A stretch of 64,000 nucleotides of DNA from an uncultured Draconibacterium sp. (lineage in GTDB: Bacteria > Bacteroidota > Bacteroidia > Bacteroidales > Prolixibacteraceae). The notes under the pieces were generated by a model, which worked only from the letters and a program-made list of their open reading frames with translations, was not told the origin of the DNA and searched no databases. The translations under genes and the position numbers were made by a program. This document shows, one piece after another, positions 1 to 64,000 of the stretch. The stretch is taken from NCBI RefSeq assembly GCF_963677155.1, contig NZ_OY781884.1, positions 2,248,134 through 2,312,133 on the forward strand, in the 5' to 3' direction. How positions within the stretch are numbered: position 1 is the first letter of the stretch; each line of letters opens with the position of its first letter.

Positions 1-1455
1 TGATACTCCACCAAAAACGAGTGCTAAAATCGACTCTCCACCAAACAAATCTTTTACCATGAACCCAAGAATGGTTGCCGCCAGAATTTGCGGTATTACA
101 ATAAAGAAGTTGAAAATGCCCATGTAAACACCCATTTTGTTTGATGGCAACGATCCGGTAAGAATGGCATAAGGCATGGAAAGAATACTTGCCCAGGCAA
201 TGCCAATTCCAATCATTGGCACAATTAGCCAGTTCGGATCGTTAAAAAGGTAGATGGAGGCCAGGCTCACACCACCAATTATTAAACTAATGAAGTGCGT
301 GAATTTTCGGTTGGTGTACTTTGCAATTACGGGCAAAGCAAATGCCATTAACGCAGCAACTCCGTTATAAACGCCAAAAAGAATGGTCACCCAGTCGGCG
401 CCGTCGTTGTACAATTTTGTGGTTGTATCGGAAGTTCCGTATACATGGCTCGTAATTCCTGCTGTGGCATAAATCCACAAAGCAAATAAACCAACCCAGG
501 TAAAAAACTGCACCAACGCCAGTTGTTTCATCGTTACCGGCATACGTAATAGATCGCTAAAAATCTCCACCAGAGCATTCTTATCCTTTTTTTGCGATTT
601 TAGCAAAGCAGCCATCATCATCAATAAAAAGAACAGAAAAAGAATACCTCCAAGAATGTACAGTTCCTTTTCCAGCTTCATTAGTCGTGTAACTACTACT
701 ATAAGCAAACCCAGCATCCCCATTATTCCACCAACTTTGGCAAAACGGCTGCCCACCACTTCCTCTTCATTAAGTACCTCTTCTTTATTGGTTGTTTGTC
801 TTTCGTTTTCTTCAAAGGCCTTCAAATCTTCGGGCGGGTATTCTTTGGTTGAAAAAATAGTCCACAAAATGGCCAGAAAGAAAACAACACCACCAACGTA
901 GAACGACCAGCGCACCGACGGTGGAATTACCCCTTCGGGAGCCGTATTAGGAATATTCAGCCAATTGGTCATCGCATACGGGAGCACCGATCCCACAACA
1001 GCACCAGTACCAATAAAAAAGCTTTGCATGGCAAACCCCCGGGTACGTTGCTCGTTAGGTAACATATCGCCAACAAAGGCGCGGAAAGGCTCCATTGAAA
1101 TGTTAATGGAAGCATCCATAATCCAAAGTGTACCGGCAGCTACCCACAAAGTGGGCGAGTTTGGCATTAATAAAAGGGCCAGCGAAGCGAAAATGGCTCC
1201 AAACAAAAAATAAGGCCGTCTTCGTCCGAGGCGGTTCCAGGTTTTATCGCTCATGTGCCCGATTATCGGCTGAACAATTAACCCGGTAACCGGAGCGGCA
1301 ATCCACAAAATCGGGATGTCTTCAACATTGGCCCCAAGTGTTTCGAAAATACGGCTAACATTGGCATTCTGTAAAGCAAATCCAAACTGGATACCCAGAA
1401 AACCAAAACTCATATTCCAAATCTGCCAAAAACTTAACGTAGGTTTTTTACGCAT
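1..1455 (-). CDS. MFS sugar transporter (SLC45/GPH-like), 3' end cut by window edge
   Basis: Open frame from ATG at 1455 (product begins MRKKPTLSFWQIWNMSFGFL) running off the left edge after 485 codons. It is very hydrophobic, with about a dozen predicted membrane helices, an early GHMSDKTWNRLGRRRPYF loop typical of the major facilitator superfamily (the D-x4-RxGRRRP signature), and a charged central cytoplasmic loop rich in Glu (ENERQTTNKEEVLNEEEV). Sequence style matches the maltose/sucrose-type porters found beside Sus loci in Bacteroidota, so the likely role is inner-membrane import of maltose or maltodextrins released by the adjacent Sus system. A LacI-type operator lies about 200 bp upstream. 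Substrate is inferred from context only. Confidence 0.88.
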   Translation of the reverse strand, partial: MRKKPTLSFWQIWNMSFGFLGIQFGFALQNANVSRIFETLGANVEDIPILWIAAPVTGLIVQPIIGHMSDKTWNRLGRRRPYFLFGAIFASLALLLMPNSPTLWVAAGTLWIMDASINISMEPFRAFVGDMLPNEQRTRGFAMQSFFIGTGAVVGSVLPYAMTNWLNIPNTAPEGVIPPSVRWSFYVGGVVFFLAILWTIFSTKEYPPEDLKAFEENERQTTNKEEVLNEEEVVGSRFAKVGGIMGMLGLLIVVVTRLMKLEKELYILGGILFLFFLLMMMAALLKSQKKDKNALVEIFSDLLRMPVTMKQLALVQFFTWVGLFALWIYATAGITSHVYGTSDTTTKLYNDGADWVTILFGVYNGVAALMAFALPVIAKYTNRKFTHFISLIIGGVSLASIYLFNDPNWLIVPMIGIGIAWASILSMPYAILTGSLPSNKMGVYMGIFNFFIVIPQILAATILGFMVKDLFGGESILALVFGGVS

Positions 1456-1650
1456 AACAGTAGTTTTAATTTGTAGCAAAGCTGTATGTAATAATAAGAT
1501 AATACAGCAAAAGAACTTTTGCTGCTAAACACAAAGTATGTGAATTGAAAAATTGCCTGTACAAATATAAGTCAGAATCGAAGTAAATTCCAAACTACCT
1601 ACCATGTGAACACCTGAAGAACAAGACCTTTAACCGCAAAATGATCATTT

Positions 1651-1660
1651 CAAACGTTTG
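1651..1660. promoter_or_regulatory. LacI-family operator upstream of the MFS porter
   Basis: Palindrome CAAACGTTTG followed by CG, in the gap between the regulator and the porter. It matches the centre of the GCAAACGTTTGC site upstream of susC, so one LacI-type protein probably controls both units. Visible in sequence; function inferred. Confidence 0.6.
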
Positions 1661-1752
1661 CGGAAAGTGAAAATATATTGTACAACATATTTTTGTTTAG
1701 TTGTAAGAATTGACCAAATAATTACAAAAAATAATAAAATTTGAATGGCATA

Positions 1753-2769
1753 TTATATAATAGAGGAACCACGAACAATCAAATCCGCGTTTAGTACTTT
1801 TGTCTCAGCCGGATATTCATCGTCTTCCGAAAGAATCCGTTTTAGCAGCATTTGAGTTGCCTGGGTTCCCATTTCGTACCCATGCTGATCCACAGAAGTA
1901 AGTGTTGGATCTGTAATCCCTGAAAAGCGGCCATCGGAAAAACCAACAATGGCAATCTCATCAGGTATTTTATAACCTTTTTTCTGAATGGTTTGCATGG
2001 CTCCAATAGCGGTTAGATCGTTTGTAGCAAACACACCATCAAATTTTTTCCTTTGGTTAATTAGCTTCATAATGGCCATCCGTGCCTTTTCAAACGAGTC
2101 AGCTTCCAAAATCAGGTTTTCGTCGGCAGGAATACCGGCTTCGCTTAAAGCTTTCAGGTAACCATCTTTTCTTCTTTGTCCAATCAACAGTGCCATTGGC
2201 CCGCCCAAATGAGCAATACGGGTTCTTCCGCTGTCGATTAAATGACGGGTTGCACGGTATGCGGCGTCAAAATCATCGATAATTACCTGATCGGCAACAA
2301 TATTCGGTACTACGCGGTCGTAAAATACCATGGGCACCTCGTTATTGCTGAAGTTATACAAATGTTTGTAATCTGTTGTTTCTTTTGAGATAGACACCAA
2401 AACGCCATCAACACGGCTCGACAGCAATGTTTTTGCATTGGCCACTTCGCGCTCGTACCGCTCGTTGCTTTGGCAAATAATTACATTAAACCCCGCATCG
2501 TAAGCTACATCTTCAATTCCGCTAATAACCGACGAGAAAAAATAATGGACGATTTCGGGAATGATAACACCAATAGTATTGCTACGTCGTTGTTTCAGAC
2601 TTAGCGCAACAGCATTGGGCTGGTAATTCAATTTCTGGGCAAGTTCCTGCACAGCACGCTTTGTTTCTTTGCTGATATCGGGATGGTCTTTCAACGCCCG
2701 CGACACCGTTGACGCTGAAATATTTAACTCACGAGCCAAGTCTTTTATTGTTACCAGTCCGCTTTTCAT
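1753..2769 (-). CDS. LacI/GalR-family transcriptional regulator
   Basis: 338 aa. Residues 6-55 form the LacI helix-turn-helix and hinge (VTIKDLARELNISASTVSRA, then LNYQPNAVALSLKQ), followed by a periplasmic-binding-protein-like effector domain (NTIGVIIPEIVHYFFSSVI; GVFATNDLTAIGAM; ending with TSVDQHGYEMG). Length is normal for the family. It is placed between the sugar porter and susC, as in many maltodextrin loci of Flavobacteriia and related groups, and probably represses or activates them in response to maltose-type sugars. The operator-like palindromes at 1651 and 2933 fit this. Confidence 0.93.
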   Translation of the reverse strand: MKSGLVTIKDLARELNISASTVSRALKDHPDISKETKRAVQELAQKLNYQPNAVALSLKQRRSNTIGVIIPEIVHYFFSSVISGIEDVAYDAGFNVIICQSNERYEREVANAKTLLSSRVDGVLVSISKETTDYKHLYNFSNNEVPMVFYDRVVPNIVADQVIIDDFDAAYRATRHLIDSGRTRIAHLGGPMALLIGQRRKDGYLKALSEAGIPADENLILEADSFEKARMAIMKLINQRKKFDGVFATNDLTAIGAMQTIQKKGYKIPDEIAIVGFSDGRFSGITDPTLTSVDQHGYEMGTQATQMLLKRILSEDDEYPAETKVLNADLIVRGSSII

Positions 2770-2920
2770 ATTCCTCTGATTCCCCTATAGTTGATTATTG
2801 ATTTCTACTGCTCTTTGTTTAAGGCTTTACACAAATGTAGCAATTTAGCCCAAATCTTTATACAAATTCGACCGGATAAAGAAGGCGACCAGTAACTACC
2901 TGTTTTATAACATATTGAAC

Positions 2921-2944
2921 GCAAACGTCACCGCAAACGTTTGC
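2921..2944. promoter_or_regulatory. Tandem LacI-type operator sites upstream of susC
   Basis: A perfect 12-bp palindrome GCAAACGTTTGC at 2933-2944 is preceded 12 bp earlier by a half site GCAAACGT at 2921-2928. The centre CG flanked by AAA/TTT is typical of LacI/GalR operators. It lies about 175 bp before the susC start codon. The rest of the 2770-3118 gap holds no other gene; a promoter could not be assigned with confidence. Confidence 0.65.
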
Positions 2945-3118
2945 ACTGACGACCATGTTAAAAAACGTAATTTTCTCTTAACAATTGTTATACATTCGCT
3001 TTTGAATTTTAGCATTTGTTGAATACAAAGTCTCTGTAGCGAATTGATTTATTGCCTATTTTAATGAGTTAAAGAGAATTTAACAAACAGGAAAATTCAT
3101 AAACTAATAACATGTAAA

Positions 3119-6088
3119 ATGAGGATCATTCGTAAAAACCTTAAAGTTGTCTTGTTTTTGTTTGCCATGCTGAGCTTTAGTCTTGGTTATGCGCAGGTAA
3201 AAACAGTTACAGGTACTGTTAGCGATGCCGGTAACGGCGAGCCTTTACCTGGTGTTACCATTGTAGTTAAAGGAACTACACAAGGAACTATTACCGATTT
3301 TGACGGAAATTATAGCATTGATGTTGAAGAAGGGAAAACCATTGTTCTCTCATACATTGGTTATAAGCCACAAGAAGTAGTTATCACCGCTTCGAACCTG
3401 GTAAATGTAAAGTTGGAACAATCAGTGGAAAACCTCGATGAGGTTGTAGTAATTGGTTACGGACAAATTAGAAAAGGAGATGCTACCGGTTCCGTAGCAA
3501 CTGTATCATCTTCCGATTTTAACCAGGGATCAAGTAGTTCTCCACAAGATTTGATAACTGGGAAAGTGCCGGGAGTACATATCCAAACCGAAGGAGGAGC
3601 GCCAGGTTCTGCCGCAAAAATCCGTATTCGGGGAGGTTCGTCAATGACCGCAAGCAACGATCCACTGGTGGTAATTGACGGAATGCCGATTGATAATCGC
3701 ACCATAGACGGTATGAGCAACGTACTAACCTCGATAAATCCAAGCGACATTGAAACCTTTACTATCCTTAAAGATGCTTCGTCAACAGCCATTTACGGCT
3801 CTCGTGCATCTAATGGTGTTATATTAATAACAACAAAAAAAGGATTGAAAAACCAGCCGCTAAAAGTTGAGATCGGCTCTAAAGTAAGCATTAGCGAAAT
3901 TAAAGATTACATTGATGTATTAAATGCCGACCAGTACAGAGCACTGGTTAATGAAAGAGCTGCCATTACCTCGTCTATAAATCCTGACCTGTTAGGAAAT
4001 GCAAACACCGACTGGCAGGATGAAATTTACCAGACTGCCATAAGCCACGAGCATAACCTTGGCATATCAGGATCGCTGAAAGGAATTCCGGTACGCGCCT
4101 CGATTGGCTATACCGACCAATACGGTATTTTAAGAACCTCGTCGATGGAAAGGAAAACTGGAACGTTAAAAGTAAGTCCAAGCTTCTTTAACAACCATCT
4201 TTCAATTACTGCAGGCATAAAATATATGAACATTGATAACCGTTTTGCAGACAAAGGAGCCATAGGGGGTGCCCTTCGTTTCGACCCTACTCAGTCGGTA
4301 TTTAATAATACTGGAATATATGGTGGTTATACAACATGGCTTACCTCCGATGGTTCACGAAACATTAACGGAACTCGCAACCCTGTTGCCCAACTCCAAC
4401 AAAAAAGAGACATTTCGGATGTTGACCGCTACATAGTCGATGCACAGTTAGACTATAAATTACACTTCTTTCCCGATATTACTGCTACCGTTAAAGTTGG
4501 TTTAGACAATTCAAACAGTGACGGATATATCGATACCGACCTGGATGCATCGTGGGTACGTACAGCATCGTCGGGAGTTGCTCGCAACTATACTCAGGAA
4601 AGAAAAAACGAACTGTTCAATTTCTATCTGACATACAAAAAGAATCTGCCTGATAATAAAAGCATTTTTGATGTAATGGCAGGATATGAATGGCAACATT
4701 TCTGGTCGGCTGCTTCAGCCTACGAAGTTGACAGATTCAACACTGTAATGGAAAACTCAAAAGATGAAACAGAAAACTATCTGGTTTCGTTTTTTGGAAG
4801 AGCTAATTACACCTATAATGGCAAATACTTACTTACTGCTACCCTAAGAAATGATGGTTCATCGAAGTTTCATAAAGATAACCGTTGGGGTTTGTTCCCT
4901 TCGGCTGCTTTGGCATGGAGGATGTCGGAAGAGCCTTTTATTAAAAATTCAAACACCTTTAGTAATCTTAAATTAAGACTTGGCTACGGTATTACCGGCC
5001 AGCAGGATTTAAGTGATTACGATTTTCCATACCTTGGCATTTATCAATTAAGCGACACCCGAACTCAATATAAGCTGGGCGATAATTATTACACCTTAAT
5101 ACGACCCAATGGTTTCGACTCATCTATCAAGTGGGAAGAAACAACTACTTATAACCTTGGACTCGATTTTGGTTTCTTCGATAATCGCCTTACAGGTTCG
5201 GTTGATGTTTATAAACGCAAAACCAACGATTTGTTAAACGAAATTCCTGTTCCTGGAGGCACTAATTTTACCGATCTTTTAGTAACTAATGTTGGAGACC
5301 TTGAAAACAAAGGTATAGAAATTGCCTTAAATGCTACTCCTGTTTCAACAAAAGATTTAACATGGGAACTTAGTTTTAATTTTACTCGCAACAAAAACGA
5401 AGTTACCAAACTTACCAACTACGATGACCCTGATTACAGAGGTGTCGATGTTGGAGACATTAGTGGCGTTGGCGTTGGAAATAAAATCCAGAAGAATACT
5501 GTTGGTCATGCCTTAAATACTTTCTACGTTTACGAACAAGTGTACAACGATAACGGAAAGCCTATTGAAGGATTATATGTTGACAGAAACAGTGATGGCG
5601 AGATTAATGAAGATGACAAATACTTTGCAGAATCTCCGGCACCTGATTTCTTTATGGGCTTCTCTTCAATGCTTACCTACAAAAACTTCGACTTCTCTTT
5701 TAATGCGAGAGCAGCCATTGGCGGGCAAATCTACAACAACGTAATTGTTGGTGCACGCTACCAGGAGATGACCGTAAATGAATACCTGACTAACCTGCCT
5801 TCGGAAATCAATAACTCGAAGTTTACTACAGCACAGCAGTATTCCGATTATTTCCTGGAAGATGCATCTTTCTTAAAGGTCGACAATATTACACTAGGCT
5901 ATAACCTTCGTGATATCCTAAAAAGCTCATTGGGATTAGACTTCAATGCAAGGCTCTACGGTTCTGTTCAGAATGTATTTGTTATTACTGATTACTCAGG
6001 ATTAGATCCTGAGGTTAATAACGGTATAGACAACGACATTTATCCCCGTCCGAGAGTTTATCTGTTTGGAATGAACATTACCTTTTAA
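3119..6088 (+). CDS. SusC-like TonB-dependent outer-membrane transporter
   Basis: 989 aa with signal peptide (about 1-25, ending GYAQ), a carboxypeptidase-regulatory-like domain (about 27-110, VTGTVSDAGNGEPLPGVTIV), the LDEVVVIGYG segment typical of SusC/RagA, a plug domain (about 115-235, ending in the SNGVILITTKKG motif) and a large beta-barrel ending in aromatic F (LFGMNITF). It forms the gated outer-membrane pore that imports oligosaccharides with SusD as lid, energised by TonB-ExbBD. First gene of a susC-D-E-F-amylase series; SusD follows after 18 bp. Probable substrate is maltodextrin, inferred from the GH13 enzyme. Confidence 0.96.
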   Translation: MRIIRKNLKVVLFLFAMLSFSLGYAQVKTVTGTVSDAGNGEPLPGVTIVVKGTTQGTITDFDGNYSIDVEEGKTIVLSYIGYKPQEVVITASNLVNVKLEQSVENLDEVVVIGYGQIRKGDATGSVATVSSSDFNQGSSSSPQDLITGKVPGVHIQTEGGAPGSAAKIRIRGGSSMTASNDPLVVIDGMPIDNRTIDGMSNVLTSINPSDIETFTILKDASSTAIYGSRASNGVILITTKKGLKNQPLKVEIGSKVSISEIKDYIDVLNADQYRALVNERAAITSSINPDLLGNANTDWQDEIYQTAISHEHNLGISGSLKGIPVRASIGYTDQYGILRTSSMERKTGTLKVSPSFFNNHLSITAGIKYMNIDNRFADKGAIGGALRFDPTQSVFNNTGIYGGYTTWLTSDGSRNINGTRNPVAQLQQKRDISDVDRYIVDAQLDYKLHFFPDITATVKVGLDNSNSDGYIDTDLDASWVRTASSGVARNYTQERKNELFNFYLTYKKNLPDNKSIFDVMAGYEWQHFWSAASAYEVDRFNTVMENSKDETENYLVSFFGRANYTYNGKYLLTATLRNDGSSKFHKDNRWGLFPSAALAWRMSEEPFIKNSNTFSNLKLRLGYGITGQQDLSDYDFPYLGIYQLSDTRTQYKLGDNYYTLIRPNGFDSSIKWEETTTYNLGLDFGFFDNRLTGSVDVYKRKTNDLLNEIPVPGGTNFTDLLVTNVGDLENKGIEIALNATPVSTKDLTWELSFNFTRNKNEVTKLTNYDDPDYRGVDVGDISGVGVGNKIQKNTVGHALNTFYVYEQVYNDNGKPIEGLYVDRNSDGEINEDDKYFAESPAPDFFMGFSSMLTYKNFDFSFNARAAIGGQIYNNVIVGARYQEMTVNEYLTNLPSEINNSKFTTAQQYSDYFLEDASFLKVDNITLGYNLRDILKSSLGLDFNARLYGSVQNVFVITDYSGLDPEVNNGIDNDIYPRPRVYLFGMNITF

Positions 6089-6106
6089 CCGTTAAACTTT
6101 ATAACA

Positions 6107-7669
6107 ATGAAGACAAAATATAGAATTATATATATAGTGATGGTGCTAGTAATGGCCTCATTCACTTTTGTATCATGTGTCAACGATTTGGACACAGTAC
6201 CACTCGATGAAGATTTACTTACTGCCGATAAACTGAATAATGACGAGTCGTACAAAGGAATGCTGGCCAAATGTTACGCAGCATTGGTTGTTGGTGGACA
6301 GAAAGGTGTTGATGAAGACCCCGACATTAGTAGTATTAACGGAGGTTTTTCATCGTACCTGCGCCAGTTGTGGAACCATCAGGAACTAACAACCGACGAA
6401 GCTATTTGCGCCTGGAACGACGGCAACCTGCGTGATTTGCACGATATGGACTGGACTCCTTCAAACGAATTTGTTAAAGCCATGTATTACCGGATTACTC
6501 TGGAAATTGCTTATTGTAACAATCTTATTAAACTAACAAACGACAATGATGAGTTTAAGGCATATAACACTGAGGCACGCTTTCTCAGGGCTTTATCGTA
6601 TTGGCACATGCTCGATATGTTTGGCACCGGCCCGTTTGTTACCGACGCAGATCCGGTAGGTTCTTTCTTTTTCCCGGAACAGGCTACAGGACAACAGCTT
6701 TTCGATTACATTGAGACAGAATTGCTCGCAATAGAAAACGAATTGCCCGATCCGGGAACCAACGAATACGGCCGTGCTGACAAAGCCGCCGCGTGGATGC
6801 TGTTATCGAAGCATTATTTAAATGCCGAAACTTACATTGGTACGGAAAAATATACCGAGTGCATAACCTATACAAAGAAAATTATTGGTGGAGGTTACAG
6901 CCTGGAACCGAATTATCAGAACCTGTTTTTGTCCGATAATTATAAGCGGACAAATGAAATTATTTTCCCTGTTGTTTGCGATGGAGAACATACTCAAACC
7001 TGGGGCGGAATGACTTTCATTATTCACTCAACCATTGGTGGCGATATGCCTGCTGCCGAATCAGGAGTTGACGGAGGATGGGGCGGAAACCGTACCACAA
7101 AATCATTCGTAAACCTTTTTGAAGATATCACCGGCGAAACAGACAGCCGTGCTCTATTCTGGGAAGAAGGACAAAACCTGGAAATTGGAGACATCTTCAA
7201 TTTCAGAGACGGTTATGCACTACGTAAATTTAAAAACATTACTTCTGATGGTGCAGTGGGTTCTAACTTATCACATCCCGATACCGACTTCCCGATGTTC
7301 AGATATGCTGATGCGCTGCTAATGTATGCTGAAGCTGTTGTGCGCGGCGGAACAGGTGGCGATATGGCTACTGCTGTTGATTATATTAACGAGATAAGAG
7401 AACGTGCCTATGGCGATGATTCGGGAGATATTATCCAAAGCGAACTGGATTTAGACTTCATTCTCGCCGAACGCGGACGCGAACTTTACTGGGAATGTCA
7501 CCGTCGTACAGATTTACGCCGTTTTGGAAAATTAAGCGGGGCATCGTACATCTGGCCCTGGAAAGGCGCCGTTGCAGCAGGTACATCTGTTGATGCCAAA
7601 TATGATTTGTTTCCAATTCCAAATTCGGATATAAATGCCAATCCAAATCTGAAACAGATCAATTATTAA
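6107..7669 (+). CDS. SusD/RagB-family glycan-binding lipoprotein
   Basis: 520 aa. Lipoprotein signal with lipobox FVSC at about residues 21-24 (C = Cys24), then the all-helical TPR-like SusD fold: EARFLRALSYWHMLDMFG near residue 160 is the typical SusD motif, and the C-terminal segment (RADALLMYAEA..., ILAERGRELYWECHRRTDLRRFGK) is the conserved SusD end. It binds glycan at the cell surface and caps the SusC barrel. Translationally close to susC. Confidence 0.96.
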   Translation: MKTKYRIIYIVMVLVMASFTFVSCVNDLDTVPLDEDLLTADKLNNDESYKGMLAKCYAALVVGGQKGVDEDPDISSINGGFSSYLRQLWNHQELTTDEAICAWNDGNLRDLHDMDWTPSNEFVKAMYYRITLEIAYCNNLIKLTNDNDEFKAYNTEARFLRALSYWHMLDMFGTGPFVTDADPVGSFFFPEQATGQQLFDYIETELLAIENELPDPGTNEYGRADKAAAWMLLSKHYLNAETYIGTEKYTECITYTKKIIGGGYSLEPNYQNLFLSDNYKRTNEIIFPVVCDGEHTQTWGGMTFIIHSTIGGDMPAAESGVDGGWGGNRTTKSFVNLFEDITGETDSRALFWEEGQNLEIGDIFNFRDGYALRKFKNITSDGAVGSNLSHPDTDFPMFRYADALLMYAEAVVRGGTGGDMATAVDYINEIRERAYGDDSGDIIQSELDLDFILAERGRELYWECHRRTDLRRFGKLSGASYIWPWKGAVAAGTSVDAKYDLFPIPNSDINANPNLKQINY

Positions 7670-7688
7670 TCCTGAAAAATTGAATGAG

Positions 7689-8774
7689 ATGAAAAAGTTT
7701 AAATACATAGTCATACTGTTCCTTGCCATTTTGGTTTTCTCGTGCGAGGACGACGACATAATACAACTGAATGATTCAGCGTATGTACCGGCAACCAATA
7801 TCGAAGGTTTTGGTAGCACACTGGCAATATCGAAAGATAAAAAAGCAGAAACAATTAATATATCCTATACACCGGCATCTTACGGTGTAAATATTGTTGC
7901 AACACATAAACTTCAGTTTGCAGTTGCAAGCGATTTCTCAAATCCGGTAACTTTTGATGCGAATGCATCCGACAATGCATTCTCTTTCACAGTTGGAGCC
8001 CTTAATGAGTTTCTTACCGAAACACTGGCCCTACCTGTTGATGAAGAAGCTACCGTATCGGCAAGAATAATTACCTATTCTCTGGAAGGGGTTGATACAC
8101 TGTATTCTTCTCCTGTAAATTTTTCAACCACGCCTTACTTAGATATTCTTTTTGCTCCTAACACTTTCTACCTGTTTGGTGATGGTGTTGGTCGCATTGC
8201 TCAAAACAATAAGCTGAAATTCAATAAGGTGCATAGCGAGGAAGCTGTATGGACAATTGTATGGATGGAAGCTACCGGAACCTTTAAGCTTTGTTCTGAT
8301 GTAAATTACAAAGGCGTAATCGGCAAAATTGGAGACCCGGTAAACGGCGAATATACTTTGGGTACTGTTGATAACCGAGGCGACGATATACCTGTTCCCG
8401 GAACTGCAGGCTACTACACTGTTGGTATAAATCTGGCAACCAATAAAATGCTTATTGAGCCTGCCAGTGTTTACATCTGTGGCGATAATGTAGGTGTCTG
8501 GCCAACGAGCTCTGTTACCGAAGAGAATAAATTCCAGCAGGACACCGAAAACAAGACAATGACTTTAACAAAAAGCCTGGCTGGTGGCGAATTAAGGCTT
8601 CATGTTACGCATCCGTATATTTCTGCTTCCGACTGGTGGCATGCTGAATTCTTATTCTTTGATGGAAAAATAGCATACCGTGAAGATGGCGGCGATCAGG
8701 AAAGAGTCAGCGTGAACGCAGGAGAACGCACTATTACACTTGACTTTATTAATCAAACAGGTAAAATCGAATAG
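7689..8774 (+). CDS. SusE-like outer-membrane starch-binding lipoprotein
   Basis: 361 aa from ATG at 7689; an in-frame TTG 9 bp upstream is a poorer start. Lipobox VFSC, then an N-terminal Ig-like SusE domain (about 25-150) and C-terminal modules resembling SusF/SusE starch-binding repeats (YLFGDGVGRIAQNN..., VYICGDNVGVWP). Surface-exposed glycan-binding partner of the SusCD complex. Its stop codon lies 2 bp before the next start, so it is in the same operon. Confidence 0.88.
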   Translation: MKKFKYIVILFLAILVFSCEDDDIIQLNDSAYVPATNIEGFGSTLAISKDKKAETINISYTPASYGVNIVATHKLQFAVASDFSNPVTFDANASDNAFSFTVGALNEFLTETLALPVDEEATVSARIITYSLEGVDTLYSSPVNFSTTPYLDILFAPNTFYLFGDGVGRIAQNNKLKFNKVHSEEAVWTIVWMEATGTFKLCSDVNYKGVIGKIGDPVNGEYTLGTVDNRGDDIPVPGTAGYYTVGINLATNKMLIEPASVYICGDNVGVWPTSSVTEENKFQQDTENKTMTLTKSLAGGELRLHVTHPYISASDWWHAEFLFFDGKIAYREDGGDQERVSVNAGERTITLDFINQTGKIE

Positions 8775-8776
8775 AA

Positions 8777-10801
8777 ATGAAGAATCTAAAATATATTCTA
8801 ATTATTATCCTGGCGGTTTTCACCTTTGCTTGTGAAGAGGATTTTATGACACCGCCGGTAACATCTGTAGTTGAAGGAACTCCTCCTGAGTGGACAAATG
8901 TACCTTCCTCTGAGATAGATACAGTACTATTCAAAAAGAATGAAAAAGAGACCATTCTAAATCTCGCGTGGTCGGCCCCCGTGTATGCCGACAATGTGGG
9001 CGTACGCTACTACCTGCAAATAGATGCAAAAGGTAGTGATTTTGCCGATCCGATTGAATTTGACAGGATATCGGCAACTGAAATGGCGGTTACTATTGGC
9101 GATCTTAATGCCAAATTGTTAACACGCTTTGCTCCTGTAGAAGAAGTAGAAATTGAATTGCGGATCAGAGCTGCTTCCAACGAGGATCTGGCCGACTTGT
9201 ACACAACACCTTTCTCAATGAAAGTAACACCATACCTTGATGTACCTATTCCTGAGACCTTGCTTATTACCGGAACAGCAACATCGGTTGGTTTCAACAG
9301 CTCGCTTGCTACCGTAAAAGACGGAGATGTATTTGTTAAATATCTTCAGCTAACCAAGGATGGAACATTCCACTTCGCCGACAAACAAAGCGATGGATAC
9401 CTGTACAATTTTGGAAAATTTGCAAGCATATCATCAAATATTGTTGCTGCCGGCGATGAAGACGGCAACTTCAAATTTACCGGAGAATCTGGTTGGTACG
9501 AGGTTAAAGCCGACTTCGCAAACAGCGAACTTACCATTGCTCCATATGTATCTGGTGCTGCAACCTACGCCAATAACCCGGCTGAGGTATTCCTGGTTGG
9601 CGACTACAATGACGATGTACCTGCATGGAACCCTGAAAATTCTCCACAAATGACTAAAAAAGCAGAAGGCATTTACTCTATCGAAACAACGATAAAAGAT
9701 GGGGCAATGCTAAAATTTGTTGGTCAGCCAAGCTGGGGCGACCTCGATTGGGGTAACCTGGGCGGAGACGGAGCCGGTGGTATTATCGGACCTAAAGGCA
9801 AAAATGGAAACATAACTTTCGATGGTGGCGATAAAACCTACATTGTAACGCTGAATTTAAATAAAGGCACATACACCATAGAAGAAGCTGCCATTTACCT
9901 GGTAGGTGATGCAACCGAAGTTGGCTGGGATATTGCTAATGCAATTGAATTGAAATGGCGCTCGGGGCATAATGCTTACATGGGATATGTTCCGTTAAAG
10001 AGTGGTAATTTCAAATTTTTCCCGGTTAAAGGCAGCTGGGATAATGGAATGGGACGAATTAACGACTCGGAAGATCCAACAGGTGGTTTATTAGGAGGCG
10101 ATAACAGGGATATCCCAAGTACAAACACTTCTTCTGATTACAAATTATACCGGGTTGCCGTTTGGTATGATAACGACGCAAATTCGTATAAATATTCGGT
10201 TTTGGATGCAGAAATGGTTCTTGTTGGAGATGCTACGCCTGCTGGCTGGTCAATCGATAACGGCTTTAACATGGTTTATGCAGGAGAAGGAAAATGGGTA
10301 ACATACGTTGATATGAAAGCATCGGGAGGCTTTAAATTCTTCTACCAAACCGGAAACTGGAACTCTGGCTACAAAGAGTTTGATGCCGTAAATAATCCGG
10401 GCGAATTATCGCTTGAAGGCGGAGAACCAAATATTTCAACACCGGGAGAAGGTTATTACAAGCTAACCATTGACACTTATAACATGACCTACACCAAAGA
10501 AGCCATAGCTACACGAAAAATGTATTTGGTAGGCTCTCCTAACGGATGGGATATAGAAGCGGGTATTGAAATGACCTGGGACGATACAAACAAAGAATGG
10601 ACTCTTACCACCGACCTGGCCGCAGATGATGCATTTAAGATTTTTGCAGAATCGGGCAATTGGAATAGTGGATTTAAGTTGAAGTACGGAACGCTGAATT
10701 TCGAAGGAGGAGACCCGAATATGTCGACTCCTGATGGTGCAGGAAATTACACCATCAGATTTAGTCTGGCCACAAAAACTTTAACTTTTACGAAAAACTA
10801 A
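8777..10801 (+). CDS. SusE/SusF-like multi-module starch-binding lipoprotein
   Basis: 674 aa. Lipobox TFAC at about residues 16-19 (C = Cys19), an N-terminal SusE Ig-like domain (YYLQIDAKGSDFADPIEFD), then repeated SusF/SusE carbohydrate-binding modules. At least three clear copies start with a V/YLVGDAT-x-GW motif: about 375 (YLVGDATEVGWD), 480 (VLVGDATPAGWS) and 585 (YLVGSPNGWD), each carrying a FKFF...GNWNSG core, and a fourth begins near 270 (VFLVGDYNDDVPAWNP). Each module of known SusE/F proteins holds a starch site with aromatic residues; Trp residues recur here. It likely retains starch chains at the surface. Confidence 0.9.
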   Translation: MKNLKYILIIILAVFTFACEEDFMTPPVTSVVEGTPPEWTNVPSSEIDTVLFKKNEKETILNLAWSAPVYADNVGVRYYLQIDAKGSDFADPIEFDRISATEMAVTIGDLNAKLLTRFAPVEEVEIELRIRAASNEDLADLYTTPFSMKVTPYLDVPIPETLLITGTATSVGFNSSLATVKDGDVFVKYLQLTKDGTFHFADKQSDGYLYNFGKFASISSNIVAAGDEDGNFKFTGESGWYEVKADFANSELTIAPYVSGAATYANNPAEVFLVGDYNDDVPAWNPENSPQMTKKAEGIYSIETTIKDGAMLKFVGQPSWGDLDWGNLGGDGAGGIIGPKGKNGNITFDGGDKTYIVTLNLNKGTYTIEEAAIYLVGDATEVGWDIANAIELKWRSGHNAYMGYVPLKSGNFKFFPVKGSWDNGMGRINDSEDPTGGLLGGDNRDIPSTNTSSDYKLYRVAVWYDNDANSYKYSVLDAEMVLVGDATPAGWSIDNGFNMVYAGEGKWVTYVDMKASGGFKFFYQTGNWNSGYKEFDAVNNPGELSLEGGEPNISTPGEGYYKLTIDTYNMTYTKEAIATRKMYLVGSPNGWDIEAGIEMTWDDTNKEWTLTTDLAADDAFKIFAESGNWNSGFKLKYGTLNFEGGDPNMSTPDGAGNYTIRFSLATKTLTFTKN

Positions 10802-10815
10802 GTTTATAACTTATC

Positions 10816-10853
10816 AAACAAGGGGTGTCCGGACAATCGGGCAGCCCTTGTTT
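10816..10853 (+). terminator. Inverted repeat between susF and amylase (attenuator or weak terminator)
   Basis: AAACAAGGG at 10816-10824 pairs with CCCTTGTTT at 10845-10853, with a smaller palindrome TGTCCGGACA in the loop. There is no long T run afterwards, so it may be a processing or partial-termination hairpin tuning amylase expression rather than a full stop. Confidence 0.45.
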
Positions 10854-10875
10854 AACCTCATATTTAACTTATAAG

Positions 10876-13626
10876 ATGGCACATTTTCGTTTTCTTTTCG
10901 GTATTTACCTTTCATTACTGTTAAGCCCGGTATTTGGGCAAATAACTACAGCGCCGACGCAACCGGTGGCCTCTCAAAATGTAATCGTTACTTTTGATTC
11001 GTCGCAGGATAGCCGCCTCGGAAGCTTTACCGGCGACCTTTACGCTCATACGGGTGTAATTGTTGAAGGAGTAACTGACTGGCAACATGTAATTGGTTCA
11101 TGGGGAGAAAACAGCTCTCAACCTAAGCTTACCAACAAAGGAAACGGAATTTATGAGCTCGAAATCACCCCCGATATCAATACTTACTATTCGGTTCCTT
11201 CAAACGAGAAAGTAGTTAAACTGGCTTTTGTTTTTCGTTCGTCCGACGGATCAACACAAACCAACGATCTTTTTGTCGACATTTACCCGGAAGGGCTCTG
11301 GCTTGTTGTTTCTACGCCTTCAGATCATTCCATTCTGAAGCAAAACGAAGAGACCACCATTTCGGCCAGTGCTTCAGTAGAAGGCGAACTTTCTTTATGG
11401 TTTAATGACACACAGCTTGCCCAAACTACCGGAAAAGAGATTACCACCAACACCTCTTTTACATCGGGAGGAAACCATTGGATTATCGCAAAAATTATAA
11501 CGAATTCCGAAACAAAATATGACTCCGTTCCGGTTTACATTAAAAATGATGTAACCACACAGGCCAAACCAACCCAGTACAAGAAAGGAATTAATTATAC
11601 CTCTGACCAATCAGCAGCTTTGGTTCTTTGGGCACCTGAAAAGAAATTTGTTTACGTGCTTGGCGATTTCAACAACTGGCAACTTTCTGAAGATTACCAG
11701 ATGAAAAAAGACGGTGATTATTTCTGGCTTGATATCCCAAATCTTGAAAAAGGCAAAGAATACGCTTTTCAGTATTTAATTGATGGCAATCTGAAAATTG
11801 CTGATCCTTACACCGAAAAAATATTAGATCCCTGGAACGACAGCTACATTAATGAAACTACCTACCCCAACCTAAAAACTTATCCTTCGGGAAAAACAGA
11901 AGGCATTGTTTCTGTTCTCCAACCCGGACAAGAAGAATACCAGTGGACAGTAAACAATTTCACTTCCCCGGAAAAAGAAAAAACGGTAATCTACGAAATG
12001 CTTATCCGCGATTTTACCGAACAACACACGTACGATGCAGTTATTGAAAAGCTCGATTATTTGGAAGACCTGCGTATAAATGTGCTGGAATTAATGCCGG
12101 TAAACGAGTTTGAAGGAAACAGCAGCTGGGGATACAATCCTTCGTTTTACTTTGCTCCGGATAAATATTACGGCCCTAAAAACGAACTGAAAAGGTTAAT
12201 TGATGAATGCCACAAACGAGGAATTGCTGTAGTAATTGATATGGTTTTGAACCACAGCTACGGGCAAAGTCCTTTTGTGCAAATGTACTGGGATGCAAGC
12301 AATAACCGCCCCGCAGCCAATAACCCCTGGTATAACCAGCAAAGCAATTTCCAAAACCCCGATGCGCAGTGGGGCTACGATTTTAATCATGAAAGTGTTT
12401 ATACCCGCGAACTGGTAGATAGCATTAACAGTTTTTGGATGAATGAATACAAAGTTGACGGGTTCCGTTTCGACTTTACTAAAGGTTTTTCGAATACTGT
12501 TTACGGCCCTTCTGACTGGGGAAGTGCATATGATGCAGCACGTATAGCTAACCTGAAACGCATGGCCGACGAAATATGGAAACGCAAACCGGATGCATTC
12601 GTTATTTTCGAACATCTGGCTGATAATTATGAAGAAAAAGAACTTGCCGCATACGATATCCTGTTATGGGGCAATATGAATTACAATTACAACGAAGCCT
12701 CAATGGGATTCAACCAGAATGGACAATCGGACTTGAAAGGAGCAATTTATTCTGAGCGCGACTGGTCGAAACCCAACCTGGTTACCTATATGGAAAGCCA
12801 CGACGAAGAAAGGCTGATGTATAAAAACCTCCAATATGGTAACAGCGAGGGAAGTTATTCAATAAAAGAATTGGGCACAGCCCTGGATAGAATGGAGCTA
12901 AACTCGGTATTTTTCATTCCGCTTCCAGGCCCTAAAATGATTTGGCAATTTGGCGAACTTGGCTACGATTACTCTATTGACTCGAACGGCGGACGGCTGA
13001 GCGAAAAACCGGTTCGCTGGGACTATTTAGATGAGAAAAACCGAACAGACTTGTTTCAGGTAATGGCCAAGCTAAACGAGTTAAAGCAACAATACGATGT
13101 GTTTTCGCCAGATAATACGAGTTACAGCCTGGCTGGAGCAACCAAATGGTATAAACTAAGTAAGGGAAACAATCATGTTGTTGGCCTCGGGAATTTTGAT
13201 GTTACCGATAATAATATTGCCATTACCTTTCCTTCTGCCGGAAAATACTACGAATTTTTCAGCGGCGATTCGATTGAAATATCAAGTACAAATCAAACCT
13301 TTACATTTGCTGCGGGCGAATACCGGCTGTATTCAACACAACAGTTTGAAGAGCCAAGCATTGTAACAGATATCGATGAAATAGAAAATACAACCAACGA
13401 TTTGAAGGTTTATCCTAATCCGGTATCAAGTAAAATGACAATTGCTTCGGATAAAACCATTTCTTCAGTTCAGGTATATTCAATTGCCGGAACTTTACAA
13501 TATCAGGCAAACGAGTTGCGCAAAAACAAGGTTGAGATTGATGTGCAGAACTTTACGCCGGGTGTTTATTTAGTACGTGTAATTCAAAACGGAAACAGCA
13601 CTACACAAAAGGTTCTGGTAAAATAA
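10876..13626 (+). CDS. Secreted GH13 alpha-amylase with type IX sorting domain
   Basis: 916 aa from ATG at 10876 (a GTG 51 bp upstream would precede the signal peptide and overlap the hairpin). Signal peptide about 1-21, two N-terminal beta-sandwich regions, a CBM48/E-set domain near 230-320 (VYVLGDFNNWQLSED), then the GH13 barrel: DMVLNH (region I), DGFRFDF with the nucleophile Asp, FEHLAD with the acid/base Glu, and MESHDEERL with the third Asp. The C-terminal about 75 residues form a type-A type IX secretion sorting domain (VYPNPVSSKMTI ... GVYLVRV ... QKVLVK). It should be exported by the T9SS and degrade starch or maltodextrin outside the cell. Confidence 0.94.
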   Translation: MAHFRFLFGIYLSLLLSPVFGQITTAPTQPVASQNVIVTFDSSQDSRLGSFTGDLYAHTGVIVEGVTDWQHVIGSWGENSSQPKLTNKGNGIYELEITPDINTYYSVPSNEKVVKLAFVFRSSDGSTQTNDLFVDIYPEGLWLVVSTPSDHSILKQNEETTISASASVEGELSLWFNDTQLAQTTGKEITTNTSFTSGGNHWIIAKIITNSETKYDSVPVYIKNDVTTQAKPTQYKKGINYTSDQSAALVLWAPEKKFVYVLGDFNNWQLSEDYQMKKDGDYFWLDIPNLEKGKEYAFQYLIDGNLKIADPYTEKILDPWNDSYINETTYPNLKTYPSGKTEGIVSVLQPGQEEYQWTVNNFTSPEKEKTVIYEMLIRDFTEQHTYDAVIEKLDYLEDLRINVLELMPVNEFEGNSSWGYNPSFYFAPDKYYGPKNELKRLIDECHKRGIAVVIDMVLNHSYGQSPFVQMYWDASNNRPAANNPWYNQQSNFQNPDAQWGYDFNHESVYTRELVDSINSFWMNEYKVDGFRFDFTKGFSNTVYGPSDWGSAYDAARIANLKRMADEIWKRKPDAFVIFEHLADNYEEKELAAYDILLWGNMNYNYNEASMGFNQNGQSDLKGAIYSERDWSKPNLVTYMESHDEERLMYKNLQYGNSEGSYSIKELGTALDRMELNSVFFIPLPGPKMIWQFGELGYDYSIDSNGGRLSEKPVRWDYLDEKNRTDLFQVMAKLNELKQQYDVFSPDNTSYSLAGATKWYKLSKGNNHVVGLGNFDVTDNNIAITFPSAGKYYEFFSGDSIEISSTNQTFTFAAGEYRLYSTQQFEEPSIVTDIDEIENTTNDLKVYPNPVSSKMTIASDKTISSVQVYSIAGTLQYQANELRKNKVEIDVQNFTPGVYLVRVIQNGNSTTQKVLVK

Positions 13627-13648
13627 GTATAAGAAATATTATTCAAAG

Positions 13649-13673
13649 GCTGGGGTAAAACCCGGCTTTTTTT
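13649..13673 (+). terminator. Rho-independent terminator after the Sus operon
   Basis: GCTGGG pairs with CCCGGC (one T-G pair) across a short loop, followed by seven T. It sits 20 bp after the amylase stop and ends the sus operon. Confidence 0.75.
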
Positions 13674-13815
13674 GTTACTGCTGCACTACCAGCATCTGTT
13701 TCGCTATGTGCGATAAGCTTAAACTACAGTTTTATATAAAACTGCACGCTTTCAACAGCGAAAGTATCCATTTGTGAAATATTTTGTATCAGCAGTGGCT
13801 CCCCGAAACTACTTT

Positions 13816-14766
13816 TCAGCGGTTGTCAGGCGACCACGGCGCTACCTGTCCACCACGGCCAAAAAGATCGAGATTGTAACTGAACATGATTTCGTGCGTA
13901 CCGCTGTTAAAAGCGCTAAGTTCAGAAATAGTAACATCGTACGAGTAACCAATAGTCATTCGTGGCGACGGTTTAAATTGAGTAAGCAAACCGTACGCAT
14001 CGCCAAAACGATACATGGCACCTACCCAGAATTTATCACGGAAACCTCCCATCACAGTCACATCAACCGAAAGAGGAGCACTCCTAACCCAACGCATCAT
14101 TCCGTTTGTTTTCAACTGAAAATCTTCGCTAAAATCAATTCGGTGCCCGGCCACAAAATACATGTGCCGTTGCTGTTTACTAATGTAGTCGGTTTTAACA
14201 TCTTCATCAATAATTATGTTATTAATTAGCTTCGGTCCCGATAACCCGAGATAAGTATTTTCGGAAAACAAAAACAAACCCACACCAACATTGGGCAGAA
14301 AGTTTTCGTAAATATCGTGGTTAAACAAGGGATCGGAATCAACTGTTTGAAGAGCAACAAGACTGGCACGATAAAAACTCACTCCTCCTTTAAGTCCTAA
14401 ACCCAACTTAAATTTCTCAGAAACCTTTAAGAAGTATGAATAATCGGCAAAAAATCCAGTTTGTTTTAGTGGCCCAATCTGGTCGGACATTAGCGAGAAA
14501 CCAACACCAATATTTTGCTCATCGTACGAAGTGTTGTAGGTAAACGAGCGTGTTGCCGGAGCGCCATCGAACTCCACCCACTGGCTGCGTGCTACCATCA
14601 GAATATTTCCAACTCCTTTCGAACCTGCATATCCCGGATTTAACACCTGTAGGTTATCCATATACTGTGTGTACATGGGATCTTGCTGAGCATTAGCCTC
14701 TTTTCCTTGTAGAAAAACCACAAGGGAAAGAATTAGAAATGCTGCTATTTTTATTCGTTTTCCCAT
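13816..14766 (-). CDS. PorP/SprF-family type IX secretion membrane protein
   Basis: 316 aa. Signal peptide ending ANAQ, then the family-defining start QQDPMYTQYMDNLQVLNPGYAGSKG and a predicted outer-membrane beta-barrel (TIGYSYDVTISELSAFNSG..., HEIMFSYNL). Family members partner with type-B CTD proteins and anchor them at the cell surface after T9SS export. The start codon overlaps the stop of the upstream CHU_C-type protein by one base (TAATG), a strong sign of translational coupling and a dedicated pair. Confidence 0.95.
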   Translation of the reverse strand: MGKRIKIAAFLILSLVVFLQGKEANAQQDPMYTQYMDNLQVLNPGYAGSKGVGNILMVARSQWVEFDGAPATRSFTYNTSYDEQNIGVGFSLMSDQIGPLKQTGFFADYSYFLKVSEKFKLGLGLKGGVSFYRASLVALQTVDSDPLFNHDIYENFLPNVGVGLFLFSENTYLGLSGPKLINNIIIDEDVKTDYISKQQRHMYFVAGHRIDFSEDFQLKTNGMMRWVRSAPLSVDVTVMGGFRDKFWVGAMYRFGDAYGLLTQFKPSPRMTIGYSYDVTISELSAFNSGTHEIMFSYNLDLFGRGGQVAPWSPDNR

Positions 14767-16766
14767 TATCTGTCAATATATACCGAGCCGGCAATTGATT
14801 GTTCTCCGTTTCCTAAATCCAATACATAAAAGTATGTTCCGGCAGGCAAGTCACTATCGTCGCCTCCCTGATTCGATTTACCATTCCAAAACCGCGGCGT
14901 TGTAGAAATGCCATAACCATGGGCTTTGTAAACTGTTTTTCCCCACCGGTTAATTATGGTAATCGAATTTTGCTCAAACAGCTCAATTCCAATAATCTCA
15001 AAATAGTCGTTTACATTATCAGCGTTTGGTGTAAATGCTTCCGGAATAAAGAAATCGGCCGCCGTTACATACACAAAAACATTAGCGTTATCGCATTTTT
15101 CGTAGTAGTTACAAATACGGTATTGAAATACATCGCCGCCCAAAAAGCCATCGTTTGGCGTGTATGTTACCGTACCATCACCGTTAACATCAACAAAGCC
15201 ATTAATCGGGTTTTGCATAATCTGCAATGATAAGAGATCCAGCTCCTGCTGTTCTTCATCGTTGGCAAGCAAATCGATGGTTACCGATTTTCGATATTCG
15301 GTTGTATCATAATCATCGTGGGCAATTGGCGCCGAAATAAAACGGCTAACTAACACTGAATCGGTTGATGTACATCCATAAATATCGCTTACAGTAAGAT
15401 AATATATTCCCGGACTACTTATTTCGGGCGAGGCCGTTTGTTGACCAGCAACAAAAGCTCCGTTTTCGGTTGTCCAGCTATACTTAATTTCTGTTCCAAA
15501 ACTTCCGGTTCCGTTAAGCAGTGCAGTTGCTCCGTCTTCGAGCATAAAATCTTCGCCTGCATCAGCTGCCAAATCCGACACAGTAATTGTTACTGTATCC
15601 TTTGCTGTTAAACCCGAAAGCGAACTTACCGTTAAAATATAAGTAGTTGTTTCACCCGGCGTAAACACAGGATTTGGAATTGTCGGATCGCTTAATCCTG
15701 CTGTTGGCTCCCACTGGTACGTATAGGTATTCTCGCGAGGATAGACCGCGTTAAACGAGTAAGACTGACAGCTTCCGATTAAGGTATCGGGGCCGGCATA
15801 AACAGTTAAGGCTTCCCCGCCTGCTTTTTCAATTTCAACCAGCTGGCTTATGGTATCTGCCACACATCCGTTTCCGTCGGTTGCTGTGGTGTAAAGCATA
15901 TAAGTTGCTTCCGGTCCGTCCCATAATATATTGGCAGTTGGTCCGGTTAGTGCCTGCAAATCGGTACTCGTTCCGTATGACGGCTCCACTCTCCAACTGT
16001 AAACTGCACCATCAGTGTTTCCAGTTTTTATTGCAGCTTCATAATAGCCTGCGCCACCAGCTTTAACCTTATTATCAGTACTAGTGTATACTATTTTAGG
16101 CTGCGCAAAAACGGTTATCCGATGTACATCGCCTCCGGCAAGTGGTTGTAAGCTTTGTTCGCTTGCATCAGTAGCTTCAAGCAGTGTTATTTCAATTTGT
16201 TCATCGTGCTCGGGTGCAGTCAGCATAAAACTATCGGGAACTGTAATTCTCCGATCATTGTTATCTATCTGAAATAGAAATTCTGATCCGTTAATATCCG
16301 CTTTTACCTCTACCGGAAATTTTGATGGATCGAGTTCCGCACCGTCATTATCGAGCAATCGCAATAACCTTGATTCATCAGGATTAGGATTAAAACAAAT
16401 TGCACTCGACTGACTTGCAAAAGCAACACTTCGGTTGCCAGACAAAACAGTTACTACCACAACTTTGCGGTTGGTACAACCTGTAATATCGGTTTCAATA
16501 ACATCGAGATAATAAAGCCCGGCGCTTTTCCAACGCACACGAATTTCATTTGAATTGGCAGAAGAAGTTAAAACGTAGTTGCTTGGTTCTGCATCCGTGT
16601 CAGGGGTAATACTTGTCAAAACCCTCCAGGAATAATCGCTACCGGAATGATTTGCGACAAAATAATTTTGTTCAGCACCTTCGTATACGACAATATCCTG
16701 CTGGGCTGCCCCATTCAGGGCAGCCAGCAGGGTTAATATCATTATGAAAAATGCCTTAAACTTCAA
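14766..16766 (-). CDS. Cell-surface protein with type-B (gliding motility-associated) C-terminal domain
   Basis: 666 aa. Signal peptide (1-21, NGAAQ), an N-terminal beta domain (WKSAGLYYLDVIETDITGC) shared with the next upstream protein, further Ig/PKD-like domains (about 215-470), a cadherin-like repeat near 480-570 (LLANDEEQQ ... GTVTYTPNDGFLGGDVFQY) and a C-terminal CHU_C/type-B sorting domain (FFIPEAFTPNADNVNDYFEI ... NRWGKTVYKA ... PAGTYFYVLDL ... GSVYIDR). It is probably exported by the T9SS and bound to the PorP/SprF protein encoded next. Confidence 0.9.
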   Translation of the reverse strand: MKFKAFFIMILTLLAALNGAAQQDIVVYEGAEQNYFVANHSGSDYSWRVLTSITPDTDAEPSNYVLTSSANSNEIRVRWKSAGLYYLDVIETDITGCTNRKVVVVTVLSGNRSVAFASQSSAICFNPNPDESRLLRLLDNDGAELDPSKFPVEVKADINGSEFLFQIDNNDRRITVPDSFMLTAPEHDEQIEITLLEATDASEQSLQPLAGGDVHRITVFAQPKIVYTSTDNKVKAGGAGYYEAAIKTGNTDGAVYSWRVEPSYGTSTDLQALTGPTANILWDGPEATYMLYTTATDGNGCVADTISQLVEIEKAGGEALTVYAGPDTLIGSCQSYSFNAVYPRENTYTYQWEPTAGLSDPTIPNPVFTPGETTTYILTVSSLSGLTAKDTVTITVSDLAADAGEDFMLEDGATALLNGTGSFGTEIKYSWTTENGAFVAGQQTASPEISSPGIYYLTVSDIYGCTSTDSVLVSRFISAPIAHDDYDTTEYRKSVTIDLLANDEEQQELDLLSLQIMQNPINGFVDVNGDGTVTYTPNDGFLGGDVFQYRICNYYEKCDNANVFVYVTAADFFIPEAFTPNADNVNDYFEIIGIELFEQNSITIINRWGKTVYKAHGYGISTTPRFWNGKSNQGGDDSDLPAGTYFYVLDLGNGEQSIAGSVYIDR

Positions 16767-16785
16767 TTTAGTCTACTTGCAGAAA

Positions 16786-17706
16786 TTAGTTTGAACCAAT
16801 TCCTGATGTAGCAGGACGTGCTTTAACTGTTTGTGTTTGAACAGGTGAGTTTGTTATGTCTGCGTCGCTTGCGTTAGTAATTGCTGTAACAGCAACCTCT
16901 CCTGTTCCTTCAATATTGGAAAGAGTTAACTCTACGGTTTGTGCTGCTGTTCCTTCTTCTGAAGTACCATTGTCAACTATTACTCGAACATACACATCTT
17001 CTGTTCCGGCAGCATTGTATGGTACAGACACGGCATCCCCCGATGTAAACGCAGACCATGATCCAGCTGTTCCTCCAACCTGGTATTCCAGCGTTGAAGT
17101 AGATGCTCCAAGGCTATTGTTAAATGTTCCGGTAAAATCCCATGCAGAGAAAATATCGGTCGCAATTAATTTAAATGCAAGTGTATCTGATCCATAATCG
17201 TAGGAAATAGTTGTTCCCGAAGCTGAAATTGCAATATCAGGAGCACAACGATCAAGATCATTGCCTGCATCTCCGTTAGCAGCTAATGCAACAAATTGCA
17301 ATGCGAATTGGCTAGTAACAGGTTGTACTACCATTGCTTTTAGGTTTTTACATCCTCCTGCATCAGTTTCTTCAACTACCAAGTAGTAAGTATTACCTGC
17401 GGCACTGTTATTCCATGTAATATCAATTGTAAAATTGTCAACGCCTCCGGTTCCAGAATAAGTTCCGGAATTCACAGTAAAATCAGTTCCAGCGGTTTCC
17501 GGCACTGTTAAATCTGCAGCATCTGTACTCACCCACCATGTGTAATTATTGCCAATACCTGATGTTTGATTCGACTCATTACCTGCGTTAACCCAGTAAT
17601 CATGTGAAGAACCAACAATCGGTGCACCGCCTGTATTTTGTGCAAAAACACCCGAACTAAAAGCAGTTATAACCACCGCTGTTAAAAGAAAGACTAATTT
17701 TTTCAT
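16786..17706 (-). CDS. Secreted beta-rich protein of unknown function, shares modules with both neighbours
   Basis: 306 aa with a clear signal peptide (MKKLVFLLTAVV ... GVFAQ). Residues about 30-145 resemble the N-terminal domain of the neighbouring CHU_C protein: both have a Y-S/T-W-x-V start and W-x-S-A-G-x-x-YYL-x-V-x-ETD-x-x-GC-x-N-x-K. The C-terminal domain ends TQTVKARPATSGIGSN, similar to TQTVNAIPNTGPITTN at the end of the upstream 1087-aa protein. It has no recognisable T9SS sorting domain. A structural subunit of a surface assembly is inferred; no known family was recognised. Confidence 0.85.
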   Translation of the reverse strand: MKKLVFLLTAVVITAFSSGVFAQNTGGAPIVGSSHDYWVNAGNESNQTSGIGNNYTWWVSTDAADLTVPETAGTDFTVNSGTYSGTGGVDNFTIDITWNNSAAGNTYYLVVEETDAGGCKNLKAMVVQPVTSQFALQFVALAANGDAGNDLDRCAPDIAISASGTTISYDYGSDTLAFKLIATDIFSAWDFTGTFNNSLGASTSTLEYQVGGTAGSWSAFTSGDAVSVPYNAAGTEDVYVRVIVDNGTSEEGTAAQTVELTLSNIEGTGEVAVTAITNASDADITNSPVQTQTVKARPATSGIGSN

Positions 17707-17749
17707 AATGATAATTTTAAATGGTAATTAATATTTGTTATTGTTGTTA

Positions 17750-20700
17750 TTAATTCGTTGTTATTGGCCCGGTATTGGGTATGGCATTTACGGTTTGTGT
17801 TGCCTGCCAATCATCCGAATCTTTATCTTGTATATTGCTGTCTATTTCTCTTGCTTCGGTAATGATAAAATCTACGTCCAGATTAGCATATCTGTTGCCA
17901 ACTAGATTCATACTAATACTTACTGCCCCCTCTCCATTGGTACTGGGTATGTTTGTTAAAGTATAAACACTTCCCGAAACAGTTAAATTACCCATATTAC
18001 CCACGCTGGCAACTGTGTTAAGGGTTGGCACATTTCCAGAGTTTGTGTTATTGAATGGTGTAAGTGTAAATTTTATTTCCCAATCAGGATTCCAGCTTGC
18101 ATTGTTGGTTTTCATTTTAACGTCAAAAGTAACAACTGTTGTAATATTAGTTCCCGAAGAGTTAATCGTTCCCTCGGCAGCATTACATGTTGGGCTTGGC
18201 TGTTCAACCCACATATCAACAGTGTCGCGCGCAATAATGGTAACCAACTGCGTACAAGTTGCCGTATTGCCGGAGACATCGGTAACTGTCCATACAACAT
18301 CGGTATTGCCCAATGGAAACTGTAGCGGGGCATTGTTTGTAACACTTTCGATTGTACAATTATCGGTAGTGTCGGTGGCAGCAAGTTCTCCTAAATCAAC
18401 ATTTGTGGCATAATCGAAGCCAACATCTACCTCATCGGTAACAGATGCCGGGCAGTTTATGGTTGGCTTAATAGTGTCTGAAACGGTAACGGTAGTTTGA
18501 CAGGTACTGATGTTGCCGCTATTATCGGTTACGGTTAGGATAACGTTTTGAGAAGAAGGATTACTTGATTCTTCTTGCAAAGTAATAGTTTGATAAGAAA
18601 TACCTGCCCCAGAAAGTCTTACGGTTATATTATTAAAACCGATATCAGCAAGTGTCACCGTTGCACAATCTGTTTGTTCTCTCCATTGGGTTCCAGTATA
18701 AGACGATCCGCTTTCTGCTTTTTGAGGAAGTTCGCCCCATAGTGTAGAACTGCAATGAAATTGAATATCACAGGTCAGTAAGCTATCCGGAATATTTGAT
18801 CCGCTGAATTCAATTGAATAATCGTATCCAATATTGTAGTGAAAACCATAATTACAATCAGCGGTTTCTGGCTCAACCCAAAAATTATTTATACTGATTT
18901 TTACGGCGTAACCATCGCTTGATATTATTTCTTTTGAATAAGAAGAAGAAGAACTGCTTTCACCTGTTCCGGGACAATTTAAAACCGACGGGCTTACCCA
19001 CATGGTATCAATACCGCAATCATCGGTACTTCCGTTATCAAGCATCTCGGGGGTAATAGCAGCTTCTCCATTGGCATCGAGATAAACGGTAAGGTCTGAT
19101 TTGCAATTGGCAACGGGGGCTTCGGTATCGGCAAGTGTGGCAACAGTAAAATATTTATTTCCTGTAATAGCGAGATCATTTACTGTGAGAGTAGAGGAGC
19201 TAAGCGTTCCTTCAACAAACCGACGATTAGTTGTAAGCGCGGCATTATCGGCAATTAATACTCCTATTTTACAGTACGCTCCAAAATTTGTCCCACTTAA
19301 ATTAAACTGAAAACTTTCAGTTGGCAGCATATTAGTTGTTTGTGCATACCATTTTCTTGCAATCGTATTAATTCCTGCACTTAATGTTGAAACCGTAGAT
19401 GTTGAACCATTATTATGCCCTGCAATAAAAAACTGTTTATCATTTAATGCTGTTCCTGTTTGTGCATTTGTTGGCGTAACAAAGGAATTTCCACTTTGAA
19501 TAGTAAGAATATCAGTTCCCGGGTTTTCGCTTTTCGATGAAAGCTGGTTTAATCCATAATTATCGTCGCGCCCAATTCCGTGAATATCATTTTGAAATCC
19601 GGCAGTAGTTGACCAAATAGTTGTGCCGTTAGAAGCATAATAATTTCCGGGTAATGAAATTCCGTATTTAACAGCCATGTATGATTCTACCTGGTTTTGA
19701 TTTACAACAGCTCCAGAGAATGCCATAACTTCTGCAATCTCTCCGGTGCAAGAACGTCCCGAATAATATCCGCCAATATAATAATCTCCCGTTAATGCCT
19801 GGTACCGGGAAAGGTTAGCAATGTGCCATTTTGAAGAGTGAAGCATATTGGCATCAACAACACCATTAATACGCCCTGTTCCACCATTAGTTGTATTTAC
19901 CCAATCATCAGTATTATTATCTCCTCTCCATGATTCAAAAGGAGTGATATTGGGGCCCAAGGCGTTAACTGAGTTACTAAGCCTGATTCCTTTATCGCCA
20001 TCAGCACCAAAAAGACCCGATAAATCGTTTCCGTTTGCCGGTATTTTACTTACAATAATAAAACTTTGAATTGTTAAAGAGTTTGAAACAGGAAATTGAC
20101 GATTAACATTTGAGAAATACAACGAAGGATTAAAATTTATTGAATTATTTTCTAATGATACTATTCCTGTATTTGTTGCATTGTTATTGTTTCCCGATTG
20201 ATCGGCCCAAGTAGTAACCGAATTTGTACCGGATACACCTGCATCTGCTTTGTACCAGAAACCATCAGGCAAAGATGAGGTATAAGTAATTTTTATTTGG
20301 CCATTGGCTCCGTTACCACCGCTTTTAGAGTCAGTTCTCCATCCACGTCCCCGTACCCAATGATAATAAGCTTCACCGCCACCGCCACCGCCGCCAGGAG
20401 CCGTTCCCGGTTCTCCATCTTCATTAGATACACCATTCCCTCCTGCTCCGCCACTTGCTCCTGTGCCACCATTTCCTCCGGTATTACCTTTCCCTTTCAG
20501 CCCACTGCCACCTGTGATGTTTGTTGCTCCTCCGGAAGCTGTTCCTCCTGAACCTATAGTTCCCATGTTTGCACCACCGCCACCACCTCCATTGGCCTGC
20601 AACGTCAGGATTAAAGTTGTCCCTCCTGACGTACCATTTCCATTACTTCCTGTACCTCCTGCACCAACAGTATAATTTATTGTTTGACCAGGAGTTACAG

Positions 20701-21013
20701 TAAAAACATTTATACAATATCCACCACCGCCACCGCCGGAACCTCCATTTCTGTTAATAGTTGAACCACCACCGGAACCTCCGCCACCCCAGGCTTCAAC
20801 GGTAATTTCGGTAACACCGGCAGGCACAGTCCATTTTCCCGGGCTTGTAAATGTTAGCGTTCGTGTAGTTTGCCCAAAAGAAACTTGTTGATTAAATAAG
20901 AATAGCAAAAAAAAACCTACAAACAAAGTAATTGTTTTTGCATTTGGCAAAATACAATTCCCGATTTTACGGAAAAAAGGTAATATTATGTTTTTCTCTG
21001 TTACAGTTCTCAC
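17750..21013 (-). CDS. Giant secreted protein with Gly-rich, lectin-like and HYR domains
   Basis: 1087 aa. Long N-terminal signal region (hydrophobic about 29-44, ending SFGQ), a glycine-rich domain about 49-245 opening with FTSPGKWTVPAGVTEITVEA and runs of GGGGG, a concanavalin-like/DUF8202-type region about 250-470 (DGFWYKADAGVSGTNSVTTW, MAVKYGISLPGNYYAS), HYR-type domains (TINCPASVTDEVDVGFDYAT ... WTVTDVSGNTATCTQLVTI) and a C-terminal domain ending QTVNAIPNTGPITTN, like the end of the next gene. No standard T9SS C-terminal domain is evident. It is the first gene of a four-gene minus-strand operon ending in porP/sprF. GC-rich repeats in the Gly-rich part create open frames on the other strand that are not genes. 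Confidence 0.88.
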   Translation of the reverse strand: MRTVTEKNIILPFFRKIGNCILPNAKTITLFVGFFLLFLFNQQVSFGQTTRTLTFTSPGKWTVPAGVTEITVEAWGGGGSGGGSTINRNGGSGGGGGGYCINVFTVTPGQTINYTVGAGGTGSNGNGTSGGTTLILTLQANGGGGGGANMGTIGSGGTASGGATNITGGSGLKGKGNTGGNGGTGASGGAGGNGVSNEDGEPGTAPGGGGGGGEAYYHWVRGRGWRTDSKSGGNGANGQIKITYTSSLPDGFWYKADAGVSGTNSVTTWADQSGNNNNATNTGIVSLENNSINFNPSLYFSNVNRQFPVSNSLTIQSFIIVSKIPANGNDLSGLFGADGDKGIRLSNSVNALGPNITPFESWRGDNNTDDWVNTTNGGTGRINGVVDANMLHSSKWHIANLSRYQALTGDYYIGGYYSGRSCTGEIAEVMAFSGAVVNQNQVESYMAVKYGISLPGNYYASNGTTIWSTTAGFQNDIHGIGRDDNYGLNQLSSKSENPGTDILTIQSGNSFVTPTNAQTGTALNDKQFFIAGHNNGSTSTVSTLSAGINTIARKWYAQTTNMLPTESFQFNLSGTNFGAYCKIGVLIADNAALTTNRRFVEGTLSSSTLTVNDLAITGNKYFTVATLADTEAPVANCKSDLTVYLDANGEAAITPEMLDNGSTDDCGIDTMWVSPSVLNCPGTGESSSSSSYSKEIISSDGYAVKISINNFWVEPETADCNYGFHYNIGYDYSIEFSGSNIPDSLLTCDIQFHCSSTLWGELPQKAESGSSYTGTQWREQTDCATVTLADIGFNNITVRLSGAGISYQTITLQEESSNPSSQNVILTVTDNSGNISTCQTTVTVSDTIKPTINCPASVTDEVDVGFDYATNVDLGELAATDTTDNCTIESVTNNAPLQFPLGNTDVVWTVTDVSGNTATCTQLVTIIARDTVDMWVEQPSPTCNAAEGTINSSGTNITTVVTFDVKMKTNNASWNPDWEIKFTLTPFNNTNSGNVPTLNTVASVGNMGNLTVSGSVYTLTNIPSTNGEGAVSISMNLVGNRYANLDVDFIITEAREIDSNIQDKDSDDWQATQTVNAIPNTGPITTN

Positions 21014-21356
21014 AACTCTTTTACACTTACTTTTCTATCTTTTTATTCCTACTGCTATTCCCTTCAGATAACAATAACAGTTTTGTTGGCTATTCGGGCA
21101 AAGTGCAACTTTACTATTTTGGACTCTTTTGCATAAAATCGCTTGCTTGTGTTTTTAAAATTCGAAGAAACACAATTACCAACATTCAACTATTCGCTTC
21201 AAATGTAACAATTACAACTTGTTACGAATTAGCCAACAAAAGTAAAGAATTAACAAAAGCGTGTGAATCCAAACCCCTCGATTGATGCGGTTTGTTTCAT
21301 TTTGGGACAAAATACAACACTAAACCACGATGATTCAATGTAATCTAACACAAAAC
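21014..21356. other. Intergenic region upstream of the surface-assembly operon
   Basis: About 340 bp, AT-rich, expected to hold the promoter of the operon that starts at 21013. No convincing gene or RNA seen; the frame open on the plus strand is low-complexity. Confidence 0.4.
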
Positions 21357-21394
21357 AAAGGTCGTTATAAACACTTTTGCTTATAACGACCTTT
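21357..21394 (-). terminator. Terminator of the PspC/DUF4252 operon
   Basis: AAAGGTCGTTATAA pairs perfectly with TTATAACGACCTTT around a 10-nt loop; read on the minus strand it is followed by TTTGTTTTG. It lies 24 bp past the DUF4252 stop codon. Confidence 0.8.
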
Positions 21395-21417
21395 CAAATA
21401 AATGATATTCTAACTTC

Positions 21418-21915
21418 TTATTCCATCATATCGCAGCCCTGCGACTTCAGTTTATCGATATCTTTCACATTAAAATCGCCAAAAAACGATACTACAAAAC
21501 TGTTGCCTTCCGAATTTTCGCTGGTAATAAAAACATGACACTCGGAATATTTCTTCTTCCTTCCCAATAGATAGATCGCCGCATCCGAATCGCCGCCATC
21601 ATCTTCGTATTTTTTATATTTGCTCGGAAGAAGAGCTATCGCTTTTTTAGAAAACTCGCTATTTTGCAGACTTCCCTTTTCAGGATTGTACGACATAAAA
21701 CGAATCCGGCGTAAATCGCCGGTAACGCTCTGCTCGTCCTCATCACCCAAATCGATATCAATGGCATCCATCATATCTTTCGAGAACGAAAAGCTGGTTA
21801 CTCCTTCTTTATTAGCAAATACATCATACATTTTATCCGACTTGCTTTGGCCTGACGCCAACAATCCGGCCAACATAAGACCAAGTGCAAAAAGTAATGT
21901 TGTAATTGTTTTCAT
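21418..21915 (-). CDS. DUF4252-family exported protein
   Basis: 165 aa with signal peptide (MKTITTLLFALGLMLAGLLASGQ) and a DUF4252 core: an N-terminal FSFSKDMMDAIDID stretch, a central RRIRFMSYNP strand and a C-terminal SFFGDFNVKDIDKLK. Function unknown for the family. It is the last gene of the PadR/PspC operon, 31 bp after the small membrane protein, so a part in envelope homeostasis is plausible but unproven. Confidence 0.85.
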   Translation of the reverse strand: MKTITTLLFALGLMLAGLLASGQSKSDKMYDVFANKEGVTSFSFSKDMMDAIDIDLGDEDEQSVTGDLRRIRFMSYNPEKGSLQNSEFSKKAIALLPSKYKKYEDDGGDSDAAIYLLGRKKKYSECHVFITSENSEGNSFVVSFFGDFNVKDIDKLKSQGCDMME

Positions 21916-21946
21916 ACGATAAATTTTTCGGTAATTAACGTGCTTA

Positions 21947-22195
21947 TTACTTTGTATTTTGTTTATATGCTCTTTGCAACCTTACCCCCTGCAGAAACAT
22001 GGCAGCTGCAATGATTATTACGGGTAAACTATTTTGAAAAATCCAGCTCCAACTAATATCGTGCAGGCCATTTTTCCCCATATCATAAACAAAAAAGGCA
22101 CCGAAGGACACCCAAAGCATTACTGCCGGAAGTACCAGATATAATAGCATGGCTACCTGTTTTCTATCTTTTTCCATAATATCTGTTTTAGTCAT
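21947..22195 (-). CDS. Small two-helix membrane protein of the PspC operon
   Basis: 82 aa from ATG at 22195. Two predicted membrane helices (VAMLLYLVLPAVMLWVSFGA and WIFQNSLPVIIIAAAMFLQG) between charged ends. Its start overlaps the stop of the PspC gene by 8 bp (ATGACTAA), indicating coupled translation. No named family was recognised. Probably a membrane partner of the PspC protein. Confidence 0.75.
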   Translation of the reverse strand: MTKTDIMEKDRKQVAMLLYLVLPAVMLWVSFGAFFVYDMGKNGLHDISWSWIFQNSLPVIIIAAAMFLQGVRLQRAYKQNTK

Positions 22196-23780
22196 CAATT
22201 TCTTTATCAGCGATTCTCTCTGTTAATCCTTCTGGTTGCATTTCCCAGTATTTCCCAACCATGTCGCCATCCCATGTATTCGAGACATTTTCAATATCAT
22301 GAATGACTTCATCCATGTCGTTTCCAAGGAATACTGCTTTTCCTTCAGGTACCCGTACTTTTATGTCCACTTCCTGACCTCTCCATTTTGCCTCGTCGCC
22401 AATAAAGAAATACGGGTCGAAATAAAGTGTTGAATCAGATCTTTCATAAGTATACACCATTTCTTCGCACCACTGTTTTGCATCGTCGCGTGTTTTACCT
22501 CGTGATGAGTAACGAACCGTTACCACAAAATCATCGCCCGACGAACGAATAACATCCAGCTGCGGATAACCAACCACAATTTCCTCTCCATCAATAACAG
22601 CTACTTTAAAACCTTCCACATCCCAATCTATTTCGGCGTAATCATCCAGTTTATCATCGGCTAACCGGAGATACAGGGTTTGACACGAATCACACGAAAT
22701 GGTTTCGCTTTTGGTAATCGATGAGCTTTGTTTATAATTTCCCACCTGGCTAACCGAAATAATCAGCAAGGCAAAAAGCGATACCAACCAAACTCCGACC
22801 ATTGAAAGGGCCACTGCCGCATTGTTCGATTTATACCTGAAAACCAACTTGGTTCCGATATAAATAAGAGCAAGCAACGGAAGGCCTAGAATCAAACCAA
22901 CCAAAATCAATCCCCAGGTAACTGCACCCGGCTCAACAAAGTGGTTCAGCATATTGGGTACATGAATTTCAGGGCCCCAAACCAAAGGTATTCCTTCAAC
23001 AAACGAATGACCTATAATCATTGAAGAAACCAATCCAAGGATTCCCAAAAAACCAGATAGAACCAGGAATGCTCCAAACACAATTACAAATACTTTTAGT
23101 ATTACTTTGAATATATTATAAACCACATCGCCGGCTCCCTCCATCGACCTTTTTCCTTTCGAGTAAGTATCCGATTCTTTAAATTTCTGATAGCTTTCCT
23201 TTACTTCTTTTACCTCTTCTTTAATCGATTTTTCTATGTTTTTCACGGTAGCTTCCTGTCCGCGCATTTCAAGGCGCTGCGCTGTACTAACCGCTTTCGG
23301 CACGGCAATCCATAAAATTATGTAAGCCAAACCTGCAGCACCCGATGTTACAAAAAACAGGATTACCAAGATTATACGCAAAATCACAGGATCCATATTA
23401 AAATAGGCTCCCAAACCTCCGCAAACTCCCCCCAGCACACGATGATCGGGGTCGCGGTATAAACGCCGTTTGCGTTTTGTTTCCGACGCAATAGAAACAT
23501 CTTCATATTCACCCTCTTCCTCGGCAAAATCTTCCGGAGTTCCCATTGTTTCAATCATCTCGTTAACCCATCCAACGGTAATCACCTTTTTTTCACCGGC
23601 ATTCTTCGAACTAAAGATCTCGGCAATACGTGCTTCAATATCAGCAATAATCTCTCTTCCTTCCTCATCAACTCCAAAATGGTTTTTCAGATTGATCAAG
23701 TAGCGTTGCAGTCCCTCGTAAGCATCCTCTTCAATATGAAATATTGTGCCGCTTATATTTATTGTAAATGTCTTTTTCAT
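22188..23780 (-). CDS. PspC-domain membrane protein
   Basis: 530 aa. N-terminal FTINISGTIFHIEEDAYEGL domain (about 1-90), then the PspC domain about 104-170 (RRLYRDPDHRVLGGVCGGLG, followed by a hydrophobic VILRIILVILFFV helix), then several membrane helices (about 215-345) and a large soluble C-terminal beta domain (about 360-525). This architecture accompanies PadR regulators in Bacteroidota. PspC domains sense or signal membrane stress in proteobacteria; here the role is inferred. Lies 31 bp after padR. Confidence 0.9.
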   Translation of the reverse strand: MKKTFTINISGTIFHIEEDAYEGLQRYLINLKNHFGVDEEGREIIADIEARIAEIFSSKNAGEKKVITVGWVNEMIETMGTPEDFAEEEGEYEDVSIASETKRKRRLYRDPDHRVLGGVCGGLGAYFNMDPVILRIILVILFFVTSGAAGLAYIILWIAVPKAVSTAQRLEMRGQEATVKNIEKSIKEEVKEVKESYQKFKESDTYSKGKRSMEGAGDVVYNIFKVILKVFVIVFGAFLVLSGFLGILGLVSSMIIGHSFVEGIPLVWGPEIHVPNMLNHFVEPGAVTWGLILVGLILGLPLLALIYIGTKLVFRYKSNNAAVALSMVGVWLVSLFALLIISVSQVGNYKQSSSITKSETISCDSCQTLYLRLADDKLDDYAEIDWDVEGFKVAVIDGEEIVVGYPQLDVIRSSGDDFVVTVRYSSRGKTRDDAKQWCEEMVYTYERSDSTLYFDPYFFIGDEAKWRGQEVDIKVRVPEGKAVFLGNDMDEVIHDIENVSNTWDGDMVGKYWEMQPEGLTERIADKEIDD

Positions 23781-23811
23781 CTTGTTTTTTGTTTGAATTT
23801 ATTCGGATGGA

Positions 23812-24144
23812 TTAAGCTTTGTTGTCTCTAATTGTTTGTACTGCACTAACCAGTTCGCTCCACGACCCCTCTAGTTCGACCAAAAAAGCACGGCCAGTTT
23901 CGGTTAGCTCATAATATTTCCGAGGGGGCCCCTGTGTTGATTCCTCCCAGCGATAGGCCAGCAATCCAGCATTTTTCAGCCTTGTTAACAAGGGATACAA
24001 AGTTCCTTCAACCACTATCATTTTTGCTTCTTTCAACGACTGAATAATATCGCTGGCATAAAGTGGCTTTCCGTCGAGAACGAGGAGAATACAATATTCC
24101 AGTACTCCCTTTCTCATTTGTGCTTTTGTGTTTTCTATCTTCAT
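23812..24144 (-). CDS. PadR-family transcriptional regulator
   Basis: 110 aa, the short PadR form: winged helix with LEYCILLVLDGKPLYASDII, recognition helix VEGTLYPLLTRLKNAGLLAY and wing GPPRKYYELTETG. Usually a repressor of its own operon with the PspC gene. A perfect-arm palindrome at 24873-24903 upstream of the operon is the best operator candidate. Confidence 0.94.
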   Translation of the reverse strand: MKIENTKAQMRKGVLEYCILLVLDGKPLYASDIIQSLKEAKMIVVEGTLYPLLTRLKNAGLLAYRWEESTQGPPRKYYELTETGRAFLVELEGSWSELVSAVQTIRDNKA

Positions 24145-24207
24145 TTTATGTCCCTTTCTATCTGTTAGTCCTCTACTTTCATCACAATTAACCGAGCCTA
24201 CCTGTTA

Positions 24208-24636
24208 TTAAATACTCCAGGTACTTTCCGAAACCATCCAGGCTTCCAACTCCAGCGCTGCTTCCTCCTCTACCGGCTGAAAAAATGTTTCGTTCATCAT
24301 CCAGTCTTCCAGCACCAGACTTGTTTCTGTTGCCTCGCTGTATATAAACTTAGTGGTGTTAAATCTTGAATCGTCGGTCATCCAAGCTTCAACTTCCATT
24401 GCCGGCTCAACTTCGTTAGCAAAGTAATAGTTAGCCTCGGCCTCCATAGAAATCTCACTCACATCCTCAATATCGGCAGGTGCTGCCATTACCATGGCAA
24501 TATCGCTAAATCCTGTGTTCTCCAATAAACGTTTCCAAAATGTTTGTGCGCTCACTGTAAAACTAATAAGAACAAAACTGACTACTACTGCTGCTGAACG
24601 TAAAATTGCTTTCTGAACATTGTTTTTTGTTTTCAT
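24208..24636 (-). CDS. Small exported acidic protein with WM repeats
   Basis: 142 aa with signal peptide (VVVSFVLISFTVSAQ). The mature part is acidic and has three spaced copies of a motif like E-V/L-E-A/D-W-M (MEVEAWMTDDSRFN, LVLEDWMMNETFFQ, LELEAWMVSESTWS) about 25 residues apart. No family recognised. First gene of the padR-pspC operon, with an unusually A-rich, C/T-poor 5' leader of about 190 nt. It may be an envelope-stress effector or sensor, but there is no direct evidence. Confidence 0.75.
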   Translation of the reverse strand: MKTKNNVQKAILRSAAVVVSFVLISFTVSAQTFWKRLLENTGFSDIAMVMAAPADIEDVSEISMEAEANYYFANEVEPAMEVEAWMTDDSRFNTTKFIYSEATETSLVLEDWMMNETFFQPVEEEAALELEAWMVSESTWSI

Positions 24637-24872
24637 GGCTTTTTGTTTTTGTTTCTGATTTCCAATTGTTTGTTTCCTTGACTTTGAGTTTTGCTTTGCT
24701 TTTTGTTTCTGCGATTTTTTTTGAAGTTCACTCTTCGTTTTGTTTTCTATTTGTATTTCTGTTTCCGTTTTTAAGACGATTGATTTTTATTTCCGTTACA
24801 ATCTGCAAAGAACTTTTTTTAAGACTGTACTCTTTTTTACACTGTTATTTGCATTACAAATATATGTTATTA

Positions 24873-24903
24873 ATATGGTACTTTGCAACACATAGTACCA
24901 TAT
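24873..24903. promoter_or_regulatory. Palindromic operator, probably for PadR
   Basis: Arms ATATGGTACT and AGTACCATAT are exact reverse complements, spaced by 11 bp, with inner TG/CA also symmetric (GTACTnTG...CAnAGTAC). It lies about 240 bp upstream of the first gene of the padR operon, in a gap with no other regulator nearby. PadR proteins bind such dyads; assignment by position. Confidence 0.55.
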
Positions 24904-25435
24904 TTTTAATAAAAAGAATATACACAATCATGTTAACAACTGATTTAGTGTGTATTAAAAATAAAAACAACTTCCAATTATTTTTTAAGAAAATAAATAA
25001 TTTCAATCCTATTTAACCATAACAGGCAATTTAGTCGATTGCACAATTCATTAAAAATGTTAAAATGTGAATAATAATGTTAATAACTCAAGCCATTTGT
25101 TTAACAACTTAACTCGCGTTGGTTTGTTTTTACTGAGCATTAATAGGAATTTTATCTTGTTACAAGTGGGGGAAAAAGTTAAGGCATTATACACAATAAG
25201 ATAACATCTATTTAACAAAAGCGAGTGAAAGAAAAGTTTCCTTTGCTGCATGTTTAGAAAATTAGGGTGGAGAGATTGATTTTATAGTCAATAAAAAAAT
25301 TGTACATAAAAATAAAATGACAGCCACGTTAGAATACACAAAATGGCACATCCTGCTAAACCTCTCATTATCTTTCAAATACAAGAAAAAACAAGCACAT
25401 AAATTCTATTCAATAATTATTTAAATTCCAAATCT
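24904..25435. other. AT-rich intergenic region before the TonB receptor
   Basis: About 530 bp with very low GC. No gene, RNA or strong repeat was recognised. It should carry the promoter of the downstream receptor and part of the divergent promoter of the padR operon. Confidence 0.4.
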
Positions 25436-28400
25436 ATGATTAAAAAAATCAGTTTTTTATTAGTAGCATTCATTCTTCTATCTGCTACTATTATTCAGGC
25501 ACAGGTAACCACATCCAGTATGAGTGGACGTGTTACTGATGCTGAAGGAGCTGTTATAGGCGCAACAGTAGTTGCCACACACACCCCTTCAGGAACGACT
25601 TACGGTACTGTAACCAACGCGGAAGGTCGGTTCAACCTAAACGGTATGCGTGTAGGCGGCCCCTATAATGTAAAAGTTACCTTCATTGGATACGGAGCAT
25701 TTACGCAAAACAATATTACGTTGAGTTTAGGTGAAAACTATGTAATGAATGTTGTACTCACAGAAGAAGCGTTATCGTTAGACGAAGTTATTGTTTCGGC
25801 AACCCGTACAAAATTCTCTAATGAGAAAACCGGAGCAGTTACCAATATCACAAACGACCAAATAGATAATTTGCCTACAGTAAACCGTAGCATCATGGAC
25901 ATTACCCGTCTTTCACCTTATGGCGGTGATGGGATGAGCTTTGTTGGCTCCGATGGTCGTACAGCCAACTTTACCGTGGATGGTGCAAATTTTAACAATA
26001 ACTTTGGGTTGAGTGATAATCTTCCTGGCGGCGGTAACCCCATTTCGATAGAAGCTATTGAAGAAATGCAGGTTGTTATTGCCCCCTACGATGTACGCCA
26101 GACAAACTTTATCGGCGGTGGAGTAAACGCTATTACAAAATCAGGTACCAATACCTTTAAAGCTAGCGCTTATACTTATCACCGAAATGAAAACATGCGC
26201 GGGAATGCGGTTTATGATCAGGAAATAGCCGGAGCCCGCGAAAAAGATCGTAACACATTATACGGTTTCACGGCTGGTGGACCGATTATCAAAAACAAAT
26301 TGTTCTTCTTTATAAATGCCGAAAAGGAGGAAACTCCTACAGTTGCCAACCGTTGGAGAGCTTCAACTGATGGTGTTGCTGATCCTGACAATTTTATTTC
26401 ACGCACCACAGAAGACGATCTTCAAACCGTTTCTGATTTTGTAAGAAGTAAATACGGATACGAAACAGGATCTTTTACCAATTTCCCGGCAGACGAAAAT
26501 AACAAAAAACTGCTTGCCCGTATCGATTGGAATATCACCGACAAACATCGTTTAGCATTACGCTATAACTACACAAAGAATACTTCATGGAGATCGCCTA
26601 ACGCATCTTCAATGGACGGAGGTACTCGCATGTCGGAGCCCAGAATGTCGAAGGCCTCAATGTCATATGCCAACTCAATGTATTCGATGGACAACCTTGT
26701 TCACTCCTTTTCTTTTGATTTAAACAGTCGTTTATCAGATAACATCTCTAACCAATTTCTGGCAACATTCTCAAAACTTGACGATATTCGCGGAACAAAA
26801 TCGGCTCCGTTTCCTTTTATCGACATTTTGAAAGACGATCAAGCCTACCTCTCATTAGGTTACGAGCTATTTACCTGGAACAACGGGGTTCACAATAATG
26901 TATGGAACATTAAAGACGAAATGACTTTTTACTCAGGTAACCATAAAATTGTTGGTGGTATTGCTTACGAGTATAAGATGGCCGATAATGCATATATGCG
27001 TAACGGTACCGGTTACTATCGATACTCAAGCCTTGATGACTTCTTAAACGAAGAAACACCCGAAATTGTAAACTTAACTTATGGCTACGATGGAGAAGCG
27101 AATCCTGCAGCGCGTGTAACAAGTAACAAAATCGGGGCTTATGCCCAGGATGACTGGAGTATTACCGAAAGATTCAAACTTTCGTACGGCCTTCGTATCG
27201 ACGCACTTACCTTTAACAATAATGATTTGATTACGAACCAAGCGATCAAAGATCTTGATTATAACGGTCGTAGTATTGATACAGGAAAATGGCCTGATGC
27301 AAATATTATATTCTCTCCTCGTGTAGGTTTTGTCTGGGATGCTTCTGGCGACAAAAGCCTGAAAGTTCGTGGTGGTACCGGTCTTTTCTCAGGTAATCTA
27401 CCGCTAGTGTTCTTCACTAACATGCCAACCAATGGTGGTATGGTTCAATATCAGGCACAAATAAATGAAAAAAATGCTGAGAACAATGGTTTCTCAATGG
27501 ATGAATTTGCAGGTGGTCTGGTAACTGATGGTGAAGGAAATGCTACAATAGCAGCACTATATGATAAACTGGCTGAGTTAGGTTATCCTACAACTATTTC
27601 ACCTGAAGACGGAACAGTTCCTTCTTCAATTGCGGCTGTTTCTTCAGATTTTAAGATGCCACAAGTATGGAAAACATCATTTGCAGTTGATTATGCATTC
27701 CCAACAGCTTTCCCGTTGTCTGCAACAGTAGAAGGAATCTATAACAAAACAATCAACGGTGTTACTATTTCCGACTGGAGTATTCCAAATGTAGGTGGTT
27801 TTGCCCGTTTTAACGGTGTTGACAATCGTCCGGTTTATCCGGCAGGTTATCGTACCGGAACAAAGGCATTCATTTTAGATAATACAAGCCGCGGTTACGG
27901 TTGGTCAGCCAATATCACTTTAAATGCTCAACCAACAGAGCAAATCAGCTTGATGGCTGCCTACACGCACACCGTTGCAAAAGATGTAACTGGCATGCCG
28001 GGATCGAATCCGGAATCGGCATTTACATACGTTCCAACAGTGGAAGGTCCTAACAACATTAAATTGCACAACTCGCAATACACTACACCCGATCGTTTGG
28101 TGGCATCGATTACAGCACACGACAAATGCGGTAACCACTACAGCATTATCTACGAAGGTTGGCGCGGTGGAGCAAACGAATCATTTATGACGGTTAATGA
28201 TATGAACGGTGACGGTTACAACTACGATGCAATTTATGTTCCTACTGACGAAGAAGTGGCAAACAAAGAATTCCGCTTTGTTTCGGAAGACGATCAAACT
28301 CGTTTTATGGACTATGTACATGCCAACGATTATTTGAAAGACCAACAAGGCGAGTATGCAGAAGCCTACAGTGTTTACTCTCCATGGGTACACCGTGTTG

Positions 28401-28702
28401 ACTTGAGTTACAAACATGATTTTTCGGTTAAAACAGGTAACAACGAACACAAACTGCAACTTAGTTTTGATGTTAAAAACGTGATGAATCTCTTCAACTC
28501 TGAATGGGGCGTAGCTAAATATCTGAATGCTGATATTGGTTCGGATGCTCGTATCCTCAAATACGAAGGTGTTGATGCCGACGGTGTGGCTACATTCTCC
28601 ACACCCGAGTCAATCCATGGTAATACCAAAACATTTACACCAGGCATTTCAATAGGTCAGTGTTGGTATGCTTCTATTGGTATCAAATATATTTTCAACT
28701 AA
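25436..28702 (+). CDS. Oar-like TonB-dependent receptor with carboxypeptidase-regulatory domain
   Basis: 1088 aa. Signal peptide (1-22, IIQAQ), carboxypeptidase-regulatory domain (about 28-110; SGRVTDAEGAVIGATVVATH), TonB-box-like LDEVIVSATRT, plug (about 130-235; TANFTVDGANFNNNFGL, GGGVNAITKSGTN) and a beta-barrel ending SIGIKYIFN. The layout is that of Oar-type receptors rather than SusC: no SusD follows. Substrate unknown; Oar proteins are linked to protein or peptide secretion and uptake. Likely co-transcribed with the BACON lipoprotein 20 bp downstream. Confidence 0.93.
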   Translation: MIKKISFLLVAFILLSATIIQAQVTTSSMSGRVTDAEGAVIGATVVATHTPSGTTYGTVTNAEGRFNLNGMRVGGPYNVKVTFIGYGAFTQNNITLSLGENYVMNVVLTEEALSLDEVIVSATRTKFSNEKTGAVTNITNDQIDNLPTVNRSIMDITRLSPYGGDGMSFVGSDGRTANFTVDGANFNNNFGLSDNLPGGGNPISIEAIEEMQVVIAPYDVRQTNFIGGGVNAITKSGTNTFKASAYTYHRNENMRGNAVYDQEIAGAREKDRNTLYGFTAGGPIIKNKLFFFINAEKEETPTVANRWRASTDGVADPDNFISRTTEDDLQTVSDFVRSKYGYETGSFTNFPADENNKKLLARIDWNITDKHRLALRYNYTKNTSWRSPNASSMDGGTRMSEPRMSKASMSYANSMYSMDNLVHSFSFDLNSRLSDNISNQFLATFSKLDDIRGTKSAPFPFIDILKDDQAYLSLGYELFTWNNGVHNNVWNIKDEMTFYSGNHKIVGGIAYEYKMADNAYMRNGTGYYRYSSLDDFLNEETPEIVNLTYGYDGEANPAARVTSNKIGAYAQDDWSITERFKLSYGLRIDALTFNNNDLITNQAIKDLDYNGRSIDTGKWPDANIIFSPRVGFVWDASGDKSLKVRGGTGLFSGNLPLVFFTNMPTNGGMVQYQAQINEKNAENNGFSMDEFAGGLVTDGEGNATIAALYDKLAELGYPTTISPEDGTVPSSIAAVSSDFKMPQVWKTSFAVDYAFPTAFPLSATVEGIYNKTINGVTISDWSIPNVGGFARFNGVDNRPVYPAGYRTGTKAFILDNTSRGYGWSANITLNAQPTEQISLMAAYTHTVAKDVTGMPGSNPESAFTYVPTVEGPNNIKLHNSQYTTPDRLVASITAHDKCGNHYSIIYEGWRGGANESFMTVNDMNGDGYNYDAIYVPTDEEVANKEFRFVSEDDQTRFMDYVHANDYLKDQQGEYAEAYSVYSPWVHRVDLSYKHDFSVKTGNNEHKLQLSFDVKNVMNLFNSEWGVAKYLNADIGSDARILKYEGVDADGVATFSTPESIHGNTKTFTPGISIGQCWYASIGIKYIFN

Positions 28703-28721
28703 TTTATAAAGCACAGACAAT

Positions 28722-30224
28722 ATGAAATTAAAATATTTATTTCCAATATTCATCGCGCTATTTGCCCTAATGACAAGTTGCGAAGATGAAGACACGGTGA
28801 CACTGCTGAAAACAATTCAGGTATCGTCGTCTTACGTATCTATTCCTGTAGATGGTGGCTCTACATCCATTACGGTAACAGCTAACGATAGCTGGACAGT
28901 AACGAGCAATATTGAATGGTTAACTATCTCTTCAACCTCTGGCAGCGCCGGTGAATCAACGCTTACATTTTCGGCTGAATCAGCCATCGATGGTCGCAAA
29001 GCAGAGCTTTCAATTCAATGTGGTGACGAAACCCAGCTAATAAATGTTATCCAGGGTTTGACAACAATTGCTCCTGCTACATGCCAGCAAGTAATTGACG
29101 GACCTGACAGTAAGACTTATCAAGTAACTGGTGTTGTTACATCAATAACTAATACAACTTATGGTAACTGGTATTTAGAGGACGAAACAGGTTCTATCTA
29201 TATTTATGGTACACTTGATTCAAAAGGTGGTGAGAAAAACTTTTTAAGCTGGGGGCTTGAAGCAGGTGATGAAATTACTGTTCAGGGACCAAAAACAACC
29301 TACGGAACAACGGTGGAATTGGTTAATGTAACCGTTATCAATATCAATAAATCATTGGTAAAGGTTGATTCAACAGAAAATGCACAACTTCCTATCGAAG
29401 GTGGCGAATTTGTTGCATATGTTACCTGTAAAGGTGAAGGCTTATCAGTAGATATTCCTGCTGATGCCGAATCATGGTTATCCATTTCATCTATTCAAAC
29501 AGTAGGAACGAATAGTGTTGTAACATTCAAAGCAGAAGCTAATACCCTCGGAGATCGTGAAACGACTCTCACATTCAGCACTACTGATGGAACTAAAAAC
29601 TATACTTCTCAAACAATGTTGAGCCAGGAAGGATCTATCTTAGAAGTGTCTATTGCAGAATTCCTTGCTGCTGAAGTTGGCAATACACTATATCGTCTAT
29701 CTGGTGTTGTTACAAGTATTTCCGATGATACATCTGGAAAATTATACCTGAGCGATTTCTCTGGAGAAACATATGTGTATAAAATTGCAGATTTTGCCGA
29801 TAGCGGTGTAAAAGAAGGCGACATTATCACAATTGTTGGCAAACGTGCAGCATATAATGGATCTCCACAAGTAGGTGGTTCGATCTTGGAAAGTATTCTG
29901 CCTATAACCGCCACTAAAGCTACCATAGCAGAGGTACTGACTAAAGCTGATGATTCCAACACCTACTATATTGTAAGTGGTGAAATAACATCGATTACTA
30001 ATCCGGATTACGGTAATCTTTATTTGAAAGACGGCGATAGTGAAATTTATGTATATGGTTGTTATCCCAAATATGGCGCAACCGGTGATGACAGAAAAGG
30101 TTTGATAGCTGCTAAAGGTATTAAAGTAGGGGATACGCTAACCGTTATCGCAACGAAAGGGTCATATAAAGGATCAGATCAACTTTCACATGGTTTCTAT
30201 TTCAGCCATGTAAGTGCAGAATAA
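28722..30224 (+). CDS. BACON/OB-fold repeat surface lipoprotein
   Basis: 500 aa. Lipobox MTSC, a BACON domain about 35-110 (VSSSYVSIPVDGGSTSITVTA ... NDSWTVTS), an OB-fold-like repeat (YQVTGVVTSITNTTYGNWYL, with EDETGSIYIYG), a second BACON (about 205-300), then two more OB-fold repeats (LYRLSGVVTSISDDTSG; YYIVSGEITSITNPDYGNLY). BACON domains are thought to bind mucin or glycan-like ligands; the OB repeats resemble DUF5689/YhcR-type domains. Probably the cell-surface partner of the preceding receptor. Confidence 0.88.
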   Translation: MKLKYLFPIFIALFALMTSCEDEDTVTLLKTIQVSSSYVSIPVDGGSTSITVTANDSWTVTSNIEWLTISSTSGSAGESTLTFSAESAIDGRKAELSIQCGDETQLINVIQGLTTIAPATCQQVIDGPDSKTYQVTGVVTSITNTTYGNWYLEDETGSIYIYGTLDSKGGEKNFLSWGLEAGDEITVQGPKTTYGTTVELVNVTVININKSLVKVDSTENAQLPIEGGEFVAYVTCKGEGLSVDIPADAESWLSISSIQTVGTNSVVTFKAEANTLGDRETTLTFSTTDGTKNYTSQTMLSQEGSILEVSIAEFLAAEVGNTLYRLSGVVTSISDDTSGKLYLSDFSGETYVYKIADFADSGVKEGDIITIVGKRAAYNGSPQVGGSILESILPITATKATIAEVLTKADDSNTYYIVSGEITSITNPDYGNLYLKDGDSEIYVYGCYPKYGATGDDRKGLIAAKGIKVGDTLTVIATKGSYKGSDQLSHGFYFSHVSAE

Positions 30225-30265
30225 GATGTAACATTCCTCGATTATTAATTTAACTCGATATAAAG

Positions 30266-30291
30266 AAAGCCGCTTTAAAGCGGCTTTTTTT
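30266..30291 (+). terminator. Rho-independent terminator
   Basis: AAAGCCGC and GCGGCTTT form a stem around TTTAAA, followed by a T run. It closes the receptor/BACON unit, 41 bp after the stop. Confidence 0.9.
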
Positions 30292-30379
30292 ATGCTTCAA
30301 AACCAAACATTTAACCGATATCACTGTTTTTTTTGCAGGAATTTATATTTTTGCGCCCTGTTTATTCAGAACAAGAGAG

Positions 30380-31372
30380 ATGGAAGAACTTCAGATAAAT
30401 AAAATGTTGGACGAGAAGGGTTATATTGAAGAAACAATTGATCCGAGCCTTAAGTTGGTTGAAGAAATTAAGCGCCTGAAAAAGGAAAAGAACGCTGTAA
30501 TACTCAGCCACTTTTACGTTGAAGGAGCGTTACAGGACATAGCCGACTATGTTGGCGACAGCCTTGGACTAGCGCAAGCCGCGGCAAAAGTCGATGCCGA
30601 CATTATTGTGTTTGTAGGGGTGCATTTTATGGCCGAAACAGCCAAGATCATCAACCCCGATAAAAAAGTGATCCTTCCCGATCTGAAAGCAAGCTGTTCG
30701 CTGGCCGAGTCGGCACCGGCTGATAAATTTGCTGAATTCAAAGCCAAATACCCCGACCACAAGGTTATTACCTATGTAAATGCAACGGCGGCATTAAAAA
30801 CCATGTCCGACATAGTTTGTACATCGGCCAATGCCAAAAAAATTGTCGACAGTTTCCCTGAAGACGAGAAGCTGATTTTTGCACCAGATAAAAACCTTGG
30901 AAACTACATTAACAGCATAACCGGTCGCAGCATGGTGTTGTGGGACGGAGCCTGCATGGTTCACGAGCAATATTCGGTAGAAAAGATTATTGACCTGATG
31001 GACAAAAATCCTGATGCTGAATTTATCGCCCACCCCGAGTGTGAAAAACCGGTACTACTGCTGGCAAAACACATCGGGTCAACTACTGCCCTGCTGAATT
31101 ACGTACAAAACAGCGATGCGAAGAAATTTATTGTAGCCACCGAAAGCGGTATTCTGCACCAGATGACCAAAGCTTGTCCGGATAAACTATTTATTCCGGC
31201 ACCATCAAACGATTCAACATGCGCCTGCAACGATTGCGAGTACATGAAGCTAAACAGCTTGCAAAAGCTGTACATCTGCTTAAAGCACGAACAACCCGAG
31301 GTTTCACTGCCACAAGACGTAATTGAAAAAGCCCGCATCCCGATTCAACGGATGTTAGAAATATCGAAGTAG
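30380..31372 (+). CDS. nadA: Quinolinate synthase A
   Basis: 330 aa. Condenses iminoaspartate with dihydroxyacetone phosphate to quinolinate in de novo NAD synthesis, using a [4Fe-4S] cluster. Visible signatures: AVILSHFYVEGALQDIADYV near 35, DLKASCSLAESA with the first cluster Cys, MVLWDGACMVHEQYS with the second, AHPECEKPVL, and the C-terminal STCACNDCEYMKLN with the third. Length is normal. It stands alone; nadB and nadC are not in this window. Confidence 0.97.
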   Translation: MEELQINKMLDEKGYIEETIDPSLKLVEEIKRLKKEKNAVILSHFYVEGALQDIADYVGDSLGLAQAAAKVDADIIVFVGVHFMAETAKIINPDKKVILPDLKASCSLAESAPADKFAEFKAKYPDHKVITYVNATAALKTMSDIVCTSANAKKIVDSFPEDEKLIFAPDKNLGNYINSITGRSMVLWDGACMVHEQYSVEKIIDLMDKNPDAEFIAHPECEKPVLLLAKHIGSTTALLNYVQNSDAKKFIVATESGILHQMTKACPDKLFIPAPSNDSTCACNDCEYMKLNSLQKLYICLKHEQPEVSLPQDVIEKARIPIQRMLEISK

Positions 31373-31400
31373 TTTCGGAAGACACAAGTGACGAGCTGCT

Positions 31401-31434
31401 GTTATTTCGACGAGTAAGCAAGGAGAAATCTGTT
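31401..31434. repeat. Dispersed TCATTTCGA-type repeat (direct copy)
   Basis: TTATTTCGACGAG ... GGAGAAATCTGTT after nadA matches the repeats flanking the GIY-YIG gene at 55.6-56.1 kb (GTCATTTCGA ... GAGAAATCT). A dispersed non-coding element of this genome. Confidence 0.6.
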
Positions 31435-31483
31435 ACTGGTTACAAGTCCCTGCTCTCGGATTCCTATCACCAATTACTAATGT

Positions 31484-31942
31484 CTAATCGTAAAAGAATC
31501 CCCGTTTACGGCCATGACGCTTCAGGTTACGGTATTCCCACGGCTGCATTTTTTGCTGACTTCTGAAAAACTGCGAGAAACTACTTTGCGAGAAGCCTAA
31601 AATCTTTCCGATAGTTTTAAACGTAAAATCGGTATATTCTACCAAATCGCACGCCACCAGGCACAGGTATTTGTTTATCCAGCTGTGAGCGCTCATACCC
31701 GACATACAGCGTATTGCCCCATCAAAATATTTCACATTAACGCCTAACATTTTGGCATAATCTTTTGCATCGCGTTTGCCGTAGATGCGTACCATATTGC
31801 CAAACATGTTCATGTAGTTATTTTCGCAGACTTTATTCTCCCGAATATATTCAACCCGCTTTCTGATTTCTTTTCCGGGATCGTCAATTAATCCATTGTA
31901 GAGCTGCTCTGGCGTAATCGGACTGAAATTACTTGTGGACAT
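31484..31942 (-). CDS. AraC-type helix-turn-helix protein
   Basis: 152 aa from ATG at 31942 (the frame also opens at 31984, 14 codons upstream, with weaker support). N-terminal region without a recognisable sensor domain, then an AraC-like double HTH: AKMLGVNVKYFDGAIRCMSG and FKTIGKILGFSQSSFSQFFRSQ, ending PWEYRNLKRHGRK. Short for an AraC regulator; it resembles stand-alone HTH proteins of Bacteroidota. Target unknown. Confidence 0.85.
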   Translation of the reverse strand: MSTSNFSPITPEQLYNGLIDDPGKEIRKRVEYIRENKVCENNYMNMFGNMVRIYGKRDAKDYAKMLGVNVKYFDGAIRCMSGMSAHSWINKYLCLVACDLVEYTDFTFKTIGKILGFSQSSFSQFFRSQQKMQPWEYRNLKRHGRKRGFFYD

Positions 31943-32016
31943 AACAGGTTTTTTCTTAAAAATAGCAAATTTGGTTTTCAGCAACTTTTAAAGTCAGGGG
32001 CATGGAACAATCCCCA

Positions 32017-32100
32017 AGGGGCGCAAAGCATGCCCCCGTTTTCGCAAAGCCATCCCCAGGGAGCACGGATCGAAAAAACGGGGGCACAGGCTTTGCCCCT
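32017..32100. repeat. Long imperfect inverted repeat
   Basis: AGGGGCGCAAAGCATGCCCC at 32017-32036, continuing CGTTTTCG to 32044, pairs with the reverse complement of 32071-32100 (CGAAAAAACGGGGGCACAGG then CTTTGCCCCT), with few mismatches. A REP-like doublet between the AraC gene and the IS3 element. Confidence 0.6.
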
Positions 32101-32416
32101 CGGTTTACGGAGTAAAAAAATAAGGGGAAATTACCATTTGAAAGGGAAGAAAAGCGGTGAGACTCTTTCGCGAATCAGCAACTAAAAAAAACACTGACCT
32201 TTCCTAAAATAGCTTGACAGATTATTACTTTCTTTACTGATAGGAGTAAATGATTTTTTCTCATTTACTGTTTTACAAAACTACTAAGTTTTTCTTTACT
32301 GTTCTTTCCTGCGTTTTCATTTTTTGTTTCTGCAAAGTCCGACATGATTTTGTGTATGCCCTAAAACTGGCGACAGGTAAATTTTATCCTCCTGTAGTTT
32401 CTTACAGTATTATTTT

Positions 32417-33337
32417 TTAATCCTGGTTTGCAGGAACACTCTGCAGGCTTTCCCCTGTTTCCGCATTCGCCTTATAATGCCGCTTTTTCCAGTGTTTTTT
32501 TAGTACTCCTGTATGCAAGTGTGCATCTGTTGGAAACATGAAGTCTACGCTGCGGTGAGGCCGTTTGTTGTTGTATTTGTACACCGCAACTTTTGTGGCT
32601 TCAAGCGCTTCCCGATAATCAGAAAATGTATGGTTTAAATCGTATTCGTCCTTTAAAATCCCATTAACCCTTTCGGCTATTGCATTTTCGTACGGATCGC
32701 CGTTTTCGGTCATCGAGATATTTATTTTCGAGCCCTTCAGAAAGTTCACATAGTCGTTACAACAGTATTGTATCCCCCGGTCAGAATGATGGATGAGACC
32801 TTGTTTCACTCCCTCGCCTGCAACTGCCATACGCAAGGCGTTTAATGCCCCTTCGCTGGTTAAATCGGGCCAGAGGCACCAGCCTACTATCTTCTTCGAA
32901 TAGGCATCGGTTACCAGTGAAAGGTAAACAAAGCCTTTTTCGGTGCGGATATAGGTAATGTCGCTCACCCATAAGCGCCCTGAGCTGAGTAGTTCTATCT
33001 CCCGGATCAGGTTGGAATATTTACGGTAAAAATGGTTCGAATTCGTGGTTTTAGGTCCTCTTCTTTTACGTTTTACCAATAAACCGTGTTCGCGCAAAAG
33101 GTAGTAGAATTTGTCACGTCCATATTTAATATTATGGTCCTGTAACTGCGGCGCTATCAAATGATGGAGCTTCTCGGCCCCCATGCGAGGGTGATCCCCA
33201 CGCAGCTCTTTTACCAATGTTAATATAAATACTTCCTGCATTTGAAGCCCCGACTGGCGCTTTTTGCTGTCGTACCAGGCCTGACGGCTAAACCCAAACA
33301 GTCCGCACAGTACCGCTTTGCTTGTTAGCGGGTACAT
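32417..33337 (-). CDS. IS3-family transposase OrfB (DDE)
   Basis: 306 aa. N-terminal HTH_21 region (VLTLVKELRGDHPRMGAEKL-like) then rve integrase core: D in WVSDITYIRTEKGF, D in IHHSDRGIQYCC and E in NAIAERVNGILKDEY, the DD(35)E triad. It is probably made mainly as an OrfAB fusion of 446 aa by -1 frameshifting at 33370-33376; the frame is open upstream of its ATG into the orfA overlap. Confidence 0.93.
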   Translation of the reverse strand: MYPLTSKAVLCGLFGFSRQAWYDSKKRQSGLQMQEVFILTLVKELRGDHPRMGAEKLHHLIAPQLQDHNIKYGRDKFYYLLREHGLLVKRKRRGPKTTNSNHFYRKYSNLIREIELLSSGRLWVSDITYIRTEKGFVYLSLVTDAYSKKIVGWCLWPDLTSEGALNALRMAVAGEGVKQGLIHHSDRGIQYCCNDYVNFLKGSKINISMTENGDPYENAIAERVNGILKDEYDLNHTFSDYREALEATKVAVYKYNNKRPHRSVDFMFPTDAHLHTGVLKKHWKKRHYKANAETGESLQSVPANQD

Positions 33338-33351
33338 GTGCGTTAGTACAC

Positions 33352-33756
33352 CTACTGCTTGGGGCCAGACTTTTTTCTGATCTCGAGTTTGTAGTCGTTC
33401 TCGGCAATGTCGATCATGGTGTTCAGCGCAACGTTTTTCATTTGCGCCAGTTCCAGCTGCTTCTCCAGCTCTTTGATGCGTTTTTCCAAGGCCTTGTTAT
33501 CTGCTCTTTCTTTTGAACTCATAGACTGCAAAGATAAGTGGATTTCGTCGGAATATTTGACTTGCCAGTGCTTGTACGTCTTATCAAATCGATGTGGTAA
33601 ATTAAATTTTTCACGAGCTTCAGTCACACTCATCCGTCCGGAATCAAGTTCGGCTATTAACCAACGCCGAAAACTGGTCTCGTAATTACTGTAATCTACT
33701 TTTTTCTGATTAAAACCTTCCATATTATCCGAAAGGTTAGTGCTGATTTTTTTCAT
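33352..33756 (-). CDS. IS3-family OrfA (HTH/leucine zipper)
   Basis: 134 aa. HTH region (MSVTEAREKFNLPHRFDKTY) and a C-terminal leucine zipper (LEKRIKELEKQLELAQMKN). Binds the IS ends and acts with OrfB. Its last codons contain the A AAA AAG slippery heptamer. Confidence 0.9.
   Translation of the reverse strand: MKKISTNLSDNMEGFNQKKVDYSNYETSFRRWLIAELDSGRMSVTEAREKFNLPHRFDKTYKHWQVKYSDEIHLSLQSMSSKERADNKALEKRIKELEKQLELAQMKNVALNTMIDIAENDYKLEIRKKSGPKQ
33370..33376 (-). other. Programmed -1 frameshift site of the IS3 element
   Basis: On the minus strand the orfA frame reads AGA AAA AAG, giving the classical A_AAA_AAG slippery heptamer. Slipping back one base leads through KVWPQAVGVLTH into orfB without a stop, giving a 446-aa OrfAB. 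Frame arithmetic agrees with -1. Confidence 0.85.
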
Positions 33757-33838
33757 TTTTGCTTAACTTTTTTAGTCAAGCTATTTTAGTATAAGACACA
33801 CCCTGCAAAACAAGATGGCTTCTTTAAAAAGACGGAGT

Positions 33839-34195
33839 TTAAGCTTCGCCGGATGGTTTCTCCGACTTGCCATTTGACTTGCGCAGCTTCCGGAGCTCCT
33901 GAACCAACGGGTGGTCTTTGCCCAGATAAGCGGCAACGATTTCTACAGTGGCCGAACCATCTTCGTAAGCCGTTTTTAGCGTTTGCGTTGCTTCTCGCGT
34001 AGCAATTTTCGCAGCGGCTTTTGCATCGGTTTGGCGACCTTCGGCATCGTCGGCAGCAGTTAACTCAGCACCAAGCTGAGTAATTTTGGCTGTCGGGTCG
34101 AAACCGGCATCGGTAAGAAGCGTAGTGTTTTGTTGCAGAATGGTAATCATCTGCTGCACAAAATCGCGCTTTCCCGATTCGTTCATTTTTGCCAT
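33839..34195 (-). CDS. Hypothetical helical protein
   Basis: 118 aa, highly helical, Ala/Lys/Glu-rich (DAKAAAKIATREATQTLKTA), with a charged C-terminus. No signal peptide or known domain. Similar small proteins occur in Bacteroidota accessory regions. Start ATG at 34195. It lies just outside the IS3 element. Function unknown. Confidence 0.7.
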   Translation of the reverse strand: MAKMNESGKRDFVQQMITILQQNTTLLTDAGFDPTAKITQLGAELTAADDAEGRQTDAKAAAKIATREATQTLKTAYEDGSATVEIVAAYLGKDHPLVQELRKLRKSNGKSEKPSGEA

Positions 34196-34480
34196 ATTGC
34201 AAAATGTTTTATGGTTTATAACTATAATTCCGGGGCCACCTGTAAGCTTTCGACGGCACAGGTGGCCTTTTTCGTATGCACGCCAGCGTTCTGTAATGGC
34301 GTGTACATGCTAGCCCTGTAGCATGTGATCGGATCGATGTTAAAATTTTACGGTAATTTCAGAGAATTCTGGATTAACCGTGCTTTTGGTTTCTAACGTG
34401 TATAAAATTATGGAAAATGTACTTGGTTGTCAATATGTTACGTAGCAGGGGCGACAAGCATTGGTGCAGAATGATTTTAC

Positions 34481-34570
34481 ATCACCACCTCACCAGCTGC
34501 GCTGATCCTCCCGACGCTCGCTTTGCTCGGTCGGGACAGGCTCTTCTCCTTGAAGGAGGAGAAATTTGGG
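34481..34570. repeat. CCTCC-type palindromic repeat, inverted copy
   Basis: Opens CACCACCTCACCAGC and closes CTCCTTGAAGGAGGAGAAAT, the complement layout of the family seen around the DUF559 gene. The 75 bp after it (34561-34635) are nearly identical to 38573-38647, showing that a larger unit was duplicated. Confidence 0.75.
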
Positions 34571-34670
34571 CAGTAGTTGAATTGGAAGACAGAATTTAAT
34601 TTGTAGCACAAGTTTTAGCTGTGCTGATTTTCAATTTCCGGAATACCAATTAAGCCAATAGCACGAAAAT

Positions 34671-34748
34671 TCCCCTCCTGTCAGGAGGGGTGGCAGCGAC
34701 ACCTGATTTGCCATGAAATTTTAATACCCATTCGCTGACGGGGTGGTG
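34671..34748. repeat. CCTCC-type palindromic repeat, direct copy
   Basis: Palindrome CCCCTCCTGTCAGGAGGGG at 34672-34690, then a variable part and the closing GACGGGGTGGTG. Same family as 38721-38776 and 61887-61934. Confidence 0.78.
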
Positions 34749-34779
34749 TTTATTTCTACTTGCATTATTATTTTAAAAC

Positions 34780-34817
34780 TACCACCTCACCAGCTGCGCT
34801 GGTCCCCTCCTCCTGTG
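34780..34817. repeat. CCTCC-type repeat interrupted by IS copy 1
   Basis: ACCACCTCACCAGCTGCGCT then CCCCTCCTCCTGTG, continuing at 36383 after the insertion as GAGGAGGAGAAATAAATG. Removing the IS and one target copy restores a hairpin CTCCTCCT-GTG-AGGAGGAG. Confidence 0.75.
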
Positions 34818-36382
34818 CTACCCTTTATACACAAATATACGTTCTTTGATTTATTGTTGAGCTAACATTTTATTGTTGATAAAACATTGCCTAACTATCA
34901 GTAATACAGTGCTTTAATCTTGCAGGCTCTGACAATTATCACTATCTTAAAGTCGTGATAGTCAGAGAGTTTAAGAGGTTCTTCGATGGATTTCTCCCAG
35001 ATATCCGAATCGAAAAACGAGCCAATAAAATTATGTCAGATATGCTTACCTTCGGTAAAGTTACTGTCAATAAATTTTGTACAACGAATACCGAAAAGAT
35101 AGGAGCATATCGTATGTTTGGGAATAATAGTTTCAGCCATTTTGAATTAACAGAAGGTGTAGTTTCTAATTGTAAAGCCAACCAAGGTTCTACTCATCTT
35201 CTTTGTATCCAGGATACAACAGAGTTTAACTTTACCAGCCACCTACAACGGATTGGGAAAAAGGACAAGGATATTGGTCCGGTAACAAAAAATGATAATG
35301 CAGGTTTCTTTTGCCATCCGATGTTGGTGATAAACGAAAAGGATAAACTGCCTATCGGCTTGTCAAGCATTGATTTGTGGAACCGCAACTGGGACAAACA
35401 AGATAAATTTGAACGAAGTTATTGGAAACAAGATATCACAGAAAAGGAATCATACCGCTGGATTGAAAGCGCCCGAAAAACAAAATCTGTTTTAGACAAA
35501 GCACCAATGTTAACTGTTATCGGAGACAGGGAGTCTGATATTTTTAGTGAGTTTGTCCTTATCCCAGAAGAACGCACACACTTGCTCGTGCGTTCAAGAA
35601 TAAACCGAAAATTGGCAGGAGAGGATGTGAAACTTTATGAAAAGTTATCGCAACAGGAACAAAAAGCTGTTTACGATTTAGAAATTAAAGGAAATAAAAA
35701 ACGAAAAGCCCGGACAGCAAAAATGTCCTTAAAATATGTAAAGCTTAAAATAAAAAGGCCAGAAAAACTACATGATAAGAATCTTCCTGAATATGTTGAA
35801 TTATGGGCTATTGAAGCCCGTGAACAGCCAAAGACAGTGCCCAGAGCAGAATCTCCAATAGTTTGGAGGTTATTGACTACGCACCCAATAACAGAGGTTG
35901 ACCATGCAATGAAATGTTTGGAGTGGTACGGTAACAGGTGGTTTATTGAAGAACTCTTCAGAATAATGAAAAGTAAAGGCTTTGAGCTTGAAGCCTCACA
36001 GCTTGAAACCGGTGCTGCATTAAAGAAACAGGTTGTTATGGCACTTCAGGTTGCATTAACAATAATGGTGCTTAAATTATCGCTCAACAAGAAAGAAGCA
36101 TTAAACGCTGAACTGATATTTAACCAACAGCAAATAGAGTTTATAGAGTTATTACTAAAAAATGAAATAGAAGGAAAAACGAAAAAACAACAAAACCCAT
36201 ATCCCTCCAGAAGTTTAGCATGGTGTGCATGGGCAATAGCCCGGCTTAGTGGCTGGAGCGGATATAAGTCTCATGGCCCACCAGGCTACATATCAATGAA
36301 AAATGGACTTGATACCTTTAATACTAAATATGAGGGATACCTTGTCGCAATGAAGTTCTTAAAAGATGTGTATAAAGGGTAG
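34818..36382 (+). mobile_element. IS4-family (IS50-like) insertion sequence, copy 1
   Basis: 1565 bp with perfect 16-bp terminal inverted repeats CTACCCTTTATACACA / complement. A 9-bp target duplication CCTCCTGTG lies at 34809-34817 and 36383-36391. The transposase stop codon is the last base triplet of the right end. The target is the loop of a CCTCC palindromic repeat. Sequence appears identical to copy 2. Confidence 0.93.
34955..36382 (+). CDS. IS4-family transposase (Tn5/IS50-like), copy 1
   Basis: 475 aa, GTG start. N-terminal Tn5-type DNA-binding region (FCTTNTEKIGAYRMFGNNSF), catalytic D in CIQDTTEFNFT, second D in VIGDRESDIF, and the YREK motif Y-GN-R-WFI-E-ELFRIM-K with the catalytic Glu. 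Cut-and-paste transposase. The C-terminal codons VYKG and the stop are encoded by the inverted repeat. Confidence 0.95.
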   Translation: MIVREFKRFFDGFLPDIRIEKRANKIMSDMLTFGKVTVNKFCTTNTEKIGAYRMFGNNSFSHFELTEGVVSNCKANQGSTHLLCIQDTTEFNFTSHLQRIGKKDKDIGPVTKNDNAGFFCHPMLVINEKDKLPIGLSSIDLWNRNWDKQDKFERSYWKQDITEKESYRWIESARKTKSVLDKAPMLTVIGDRESDIFSEFVLIPEERTHLLVRSRINRKLAGEDVKLYEKLSQQEQKAVYDLEIKGNKKRKARTAKMSLKYVKLKIKRPEKLHDKNLPEYVELWAIEAREQPKTVPRAESPIVWRLLTTHPITEVDHAMKCLEWYGNRWFIEELFRIMKSKGFELEASQLETGAALKKQVVMALQVALTIMVLKLSLNKKEALNAELIFNQQQIEFIELLLKNEIEGKTKKQQNPYPSRSLAWCAWAIARLSGWSGYKSHGPPGYISMKNGLDTFNTKYEGYLVAMKFLKDVYKG

Positions 36383-36391
36383 CCTCCTGTG

Positions 36392-36467
36392 AGGAGGAGA
36401 AATAAATGTATTTCATACTTTGAAGTAACAAACAAGTCTGGGAGCACGAAAGTTTCCCCTCCTGCCA
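36392..36467. repeat. Repeat DNA between the two IS copies
   Basis: 76 bp: the tail of the interrupted inverted repeat (AGGAGGAGAAATAAATG) and the head of the next direct repeat (GAAAGTTTCCCCTCCTGCCA). It resembles 38655-38735, so it is original host repeat DNA and not IS sequence. Confidence 0.65.
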
Positions 36468-38032
36468 CTACCCTTTATACACAAATATACGTTCTTTGAT
36501 TTATTGTTGAGCTAACATTTTATTGTTGATAAAACATTGCCTAACTATCAGTAATACAGTGCTTTAATCTTGCAGGCTCTGACAATTATCACTATCTTAA
36601 AGTCGTGATAGTCAGAGAGTTTAAGAGGTTCTTCGATGGATTTCTCCCAGATATCCGAATCGAAAAACGAGCCAATAAAATTATGTCAGATATGCTTACC
36701 TTCGGTAAAGTTACTGTCAATAAATTTTGTACAACGAATACCGAAAAGATAGGAGCATATCGTATGTTTGGGAATAATAGTTTCAGCCATTTTGAATTAA
36801 CAGAAGGTGTAGTTTCTAATTGTAAAGCCAACCAAGGTTCTACTCATCTTCTTTGTATCCAGGATACAACAGAGTTTAACTTTACCAGCCACCTACAACG
36901 GATTGGGAAAAAGGACAAGGATATTGGTCCGGTAACAAAAAATGATAATGCAGGTTTCTTTTGCCATCCGATGTTGGTGATAAACGAAAAGGATAAACTG
37001 CCTATCGGCTTGTCAAGCATTGATTTGTGGAACCGCAACTGGGACAAACAAGATAAATTTGAACGAAGTTATTGGAAACAAGATATCACAGAAAAGGAAT
37101 CATACCGCTGGATTGAAAGCGCCCGAAAAACAAAATCTGTTTTAGACAAAGCACCAATGTTAACTGTTATCGGAGACAGGGAGTCTGATATTTTTAGTGA
37201 GTTTGTCCTTATCCCAGAAGAACGCACACACTTGCTCGTGCGTTCAAGAATAAACCGAAAATTGGCAGGAGAGGATGTGAAACTTTATGAAAAGTTATCG
37301 CAACAGGAACAAAAAGCTGTTTACGATTTAGAAATTAAAGGAAATAAAAAACGAAAAGCCCGGACAGCAAAAATGTCCTTAAAATATGTAAAGCTTAAAA
37401 TAAAAAGGCCAGAAAAACTACATGATAAGAATCTTCCTGAATATGTTGAATTATGGGCTATTGAAGCCCGTGAACAGCCAAAGACAGTGCCCAGAGCAGA
37501 ATCTCCAATAGTTTGGAGGTTATTGACTACGCACCCAATAACAGAGGTTGACCATGCAATGAAATGTTTGGAGTGGTACGGTAACAGGTGGTTTATTGAA
37601 GAACTCTTCAGAATAATGAAAAGTAAAGGCTTTGAGCTTGAAGCCTCACAGCTTGAAACCGGTGCTGCATTAAAGAAACAGGTTGTTATGGCACTTCAGG
37701 TTGCATTAACAATAATGGTGCTTAAATTATCGCTCAACAAGAAAGAAGCATTAAACGCTGAACTGATATTTAACCAACAGCAAATAGAGTTTATAGAGTT
37801 ATTACTAAAAAATGAAATAGAAGGAAAAACGAAAAAACAACAAAACCCATATCCCTCCAGAAGTTTAGCATGGTGTGCATGGGCAATAGCCCGGCTTAGT
37901 GGCTGGAGCGGATATAAGTCTCATGGCCCACCAGGCTACATATCAATGAAAAATGGACTTGATACCTTTAATACTAAATATGAGGGATACCTTGTCGCAA
38001 TGAAGTTCTTAAAAGATGTGTATAAAGGGTAG
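36468..38032 (+). mobile_element. IS4-family (IS50-like) insertion sequence, copy 2
   Basis: 1565 bp, same orientation and, as far as read, same sequence as copy 1. Its own 9-bp target duplication CTCCTGCCA is at 36459-36467 and 38033-38041, so it is a separate insertion and not a tandem duplication. The restored target is the hairpin CTCCT-GCC-AGGAG of another copy of the same repeat family. Confidence 0.93.
36605..38032 (+). CDS. IS4-family transposase (Tn5/IS50-like), copy 2
   Basis: 475 aa, identical in translation to the copy at 34955. Same GTG start, D-D-E residues and YREK motif, with the stop inside the right inverted repeat. Identity implies recent transposition. Confidence 0.95.
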   Translation: MIVREFKRFFDGFLPDIRIEKRANKIMSDMLTFGKVTVNKFCTTNTEKIGAYRMFGNNSFSHFELTEGVVSNCKANQGSTHLLCIQDTTEFNFTSHLQRIGKKDKDIGPVTKNDNAGFFCHPMLVINEKDKLPIGLSSIDLWNRNWDKQDKFERSYWKQDITEKESYRWIESARKTKSVLDKAPMLTVIGDRESDIFSEFVLIPEERTHLLVRSRINRKLAGEDVKLYEKLSQQEQKAVYDLEIKGNKKRKARTAKMSLKYVKLKIKRPEKLHDKNLPEYVELWAIEAREQPKTVPRAESPIVWRLLTTHPITEVDHAMKCLEWYGNRWFIEELFRIMKSKGFELEASQLETGAALKKQVVMALQVALTIMVLKLSLNKKEALNAELIFNQQQIEFIELLLKNEIEGKTKKQQNPYPSRSLAWCAWAIARLSGWSGYKSHGPPGYISMKNGLDTFNTKYEGYLVAMKFLKDVYKG

Positions 38033-38041
38033 CTCCTGCCA

Positions 38042-38102
38042 GGAGAGCCTGTCCCGACTTTTCGTCGGGAGGAGTACCGCGTTTACAGCGGTGGGGTGGT
38101 TG
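38042..38102. repeat. CCTCC-type repeat left of the DUF559 gene (interrupted by IS copy 2)
   Basis: Continuation of a direct copy that starts at 36446: GGAGAGCCTGTCCCGAC, hairpin, GGGAGGAGTACCGCG ... CAGCGGTGGGGTGGTTG. The motif order GAGTACCGC ... CAGCGG ... GGTGGT is mirrored by the inverted copy at 38513-38579. Confidence 0.75.
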
Positions 38103-38138
38103 ATGTTCTTTAGCAGAATCATTAACTTTAAACAAAAA

Positions 38139-38588
38139 ATGCAACTCCACAACCGCAAGTTTTACAAACCATTACGTAAACATTTACGCAATCATTCAAC
38201 TGCTGCCGAAGCCACGCTGTGGAAAATGCTAAAGAAGCGTCAGATTGGCGGATATAAATTCCGGCGGCAACATTCTATTGGTAAATATATTGTTGATTTC
38301 TTTTGTTACGAGCTAATGTTGGCCATTGAGTTAGATGGTGAGGTACATGCCGATTTAAATGGTATTGCACGAGACATGGAAAGGGATGAGCAATTAAATA
38401 AACTGGGAGTAACAGTGTTGCGCTATGAAAACCGTTGGGTATATGAATATCCGGAGGTGATAAAACAGGATATTCTTGAATTTGGTGAAAAAAGAAGTAA
38501 GGAGGAGAGATTTCACCACCTCCCCGCTGATTCCACTGCGTTTCATCAGCGGTACTCCTCCTCGAAGGAGGAGAAATTTGGCCGGTAG
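38139..38588 (+). CDS. DUF559 (Vsr-like) endonuclease-domain protein
   Basis: 149 aa from ATG at 38139 (an upstream frame to 38016 translates repeat and IS DNA). The DUF559 core covers about residues 10-115: RNHSTAAEATLWKMLKKRQI, GYKFRRQHSIGKYIVDFFC, AIELDGEVHADLN and VLRYENRWVYEYPEVIKQDI. The fold is related to Vsr/PD-(D/E)XK nucleases; D in VDFFC and E/D in IELDGEVH are candidate metal ligands. The final 27 or so residues are translated from the flanking palindromic repeat, which supplies the stop codon. It is bracketed by inverted copies of that repeat. Role unknown; involvement in spread of the repeat is a hypothesis. Confidence 0.88.
   Translation: MQLHNRKFYKPLRKHLRNHSTAAEATLWKMLKKRQIGGYKFRRQHSIGKYIVDFFCYELMLAIELDGEVHADLNGIARDMERDEQLNKLGVTVLRYENRWVYEYPEVIKQDILEFGEKRSKEERFHHLPADSTAFHQRYSSSKEEKFGR
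38513..38579. repeat. CCTCC-type repeat right of the DUF559 gene (inverted copy)
   Basis: TCACCACCTCCCCGCTGA ... TCAGCGGTACTCCTCCTCGA then AGGAGGAGAAATT. It is the reverse-complement layout of the left flank and overlaps the 3' end of the nuclease gene. Confidence 0.78.
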
Positions 38589-38720
38589 TTGAATTGGAAG
38601 ACAGAATTTAATTTGTAGCACGAAATTTAGCTGTGCTGATTTTCAATACCTCTTCTCAAAGGAGGAGAAATAAATGTATTTCATTTCATACTTTAAAATA
38701 GCAAACAAGCCTATAGTACG

Positions 38721-38776
38721 AAAATTTCCCCTCCTGTCAGGAGGGGTGTATCCGCCATCGGCGGATGGGGTGGTTA
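38721..38776. repeat. CCTCC-type palindromic repeat, direct copy
   Basis: AAAATTTCCCCTCCTGTCAG, GAGGGGTGTATCCGCC, ATCGGCGGATGGGGTGGTT. A short half copy (CTTCTCAAAGGAGGAGAAAT) at about 38650 faces it. Confidence 0.78.
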
Positions 38777-38814
38777 AAAAATTCAACCTATTTTAGATTT
38801 GCAATTATTAACTG

Positions 38815-39021
38815 TTACAACTTCCCCCATAAGCGCCCTGCTTTACGAAACAGTTTTTTAGTAGCGTCTTCCAGTTTTTTATCGGCTTTGCGGTAGGCTT
38901 CGCTTTTGTGGATCTTTTCGGCGGTTTCGTCTATTTTTGCCTCTGTCTTTTCAATCCAGTTTTGGTCTTTCTTTTCATCGGAAGTGTTTTCCTGTTCTGT
39001 AGGCTTCTTTTTCTCTTCCAT
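38815..39021 (-). CDS. Small charged helical protein
   Basis: 68 aa, about half Lys/Glu/Asp, predicted single long helix (ETAEKIHKSEAYRKADKKLE) with a C-terminal basic-hydrophobic tail (FRKAGRLWGKL). ATG start with no obvious strong RBS. No known domain. Coding is supported by composition and codon pattern only. Confidence 0.6.
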   Translation of the reverse strand: MEEKKKPTEQENTSDEKKDQNWIEKTEAKIDETAEKIHKSEAYRKADKKLEDATKKLFRKAGRLWGKL

Positions 39022-39450
39022 GTTTTACGGTTTTTAGTGTTATGCCGATTAGAAATCGAATTTACTATCGGCATTAACCATTGTAATATTAGAGTTTCGC
39101 TTGAGGCTCACTCTGAAAAACAATAGCTATTACTTTCAAATGTAAGAAATTAAAGTGGCAAACAAAGTGTTGAGTTGCCGGCATAAGTTGTGTAAAATAG
39201 CGCCCGGGGTTGTATGTTGTTTGTTGTGGAGCCATGAGATTTACCTTGCTTTAGAGCCGTCTGAAATTATCAATACGATAAGAATATTTTCGTTTTGATA
39301 ATGGAGCAATAGTAGTTAATTACTTAAGTGACTGTTTGTGTGTGTTATTTTGTTTGGAGGGTAAATTGGTATTGAGTTTGTTTTTGCCATTGTAACTACA
39401 ACTTTATTACGATCCATAGCAAATAATCTCTTTACAACAAGATGGATTAG
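39022..39450. other. Intergenic region without recognised gene
   Basis: About 430 bp. Short frames on both strands lack coding character. It ends in an orphan plus-strand terminator, so a small transcript is possible, but no good promoter was found. Confidence 0.35.
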
Positions 39451-39477
39451 AAAGAGGCGTACCTTGTATGCCTCTTT
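39451..39477 (+). terminator. Orphan terminator-like hairpin
   Basis: AAAGAGGC and GCCTCTTT form a stem with an 11-nt loop, followed by T residues to 39480. No plus-strand gene precedes it. Confidence 0.6.
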
Positions 39478-39625
39478 TTTGTTGGAAGTTGTCATCAAAT
39501 CACAGCGATCGAAGTGATCTTGTTACCGGCATGCCATGTTCGCGGTTATTTGAGCCTTTGTGTGGTTAAAAAGTAGATTGCTTCTCCCGATGAGTGAAGC
39601 AATTCGTACTCATCGCTGGCAATTC

Positions 39626-39844
39626 TTATACCCAGATTCCTTTTTTGGGCGGATTTCCGTATGAGTCAAAATCGTCGCCGTTTTCGCGTAAAGCCGCTTT
39701 TAAATCGTCAACCGAAAACTCAAACCCGTCTTCAGCGGCCATTTTACAAAATTCCTCCATCGAGAAGCAGTTGTCGTACTTAATACGAAACTGACGGTCG
39801 TCAGCACCTTTATCCAGAAACTCAAAAACTCTTTCCTTTGACAT
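39626..39844 (-). CDS. Nif11-like leader-peptide-family protein
   Basis: 72 aa. The N-terminal about 50 residues fit the Nif11 pattern (VFEFLDKGADDRQFRIKYD, then FCKMAAEDGFEFSVDDLKAA), in which the AxExGFxFxxxxL segment is typical of Nif11 leaders of ribosomal peptide precursors. The C-terminal 20 residues (RENGDDFDSYGNPPKKGIWV) lack Cys and a double-Gly site. No modifying enzyme or exporter is adjacent, so it may be an orphan precursor or an unrelated small regulator with the same fold. Confidence 0.75.
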   Translation of the reverse strand: MSKERVFEFLDKGADDRQFRIKYDNCFSMEEFCKMAAEDGFEFSVDDLKAALRENGDDFDSYGNPPKKGIWV

Positions 39845-40150
39845 GGTTATTCAATTAATTGATTTATAAAATGCAATAGTAATAATGGTTTTATTTAGCA
39901 ATTATCGCAAAAAATAACAATATGGTGCCAAAAAGTAGTAATGCGCTTGTTTTTAGTTAACAATTTGGTATTCTTGCTAAAGGCAAAAGCGTAGTGGCCA
40001 AAGAAAGTTATGACTTAAGGGCTAGAGTGCTTTGTTTTATCTGCCGTGCGTTTCACACACGCTTATTTTAGTTTCTTCCCTTCGGGACTTTTTTATTTGT
40101 AGACGAGAAGGTTTTTTATTGAAATGGAATCCTCTCTGGATAGATGCTTA

Positions 40151-40240
40151 TCTGTCCAGAAGGGACTGAAAGTGAATAACCACCGGTAAAACCGGTGGAT
40201 TCTGCGAATAATATCATTCTTCAGTCCTGAAAGGGTTGAA
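40151..40240. repeat. REP-like element with CCGGT hairpin
   Basis: CCACCGGT-AAA-ACCGGTGG at 40180-40198, flanked by TCCAGAAGGGACTGAA and, inverted, TTCAGTCCTGAAAGG. This type is often dispersed in Bacteroidota genomes. No RAYT transposase gene is nearby. The remainder of 39845-40279 holds no gene. Confidence 0.6.
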
Positions 40241-40279
40241 TCCGGGTATGTATTGGAATTTAATCAGGCGATCTGTCAA

Positions 40280-41827
40280 CTATCCCGCTACAAAGTTCAT
40301 CCACGAGGTGTTCTCATCGTAGCCGTCAACCACTTTCTCTTCGTTTTTAAAGGTAAAGGCCGACATCAGTTTGGTGATCTCCTGTTGCAGGAATGTCACA
40401 CTTCCATCGATCAGCTCTTTATTAAATCCTTTTTCCGAGAGGTCTAACACCTGGTTCATTGAAATTACGCGGCCAATGATTTTACCCATCTCAACCAACT
40501 TGCGTTGTGGTATCTGAAGATCAAGATTAAAATCGACCTGGCTTTTTACAAAATGAACGGCTTTATCAGTAAGGTCGAAACCTTTCAAAAACTGAAACAG
40601 GTTACGCTCTTTGGCGCGTTTCATCATTTTTACCAGTCCTTCCGAAATTTGTGCGTAAAGAATATCGTTCGATCCTTCAAAGATCTGAAATGGTCGGCTG
40701 TCGGCAGTACCGCGTCCGGCAATATGATTGAGTTTATAAGCTTTTGCACCCACCAGCTGAACCACCGATTGGGCAGCTTCCTGCATTAAATCGGTAATTA
40801 CACTTTTTACGGCATTGGCTTCCATTCCCTGCGATGAAAGGTCGACATCCAGTCCGGCTTTTTCACTGCTGTTGGCACACATAGCCGAACAAATGGTATA
40901 CGAGGCCTGCAGTTTCGACAAACGATGTTGTACACGATCGTATTGAAACAGACTTTTTCCGCCCACCATTCTTTCTTTGCAGTGTGTTAACGCTTCGTCG
41001 AGCATACGCTGAATAAAACCCATGCCCATTCCGGGGAACTGCATACGGCTGCGGTGTAACAGGTCGAGCATCATTTTAACACCGGTTGTTTCGGGCACCA
41101 GTTTATGCGTTTGCGGCAGCTGCACATCAATACGGTTTCGTCCGTACGGAATGGCATACAAACCGAGGTTCTCGAAAAATTCTTCTACCACAATGTTTTG
41201 TCCGGGAGCTGTTACATCGCATAAAAAGAAGTCGATGTCGCGTTGCAGTTTCTCCGATTTTGATTGCTGACGTGCTGAAAGCAGCCAAAAGTCGGCCCAG
41301 CCGGTTAATCCTGCCCAGTGTTTTTTTCCTTTCAGGTGGTATTTCGATTCCGATTCGGTGTACGATGTTTGCATATTCAAGGCATCGCTGCCATAGTCGG
41401 GTTCGGTAATCATCAATCCGCCCATGGCTTTATCGTTTAGAAAGCGATTGAAAACGGGCGCCTTTACTTCGTCCTGTCCAAACTTGCCAAAAGGCTGTAG
41501 AAACAAGGCCGAGTTAATACCAAAGGTTAACGACAGCGCCAGCGATTCGTACGAAGCTGCGGCCAGCAGGCCTATGTTTTCTTTCATTACGCCGCCACGG
41601 CCGCCATATTGTGTAGGAATACCCACCGACAGTGGATTTGCCGACATAATTTCGCGCATTACAAACGGTGGAAGTCCGCGTTTTAAACTTAGTTGATCGA
41701 TATCGGCCCGCACATGAAAAACCTGTTTCATTTTTTCTTTCAGGTTTTCTAAAAATTCAGAAAAAGGAATTGATGTGGAGGAGTTGTTCTTTGAAACCTG
41801 GGCCGCCCCGGTTGTAACTGTTTGCAT
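40280..41827 (-). CDS. Acyl-CoA dehydrogenase-family flavoprotein
   Basis: 515 aa. Central FAD-binding beta domain with MGGLMITEPDYGSDALNMQT and KGKKHWAGLTGWADFWLLSA, and C-terminal helical domain with RSRMQFPGMGMGFIQRMLDE, QYDRVQHRLSKLQASYTICS and the FEGSNDILYAQI motif near 400. It oxidises an acyl thioester or similar substrate with FAD; substrate not predictable. Longer than short-chain enzymes because of extra C-terminal sequence. No electron-transfer flavoprotein genes are adjacent. Confidence 0.88.
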   Translation of the reverse strand: MQTVTTGAAQVSKNNSSTSIPFSEFLENLKEKMKQVFHVRADIDQLSLKRGLPPFVMREIMSANPLSVGIPTQYGGRGGVMKENIGLLAAASYESLALSLTFGINSALFLQPFGKFGQDEVKAPVFNRFLNDKAMGGLMITEPDYGSDALNMQTSYTESESKYHLKGKKHWAGLTGWADFWLLSARQQSKSEKLQRDIDFFLCDVTAPGQNIVVEEFFENLGLYAIPYGRNRIDVQLPQTHKLVPETTGVKMMLDLLHRSRMQFPGMGMGFIQRMLDEALTHCKERMVGGKSLFQYDRVQHRLSKLQASYTICSAMCANSSEKAGLDVDLSSQGMEANAVKSVITDLMQEAAQSVVQLVGAKAYKLNHIAGRGTADSRPFQIFEGSNDILYAQISEGLVKMMKRAKERNLFQFLKGFDLTDKAVHFVKSQVDFNLDLQIPQRKLVEMGKIIGRVISMNQVLDLSEKGFNKELIDGSVTFLQQEITKLMSAFTFKNEEKVVDGYDENTSWMNFVAG

Positions 41828-41954
41828 ATATATAATTTATAATAATAAGAGCATACTAATAGCTGTCAGGTTTACTTAAACGGAATCTGCCCCATATTGT
41901 TCTGGACAAAATCACTCTTTGCTAAATTAATTCTGAAATTTAAGGGATTAGAAA

Positions 41955-44129
41955 CTAGGCCTGAGGGAGTGTAACTGTAACCGATGTGCCTTTTTCTTTC
42001 TCGCTTTCAATGTTTATTGTGCCCCTGTTTTTCTCAACAAAATCTTTTACAAGAATAAGTCCCAGTCCGTTACTCTTTTCCTTTTCAGTTCCTTCTGAGT
42101 GGTTTTTAGAGCTGATGTCAAACAGCGTATTCATCTTTTCGGTATCCATGCCCAGGCCGGTATCGGTAATTTTTATGGTTATTTCTTTCTGTTCCGAGGC
42201 GAAAGTTTTAATATGGATAGACCCGCCGCGAGGAGTAAATTTTATGGCATTGCTAACAATGTTTCGGATAATTGTTTGAAGCATATTGGCATCAGACAAT
42301 ACTTTTAGATGATTGTCGGTGTCAAGAGAAATGGCTATTTGTTTTAGACTTGCCGATTGTTCCAGTTTCTCAATCGTATCATCGATTACTCCCTTAAGCT
42401 CAAGTTCTGTGGTATTTACTTCCATTTTTTTCACCTGCGATTGTGCCCAAAGTAAAAGGTTGTTGAGCAGGTCGCTAATGTTTTCTGATGACGAGCCAAG
42501 TAATTTTAGCAGCTTTTTCAGCTCATCTTTTTCCAGCGAATCAAATTCCTGATAGAGCTGGTCAAGAAATGCGGTTTGTGTATGAACCGGGCCCCTAAGA
42601 TCGTGGGCGATAATGGCAAAGAACTTATCTTTTGCAGCATTGGCCTGGGCAAGTTGAATATTTTTTTGACTCAGCCGACGATTAAAAAGAAGAATAACAG
42701 CAGCAATTGTAAGGGCAAGCAGAATGCCAATAATCATAAAAGTAATTGAAATGCGATGATGCTGCAGTTTTAGCCGGCTAATTTCATTTTGTTTTTCCAA
42801 ATCAGCAATCTGACTGTTTTTTGCATCAATCTCGTAAATGCCTTGTAACTGTTCCATTTTAATGTTTACAGCGCCCAGTAACATCGAATCCTGAATATTT
42901 ATCATTTGTTGCTGGCAATCCATGGCTTTTTCGAGCTCGTTTAAACTCAGGTAGATTTCGCTAAGTTCCAAATAAATATCAAGTTGTATACGTTTTTGGT
43001 TATTGGTAATGGCCTGGTCGAGACCTTTCAAAATCATATTTAATCCTTCATTGGTGCGGCCGGTGTTTAAGTAGCACGATCCAAGGTATTGATAAATTGA
43101 AGGTTTACTTAATTGGTCGCCAATCTCTATTTTTGCCGCTAATGCTTCTTTCAGGTATTTTTCTGCTAAGGCATAATTTCCTGACGCATATTCAATATGA
43201 CCCAGGTTTTTGTAGGAATTTGATATGCCGTATTTTGATCCACTTTCCTTGTGAATTTCAAGTGTGTTTGTAATATATTTGCGAGCTTCTTCCGTATCAC
43301 CTGCTCTAAGGCACAAAATGCCTATCTGTTCGTAGCAAATAACGATTCCGCTCCTATTATGGTCGTCTTTAGCCAGTCCTTTGTAGGTTGCAAGTGACTG
43401 GTTGTAATAGTCCATTGCTTTTTCGTTTAGCTGAAGGTCGGCATAGATCCGTCCGAGCAGATAGGCAGCCCAGGCATAACCTTCAACATATTCGGCTTTT
43501 TCGTAATTCAACCGCGATTTAATAATGTACTCAATCGCACGGTCGTATAAGCCGTTTACTCTGAAAACAGTTCCCATCATCGAATAAGAGGCACCAACAG
43601 CACGGTAGTTCTTTGCCAGGCGTCCAGCCTGTATCGACATATTAAAAGCTTGGAGAGCTTCTATGTGGTCTCCCTGGGAGTGCTGGTTAATTCCCAAACG
43701 CAATAATATATCGCTTTGGTACCAGAGGTCATTCAGTTCATTAGCTATAACAAGTGCACTATCGAAGTAGGCTTGAGAAAGGTTGATATTGTTGGTTTCG
43801 TGGTTAATACGTCCTAAAATGAAAAAAGCTTGCATTTGAAGAGATTCATCTTTAAGCTGCTTTGCATTGTTCAGTGCCGATTGTGCCGTAATCTTTGCTT
43901 CTGCATTTTCATTCTCGTAAAGAAGTTTTGCCAGTTCAAGCTGGGCGTTTATTTTTTTTTCTCCTTGTCTGTTTTGTATCACAAGGCGCAAACTATCTGC
44001 TTGTTTTGCAATAACAGTAGTACCGTAACTTATATTTTGCCACAGAAAAAGCAGTAAAAGGAGCATCAATTGGGTTACTATTGGGGTTCTGATCACTAAG
44101 GATCTGGTATTAGCAGATAATTTTGTCAA
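41955..44129 (-). CDS. TPR sensor histidine kinase
   Basis: 724 aa. Signal/membrane segment near 15-40, tetratricopeptide repeats about 55-420, coiled coil and a membrane helix (ISITFMIIGILLALTIAAVI, about 465), then a HisKA domain with phospho-acceptor His in FAIIAHDLRGPV and a HATPase_c domain (NIVSNAIKFTPRGG, DTGLGMD, NGLGLILVKDF). Periplasmic TPR-type kinases of this kind are frequent in Bacteroidota. No response regulator is adjacent, so it is an orphan kinase here. Confidence 0.93.
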   Translation of the reverse strand: MTKLSANTRSLVIRTPIVTQLMLLLLLFLWQNISYGTTVIAKQADSLRLVIQNRQGEKKINAQLELAKLLYENENAEAKITAQSALNNAKQLKDESLQMQAFFILGRINHETNNINLSQAYFDSALVIANELNDLWYQSDILLRLGINQHSQGDHIEALQAFNMSIQAGRLAKNYRAVGASYSMMGTVFRVNGLYDRAIEYIIKSRLNYEKAEYVEGYAWAAYLLGRIYADLQLNEKAMDYYNQSLATYKGLAKDDHNRSGIVICYEQIGILCLRAGDTEEARKYITNTLEIHKESGSKYGISNSYKNLGHIEYASGNYALAEKYLKEALAAKIEIGDQLSKPSIYQYLGSCYLNTGRTNEGLNMILKGLDQAITNNQKRIQLDIYLELSEIYLSLNELEKAMDCQQQMINIQDSMLLGAVNIKMEQLQGIYEIDAKNSQIADLEKQNEISRLKLQHHRISITFMIIGILLALTIAAVILLFNRRLSQKNIQLAQANAAKDKFFAIIAHDLRGPVHTQTAFLDQLYQEFDSLEKDELKKLLKLLGSSSENISDLLNNLLLWAQSQVKKMEVNTTELELKGVIDDTIEKLEQSASLKQIAISLDTDNHLKVLSDANMLQTIIRNIVSNAIKFTPRGGSIHIKTFASEQKEITIKITDTGLGMDTEKMNTLFDISSKNHSEGTEKEKSNGLGLILVKDFVEKNRGTINIESEKEKGTSVTVTLPQA

Positions 44130-44490
44130 AGTTTTTTATAAACGGTTAGTGTAGTTTGCAAGTCCAATTTAACTAGTTTTTCTAACAAACAAATACAAAA
44201 CGTGTTTATTTTTCCGTTTCAGAAAATTGAGGGTAGGTTAAAAAACAACAGAAAATAGTTCCTATAAGTCTCTTCATAACTGCGGTTCCGATTCTGTTGC
44301 AATATATTTCTTTTTTTGAAAGCCAATAGCAATATCTGATTCAAAATTTATAGCCTCACTCCAATTGTGTCTTTAGTTAGCTGAAAGTTAGCTTTGAATC
44401 TCATCTTTGTTGATGATTCCCGGGAATCATTAGTGTTTTTATATCTCATTTCCGGTCAAACTTTCTTTGCTAAGCTGTAAATACACTCCT
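44130..44490. other. Intergenic region between universal stress protein and kinase genes
   Basis: 360 bp with no coding frame of note. It contains an 18-bp perfect palindrome listed separately. Confidence 0.4.
44412..44429. promoter_or_regulatory. Perfect 18-bp palindrome
   Basis: ATGATTCCCGGGAATCAT reads identically on both strands, about 280 bp upstream of the kinase start and 60 bp downstream of the universal stress gene. It could be an operator or a terminator-less hairpin; function unknown. Confidence 0.35.
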
Positions 44491-45594
44491 TTAAGCGTGA
44501 AATACCAATAGTGGTATTTCGGTATGGAACACCATTTTTCGTGCTAAACTGGGGTTAAATAGCCGCGATATCATGCCTCGTTTATGTGTGGTAAGAGCCA
44601 GAATATCTACCGGGTCGGTTTTAATTGTGTTTTCAATTGTGTTTAATACATTGTTTCCCATAATCAGTTTGCATTCAAACTCCTTGTTCTCGTACTTTTT
44701 GTGCAAAATATCTTTCATTCCTTCCAGCCGGGCAATGTCCCAGCCATATTCGTCGGGAAGTCCAACATGTGCACAAACAACCCTTACTTCGTATGATTTT
44801 ACAATGCTCATAAGTTTGTCGAGTGCGGTAAAGTCTTTTTCATCAAAATTGGTAGCATAAAGCACTTCTTTAAACTCATTAACCGGTTTGGGTTCCATAT
44901 TTTCAGGAATAACGAGTACCGGAATGGGCGCATTATACATTACATCGGCAGTAACACTACCCACTGTGCCGGGCCATGTTTTATCGCCACCGCGACCAAT
45001 TACAATCAGTCGTGTAGGCTGTTCATTGGCAAAGGCCAGAATGTCTTCTTCGGCGTAACCCGGTTTAACGATATATTCCGGATCTATTTTTTCCCATCTA
45101 TCCGATCCGATACTTGACACCATAGGGGTCAGGAAGTTTTTAAACTGGCGGTTGGCCTCTTTTTCTGCATCTTCCGTTTGTTTTAAAAGGGTGGTGTCGT
45201 ACGGATAAACGTCGCCGTAAGGTATTGAAAAGCGCACCGGACTAATGTACGAGTGCATAATTACCAGTTTCGCATTCAGGTGTTCGGCAATGTTAAAAGC
45301 CATTTCTACAGCTTTTTCCGATACGGTTGAAAAGTCGATGGGAACAAGAATTTGGCAGGGCTTGCTTGTTTTTTTCGGTTTTCCCGATTTTAGTCCCAAC
45401 AGCAAATCAACTTCTTTAAAGGCTTCGTTCAGGTCGTTTTCCAATATTTTAACCCGAACGGTTGAGGTGGTTGCTCCTTCAATTAAATGTAAGTCTTCAA
45501 GCTCACATTTAATTCCTTTTTCCTCTAAACGCATTTTCAAAATATGGGCACGCGCCAAAGGTAATACTACGATTGTAACTAGTTTTTCACTCAT
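44491..45594 (-). CDS. Tandem universal stress protein with N-terminal signal-transducing-type domain
   Basis: 367 aa. N-terminal 75 residues resemble the small DUF2007-type signal-transducing fold (VVLPLARAHILKMRLEEKGI ... LENDLNEAFKEVDLLLG). Two UspA domains follow: the first begins CQILVPIDFSTVSEKAVEMA and holds the ATP-binding-like VIGRGGDKTWPGTVGSVTAD; the second begins EVLYATNFDEKDFTALDKL and ends ALTTHKRGMISRLF. Likely a stress-responsive nucleotide-binding protein. The three-part architecture is less common. Confidence 0.9.
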   Translation of the reverse strand: MSEKLVTIVVLPLARAHILKMRLEEKGIKCELEDLHLIEGATTSTVRVKILENDLNEAFKEVDLLLGLKSGKPKKTSKPCQILVPIDFSTVSEKAVEMAFNIAEHLNAKLVIMHSYISPVRFSIPYGDVYPYDTTLLKQTEDAEKEANRQFKNFLTPMVSSIGSDRWEKIDPEYIVKPGYAEEDILAFANEQPTRLIVIGRGGDKTWPGTVGSVTADVMYNAPIPVLVIPENMEPKPVNEFKEVLYATNFDEKDFTALDKLMSIVKSYEVRVVCAHVGLPDEYGWDIARLEGMKDILHKKYENKEFECKLIMGNNVLNTIENTIKTDPVDILALTTHKRGMISRLFNPSLARKMVFHTEIPLLVFHA

Positions 45595-45797
45595 GGCTAT
45601 TCGTTTTTAGTTTCTATATTATTTATATGGTTTTAATGCTGATTAGTTTCAGAAAATGAGTGAAATCTTGTGCCGGATGTATTTGGGGAAGTTGTTGTAA
45701 ACGATGATTGGATATTGATTTAGAGAAGTGGCAAAAGAATAATAACTTTAAGCGATTCAGAATATATTTTGAGCAATAACCAATTAAATTTAATAGT

Positions 45798-46781
45798 ATG
45801 ACCTATGTTCCAAAAGAATCGAGATACGATGAAATGCTGTACAACCGCTGCGGGAAATGGGGACTGAAACTGCCTGCCGTTTCATTGGGTTTATGGCATA
45901 ACTTTGGCGGAATTGATGTTTTTGAGAATGGCCGGGCGATGCTGCACCGGGCTTTTGATTTGGGCATCACACATTTCGACTTAGCCAATAATTACGGCCC
46001 GCCTCCGGGCTCGGCCGAAGAGAATTTTGGTAAGATATTAAGGCAGGATTTTTCGGCTTACCGCGATGAACTGATCATTTCGAGTAAAGCGGGTTACCTG
46101 ATGTGGCCGGGGCCTTACGGCGAGTGGGGAAGTCGCAAGAATTTGCTGGCCAGTCTCGACCAGAGTTTAAAACGCATGGGGTTGGAATATGTGGATATTT
46201 TTTATTCGCATCGGCCTGATCCCGATACACCTCTTGAAGAGACGATGATGGCTCTTGACCGGGCAGTACGATCGGGAAAAGCATTGTATGTGGGCATTTC
46301 AAATTATCCGGCCGATATTGCCAAAGAAGCTGCGCGTATTCTGAAAGAGCTTGGAACTCCATGTTTGATACACCAGCCAAAATATTCGATGTTTGTAAGG
46401 TGGGTGGAAGAAGAGCTTCTGGATGTGTTGGAAGAAGAAGGAATTGGTTGTATTCCGTTTTCTCCACTTGCGCAAGGTTTGTTAACCAACAAATACCTCA
46501 AAGGAATTCCTGAAGGATCGAGAGCAACCCGCGAAGTTTTTCTGAAAAAGGAACATGTTGAAACCGCACATGATAAAATTGTGGCCTTAAATACTATTGC
46601 ACAGGAGCGTGGACAGTCGCTGGCGCAAATGGCACTGGCCTGGATATTGCGCGATAAACGAATTACCTCGGTGTTGATTGGAGCAAGTTCGGTAAAACAA
46701 ATCGACGATAATGTGGAAATGCTAAAAAATGTAGCTTTTAGGGATGAGGAGCTGGCGGCAATTGAGAAGGTTTTGAAGTAG
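45798..46781 (+). CDS. Aldo/keto reductase, YghZ/glyceraldehyde-3-phosphate reductase type
   Basis: 327 aa. AKR fold with Asp in THFDLANNYG (D and Y of the tetrad), Lys in ISSKAGYLMWPGPYGEWGSR, His in YVDIFYSHRPDPDTPLEETM, and the NADPH-binding SVLIGASSVKQIDDNVEML near the end. The WPGPYGEWGSRK segment is typical of the L-glyceraldehyde 3-phosphate/methylglyoxal reductase subgroup (E. coli YghZ). Detoxification of reactive aldehydes is likely. Confidence 0.93.
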   Translation: MTYVPKESRYDEMLYNRCGKWGLKLPAVSLGLWHNFGGIDVFENGRAMLHRAFDLGITHFDLANNYGPPPGSAEENFGKILRQDFSAYRDELIISSKAGYLMWPGPYGEWGSRKNLLASLDQSLKRMGLEYVDIFYSHRPDPDTPLEETMMALDRAVRSGKALYVGISNYPADIAKEAARILKELGTPCLIHQPKYSMFVRWVEEELLDVLEEEGIGCIPFSPLAQGLLTNKYLKGIPEGSRATREVFLKKEHVETAHDKIVALNTIAQERGQSLAQMALAWILRDKRITSVLIGASSVKQIDDNVEMLKNVAFRDEELAAIEKVLK

Positions 46782-46818
46782 GATTGTGAAATCTATTACA
46801 GTTTTTACTGTCAGGCTA

Positions 46819-46846
46819 CAGATTTCTCACTTTGTTCGAAATGACA
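46819..46846. repeat. Dispersed TCATTTCGA-type repeat (inverted copy)
   Basis: CAGATTTCTCACTTTG then TTCGAAATGACA, the reverse layout of the repeat flanking the GIY-YIG gene. Confidence 0.6.
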
Positions 46847-46860
46847 TGAATGAAGCATAA

Positions 46861-46886
46861 AAAAGGCTCGCAATTGCGAGCCTTTT
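46861..46886. terminator. Bidirectional terminator
   Basis: AAAAGGCTCGC pairs with GCGAGCCTTTT around AATT. It lies between the convergent aldo/keto reductase and small membrane protein genes and has T runs in both directions. Confidence 0.85.
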
Positions 46887-46906
46887 CAGTTCTATAGTAC
46901 CGTTGG

Positions 46907-47074
46907 TTACATTCCAAGTAATTTTTCTAATCCCCAAAAGAGACTGAAAATAATTGCCATTCCGGCAATAGCACCTGCCGCCAAAGTAAAAATAAAGTTT
47001 AATGGCAGCATTTTTTTCTCATTCTCAGTATTCATCTTAATGACGATCTGATTCTGATTTGCTTTTGTTTCCAT
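46907..47074 (-). CDS. Small single-helix membrane protein
   Basis: 55 aa, ATG at 47074 to TAA at 46907. Soluble N-terminus (METKANQNQIVIKMNTENEK) then one membrane helix (FIFTLAAGAIAGMAIIFSLF) and a short tail WGLEKLLGM. Small size, helix and clean terminator support a real gene. Function unknown. Confidence 0.65.
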   Translation of the reverse strand: METKANQNQIVIKMNTENEKKMLPLNFIFTLAAGAIAGMAIIFSLFWGLEKLLGM

Positions 47075-47346
47075 TCAATATATATTTAGTTGCCCATCCT
47101 TAAAATTGCAAATATTTTAATTGTTATTTTCTGTGTTCAACAGGATTGGGCTGTTTCTAATTTCTATCTTCCCTGTCTGAATAAATGACTAAAAAGTATG
47201 CTGCGAAGGTATGGCTTTTTTGCTAAACAGGCCTAAAAGCATGTTTTCTGCAAGCTGTTTGTTAAATTCGTGTTAACGTGGGTGTTGCAGAATAGAATGG
47301 AATTATTTGTGAAAAAGGCGTTTGAAAATATGGGTATTATACAGCA
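47075..47346. other. Intergenic region
   Basis: 270 bp without a recognisable gene or repeat. Confidence 0.35.
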
Positions 47347-47373
47347 AAAAGAAGGGCTTAAAAAAGCCCCTCT
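47347..47373 (-). terminator. Terminator of pheS
   Basis: AAGAAGGGCTT and AAGCCCCTCTT pair with one mismatch; on the minus strand a T run follows. It lies 28 bp after the pheS stop. Confidence 0.75.
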
Positions 47374-47400
47374 TTGTATCATCTTCTATGTATTTTCATA

Positions 47401-48420
47401 TTAAGTAGCCGACTCAAATTGTTTTAAGAATCGAACATCGTTTTCGAAGAAATGGCGGATATCTTTAATTCCGTAGCGTGTCATTGTAATACGCTCAATA
47501 CCCATTCCGAAAGCAAAACCAGTATATTTACGGCTGTCGATATTACACAGTTCCAATACGTTTGGATCAACCATTCCGCAGCCCAGAATTTCGAGCCAGC
47601 CGGTGTATTTACAAACATTACATCCTTTGCCGCCGCAAATCGAGCAGCTTACATCCATTTCGGCACTAGGCTCGGTAAACGGGAAGTACGATGGGCGCAA
47701 ACGGATTTTTGTATCTGCACCAAACAGTTCTTTGGCAAACTGTAGTAAGGTTTGTTTCAGGTCGGCAAACGAAACATTTTCGTCAACATACAATCCTTCA
47801 ATTTGGTGGAATATGCAGTGTGATCGTGCTGAAATTGCTTCGTTACGGAAAACTCGCCCCGGGAAGATAGCACGGATAGGTGGCTCAGTGCGCTCCATTA
47901 CACGAATCTGAACACTTGAAGTGTGGGTGCGTAGCAGTACATCCGGATCTTTTTCGATAAAGAAAGTATCCTGCATATCACGGGCAGGGTGTTCCGGCGG
48001 AAAGTTCAAAGCAGAAAACACATGCCAGTCGTCTTCAATTTCAGGCCCTTCGGCAACAGTAAATCCAAGGCGGGCAAAAATTCCAATAATTTCGTTTTTA
48101 ACCAGCGAAAGCGGATGACGTGTTCCCAGTTTCATCGGCTCGCCGGGCATCGTTAAATCCTGTCCGGAAGTTTCGCTGCCATTGTTATTAAAACCTTCTT
48201 TTAGCGTGTTAATTTTTTCTAAAGCGAAAGTTTTAAGCGTGTTGATGGCTTGTCCAACCTCCTTTTTTTGTTCGGCAGGTACCGTTTTAAAGTCGTTGAA
48301 TAATTGGCCAATCAATCCTTTTTTGCTGATGTATTTTATACGCAGCTCCTCTACCTCTTCCTTGCTTGAAGCTACAATAGCGTCGATTTCTTTCTGTAAT
48401 GCTTTGATCTTGTCTAACAT
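47401..48420 (-). CDS. pheS: Phenylalanyl-tRNA synthetase alpha subunit
   Basis: 339 aa. N-terminal coiled-coil tRNA-binding arm (about 1-90), then the class II catalytic core: motif 2 around FPGRVFRNEAISARSHCIFH and motif 3 FAFGMGIERITMTRYGIKD. GTRHPLSLVKNEIIGIFARL and PSYFPFTEPSAEMDVSC are typical of PheS. Charges tRNA-Phe as an alpha2beta2 enzyme; pheT is not in the window, so the subunits are encoded apart. Confidence 0.97.
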   Translation of the reverse strand: MLDKIKALQKEIDAIVASSKEEVEELRIKYISKKGLIGQLFNDFKTVPAEQKKEVGQAINTLKTFALEKINTLKEGFNNNGSETSGQDLTMPGEPMKLGTRHPLSLVKNEIIGIFARLGFTVAEGPEIEDDWHVFSALNFPPEHPARDMQDTFFIEKDPDVLLRTHTSSVQIRVMERTEPPIRAIFPGRVFRNEAISARSHCIFHQIEGLYVDENVSFADLKQTLLQFAKELFGADTKIRLRPSYFPFTEPSAEMDVSCSICGGKGCNVCKYTGWLEILGCGMVDPNVLELCNIDSRKYTGFAFGMGIERITMTRYGIKDIRHFFENDVRFLKQFESAT

Positions 48421-48545
48421 CCTTATTCTTTTAAACTGAGGTGCAAAGATAATGATTCAGATTATAGTGAATAAAAACAGAGCAACAATATTTTAGACCG
48501 ATTTGCCGGGATGCAGGTTTTTGACTACTTTTGCGCCACATTTAT

Positions 48546-48617
48546 GGTCCCGTAGTTCAACGGATAGAATAGCAGTTTCCTAAACTGTAGATATGGGTTC
48601 GATTCCCGTCGGGACTA
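48546..48617 (+). tRNA. tRNA-Arg (anticodon CCU)
   Basis: Cloverleaf read by eye: acceptor GGTCCCG/CGGGACT (first pair G-T), D stem GTTC/GAAT, anticodon loop TTCCTAA with CCT (reads AGG), T loop TTCGATT in a GGG/CCC stem, discriminator A, no encoded CCA. It is followed at once by a strong terminator. Confidence 0.92.
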
Positions 48618-48625
48618 CAAAGATT

Positions 48626-48658
48626 GGGATTTCATCAGACCTGATGAAATCCCTTTTT
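48626..48658 (+). terminator. Terminator of tRNA-Arg
   Basis: GGGATTTCATCAG and CTGATGAAATCCC form a 13-bp perfect stem around AC, then TTTTT. Confidence 0.92.
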
Positions 48659-48785
48659 ATATCATATCGAAATCATTGCTAATTACACTTTTGCTTTTTT
48701 GGGGGTAAAATCCGACAAACGTGTGGAAAGAACCGCTAAATTCATAAGGGGAATCTGCAAAAAGTTTTGGCAATCAATTTTGAAG

Positions 48786-49514
48786 TTACTTCACGCGGGT
48801 ATACTCATTTGCGAGTTTATCTAAAAACGAAAACAGCTTATCATTCATTTCCGAATAATCATACCCCCTGATTGCATCGGGCTTTTGGACAAATTTGTAC
48901 GTGGTGTTATTGCTTAAAAAATCCAGTTCTTCGGCAATTAGCAAATCAACCACTTCCAGTGTCAGCTCCATATGGCACTGAAAGCCGTAAACCAAACCTG
49001 AATAGGCAACGATTTGTCTTGGACAGCCAATGCTTGTGGCTAATATATTACAGTTTGTGGTAAGCCCTGGCATATCGCTGTGCCAATGTCCAACAGGTAA
49101 AGTTGAGCCGAAATGATTTATTTTTTCGTCTTTTAATCCGTATTCAGTAAGGTGTATAGGGAATACGCCGATTTCTTTTTCAGGGCTATGTTCAACCTCT
49201 GCTCCCAAAGCCTGTCCAATAAGTTGAGCGCCCAAACAAACACCCACAACGGCTTTGCCTGCCTGAATGCATTTTTGTATTAAAGTCATCTCGGCTTTTG
49301 CATTGAAATGGGGGCATTCTTCTTGTGTGGTGTTAGGGCTTTGAGGGCCTCCCATTACAATTAGTAAATCAATGTCATCTGTTTTTTGGGGCAAGGGCTG
49401 GTTCTCATACACTTTTGAAAACGTGCTTGTATAGTTTTTTTGCTTTGCCCATTCCAGAAAGGCTCCGGGGGCCTCAAATGTTTCGTGCTGAATAAAGTGT
49501 ACGTTCATTACCAA
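48786..49514 (-). CDS. Class I glutamine amidotransferase-like protein
   Basis: 242 aa. GATase1 fold with nucleophile Cys in AVVGVCLGAQLIGQAL, oxyanion region LLIVMGGPQSPNTTQEE and His/Glu in VYGFQCHMELT. It resembles GMP-synthase-like stand-alone amidotransferases (YfeJ-like). Acceptor enzyme unknown. Start: ATG at 49508 or the in-frame start two codons upstream. Confidence 0.88.
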   Translation of the reverse strand: MVMNVHFIQHETFEAPGAFLEWAKQKNYTSTFSKVYENQPLPQKTDDIDLLIVMGGPQSPNTTQEECPHFNAKAEMTLIQKCIQAGKAVVGVCLGAQLIGQALGAEVEHSPEKEIGVFPIHLTEYGLKDEKINHFGSTLPVGHWHSDMPGLTTNCNILATSIGCPRQIVAYSGLVYGFQCHMELTLEVVDLLIAEELDFLSNNTTYKFVQKPDAIRGYDYSEMNDKLFSFLDKLANEYTRVK

Positions 49515-49708
49515 ATTCTTATTGTAGATAGGAGTATTCCTGATGTTGGTTTAAATTATTCGAATTGCTATCAAAGCTACAATAATTTTAAAGGATATAA
49601 AAAGCTTGCCAATAGCAAACTTTCTGTAAAATAGATACATTGAATAACTTGCTAAAGCAGATTCTGAGATAAGAAGTTCTAAAAAAAGCGAAAAATATTT
49701 ACCAATGT

Positions 49709-49739
49709 TTTGATAACTAAATACTTTTTTGTTCCTTTG
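49709..49739 (+). promoter_or_regulatory. Bacteroidota-type promoter for a candidate small RNA
   Basis: TTTG at 49709-49712, 19-bp spacer, then TTCCTTTG at 49732-49739, one base off the TAnnTTTG -7 box. Spacing fits the sigma-ABfr consensus. It points at the hairpins starting at 49745. Confidence 0.5.
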
Positions 49740-49743
49740 TAAG

Positions 49744-49818
49744 GTCGTGCGTTCAGCACGATGTGTGTTTGGGGGTTAACATTAGTAAAAGGGCAGTTGT
49801 TGAACTGCCCTTTCTTCG
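49744..49818 (+). ncRNA. Candidate small RNA of about 75 nt
   Basis: Starts 5-6 bp after the -7 box, with a 5' hairpin TCGTGC-GTTCA-GCACGA (49745-49761), a G-rich single-stranded middle (TGTGTTTGGGGGTTAAC) and a 3' terminator hairpin AAAGGGCAGTT / AACTGCCCTTT (49788-49813). No open frame of use lies inside, and the neighbouring genes point away. Structure is by eye; family not recognised. Confidence 0.5.
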
Positions 49819-50214
49819 TTTAGATACACTCCTTATTTCTTCAGATTTGTACTAAGTTTTCCATGTTCTAAACAATATAGTTATTTCAAATCGTTTGATT
49901 TTAAGTTATTTAGTAGGAGGGTCTGTTTTTTGTGTACGTGTTTATACTTGTTTTTGTACCTTGCGTAGATTAAGCTTAATGTGCTGTATGCAGCTGTGGC
50001 AAACATTAAGGAAAACACATTCATAACGGGTCGATTCTATAACCGGCTTTCATTTTTAATAGAATACTTATAGGTCTTTTGTTCGCTTTCGGACTTTATT
50101 TTGAAATTTAAATCTGGAAAATGAATCAAATGCTTGCGCTGCTTTTCCGGCGAAGTATGTTTAACAATGAGTCACGCCGGTTTCCAGCGTGTAATAGATG
50201 AGTAGTGCTCCTGA
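49819..50214. other. Intergenic region after the candidate sRNA
   Basis: About 400 bp without recognisable genes or repeats. Confidence 0.35.
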
Positions 50215-50979
50215 TCAATAAACTTTTATACGCTCTTTCGTTAAGTTTTTCATCCATTGGTTAACTACAAATTCGTTTTGCTCCATCCATTTTTTTACGC
50301 CTTCAACAGGATCTTCGCTAATCCTGATTTCATAAACAAGGCTGTTTAACTGGTTTTTAGTAAGCTGCATGCGCTCAAAAAAGCGAACAGCATTGGGGTG
50401 TTCTTCTTCAAGGTTTTTAGTGGCAATGGTGTAAATGTTTTCTTTCTGGCCGAAAATATTATCCGGATCTTCCAAAAAACGGATATCGTATCGTGCAAAT
50501 ATCCAGTGAGGTTCCCAGCCGGTTACCACAATGTCTTTTCGTCGCTGAATGGAGTCGCTCAGCTGTTCTACCATTTTTTCTTCTGAAAGTGCCAGCAACG
50601 CTTTTCCCTGAGCATATTTGTTAATGGCTTTTTGTGCCTTTTGCATTATACCTGCACCAGCATCAATCCCAATAATTGGGTGCGGATAGTTTTTTAGGTC
50701 GGTCACCGAATGTAGCTCGCTGTATTCCGGTACAACAAGGCCGGTGCGCGCTTCAGGATAAGTAATTCCCAGCATTTCCAGGTTTTCCTTGTGCTGGTTG
50801 AAATATTGTTTATGCGTTTCGGGCAACCAGGCGTCGGTAAATCGGTAAGGTCGAGGCACACCAGAATATGATTTAATTGATACATGTTTATACTTTTTAA
50901 AAGGGTTATTATATACTTTTATTTTCTTGTGGTTTTGTTGTTGTTTGTATTTTTCCGCGTTTCTGCAACATTCGGGCAA
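50215..50979 (-). CDS. Glycine betaine-type substrate-binding protein, N-terminally truncated
   Basis: The open frame reaches a TTG at 50979 inside the BCCT gene, but family similarity starts only near 50860 (a GTG codon; PYRFTDAWLPETHKQYF). From there it matches OpuAC/ProX-type binding proteins: GLVVPEYSELHSVTDLKNYP, VVTGWEPHWIFARYDIRFLE, EDPVEGVKKWMEQNEFVVNQ. The first lobe (about 60-65 residues) and a signal peptide or lipobox are missing. Probably a remnant formed by a deletion between the BCCT gene and this one, or an unusual C-lobe-only protein. Confidence 0.65.
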   Translation of the reverse strand: MPECCRNAEKYKQQQNHKKIKVYNNPFKKYKHVSIKSYSGVPRPYRFTDAWLPETHKQYFNQHKENLEMLGITYPEARTGLVVPEYSELHSVTDLKNYPHPIIGIDAGAGIMQKAQKAINKYAQGKALLALSEEKMVEQLSDSIQRRKDIVVTGWEPHWIFARYDIRFLEDPDNIFGQKENIYTIATKNLEEEHPNAVRFFERMQLTKNQLNSLVYEIRISEDPVEGVKKWMEQNEFVVNQWMKNLTKERIKVY

Positions 50980-52567
50980 TGGTATCTATGTATTCCTGAT
51001 GCTCTTTTTCGCGTTTTACTTCCATCAGATCCTGATGCTCTTCGCGCAATCCTTTTAGCAGACTCCACACCAGAAAAAGCAGAATAATTGCAAATGGTAA
51101 ACCGGTTGATATTGCCGCTGTTTGCAAAGCTCCCAGTCCGCCGCCAATTAATAACACTGCAGCAACTGCACCTTCTGTTAATGCCCAAAAAATACGTTGA
51201 GCGACCGGTGCATCCAGTTTCCCGCCAGCTGTTAACGAATCAACTACCAACGAACCCGAGTCGGATGACGTAATAAAAAAGCTGGATACCAGGATTACTC
51301 CAACCGTTGAGGTTACGGTTGATATTGGAAATTGTTCGAGTAAAACGTACAGTGATGTGGCAACATTATCGGTTACGGCACCGGCAACATCGGCTATCGA
51401 ATTCAATTCAAGGAACATAGCGCTACCTCCAAATGTCGACAGCCACAAAAAAGTAATGAGTGTAGGTACAATCAGTACGCCCAACACAAATTCTTTTAAT
51501 GTTCGTCCGCGCGAAATACGGGCGATAAACATGCCTACAAATGGCGACCAGCTTATCCACCAGGCCCAGTAGAAAACGGTCCAGTCGTTTTGCCAGTCCG
51601 ATTGCTGATAGGTTTCTGTCCAGGTCGATAGTTCAAAAAACTTCTGTACGTATCCACCAATATTTTGTATAAGCGAATCGAAGATAAAGAGTGTTGGTCC
51701 TACAATTATCATAAAAAGCAGAAATACTCCTGCAATAATTACGTTTAATTCACTTAAACGTTTTACACCACCGCTTAACCCGGCAACTACCGATCCGGTA
51801 GCGGCGAGCGTGATGACGATAATCAAAATAACCTGCGAAGTAATGGTGTCGGGCATGTTAAAAAGGTGAGCCAAACCGGCACTAACTTGCTGAACGCCCA
51901 TACCAAGCGATGTTGCCAGTCCAAAAAGTGTCGCCACAACAGCCAGTACATTAATTGCTTTTCCCCACGGGCCGTAGATTTTCTTTCCTAAAAGTGGATA
52001 AAAGATGGAGCTAATAGTAAGTGGTAATTTCTTGTTGAAAGTGAAAAATGCCAGAGCCATTCCTACCAAAGCGTAAATTCCCCAGGCATGTAACCCCCAG
52101 TGTAAAAAAGTTATTTCCATCGACATCCGGGCGGCTTCAACTGTTCGGCCTTCGCCGCTTGGAGGATGGATAAAGTGCTTGATGGGTTCGCCAACACTCC
52201 AGAACAAAATACCAATACCCATACCTGCACTAAAAAGCATGGCGAACCAGGCTCCTTTCGAGAATTCGGGTTTGGCTTTGGCGCCTCCCAGTCTGATTTT
52301 TCCGAACTTGCTAAATGCAATAAACAAAACAAAAAAGAGGAATATATTTACGGAGATTACAAAAAACCAGCCGCCATAATCCGAAATTGATGTTTGGATG
52401 GTGGAGAAGACCTTGTTCATCGGTTGGCCAACAATTAATGTAATCGCTATAAAAAGAACGATTAAAATTGCGGCCGGCCAAAAAACAGGCCCGTCTACAT
52501 CAAAGTATTTTTTGCTACTTATCAGGTGTGCTTCCCCTTCGTGAGGTACATTTTCTTTTTTTGCCAT
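50909..52567 (-). CDS. BCCT-family betaine/carnitine/choline transporter
   Basis: 552 aa with 12 predicted membrane helices. The family motif region is present (GMGIGILFWSVGEPIKHFIHP; WTVFYWAWWISWSPFVGMFI with the substrate-binding Trp cluster; FVLGVLIVPTLITFLWLSTF). The C-terminal tail is charged. It imports quaternary-ammonium compounds with Na+ or H+, usually for osmoprotection or catabolism. Adjacent to a betaine-binding remnant and divergent from a glycyl-radical enzyme operon. Confidence 0.95.
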   Translation of the reverse strand: MAKKENVPHEGEAHLISSKKYFDVDGPVFWPAAILIVLFIAITLIVGQPMNKVFSTIQTSISDYGGWFFVISVNIFLFFVLFIAFSKFGKIRLGGAKAKPEFSKGAWFAMLFSAGMGIGILFWSVGEPIKHFIHPPSGEGRTVEAARMSMEITFLHWGLHAWGIYALVGMALAFFTFNKKLPLTISSIFYPLLGKKIYGPWGKAINVLAVVATLFGLATSLGMGVQQVSAGLAHLFNMPDTITSQVILIIVITLAATGSVVAGLSGGVKRLSELNVIIAGVFLLFMIIVGPTLFIFDSLIQNIGGYVQKFFELSTWTETYQQSDWQNDWTVFYWAWWISWSPFVGMFIARISRGRTLKEFVLGVLIVPTLITFLWLSTFGGSAMFLELNSIADVAGAVTDNVATSLYVLLEQFPISTVTSTVGVILVSSFFITSSDSGSLVVDSLTAGGKLDAPVAQRIFWALTEGAVAAVLLIGGGLGALQTAAISTGLPFAIILLFLVWSLLKGLREEHQDLMEVKREKEHQEYIDTIARMLQKRGKIQTTTKPQENKSI

Positions 52568-53189
52568 AATCTTTTTTTAAGTGATATGTGCTTTACTCCT
52601 TTGCTGTTGTTATATTTTTAAGAGCTCCTTTTTTTGAGTAAAATCTAATCTAATAGTTGCTGTTATTAAGGTAAAACTAGAAGAGAGTACTATTTTTTTT
52701 TGCGAAAAAGCAAGAAAAAATGCGCATTGATCTTGATCCGGCTTGCATCATTTGCCGGGAATGCTCTTTAACTCATATTTTACAGCATACCGAAAAAGAT
52801 TCAAATTCTGGTGTGCTGTTAGGCGTAATCCCGAAATAGGTTTAGCCTTGTATTTTTTCAAATCTGTTCAGTCGTGATCTTTAAAATATTGCATATCTGC
52901 TACAATTGTTTGTCGGTGTTTGGGGGCAATACTGTTGGTTTATAGCTTAATAGCAGCGATTATTGAAAATGTTATATTTTTTATGATCTTAAGCAGATAC
53001 GGTGTGTACGAAATGAATAATTATCTAAATTTACCACATTAAAGAAGTAAAGTGATATCGAAACTAAAAATATCAAATCTACTGGTAAGCTACCGGTGCT
53101 TATTTGAGTGCTGGATCTTATATGCTTAGAATCCTCTTTCGGATTAACCCCATTTCTTTTTCTTATTGTATAATTTAATTTTATCTACC
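52568..53189. other. Divergent intergenic region
   Basis: 620 bp between the BCCT and glycyl-radical genes, AT-rich, no gene recognised. It should contain both promoters; no confident -33/-7 pair or operator was found. Confidence 0.4.
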
Positions 53190-55649
53190 ATGTCTTTTGC
53201 AGATGAACCAACCATAAAGACACCCGAGCGTCCGGCAGGCGCTGAAGGTAATTTTTATACGCCGCACCCTGATGCTATTGGTCCCGGCATGAACGAACGC
53301 ATTCAGCGTTTGCGTAAACTGAGTGTTGAAACGCAGGAGTCGCTGTCGATTGAACGTGCCCTGATCACCACAAAGTTTTATAAGGAAAACTATGGCAAGT
53401 ACTCGGAGCCGATGATGCGTGCCCTTAATTTTCTTGAAATTTGCAAACAAAAAACCATATACATTGGCAACGATGAGTTGATTGTTGCCGAACGTGGTCC
53501 GGTGCCAAAGTCGGTTCCTACCTTTCCCGAACTCACCTGCCACAGCGTTGAGGATTTTCATGTGCTGAACACACGCGATCAGCAACAATACACGATTTCG
53601 CAGGAAGATATTGACACTTACGAACGCGAAGTAATTCCATACTGGGAAGGTCGAACTATGCGCGAGCGTATTTTTAGTCATGTTCCGAATGAGTGGAAAC
53701 GTGCCTACGAAGCCGGTGTATTTACCGAGTTTATGGAGCAACGCGCTCCCGGCCATACCGCGCTCGATGGGACGATCTACAAAAAGGGAATGCTCGATTA
53801 TAAAAAGGAAATCAACGATCATATTAGTCGTTTAGATTTTATGAACGCCCCTGAAGCCACCGAAAAGCTGGAGGAACTAAAAGCGATGGATGTGTCGTGC
53901 GATGCAGCTATTGTTTTTGCTGAGCGCCATGCCGATCTGGCCGAGGAAATGGCAAAAACCGAAAGCGATCCGAAACGTGTTGCCGAGTTGAAGCGAATTG
54001 CCGAAGTGTGTCGTTGGGTGCCGGCAAATGCGCCACGAAATGTGTGGGAAGCCATTCAGATGTATTGGTTTGTACACCTTGGTACGGTTACCGAATTAAA
54101 CGGTTGGGATGCCATGAACCCGGGGCATTTCGATCAGCACCTTACCCCGTTCTACGAAAAAGAACTGGCCGAAGGAACCTTGACCCGCGATGAGGCCAAG
54201 GAATTAATCAGCTGTTTCTGGATAAAAGTAAATAACCACCCCGCGCCACCAAAGGTGGGAATTACGGCGCGCGAAAGTGGAACGTTTAACGATTTCACCA
54301 ATATTAACATTGGTGGTGTAAAACCCGACGGAACCGATGGCGTAAGCGAAGTGTCGTATATGATGCTGGAAGTTATTGAAGAGTTGCATATTCTGCAACC
54401 GGGTAACTCGGTGCATATTGCAAAAGTTACTCCCGACGAGTTTTTACAGGCCGCCGGAAAACTGATTCGTCAGGGACACGGGTATCCGTCGGTGTTTAAT
54501 CCCGATATGTACATTCAGGAAATGGTGAACCAGGGAAAGACCCTGCAAGATGCCCGCGAAGGTGGTTGCAGTGGTTGTATCGAGGTGGGCGCTTTTGGTA
54601 AAGAAGCTTATTTGCTTACCGGTTATCTGAATGTTCCGAAAGTTCTGGAGATTACGCTTAATAATGGTATCGATCCGGTTACAGGAAAAGTGGCCGGTAT
54701 TGAAACAGGTGATCCGCTCAACTTTAAAAGCTTCGATGAGTTGTACGAAGCGTTCCTGAAGCAACTGAATTTTGTGGTCGACCAGAAAATACGCGTAAGC
54801 AACTACATCGACCAGATGTTTGCCAAATATGCACCGGCGCCATTCCTTTCTGTGGTTATTGAAGATTGTATCTCAAAAGGAAAAGACTACTACAATGGTG
54901 GCCCGCGCTACAATACCAACTATATTCAGTGTACCGGTCTGGCAACGGTAACCGACAGTCTTTCGGTGTTGAAAAAGCATGTTTTCGAAGACAAGACCTT
55001 CCCGATGGAAACTATTCTTAGCGCTGTGTCCAAAAATTTCGAAGGCGAAGAAGTGTTACGTCAGCGTATTCTGAACCGTACTCCGTTCTTTGGTAACGAC
55101 GATGAATATGCCGATAGCATTGCTGTACAGGTATACAACGACTTGCTTGCTGCCATAGAAGGGAAACCAAATACCAAAGGCGAAGTATTTCATTTAAATA
55201 TGCTTTCAACCACTTGCCATGTGTATTTTGGCTTGGTGCTGGGAGCCATGCCAAACGGGCGCTTTGCCGGAAAATCGATTTCCGACGGTACCTCGCCGTC
55301 GCACGGTTGCGATACGCACGGACCAACAAATGTGATTCGCACGCTGGGTAAACTCGACCAGTCGAAATCGGGAGGTACTTTGCTGAACCTACGTTTTGTG
55401 CCAAGTTTACTGAAACGTAATAAGGATGTGGAGAAACTGGGGCACCTTATCCGCAGTTATTTCTCGCTGGGAGGTCACCACATTCAGTTTAACATTGTTG
55501 ATACGGCAACACTTTTGGCAGCGCAGGCTTGTCCTGAAGATTACAAAGATCTGCTGGTGCGTATGGCCGGATACAGCGATTATTTTAACGATATGAATGC
55601 TGACTTGCAACAGGAAGTAATTGACCGTACACAGAATGAAGTATTATAA
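53190..55649 (+). CDS. Glycyl-radical enzyme, trans-4-hydroxy-L-proline dehydratase-like
   Basis: 819 aa from ATG at 53190 (a TTG 24 bp upstream is weak). PFL-like barrel. The catalytic Cys is about residue 463 in GGCSGCIEVGAFGKEAYLLT, with Glu two residues later, and the glycyl radical is about Gly794 in VRMAGYSDYFND. Segments FTEFMEQRAPGHT, TELNGWDAMNPG, NHPAPPKVGITARESGTFND and GYLNVPKVLEITLNNG closely follow the HypD family as I remember it, including the S...DF pocket and the Tyr after FGKEA. It would dehydrate 4-hydroxyproline to pyrroline-5-carboxylate. Alternatives are other unassigned PFL2-type enzymes. The extra Cys in GGCSGC is notable. No proC is adjacent. Confidence 0.85.
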   Translation: MSFADEPTIKTPERPAGAEGNFYTPHPDAIGPGMNERIQRLRKLSVETQESLSIERALITTKFYKENYGKYSEPMMRALNFLEICKQKTIYIGNDELIVAERGPVPKSVPTFPELTCHSVEDFHVLNTRDQQQYTISQEDIDTYEREVIPYWEGRTMRERIFSHVPNEWKRAYEAGVFTEFMEQRAPGHTALDGTIYKKGMLDYKKEINDHISRLDFMNAPEATEKLEELKAMDVSCDAAIVFAERHADLAEEMAKTESDPKRVAELKRIAEVCRWVPANAPRNVWEAIQMYWFVHLGTVTELNGWDAMNPGHFDQHLTPFYEKELAEGTLTRDEAKELISCFWIKVNNHPAPPKVGITARESGTFNDFTNINIGGVKPDGTDGVSEVSYMMLEVIEELHILQPGNSVHIAKVTPDEFLQAAGKLIRQGHGYPSVFNPDMYIQEMVNQGKTLQDAREGGCSGCIEVGAFGKEAYLLTGYLNVPKVLEITLNNGIDPVTGKVAGIETGDPLNFKSFDELYEAFLKQLNFVVDQKIRVSNYIDQMFAKYAPAPFLSVVIEDCISKGKDYYNGGPRYNTNYIQCTGLATVTDSLSVLKKHVFEDKTFPMETILSAVSKNFEGEEVLRQRILNRTPFFGNDDEYADSIAVQVYNDLLAAIEGKPNTKGEVFHLNMLSTTCHVYFGLVLGAMPNGRFAGKSISDGTSPSHGCDTHGPTNVIRTLGKLDQSKSGGTLLNLRFVPSLLKRNKDVEKLGHLIRSYFSLGGHHIQFNIVDTATLLAAQACPEDYKDLLVRMAGYSDYFNDMNADLQQEVIDRTQNEVL

Positions 55650-55651
55650 AA

Positions 55652-55686
55652 TGTCATTTCGAAGGAGGCACGACTGAGAAATCTGT
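55652..55686. repeat. TCATTTCGA-type repeat left of the GIY-YIG gene
   Basis: TGTCATTTCGAAGGAGGCAC then GACTGAGAAATCTGT, 26 bp before the GIY-YIG start. Direct orientation. Confidence 0.75.
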
Positions 55687-55712
55687 CCCCGGAAATTGAA
55701 AGTTTTTATCAA

Positions 55713-56015
55713 ATGAGAGACCATAATTATTTCGTTTACATTGTTACAAACAAAAACAAGACTGTTCTCTATATTGGAGTTACAAACGATTTACAAAGAA
55801 GAGTTTATGAACATGAAAACGGATTAATACCAGGATTTACTAAAAAATACAATTGCCATTTTCTCATTTATTACGAACATTTTCAAAATATTGATGATGC
55901 TATTGTCAGGGAAAAGGAAATAAAGAAATGGAGAAGAGAGAAAAAAGAAAACCTGATAAGTGAAACTAATCCTAATTGGAATTTTTTGAATACTCAAATC
56001 TATGATGCGTTGTAG
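55713..56015 (+). CDS. GIY-YIG nuclease-domain protein
   Basis: 100 aa. GIY-YIG core at the start: FVYIVTNKNKTVLYIGVTND (the GIY equivalent is VYI, the YIG is YIG), catalytic Arg in DLQRRVYEHENG, then VREKEIKKWRREKKENLI and a C-terminal NPNWNFLN typical of the UPF0213/YhbQ-like bacterial family. ATG at 55713. It sits between the glycyl-radical enzyme and its activase and is bracketed by inverted copies of a dispersed repeat, which suggests it arrived as a unit. Small single-domain nuclease; role unknown. Confidence 0.9.
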   Translation: MRDHNYFVYIVTNKNKTVLYIGVTNDLQRRVYEHENGLIPGFTKKYNCHFLIYYEHFQNIDDAIVREKEIKKWRREKKENLISETNPNWNFLNTQIYDAL

Positions 56016-56019
56016 AAAG

Positions 56020-56046
56020 CAGATTTCTCCTATCGTCGAAATGACA
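56020..56046. repeat. TCATTTCGA-type repeat right of the GIY-YIG gene (inverted)
   Basis: CAGATTTCTCCTATCGTC then GAAATGACA, inverse of the left flank, 4 bp after the nuclease stop. Confidence 0.75.
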
Positions 56047-56059
56047 ATAAACTTTGTAT

Positions 56060-56137
56060 TGTCATTTCGAAGGAGGAACGACTGAGAAATCTTTTACACT
56101 GAAAGAGATTTCTCCTCGCATACTCGTCGAAATGACA
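56060..56137. repeat. Pair of TCATTTCGA-type repeats in head-to-head orientation
   Basis: Direct copy TGTCATTTCGAAGGAGGAAC ... GAGAAATC (56060-56093) and inverted copy AGAGATTTCTCCTCGCATAC ... CGAAATGACA (56104-56137) can form a long hairpin before the activase gene. With the copies at 55652 and 56020 they make four copies in under 500 bp. Confidence 0.75.
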
Positions 56138-56170
56138 GAAATTGGCTTAGTACGAAATGCTAACAAAAAG

Positions 56171-57079
56171 ATGAATCAACCACTAATATTCGATATAAAA
56201 CGATACGCCATTAACGACGGCCCAGGGATTCGCATCACCCTGTTTATGAAAGGATGCCCGTTGAACTGCAAATGGTGCCACAACCCCGAGAGCCAGTCGC
56301 CGGGAGTGCAAAAGCTGTATACCGAATCGAAATGTATCGGGGCACAGGAATGCGTGAAGATGTGCCCGGAAGATGCGCTTACTCTTACGCCAAAAGGAAT
56401 TATTACCGATTACCAGGCGTGTACCCTTTGTGGTATTTGTGCCGATGTATGCCCCACGAAAGCTATCGAAATGTCGGGGCGGCCCTACGAGGTGGAGGAG
56501 TTGATGAAGATCATAGAACGCGAGCGTGTACACATTGAGCAATCAAATGGTGGCGTTACCTTTTCGGGAGGCGAGCCACTGATGCACCCTGAGTTTCTGA
56601 TCCAGATGCTGGATGCCTGTGGAGAAAATAAACTGCACCGCACTGTTGATACCTGTGGATTTGCCGACACCGAAACTTTGCTGGAAGTGGCTAAACGAAC
56701 CGAACTTTTCCTGTTTGACCTGAAGCTTATGGATGAGGACAAACATAAGAAATGGACTGGCGTAAGTAATAAGCTTATCCTGAAAAATCTTCGGGTGCTG
56801 GCCGAAAGCGGTGCGAACATCAATATACGTGTGCCGTTTATCCGTAATGTAAATGCCGATCACAATACCGTTACCGAAATGGCAGAGTTTATTGCTGCTC
56901 TACCGGGCAAGAAGCCAGTGGTAAACTTATTGCCTTACCATAATATTGCGGCTAACAAGTACAACAAGCTCGGATCGGAATACAACGCGTTTAATATGGA
57001 AGAGCCCACCGAAGAGGAACAAAACCGGGCATTGACGATATTTCAAGAATTTGGTATTGAGGCTGAAATTGGGGGATAG
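56171..57079 (+). CDS. Glycyl-radical enzyme activase (radical SAM)
   Basis: 302 aa from ATG at 56171; the open frame extends to 56054 but that part translates repeat DNA. Radical SAM cluster CPLNCKWC near residue 30, then two ferredoxin-type [4Fe-4S] motifs (CIGAQECVKMCPEDAL and CTLCGICADVCPTKAIEM), VTFSGGEPLMHPEF and NLLPYHNIAANKY. It installs the glycyl radical on the enzyme at 53190-55649 using SAM. The two genes probably formed an operon before the GIY-YIG unit was placed between them. Confidence 0.94.
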   Translation: MNQPLIFDIKRYAINDGPGIRITLFMKGCPLNCKWCHNPESQSPGVQKLYTESKCIGAQECVKMCPEDALTLTPKGIITDYQACTLCGICADVCPTKAIEMSGRPYEVEELMKIIERERVHIEQSNGGVTFSGGEPLMHPEFLIQMLDACGENKLHRTVDTCGFADTETLLEVAKRTELFLFDLKLMDEDKHKKWTGVSNKLILKNLRVLAESGANINIRVPFIRNVNADHNTVTEMAEFIAALPGKKPVVNLLPYHNIAANKYNKLGSEYNAFNMEEPTEEEQNRALTIFQEFGIEAEIGG

Positions 57080-57298
57080 GAAAAGTTTTTCCGACAAGGG
57101 CTCCGATCCGTATAAGTTGGATCACTCGTAACAGTCGGTGGAGAAGTTGAAAATATCCACCTACAAGTTTCAATATTGAATAGAAGCAGCCTTGAATTTT
57201 CTGCTTCGTCTTTGCTTTAAGGCAAAGATGAAGGCCTCCGGCAGGAAAATAATTAAAGCAAAACGCGATTGGGTTTTGAGCCGTTTAACCCATAGCAT

Positions 57299-57334
57299 AA
57301 AAAAGCATCCAACCCAACTGGAAGGATGCTTTTT
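57299..57334. terminator. Bidirectional terminator
   Basis: AAAAAGCATCC pairs with GGATGCTTTTT. It lies between the activase and the convergent DUF6261 gene. The rest of 57080-57298 has no gene. Confidence 0.8.
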
Positions 57335-57358
57335 AACCGACATACACCACTTTTGTTT

Positions 57359-58110
57359 TTATTCCTCTGCCGCAGTGTCAGCAGGTTCTTCGTCTTCGCT
57401 GTCACTGTGCCCCTGGCGGGCGGCGAGTTGATTTTCAAGGTTTTTAATTTTCTGGTTTACCTCGATAATAAAGTTCTCGATTACGGGAGTTGCCATACGC
57501 AAAGTTACCATGGCATTCACCCGGTTTACCAGTGTTTCGTATACCTTATCAAAAGCCAAACGAACTTCTTTTGCCTTTGCGAAATTGCGGTTTGCCTTTT
57601 CGCTGTCGCGTTGGTTTTGAAGGTCGTTTACGGCTGTGTTTTCCGCTTCGTGTGCCAAAACCCAGGGGGTAATGCCAATGGTTTCGCAATGCACAGCCAT
57701 TTTCGGTTGTTTCAGGTCGTTATTCAGATTGGTTGCAGCTGCTGTTTGTTCTTTTAGCGATAGGTATCTGATGCCTCCGTACAAATTAAAAACCCGTTCA
57801 AGGTGTTTTGCAGCTTCAACTTCTTCAGGTATCGGGCTGTAAAGCGTTGCTTTTACCCGTGCGTTTAGTGCAGTCCAGGTATAGTCCGCCTAAGGTCGGC
57901 ACTCTGGATCTTTTCGGTGAATACACTTCCCTGGTCAACATTAATTGCTTCGTCCAGGGCGGTAAAACTGTTGTCGAATTCTACCGCCTCTTCCTCCACA
58001 TTAAGTGCTGCAGGGGTGGCTTGCCTTACCAGACCTTTTACATCAGTCATATACTGAAAATAGTCGTTGTTGCGCAAGCGCGTTAAAGGGAAATTTACTA
58101 TAAAATTCAT
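57359..58110 (-). pseudogene. DUF6261-family protein, frameshifted
   Basis: Two open frames, 58110-57865 (MNFIVNFPLTRLRNNDYFQY...) and the frame covering 57784-57359, become one 250-aa protein if a single base is restored near 57886 on the minus strand (AGGCGGACTAT read as AGG CGG GAC TAT). The joining stretch reads RDYTWTALNARVKATLYSPI and continues HLERVFNLYGGIRYLSLKEQ, as expected for one helical protein. The C-terminus is acidic (SDSEDEEPADTAAEE). One lost G in a short G run may be a true mutation, a phase-variation event or a sequencing error. DUF6261 function is unknown. Confidence 0.8.
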
Positions 58111-58319
58111 AAATATTAAATGTAATTATTTGTGGGTGTATGTGTATTGTGTTGATTATTTGCAGTGTGCATGGTTTTTATTATTTGGTGTGTTGATGCA
58201 ATTTAGAACATACGCTTGTAAAAGGCAATAGGTGGGTTTGTGTTATTTAGCATAAAAAGCAGATAAGTAAATAATCGCTTGGTGATGTTTATCGATGGCT
58301 GTGTAGTAGAGAATTTGCC
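58111..58319. other. Region between hairpin array and DUF6261 gene
   Basis: About 210 bp of AT-rich DNA upstream of DUF6261; no gene seen. It may hold the DUF6261 promoter. Confidence 0.35.
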
Positions 58320-58697
58320 CTTGTTGTACACCTGCGAAATGCCCGGGGAGATGATTAAAGTTGTTTTACAGCGCGGCGAAAACACCAAATTGCCGACAAA
58401 AGTACCGTTGTTGCACTACGAAGGGATTTTTGAGAACACGGTGAAGCTTTCGTAGTAGTACGAAAGCAGTAAATAGGAGTCGGGGAAGCTTTCGCAGCAC
58501 TACGAAAGCACCAAATAACCTTCAAAAGTAGCGTCGTAGCCCTACGAAAGTAGTTTTGAGAACTCGGAGAAGCTTTCGTAGTAGTACGAAAGCAGTACAT
58601 AGCACTCTGGGAAGCATTCGTACGCCTGCGAAAGCAGTAATTAGCACTCCGTGAAGCTTTCGTAGCCCTGCGAAAGTTACAAATAGCGCTCCGGGGA
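58320..58697. repeat. 9 x 42-bp hairpin array with 126-bp higher-order period
   Basis: Unit starts fall exactly at 58320, 58362, 58404, 58446, 58488, 58530, 58572, 58614 and 58656. The best units begin with a palindrome GCTTTCGTA-GTAG-TACGAAAGC followed by about 20 bp of spacer (CAGTAAATAG ... GGGAA). Every third unit is most alike (58446 with 58572; 58362 with 58488 and 58614; 58404 with 58530), giving three 126-bp superunits; the left one is the most worn. On the minus strand the array keeps an open frame of 14-residue repeats (CFRTTTKASPSSQN), because 42 is a multiple of 3. Direction and function unknown. Confidence 0.85.
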
Positions 58698-58761
58698 GCT
58701 CTTGGAATCAGATAGTTAGCTGTTTTTTGCAACATTAGGTTTTCGGAAACCCGCCAGCAAT

Positions 58762-58862
58762 AAGCCTTACGGGCTAAAGCCCTGTTCTGCCGGGCTATGT
58801 TTAATCCCGGCATTAATGCCGGGGTTAGTAAGCGTCCTTACAACGCCGGGCTTTAACCCCCG
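58762..58862. repeat. REP-like element upstream of the restriction gene
   Basis: Several palindromes in sequence: AGCCTTACGGGCTAAAGCCC, CCCGGCATTAATGCCGGGG (58806-58824) and GCCGGGCTTTAACCCCC. A dispersed non-coding repeat type in Bacteroidota. Confidence 0.6.
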
Positions 58863-58940
58863 CACATTTTATTAACAATAAAAAAAGATTACCTATTTTT
58901 CGCTAAATTGGGGCTTCGTAAAAAAAAAGAACCTATTACT

Positions 58941-61900
58941 ATGAATGTCTCCGAATATTTAGCCGTACTTAACAATCGTTTTCAATCGGGCATATCAAGC
59001 GAACATACCTATCGTGGCGATTTGGAAAGCCTTATCCGCAGCTTGGTTACCGAAGTGGAAATTACCAACGAACCATCGAAAGTTACCGATTGCGGAAACC
59101 CCGACTATGTAATTACAAAAGGCAAAATACCCGTAGGTTATATCGAAGCCAAAGACATTGGCAAAGACCTGAACCACAAACAATACAAAGAACAGTTTAC
59201 CCGCTATAAAAATGCGCTCGATAACCTGATAATTACCGATTACCTCTGGTTTCAGTTTTTTAAAGAGGGCGAACTGGTACACGAAATACGTATTGGCGAA
59301 ATTGACGGGAACAGCATTAAACCACTGCCCGAGAACTTTACCAATTTCGAAAACCTTGTACGCGATTTTTGTACCTATGTGGGGCAAACCATTCGCTCGG
59401 GTAAAAAGCTGGCCGGTATGATGGCGGCCAAAGCACGCCTGTTGCAAAATATTGTTGAACGGGCACTTACTGCCGACAACGAAAACGACGAAAACTCAAC
59501 GCTTAACGATCAGTACGAATCGTTTAAAAACATACTGATACACGACCTCACGCCAAAAGGTTTTGCCGATATTTATGCGCAAACGCTGGCTTACGGAATG
59601 TTTGCTGCGCGTTACCACGACCAAACGCCCGAAGACTTTAGCCGTTACGAGGCTGCCGAGTTAATACCCAAAACCAATCCTTTTCTGAAAAAGCTGTTTA
59701 CCTACATTGCCGGACCCGATATCGACGAACGGATAAAACGCACGGTTGATAACCTCGCGCTGGTTTTTAGGGCGGTAAACCTCGACGCGCTGCTGCATAA
59801 CTTTGGCCGAAGCACACAAACCCACGACCCCATTATTCATTTTTACGAAACCTTTTTGGCCGAATACGATGCCAAACTACGCAAAGCGCGTGGCGTTTGG
59901 TACACGCCCGAGCCGGTGGTGAATTTTATTGTGCGTGCCGTTGACGATATCCTGAAAACCGAGTTCGATTTGCCACAAGGATTGGCCGATACCGCAAAAA
60001 CAAAAATAAAAGTGCCCGTGCAGGGAAGTAAAAAAATGCAGGAGCTTGAGGTGCACAAAGTACAGGTACTCGACCCCGCTACCGGAACAGGTACTTTTTT
60101 GGCCGAAGTGGTAAAGCACATTTATCACAGCAAATTTAAAAGTATGCAGGGTGCCTGGAGCGCTTATGTCGATGAGCACCTTATTCCGCGCCTCAACGGT
60201 TTCGAGCTGCTAATGGCCTCCTACGCCATGGCACACCTAAAACTCGATATGCTGTTGCACGACACCGGCTACAAATATTCTCCTGCCTCAGCTAAGGGGC
60301 TTGCAGCACGCAGTGGTCAACAGCGTTTTAACATTTACCTTACCAACAGCCTCGAAGAACACCACCCCGACACCGGCACCCTTTGGGCCAACTGGCTAAG
60401 CACCGAGGCCAACGAAGCCAACCACATAAAACGCGATACACCCGTTATGTGTGTTATTGGTAACCCGCCGTATTCGGTTAGCAGCACCAATAAATCAGAA
60501 TGGATACAAGGCCTGTTGAAAGATTATAAGAAAGACTTGAATGAAAGGAAAATAAACCTGGACGATGATTACATAAAGTTTATACGGTTCGGGCAGCATT
60601 ATATTGAGAAAAATGGCGAAGGCATATTAGTATATATATCTAATAATAGTTTTATTGATGGAATTACGCATCGACAAATGCGAAAAAGTTTATTAGAGAA
60701 TTTTGACAAGATTTATATCTTGGATTTGCACGGTTTTGCCAAACTGAAGGAAATTTCTCTTGTGGCGGACAAAGATGAAAATGTATTTGATATCCAACAA
60801 GGTGTAAGTATAAATATCTTTGTTAAAACGAGTAAGAATAAGAAGCAGAATGCTTGTTCGTTACATTATTTTGAGAAATATGGAAGTCGTCAAGAAAAAT
60901 ATGACTTCCTCAATAGCAATTATTTAAAAAATATTAATTGGAAAAGTCTGCATCCGATTGAGCCATATTTCTTTTTTGTTGAAAAGGATTTTTCCGAACA
61001 GTCTAGTCATAATGAAGGATTTAAAATTACCGATTTATTCACAGCTTCAAACTCTGGCATAAAAACAGACCGAGATAAATTATTCTATGATTTAAATAAA
61101 GAAGAGTTAGACCGTAGGTTTAGAACACTTCTTTCAGAGGAATTAACTCCTTCATTTGTTGAAGAATATTCAGTTAAAGATTCTGGTAGTTACAAAATTA
61201 CTTCTGCAATCAAAAAAGTAAAATTCGAAGAAAAGAACATTCAAAGCAGCTGTTACAGACCATTCGATAAATATTATACTTATTACGACCCGCAATTAAT
61301 TAGCAGACCGGCACAAAAAGCAATGGTTCATTTTAATGGTCACAGAAATATTGGTCTTGTACTGGGAAGGCAAGGGCAAGTTATCGGTCATATGCAATGG
61401 AATTTAGTTTATTGTATTAACTCTTTAGCTGACTATAATATATTTTATCGTGGTGGTGGATATGTTTTCCCTTTGTATTTATATCCAGACAATAAAGGTC
61501 AACAAACCATAGACCAGCAACAAGAGCGTAAACCCAACTTAAACCCCAAAATAGTACAGCAAATAGCCAAAGCCACCGGCCTAACGTTTACGCCCGAGGT
61601 AGACACTTCGACTTCGCTCAGTGTGACAGACACCTTTGCGCCCATCGATATTCTCGACTACATTTATGCGGTGTTACATTCGCCCACCTACCGCACCAAA
61701 TACAAGGAGTTTCTGAAAATTGATTTTCCGCGTGTACCATACCCTAAAAACACCGAAACCTTTTGGAAGTTGGTTAAACTGGGTGGAGAATTGAGGCAAA
61801 TCCATTTGCTCGAAAGCCCAAAGATAGAGCAGCCCATTACCACTTACCCCGAGGCCGGAACTAACGAGGTAGAAAAACCACAGTTCAAAATTTCCCCTCC

Positions 61901-62153
61901 TGGTCAGGAGGGGTGTCCGCAGGACGGGGTGGTTGGCCAAGTATACATTAACAGCACCCAGTATTTTGCCAACGTGCCGCAAAGTGCCTGGGAATTTTAC
62001 ATTGGCGGCTACCAGCCCGCCCAAAAATGGCTAAAAGACCGTAAAGGTCGCACACTAACATTCGAAGACATTATGCACTACAAAAAAATAATTGTCGCCA
62101 TCACCGAAACCGGCCGGTTAATGAAAGACGTTGATAATTTAGAGCTAGAATGA
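58941..62153 (+). CDS. Type IIG/ISP-like restriction-modification enzyme (N6-adenine methylase plus nuclease)
   Basis: 1070 aa from ATG at 58941; an upstream TTG frame is discounted. N-terminal PD-(D/E)XK-type nuclease region about 54-72 (GNPDYVITKGKIPVGYIEAK). A helical linker leads to a methyltransferase with motif I LDPATGTGTFL at about 377 and motif IV GNPPYS at about 507, as in N6-adenine enzymes. The C-terminal half would be target recognition. No helicase domain is seen, so it is closer to type IIG than to true type ISP. Two dispersed repeats lie in frame at about residues 888-896 and 983-998. No separate specificity subunit is nearby. Confidence 0.9.
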   Translation: MNVSEYLAVLNNRFQSGISSEHTYRGDLESLIRSLVTEVEITNEPSKVTDCGNPDYVITKGKIPVGYIEAKDIGKDLNHKQYKEQFTRYKNALDNLIITDYLWFQFFKEGELVHEIRIGEIDGNSIKPLPENFTNFENLVRDFCTYVGQTIRSGKKLAGMMAAKARLLQNIVERALTADNENDENSTLNDQYESFKNILIHDLTPKGFADIYAQTLAYGMFAARYHDQTPEDFSRYEAAELIPKTNPFLKKLFTYIAGPDIDERIKRTVDNLALVFRAVNLDALLHNFGRSTQTHDPIIHFYETFLAEYDAKLRKARGVWYTPEPVVNFIVRAVDDILKTEFDLPQGLADTAKTKIKVPVQGSKKMQELEVHKVQVLDPATGTGTFLAEVVKHIYHSKFKSMQGAWSAYVDEHLIPRLNGFELLMASYAMAHLKLDMLLHDTGYKYSPASAKGLAARSGQQRFNIYLTNSLEEHHPDTGTLWANWLSTEANEANHIKRDTPVMCVIGNPPYSVSSTNKSEWIQGLLKDYKKDLNERKINLDDDYIKFIRFGQHYIEKNGEGILVYISNNSFIDGITHRQMRKSLLENFDKIYILDLHGFAKLKEISLVADKDENVFDIQQGVSINIFVKTSKNKKQNACSLHYFEKYGSRQEKYDFLNSNYLKNINWKSLHPIEPYFFFVEKDFSEQSSHNEGFKITDLFTASNSGIKTDRDKLFYDLNKEELDRRFRTLLSEELTPSFVEEYSVKDSGSYKITSAIKKVKFEEKNIQSSCYRPFDKYYTYYDPQLISRPAQKAMVHFNGHRNIGLVLGRQGQVIGHMQWNLVYCINSLADYNIFYRGGGYVFPLYLYPDNKGQQTIDQQQERKPNLNPKIVQQIAKATGLTFTPEVDTSTSLSVTDTFAPIDILDYIYAVLHSPTYRTKYKEFLKIDFPRVPYPKNTETFWKLVKLGGELRQIHLLESPKIEQPITTYPEAGTNEVEKPQFKISPPGQEGCPQDGVVGQVYINSTQYFANVPQSAWEFYIGGYQPAQKWLKDRKGRTLTFEDIMHYKKIIVAITETGRLMKDVDNLELE
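61604..61628. repeat. Short palindromic repeat inside the restriction gene
   Basis: ACACTTCGACTTCGCTCAGT then GTGACA: arms ACACT/AGTGT with a purine-pyrimidine loop. This kind of element is normally intergenic; here it is translated as about EVDTSTSLSVTDT. Confidence 0.55.
61887..61934. repeat. CCTCC-type palindromic repeat inside the restriction gene
   Basis: AAAATTTCCCCTCCTGGTCA then GGAGGGGTGTCCGCAGGACG and GGGTGGTT, the same family as 34671, 38721 and the flanks of DUF559. It is in frame, translated as KISPPGQEGCPQDGVVG. Confidence 0.8.
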
Positions 62154-62173
62154 CCACATAAAACACAATAGCT

Positions 62174-62801
62174 ATGAAAAGTGAAATAATAAAAAGCTTG
62201 TCGAACAATTTTGAAGACCACTCGCAAACCACCGAAAACGGTATTGAGTTTTGGTTTGCCCGCGATTTGCAACATCTGTTGGGGTATACCGAGTGGCGTA
62301 ACTTCAATATGGTAATAACAAAAGCTAAAACAGCTTGCGAAGTAACGGATAACCTGATTGCTGATCATTTTGTTGACGTCAACAAAACGATAGCTATGCC
62401 TAAAGGGGCTAGTAAAGAAATCCCGGATATGATGCTAACGAGATACGCTTGTTATCTGATAGCACAAAACGGCGATCCGCGAAAAGAAGCTATTGCCTTT
62501 GAAAAATCAGTTGGGTGTGCCGAAAGGCCGTGCTTTAGCCGACTTTCTTCCAACGATTACCATAAAGGCAAAAGATTTTGCTGCCGAGATTACAGTATTT
62601 AATACCAAAGAAAAAGGCCTGCATACCGAACAGCAAATATCGCGCGAACACATTACCAACAACAAAGGGGTGCGAGATATTTTATTACAAAGAGGTATCA
62701 AGCCTGAAGAATTACCTCCTGAAGAAGGTATTAAGAAGTTAGAGCGTAGGGTAAACTCCGAATCAAAGAAAATAGGTAAGAATCCGGATAACCTGAAATA
62801 G
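62174..62801 (+). pseudogene. dinD-like DNA-damage-inducible gene with internal deletion
   Basis: The first frame reads as a DinD start (IEFWFARDLQHLLGYTEWRN ... PDMMLTRYACYLIAQNGDPR, then KEAIAF), and the second frame carries the DinD end (LGVPKGRALADFLPTITIKA ... DFAAEITVFN ... GIKPEELPPEEGIKKLERRV). The middle helical part, about 80-90 residues in a full-length protein of about 275, is missing, and the two halves are in different frames near 62500. A decayed gene next to the restriction enzyme. Confidence 0.85.
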
Positions 62802-62827
62802 TCCCCTAATTCGTCAAATATAACCCA

Positions 62828-63145
62828 ATGTTTATGAACAATAATTACATGAAAGAAAAGCTTTTTGGAGCCGTGTATAATTTAGTTGGATCATCCTCCT
62901 TAAAGGTAAGATTAATTTATGCATATGGGGATATTGCATATATTCCTGAGGAAACAGTACCATTTGAAATAAAGAAACAGTTTAGGGATGTTATGCAGCC
63001 AATTAGGGTTTCTAAAGCACATGATGTAAATGGCAAGATTAAAAAAGCCGTTGGTAAAATGACGATTGCCGACCAAAGATTAATGGCACAAATGATTCTT
63101 GGTATGTATAGTACTTTATCCGACTGCATTGATCTGGAAAGATGA
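62828..63145 (+). CDS. Hypothetical protein
   Basis: 105 aa. Mixed helical sequence (LFGAVYNLVGSSSLKVRLIY; EETVPFEIKKQFRDVMQPIR; KMTIADQRLMAQMILGMYST). No signal peptide or known domain. Similar small proteins accompany restriction and stress genes in Bacteroidota, but I cannot name a family. Confidence 0.7.
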   Translation: MFMNNNYMKEKLFGAVYNLVGSSSLKVRLIYAYGDIAYIPEETVPFEIKKQFRDVMQPIRVSKAHDVNGKIKKAVGKMTIADQRLMAQMILGMYSTLSDCIDLER

Positions 63146-63259
63146 TATCCCCGCTCGCGCCGATTTGCAATCGGTGTGCCCCCTTGCTGCCGCGCCCCCG
63201 AAGTTTCGGGGCTTCGCGTGGTGTTGGAAACAATCAGTAATACATAAATCAAACAACAT

Positions 63260-63481
63260 ATGACCGAAAAACAAGTAACAGCAGTAATTGGAATTTTTTA
63301 TTCTATTGGAGCAGTAATGGTTCTGGTGGGAGCATTTTTTAGACTTCAACATTATCCAAACGGACTATCCTTATTGTTTTTAGGATTCATGCTTGGCGCA
63401 GTAACCAGTTCTTTTGATACTTTCAGATTAAAGAAGAAAATAAAACGCTTGGAAGAACAACTAAAACAAAACAAAGATTAA
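63260..63481 (+). CDS. GldL-like small membrane protein, copy 1
   Basis: 73 aa. Two membrane helices (AVIGIFYSIGAVMVLVGAFF and LSLLFLGFMLGAVTSSF) and a coiled-coil tail (RLKKKIKRLEEQLKQNKD). The YSIGAVMVLVGAFFRLQHYP segment closely follows the first helix of GldL, the T9SS inner-membrane motor subunit, with its VGA...H-P pattern, but the protein stops long before GldL's periplasmic part. Function unknown. Confidence 0.85.
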   Translation: MTEKQVTAVIGIFYSIGAVMVLVGAFFRLQHYPNGLSLLFLGFMLGAVTSSFDTFRLKKKIKRLEEQLKQNKD

Positions 63482-63595
63482 TTTCCTCGCTCGCGCCGAT
63501 TTGCAATCGGTGTGCCCCCTTGCTGCCGCGCCCCCGAAGTTTCGGGGCTTCGCGTGGTGTTGGAAACAATCAGTAATACATAAATCAAACAACAT

Positions 63596-63817
63596 ATGAC
63601 CGAAAAACAAGTAACAGCAGTAATTGGAATTTTTTATTCTATTGGAGCAGTAATGGTTCTGGTGGGAGCATTTTTTAGACTTCAACATTATCCAAACGGA
63701 CTATCCTTATTGTTTTTAGGATTCATGCTTGGCGCAGTAACCAGTTCTTTTGATACTTTCAGATTAAAGAAGAAAATAAAACGCTTGGAAGAACAACTAA
63801 AACAAAACAAAGATTAA
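63596..63817 (+). CDS. GldL-like small membrane protein, copy 2
   Basis: 73 aa, identical to the copy 336 bp upstream, with the same repeat in front, created by tandem duplication. Confidence 0.85.
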   Translation: MTEKQVTAVIGIFYSIGAVMVLVGAFFRLQHYPNGLSLLFLGFMLGAVTSSFDTFRLKKKIKRLEEQLKQNKD

Positions 63818-63823
63818 TTTCCT

Positions 63824-64000
63824 CGCTCGCGCCGATTGCAATCGGTGTGCAATTCGGTAGCATTGAAATCAACAAATTTTCAGCCGCTGGTTAAGGTACG
63901 GATTACAAATTAGCTTGAGGCTGATCTTCGATTCGTAACAGCGGTGCAACAACAACTTATAAGCGACCATTGTGTGGTAATTAAAAAAGTGGAAATCCAT
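63824..64000. other. Partial repeat and right window edge
   Basis: Starts with a third copy of the CGCTCGCGCCGAT boundary with one T missing, then diverges. The final 120 bp show no gene I can support. Confidence 0.4.

Follow-up and report, generated by a model that had tools for sequence, protein, structure and literature searches.

Introduction

The closest described relatives of the locus studied here are the REP/REPIN–RAYT systems (TnpA-REP, GTAG REPs), in which short palindromes form inverted doublets, the enzyme gene is flanked by repeats and gene-less copies are dispersed. The enzyme of these systems is a Y1 HUH transposase. Rickettsia palindromic elements are palindromes inserted in frame in protein genes, and we know of no nuclease gene within them. 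Among homing endonucleases, the EDxHD enzyme I-Bth0305I is the nearest solved functional relative of the DUF559 nucleases by fold. Palindromic doublets without a dedicated transposase, the CGTC REPs, have been reported in alpha-proteobacteria and Bacteroidetes, and the available text describes a CGTC tag at one end and a CCA tail (Di Nocera et al. 2013, PMC3733652). In ShiLan-type insertions, according to the available text, an HNH nuclease gene that is read out of frame lies in a phage methylase, with no splicing domain and no stops in the host frame (PMC11855218).

Here we analyze a DUF559 gene and its surroundings in the window, a 64,000-nucleotide stretch of DNA from an uncultured Draconibacterium sp. 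(Table 1). The locus shares the inverted doublets, the repeat-flanked enzyme gene and the dispersed gene-less copies of REP/RAYT systems, but its enzyme is a PD-(D/E)XK nuclease of the Vsr/EDxHD fold, the arms of its repeats are pyrimidine and purine, and related blocks also lie in frame in host genes. It therefore resembles REP/RAYT systems without being a member, because its enzyme is not a Y1 transposase. The CGTC REPs are alike in being palindromic doublets, a likeness drawn from the published description only and not an established identity of the repeats. Unlike I-Bth0305I, DUF559 is encoded by a stand-alone gene of ~120–150 aa with palindromic flanks, and the intein domain is absent in the scanned host-gene cases. 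DUF559 inserts and, as far as their available description goes, ShiLan-type inserts both place a nuclease in a host gene without a splicing domain and leave the host frame stop-free, but DUF559 is read in the host frame and has palindromes near its edges. As in Rickettsia, DUF559-associated units lie in frame in protein genes. Among the titles and displayed abstracts listed by an open-access library, none links DUF559 with repeats. We propose that stand-alone DUF559 proteins are probably nucleases of the homing type, moving together with a family of palindromic repeats and contributing to its spread.

Results

The DUF559 gene and its protein

The gene encodes a DUF559 nuclease, as the initial annotation had held. 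It matches the profile PF04480 with an E value of 8e-30 (103.3 bits, against a cut-off of 20.6), and the Vsr profile PF03852 is absent among its Pfam matches at E ≤ 0.001. The nearest solved folds are, in order, those of an uncharacterised DUF559 protein, the homing endonuclease I-Bth0305I, and Vsr, and structure comparison places the protein in the EDxHD/Vsr catalytic fold. A search of PHROGs returned only two weak families of unknown function, and Rfam only two matches, both sub-threshold (E 0.21 and 0.27).

The conserved domain ends near residue 121, and residues ~122–149 are largely repeat-encoded. In the structure model, residues 127–129, 131–143, and 147–149 have pLDDT values below 50. 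Related DUF559 genes (L130–L135, n = 6) end at 120–126 aa, whereas the window protein runs ~27 residues into unit B. Because all six relatives stop at 120–126 aa, the window gene has lost its usual stop, and repeat B supplies ~27 aa and a stop in its place. The position of the TAG inside unit B agrees with the earlier claim that the right repeat overlaps the 3′ end of the gene and provides its stop codon.

The window's genome contains three DUF559 genes. By eye, a second one (L001) has CCTCC-type palindromes on either side. The third (L003, 900–1860), also judged by eye, lies inside a tandem array of a second, different palindrome family; the array units read as 5′ plus 3′ pieces of a DUF559 gene, that is, as internally deleted copies, and look like candidate non-autonomous derivatives.

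Table 1 Features of the window (positions are those of the 64,000-nucleotide stretch)
Feature	Position	Strand	Remarks	Basis
rve-type transposase gene and adjoining small ORF	32417..33756	-	Left of the repeat cluster; taken by us to be IS3-like	
Repeat unit A (~)	34478..34752	+	Inverted doublet ACCACC..[CTCC..GGAG]..spacer..[CCCCTCCTGTCAGGAGGGG]..GGGGTGGT	Sequence
Repeat unit C, left part	34777..34817	+	Ends in target duplication CCTCCTGTG	Sequence
IS4-family IS, copy 1	34818..36382	+	Transposase ORF 34955-36382; at apex of left hairpin of unit C	Family via identical copy 2
Repeat unit C, middle part	36383..36467	+	Between the two ISs	Sequence
IS4-family IS, copy 2	36468..38032	+	ORF 36605-38032; at apex of right hairpin of unit C; target duplication CTCCTGCCA	
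Repeat unit C, right part	38033..38104	+	Last base of its GGGGTGGTT at 38101, 37 nt upstream of the gene's ATG	
DUF559 (Vsr-like PD-(D/E)XK) nuclease gene	38139..38588	+		Pfam match, alignments, structure model, lengths of relatives
Repeat unit B	38514..38776	+	Overlaps 3′ end of the gene and contains its TAG stop	Sequence
Half unit AAATTTCCCCTCCTGGTCAGGAGGGGTGTCCGCAGGACGGGGTGGTT	61888..61934	+	In frame in ORF 58908-62153 (1081 aa)	Sequence

Repeat units around the gene

Three repeat units, A, B, and C, lie around the gene, C being interrupted and spanning 34777–38104. Each is an inverted doublet of CCTCC..GGAGG-based hairpins in which the left arm is pyrimidine and the right arm purine, and starts near ACCACC and finishes near GGTGGT. 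Units A and B are 92% identical across their shared 93 nt. The sequence GAAGGAGGAGAAATTT, with three mismatches or fewer, has nine matches in the window against 1.0 expected, a number reached in 0 of 100 shuffles, in line with the further dispersed copies reported before; the distant copy placed inside another gene is likewise there, in frame. The window's genome is low-copy for the repeat, with seven matches to unit A. Exact AGGAGGGGTG occurs 7 times in it against 2 reversed controls, and generic hairpins (66 against 57 controls) are hardly in excess.

Together, two IS4-family insertion sequences split unit C. These elements, like the in-frame insertions described below, were absent from the initial annotation. 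The two copies are identical, 1565 bp each, have 9-bp target duplications (CCTCCTGTG and CTCCTGCCA), and both interrupt a CCTCCTG-type hairpin at its apex. A repeat copy had been assigned to the left of the gene; a repeat does adjoin the gene there, but the copy placed near 36446 is the middle of the IS-split unit. The syntenic locus of Draconibacterium sediminis (L130) has zero match to the window's IS4-family elements, as does that of Maribellus sediminis (L134), where synteny comprises the left neighbor gene and DUF559. The element has nine copies in the window's genome (L121–L129), eight of them, by eye, at a palindrome apex, in two different repeat families. Its position at the apex is like that of ISRm22 in the REPs of S. 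meliloti, an IS4-family insertion at the REP axis that is already known from the available text of PMC1525189.

The gene–hairpin linkage in other genomes

A DUF559 match is found in 171 of the 296 genomes of the window's phylum. The loci compared comprise 80 stand-alone ones among the matches listed, 34 with record titles, and 22 from plasmid-collection records (of 40 matching records), the last from alpha-, beta-, and gamma-proteobacteria, cyanobacteria, and Deinococcota. The 80 leave aside most contig-edge loci and the last few matches. Weaker DUF559 proteins are under-sampled because the matches listed reach only E ~1.5e-29. After exclusion of L140, L161, and L162 (truncated or broken) and clustering at 70% identity, 92 of 95 representatives have full flanks.

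A C/T-arm hairpin with a stem of at least 6 lies within 250 nt of the gene at 78 of these 92 loci and at 16 of 586 control ORFs, which were drawn solely from Bacteroidota loci and the window's genome. Hairpins occur on both sides of 40/92 DUF559 genes and 0/586 control ORFs. With a stem of at least 7, the numbers are 72/92 on at least one side and 34/92 on both sides, versus 7/586 and 0/586, respectively. The association of DUF559 genes with flanking repeats, put forward for the window alone, is thus not refuted by this count. Among plasmid-record representatives, all outside Bacteroidota, 18/20 have a hairpin and 7/20 have one on both sides. The hairpin density per 500 nt is 0.84 adjoining the gene and 0.00–0.05 farther away. 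No qualifying hairpin is present at 14 of the 92 loci, and 52 lack one on at least one side; L003, among the 14, fails the base-composition threshold only and is recovered with a looser one. Inverted flank-to-flank similarity exceeds the controls' 99th percentile at 28/80 DUF559 loci and 6/548 controls, and the upper quartile of direct similarity is 81 at DUF559 loci versus 20 in controls. Comparison of these loci shows that gene and hairpin are tightly linked in several phyla.

The tail after the hairpin faces the gene in 55 cases versus 33 (p 0.025), which is a tendency only. Simple terminator hairpins are disfavored by the control ORFs. Covariation of tail and stem, hinted at by eye (e.g., L090), was tried and rejected, with an own-tail match of 4.67 versus 4.57 for the tails of other loci (sd 0.06). 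Similarity of proteins and similarity of repeats do not correlate significantly within genomes (rho 0.19, 117 of 2000 permutations as high), and correlate between genomes with a rho of 0.19 from non-independent pairs.

Several loci are of interest in themselves. Draconibacterium orientale (L132, 2014–2466 and 2938–3390) carries two tandem DUF559 copies ~0.9 kb apart with repeats between them. In draft genomes, an uncontrolled tally places the DUF559 genes of L041, L044, L047, L079, L101, and L103 close to contig ends, the position that flanking repeats would predict. Of the plasmid-collection records, L168 (NZ_CP119142.1) and L169 (NZ_OL790696.1), 2.2 and 4.8 Mb long, look like mislabelled chromosomes.

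Specificity and dose relation

By a common measure across enzyme families (stem of at least 7 within 450 nt of the profile match), hairpins accompany 14/15 DUF559, 0/29 Vsr, and 0/23 GIY-YIG matches, 5/159 random places, and 1/40 Y1 transposases; short loci were dropped (retained, 15/16 DUF559, 29/30 Vsr, and 23/30 GIY-YIG), and the 40 Y1 loci were hand-picked among the matches listed, mainly from genomes rich in DUF559 or repeats. In this comparison the linkage is specific to DUF559.

These counts bear on the possibility that DUF559 is a Vsr-like host repair or restriction nuclease, with the hairpins serving as regulatory elements, as terminators, or as fragile sites of its action. A role in Vsr-like mismatch repair has been proposed for a Caulobacter DUF559 protein in the available text of PMC12907096, which counts against a nuclease that spreads repeats. 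However, Vsr genes lack such hairpins and control ORFs rarely have them, PADLOC gave zero matches, and a fixed repair gene fits neither the positions in LeuS, MetH, and HsdR nor the presence and absence between related genomes (see below). We regard a host repair role as highly improbable and retain the reading of a nuclease that travels with its repeats.

The suggested relation between repeat number and presence of the gene is seen across genomes. The ratio of CCTCY..RGAGG hairpins to reversed controls climbs with DUF559 copy number (Spearman 0.38), the median log2 ratio being −0.34 in the 170 genomes that have no copy, −0.02 in the 34 with one, −0.10 in the 35 with two, 0.18 in the 37 with three or four, and 0.59 in the 20 with five or more. 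In within-family permutations, the observed value is reached in 0 of 5000. The relation is loose: a log2 ratio above 0.5 is found in 38 of 126 genomes with strong DUF559 matches (best E ~1e-15 or lower, large-frame matches included) and in 9 of 170 without. By this comparison, repeat excess follows the dose of the gene.

RAYT or another unrelated enzyme might instead move the doublets, DUF559 being cargo between two units, and composite unit–gene–unit blocks would result. Many of these genomes (210/296) also carry Y1 transposases, whose counts correlate with those of DUF559 (0.41) and, uncorrected, with repeat excess (0.18). However, DUF559 has a partial correlation of 0.34 with repeat excess and Y1 one of 0.03, and hairpins are rare at Y1 genes, leaving Y1/RAYT unsupported as the mobiliser. 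In addition, a single cargo family would have to recur at 78/92 loci, and DUF559 folds like a homing endonuclease, the comparison with transposases being confined to Y1. A passenger role for DUF559 is accordingly unlikely in our judgment, and we continue to prefer DUF559 itself as the agent of spread.

Occupied and empty sites

In Sinorhizobium sp. K101, a 720-bp block, GCCCCTCACCC...GGGTGAGGGGC, consisting of doublet, DUF559 gene, and doublet, separates two genes that adjoin each other directly, without the block, in Shinella sp. PSBB067; either state may be the older. Sinorhizobium sp. K101, M103, and C101, near-identical at the block, and S. meliloti Ak57 (93%) are counted as one event. Sphingomonas parapaucimobilis has DUF559 genes between sufB and sufC and between transhydrogenase genes. 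Gene-less unit pieces are dispersed, for example across Sinorhizobium replicons.

DUF559 blocks are also found in frame inside unrelated host genes, and relatives of those genes are free of them. Among the matches listed, 34 DUF559 places lie in open frames of at least 600 aa. The 12 with loci are DUF559 domains within larger proteins, namely LeuS (L006, L009), HsdR (L010, L012, L017, L026), HsdM (L025), DNA methylases (L004, L005, L007), MetH (L013), and the end of a GATase_5 protein (L020). Of these, 11/12 have a hairpin no more than 250 nt to the left of the domain, and 7/12 have one equally near on the right. In an alignment of MetH with the solved structure of methionine synthase, 3bul, query residues 456 and 628 fall on adjacent residues of its chain, 90 and 91; in LeuS aligned with 1h3n, residues 293 and 449 correspond to 236 and 243. 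In HsdR, the insert is at one site in L010 and at another in L012, L017, and L026, each site being DUF559-free in the other group. A Pfam scan of 10 large-frame proteins found no intein (Hint, self-splicing) domain at E ≤ 1e-4. That the repeat–gene–repeat block is mobile is well supported by these sequence comparisons.

The shared HsdR site, with an in-frame insertion in three genomes, looks like single-site homing, and DUF559 might cut sites in host genes rather than repeats, the palindromes being mere ends or hitch-hikers. However, insertions are also seen between the genes of operons and inside a number of unrelated genes, one HsdR relative has a different site, and gene-less units are dispersed. 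Homing alone is a rather improbable account, and the spread of repeats by the nuclease remains our preferred one.

In-frame nuclease domains are not confined to DUF559. Residues 251–317 of the L026 HsdR form a GIY-YIG nuclease domain, at a site other than that of DUF559, and by eye a TGCGTG..CACGCA inverted repeat lies immediately to its left. GIY-YIG matches are multi-copy (five) in the window's genome, including L204 and 55713–56015 of the window, and one is adjoined by a CCTTCGACTCCGCTCAGG palindrome with 18-bp arms. Nuclease families besides DUF559 may carry palindromes of their own.

Discussion

Because DUF559 genes mostly adjoin their own palindrome and appear to have moved together with it, even into essential genes, the system looks like a jumping-repeat system with a nuclease in the transposase's place. 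The REP/RAYT-like layout recognized in the initial annotation is an apt comparison, now that occupied and empty sites have been seen. That annotation had further suggested a REP-mobilising or domesticated nuclease; the mobile layout agrees with the former, but domestication is not favored, the copies being numerous, varied, and located in unrelated genes.

In its fullest form, the element consists of a repeat unit (an inverted hairpin doublet), the nuclease gene, and a second unit. The nuclease would nick or cut either the hairpin or a site that matches, and repair would then copy the block to the new place. Gene-less doublets would probably be non-autonomous derivatives, amplified in trans by the same enzyme. 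We infer both that DUF559 drives the mobility of the block and where it would cut.

A wider claim, on which we are evenly balanced, is that DUF559 nucleases define mobile elements of a pan-bacterial class, whose hairpin doublets and nuclease gene are copied through genomes by a homing nuclease of the Vsr fold instead of a transposase. Such a class could include the missing mobiliser of transposase-less REP-like repeats, and could survive in essential genes by palindromes that keep the frame open. DUF559 is a common, functionally unassigned nuclease family, and its tight and specific multi-phylum link makes it a testable candidate for some such repeats. The proposed reading would also explain the DUF559 domains inside LeuS, MetH, and HsdR. 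If it is true, many proteins annotated as 'endonuclease domain-containing proteins' would be selfish elements, and not enzymes of repair or restriction.
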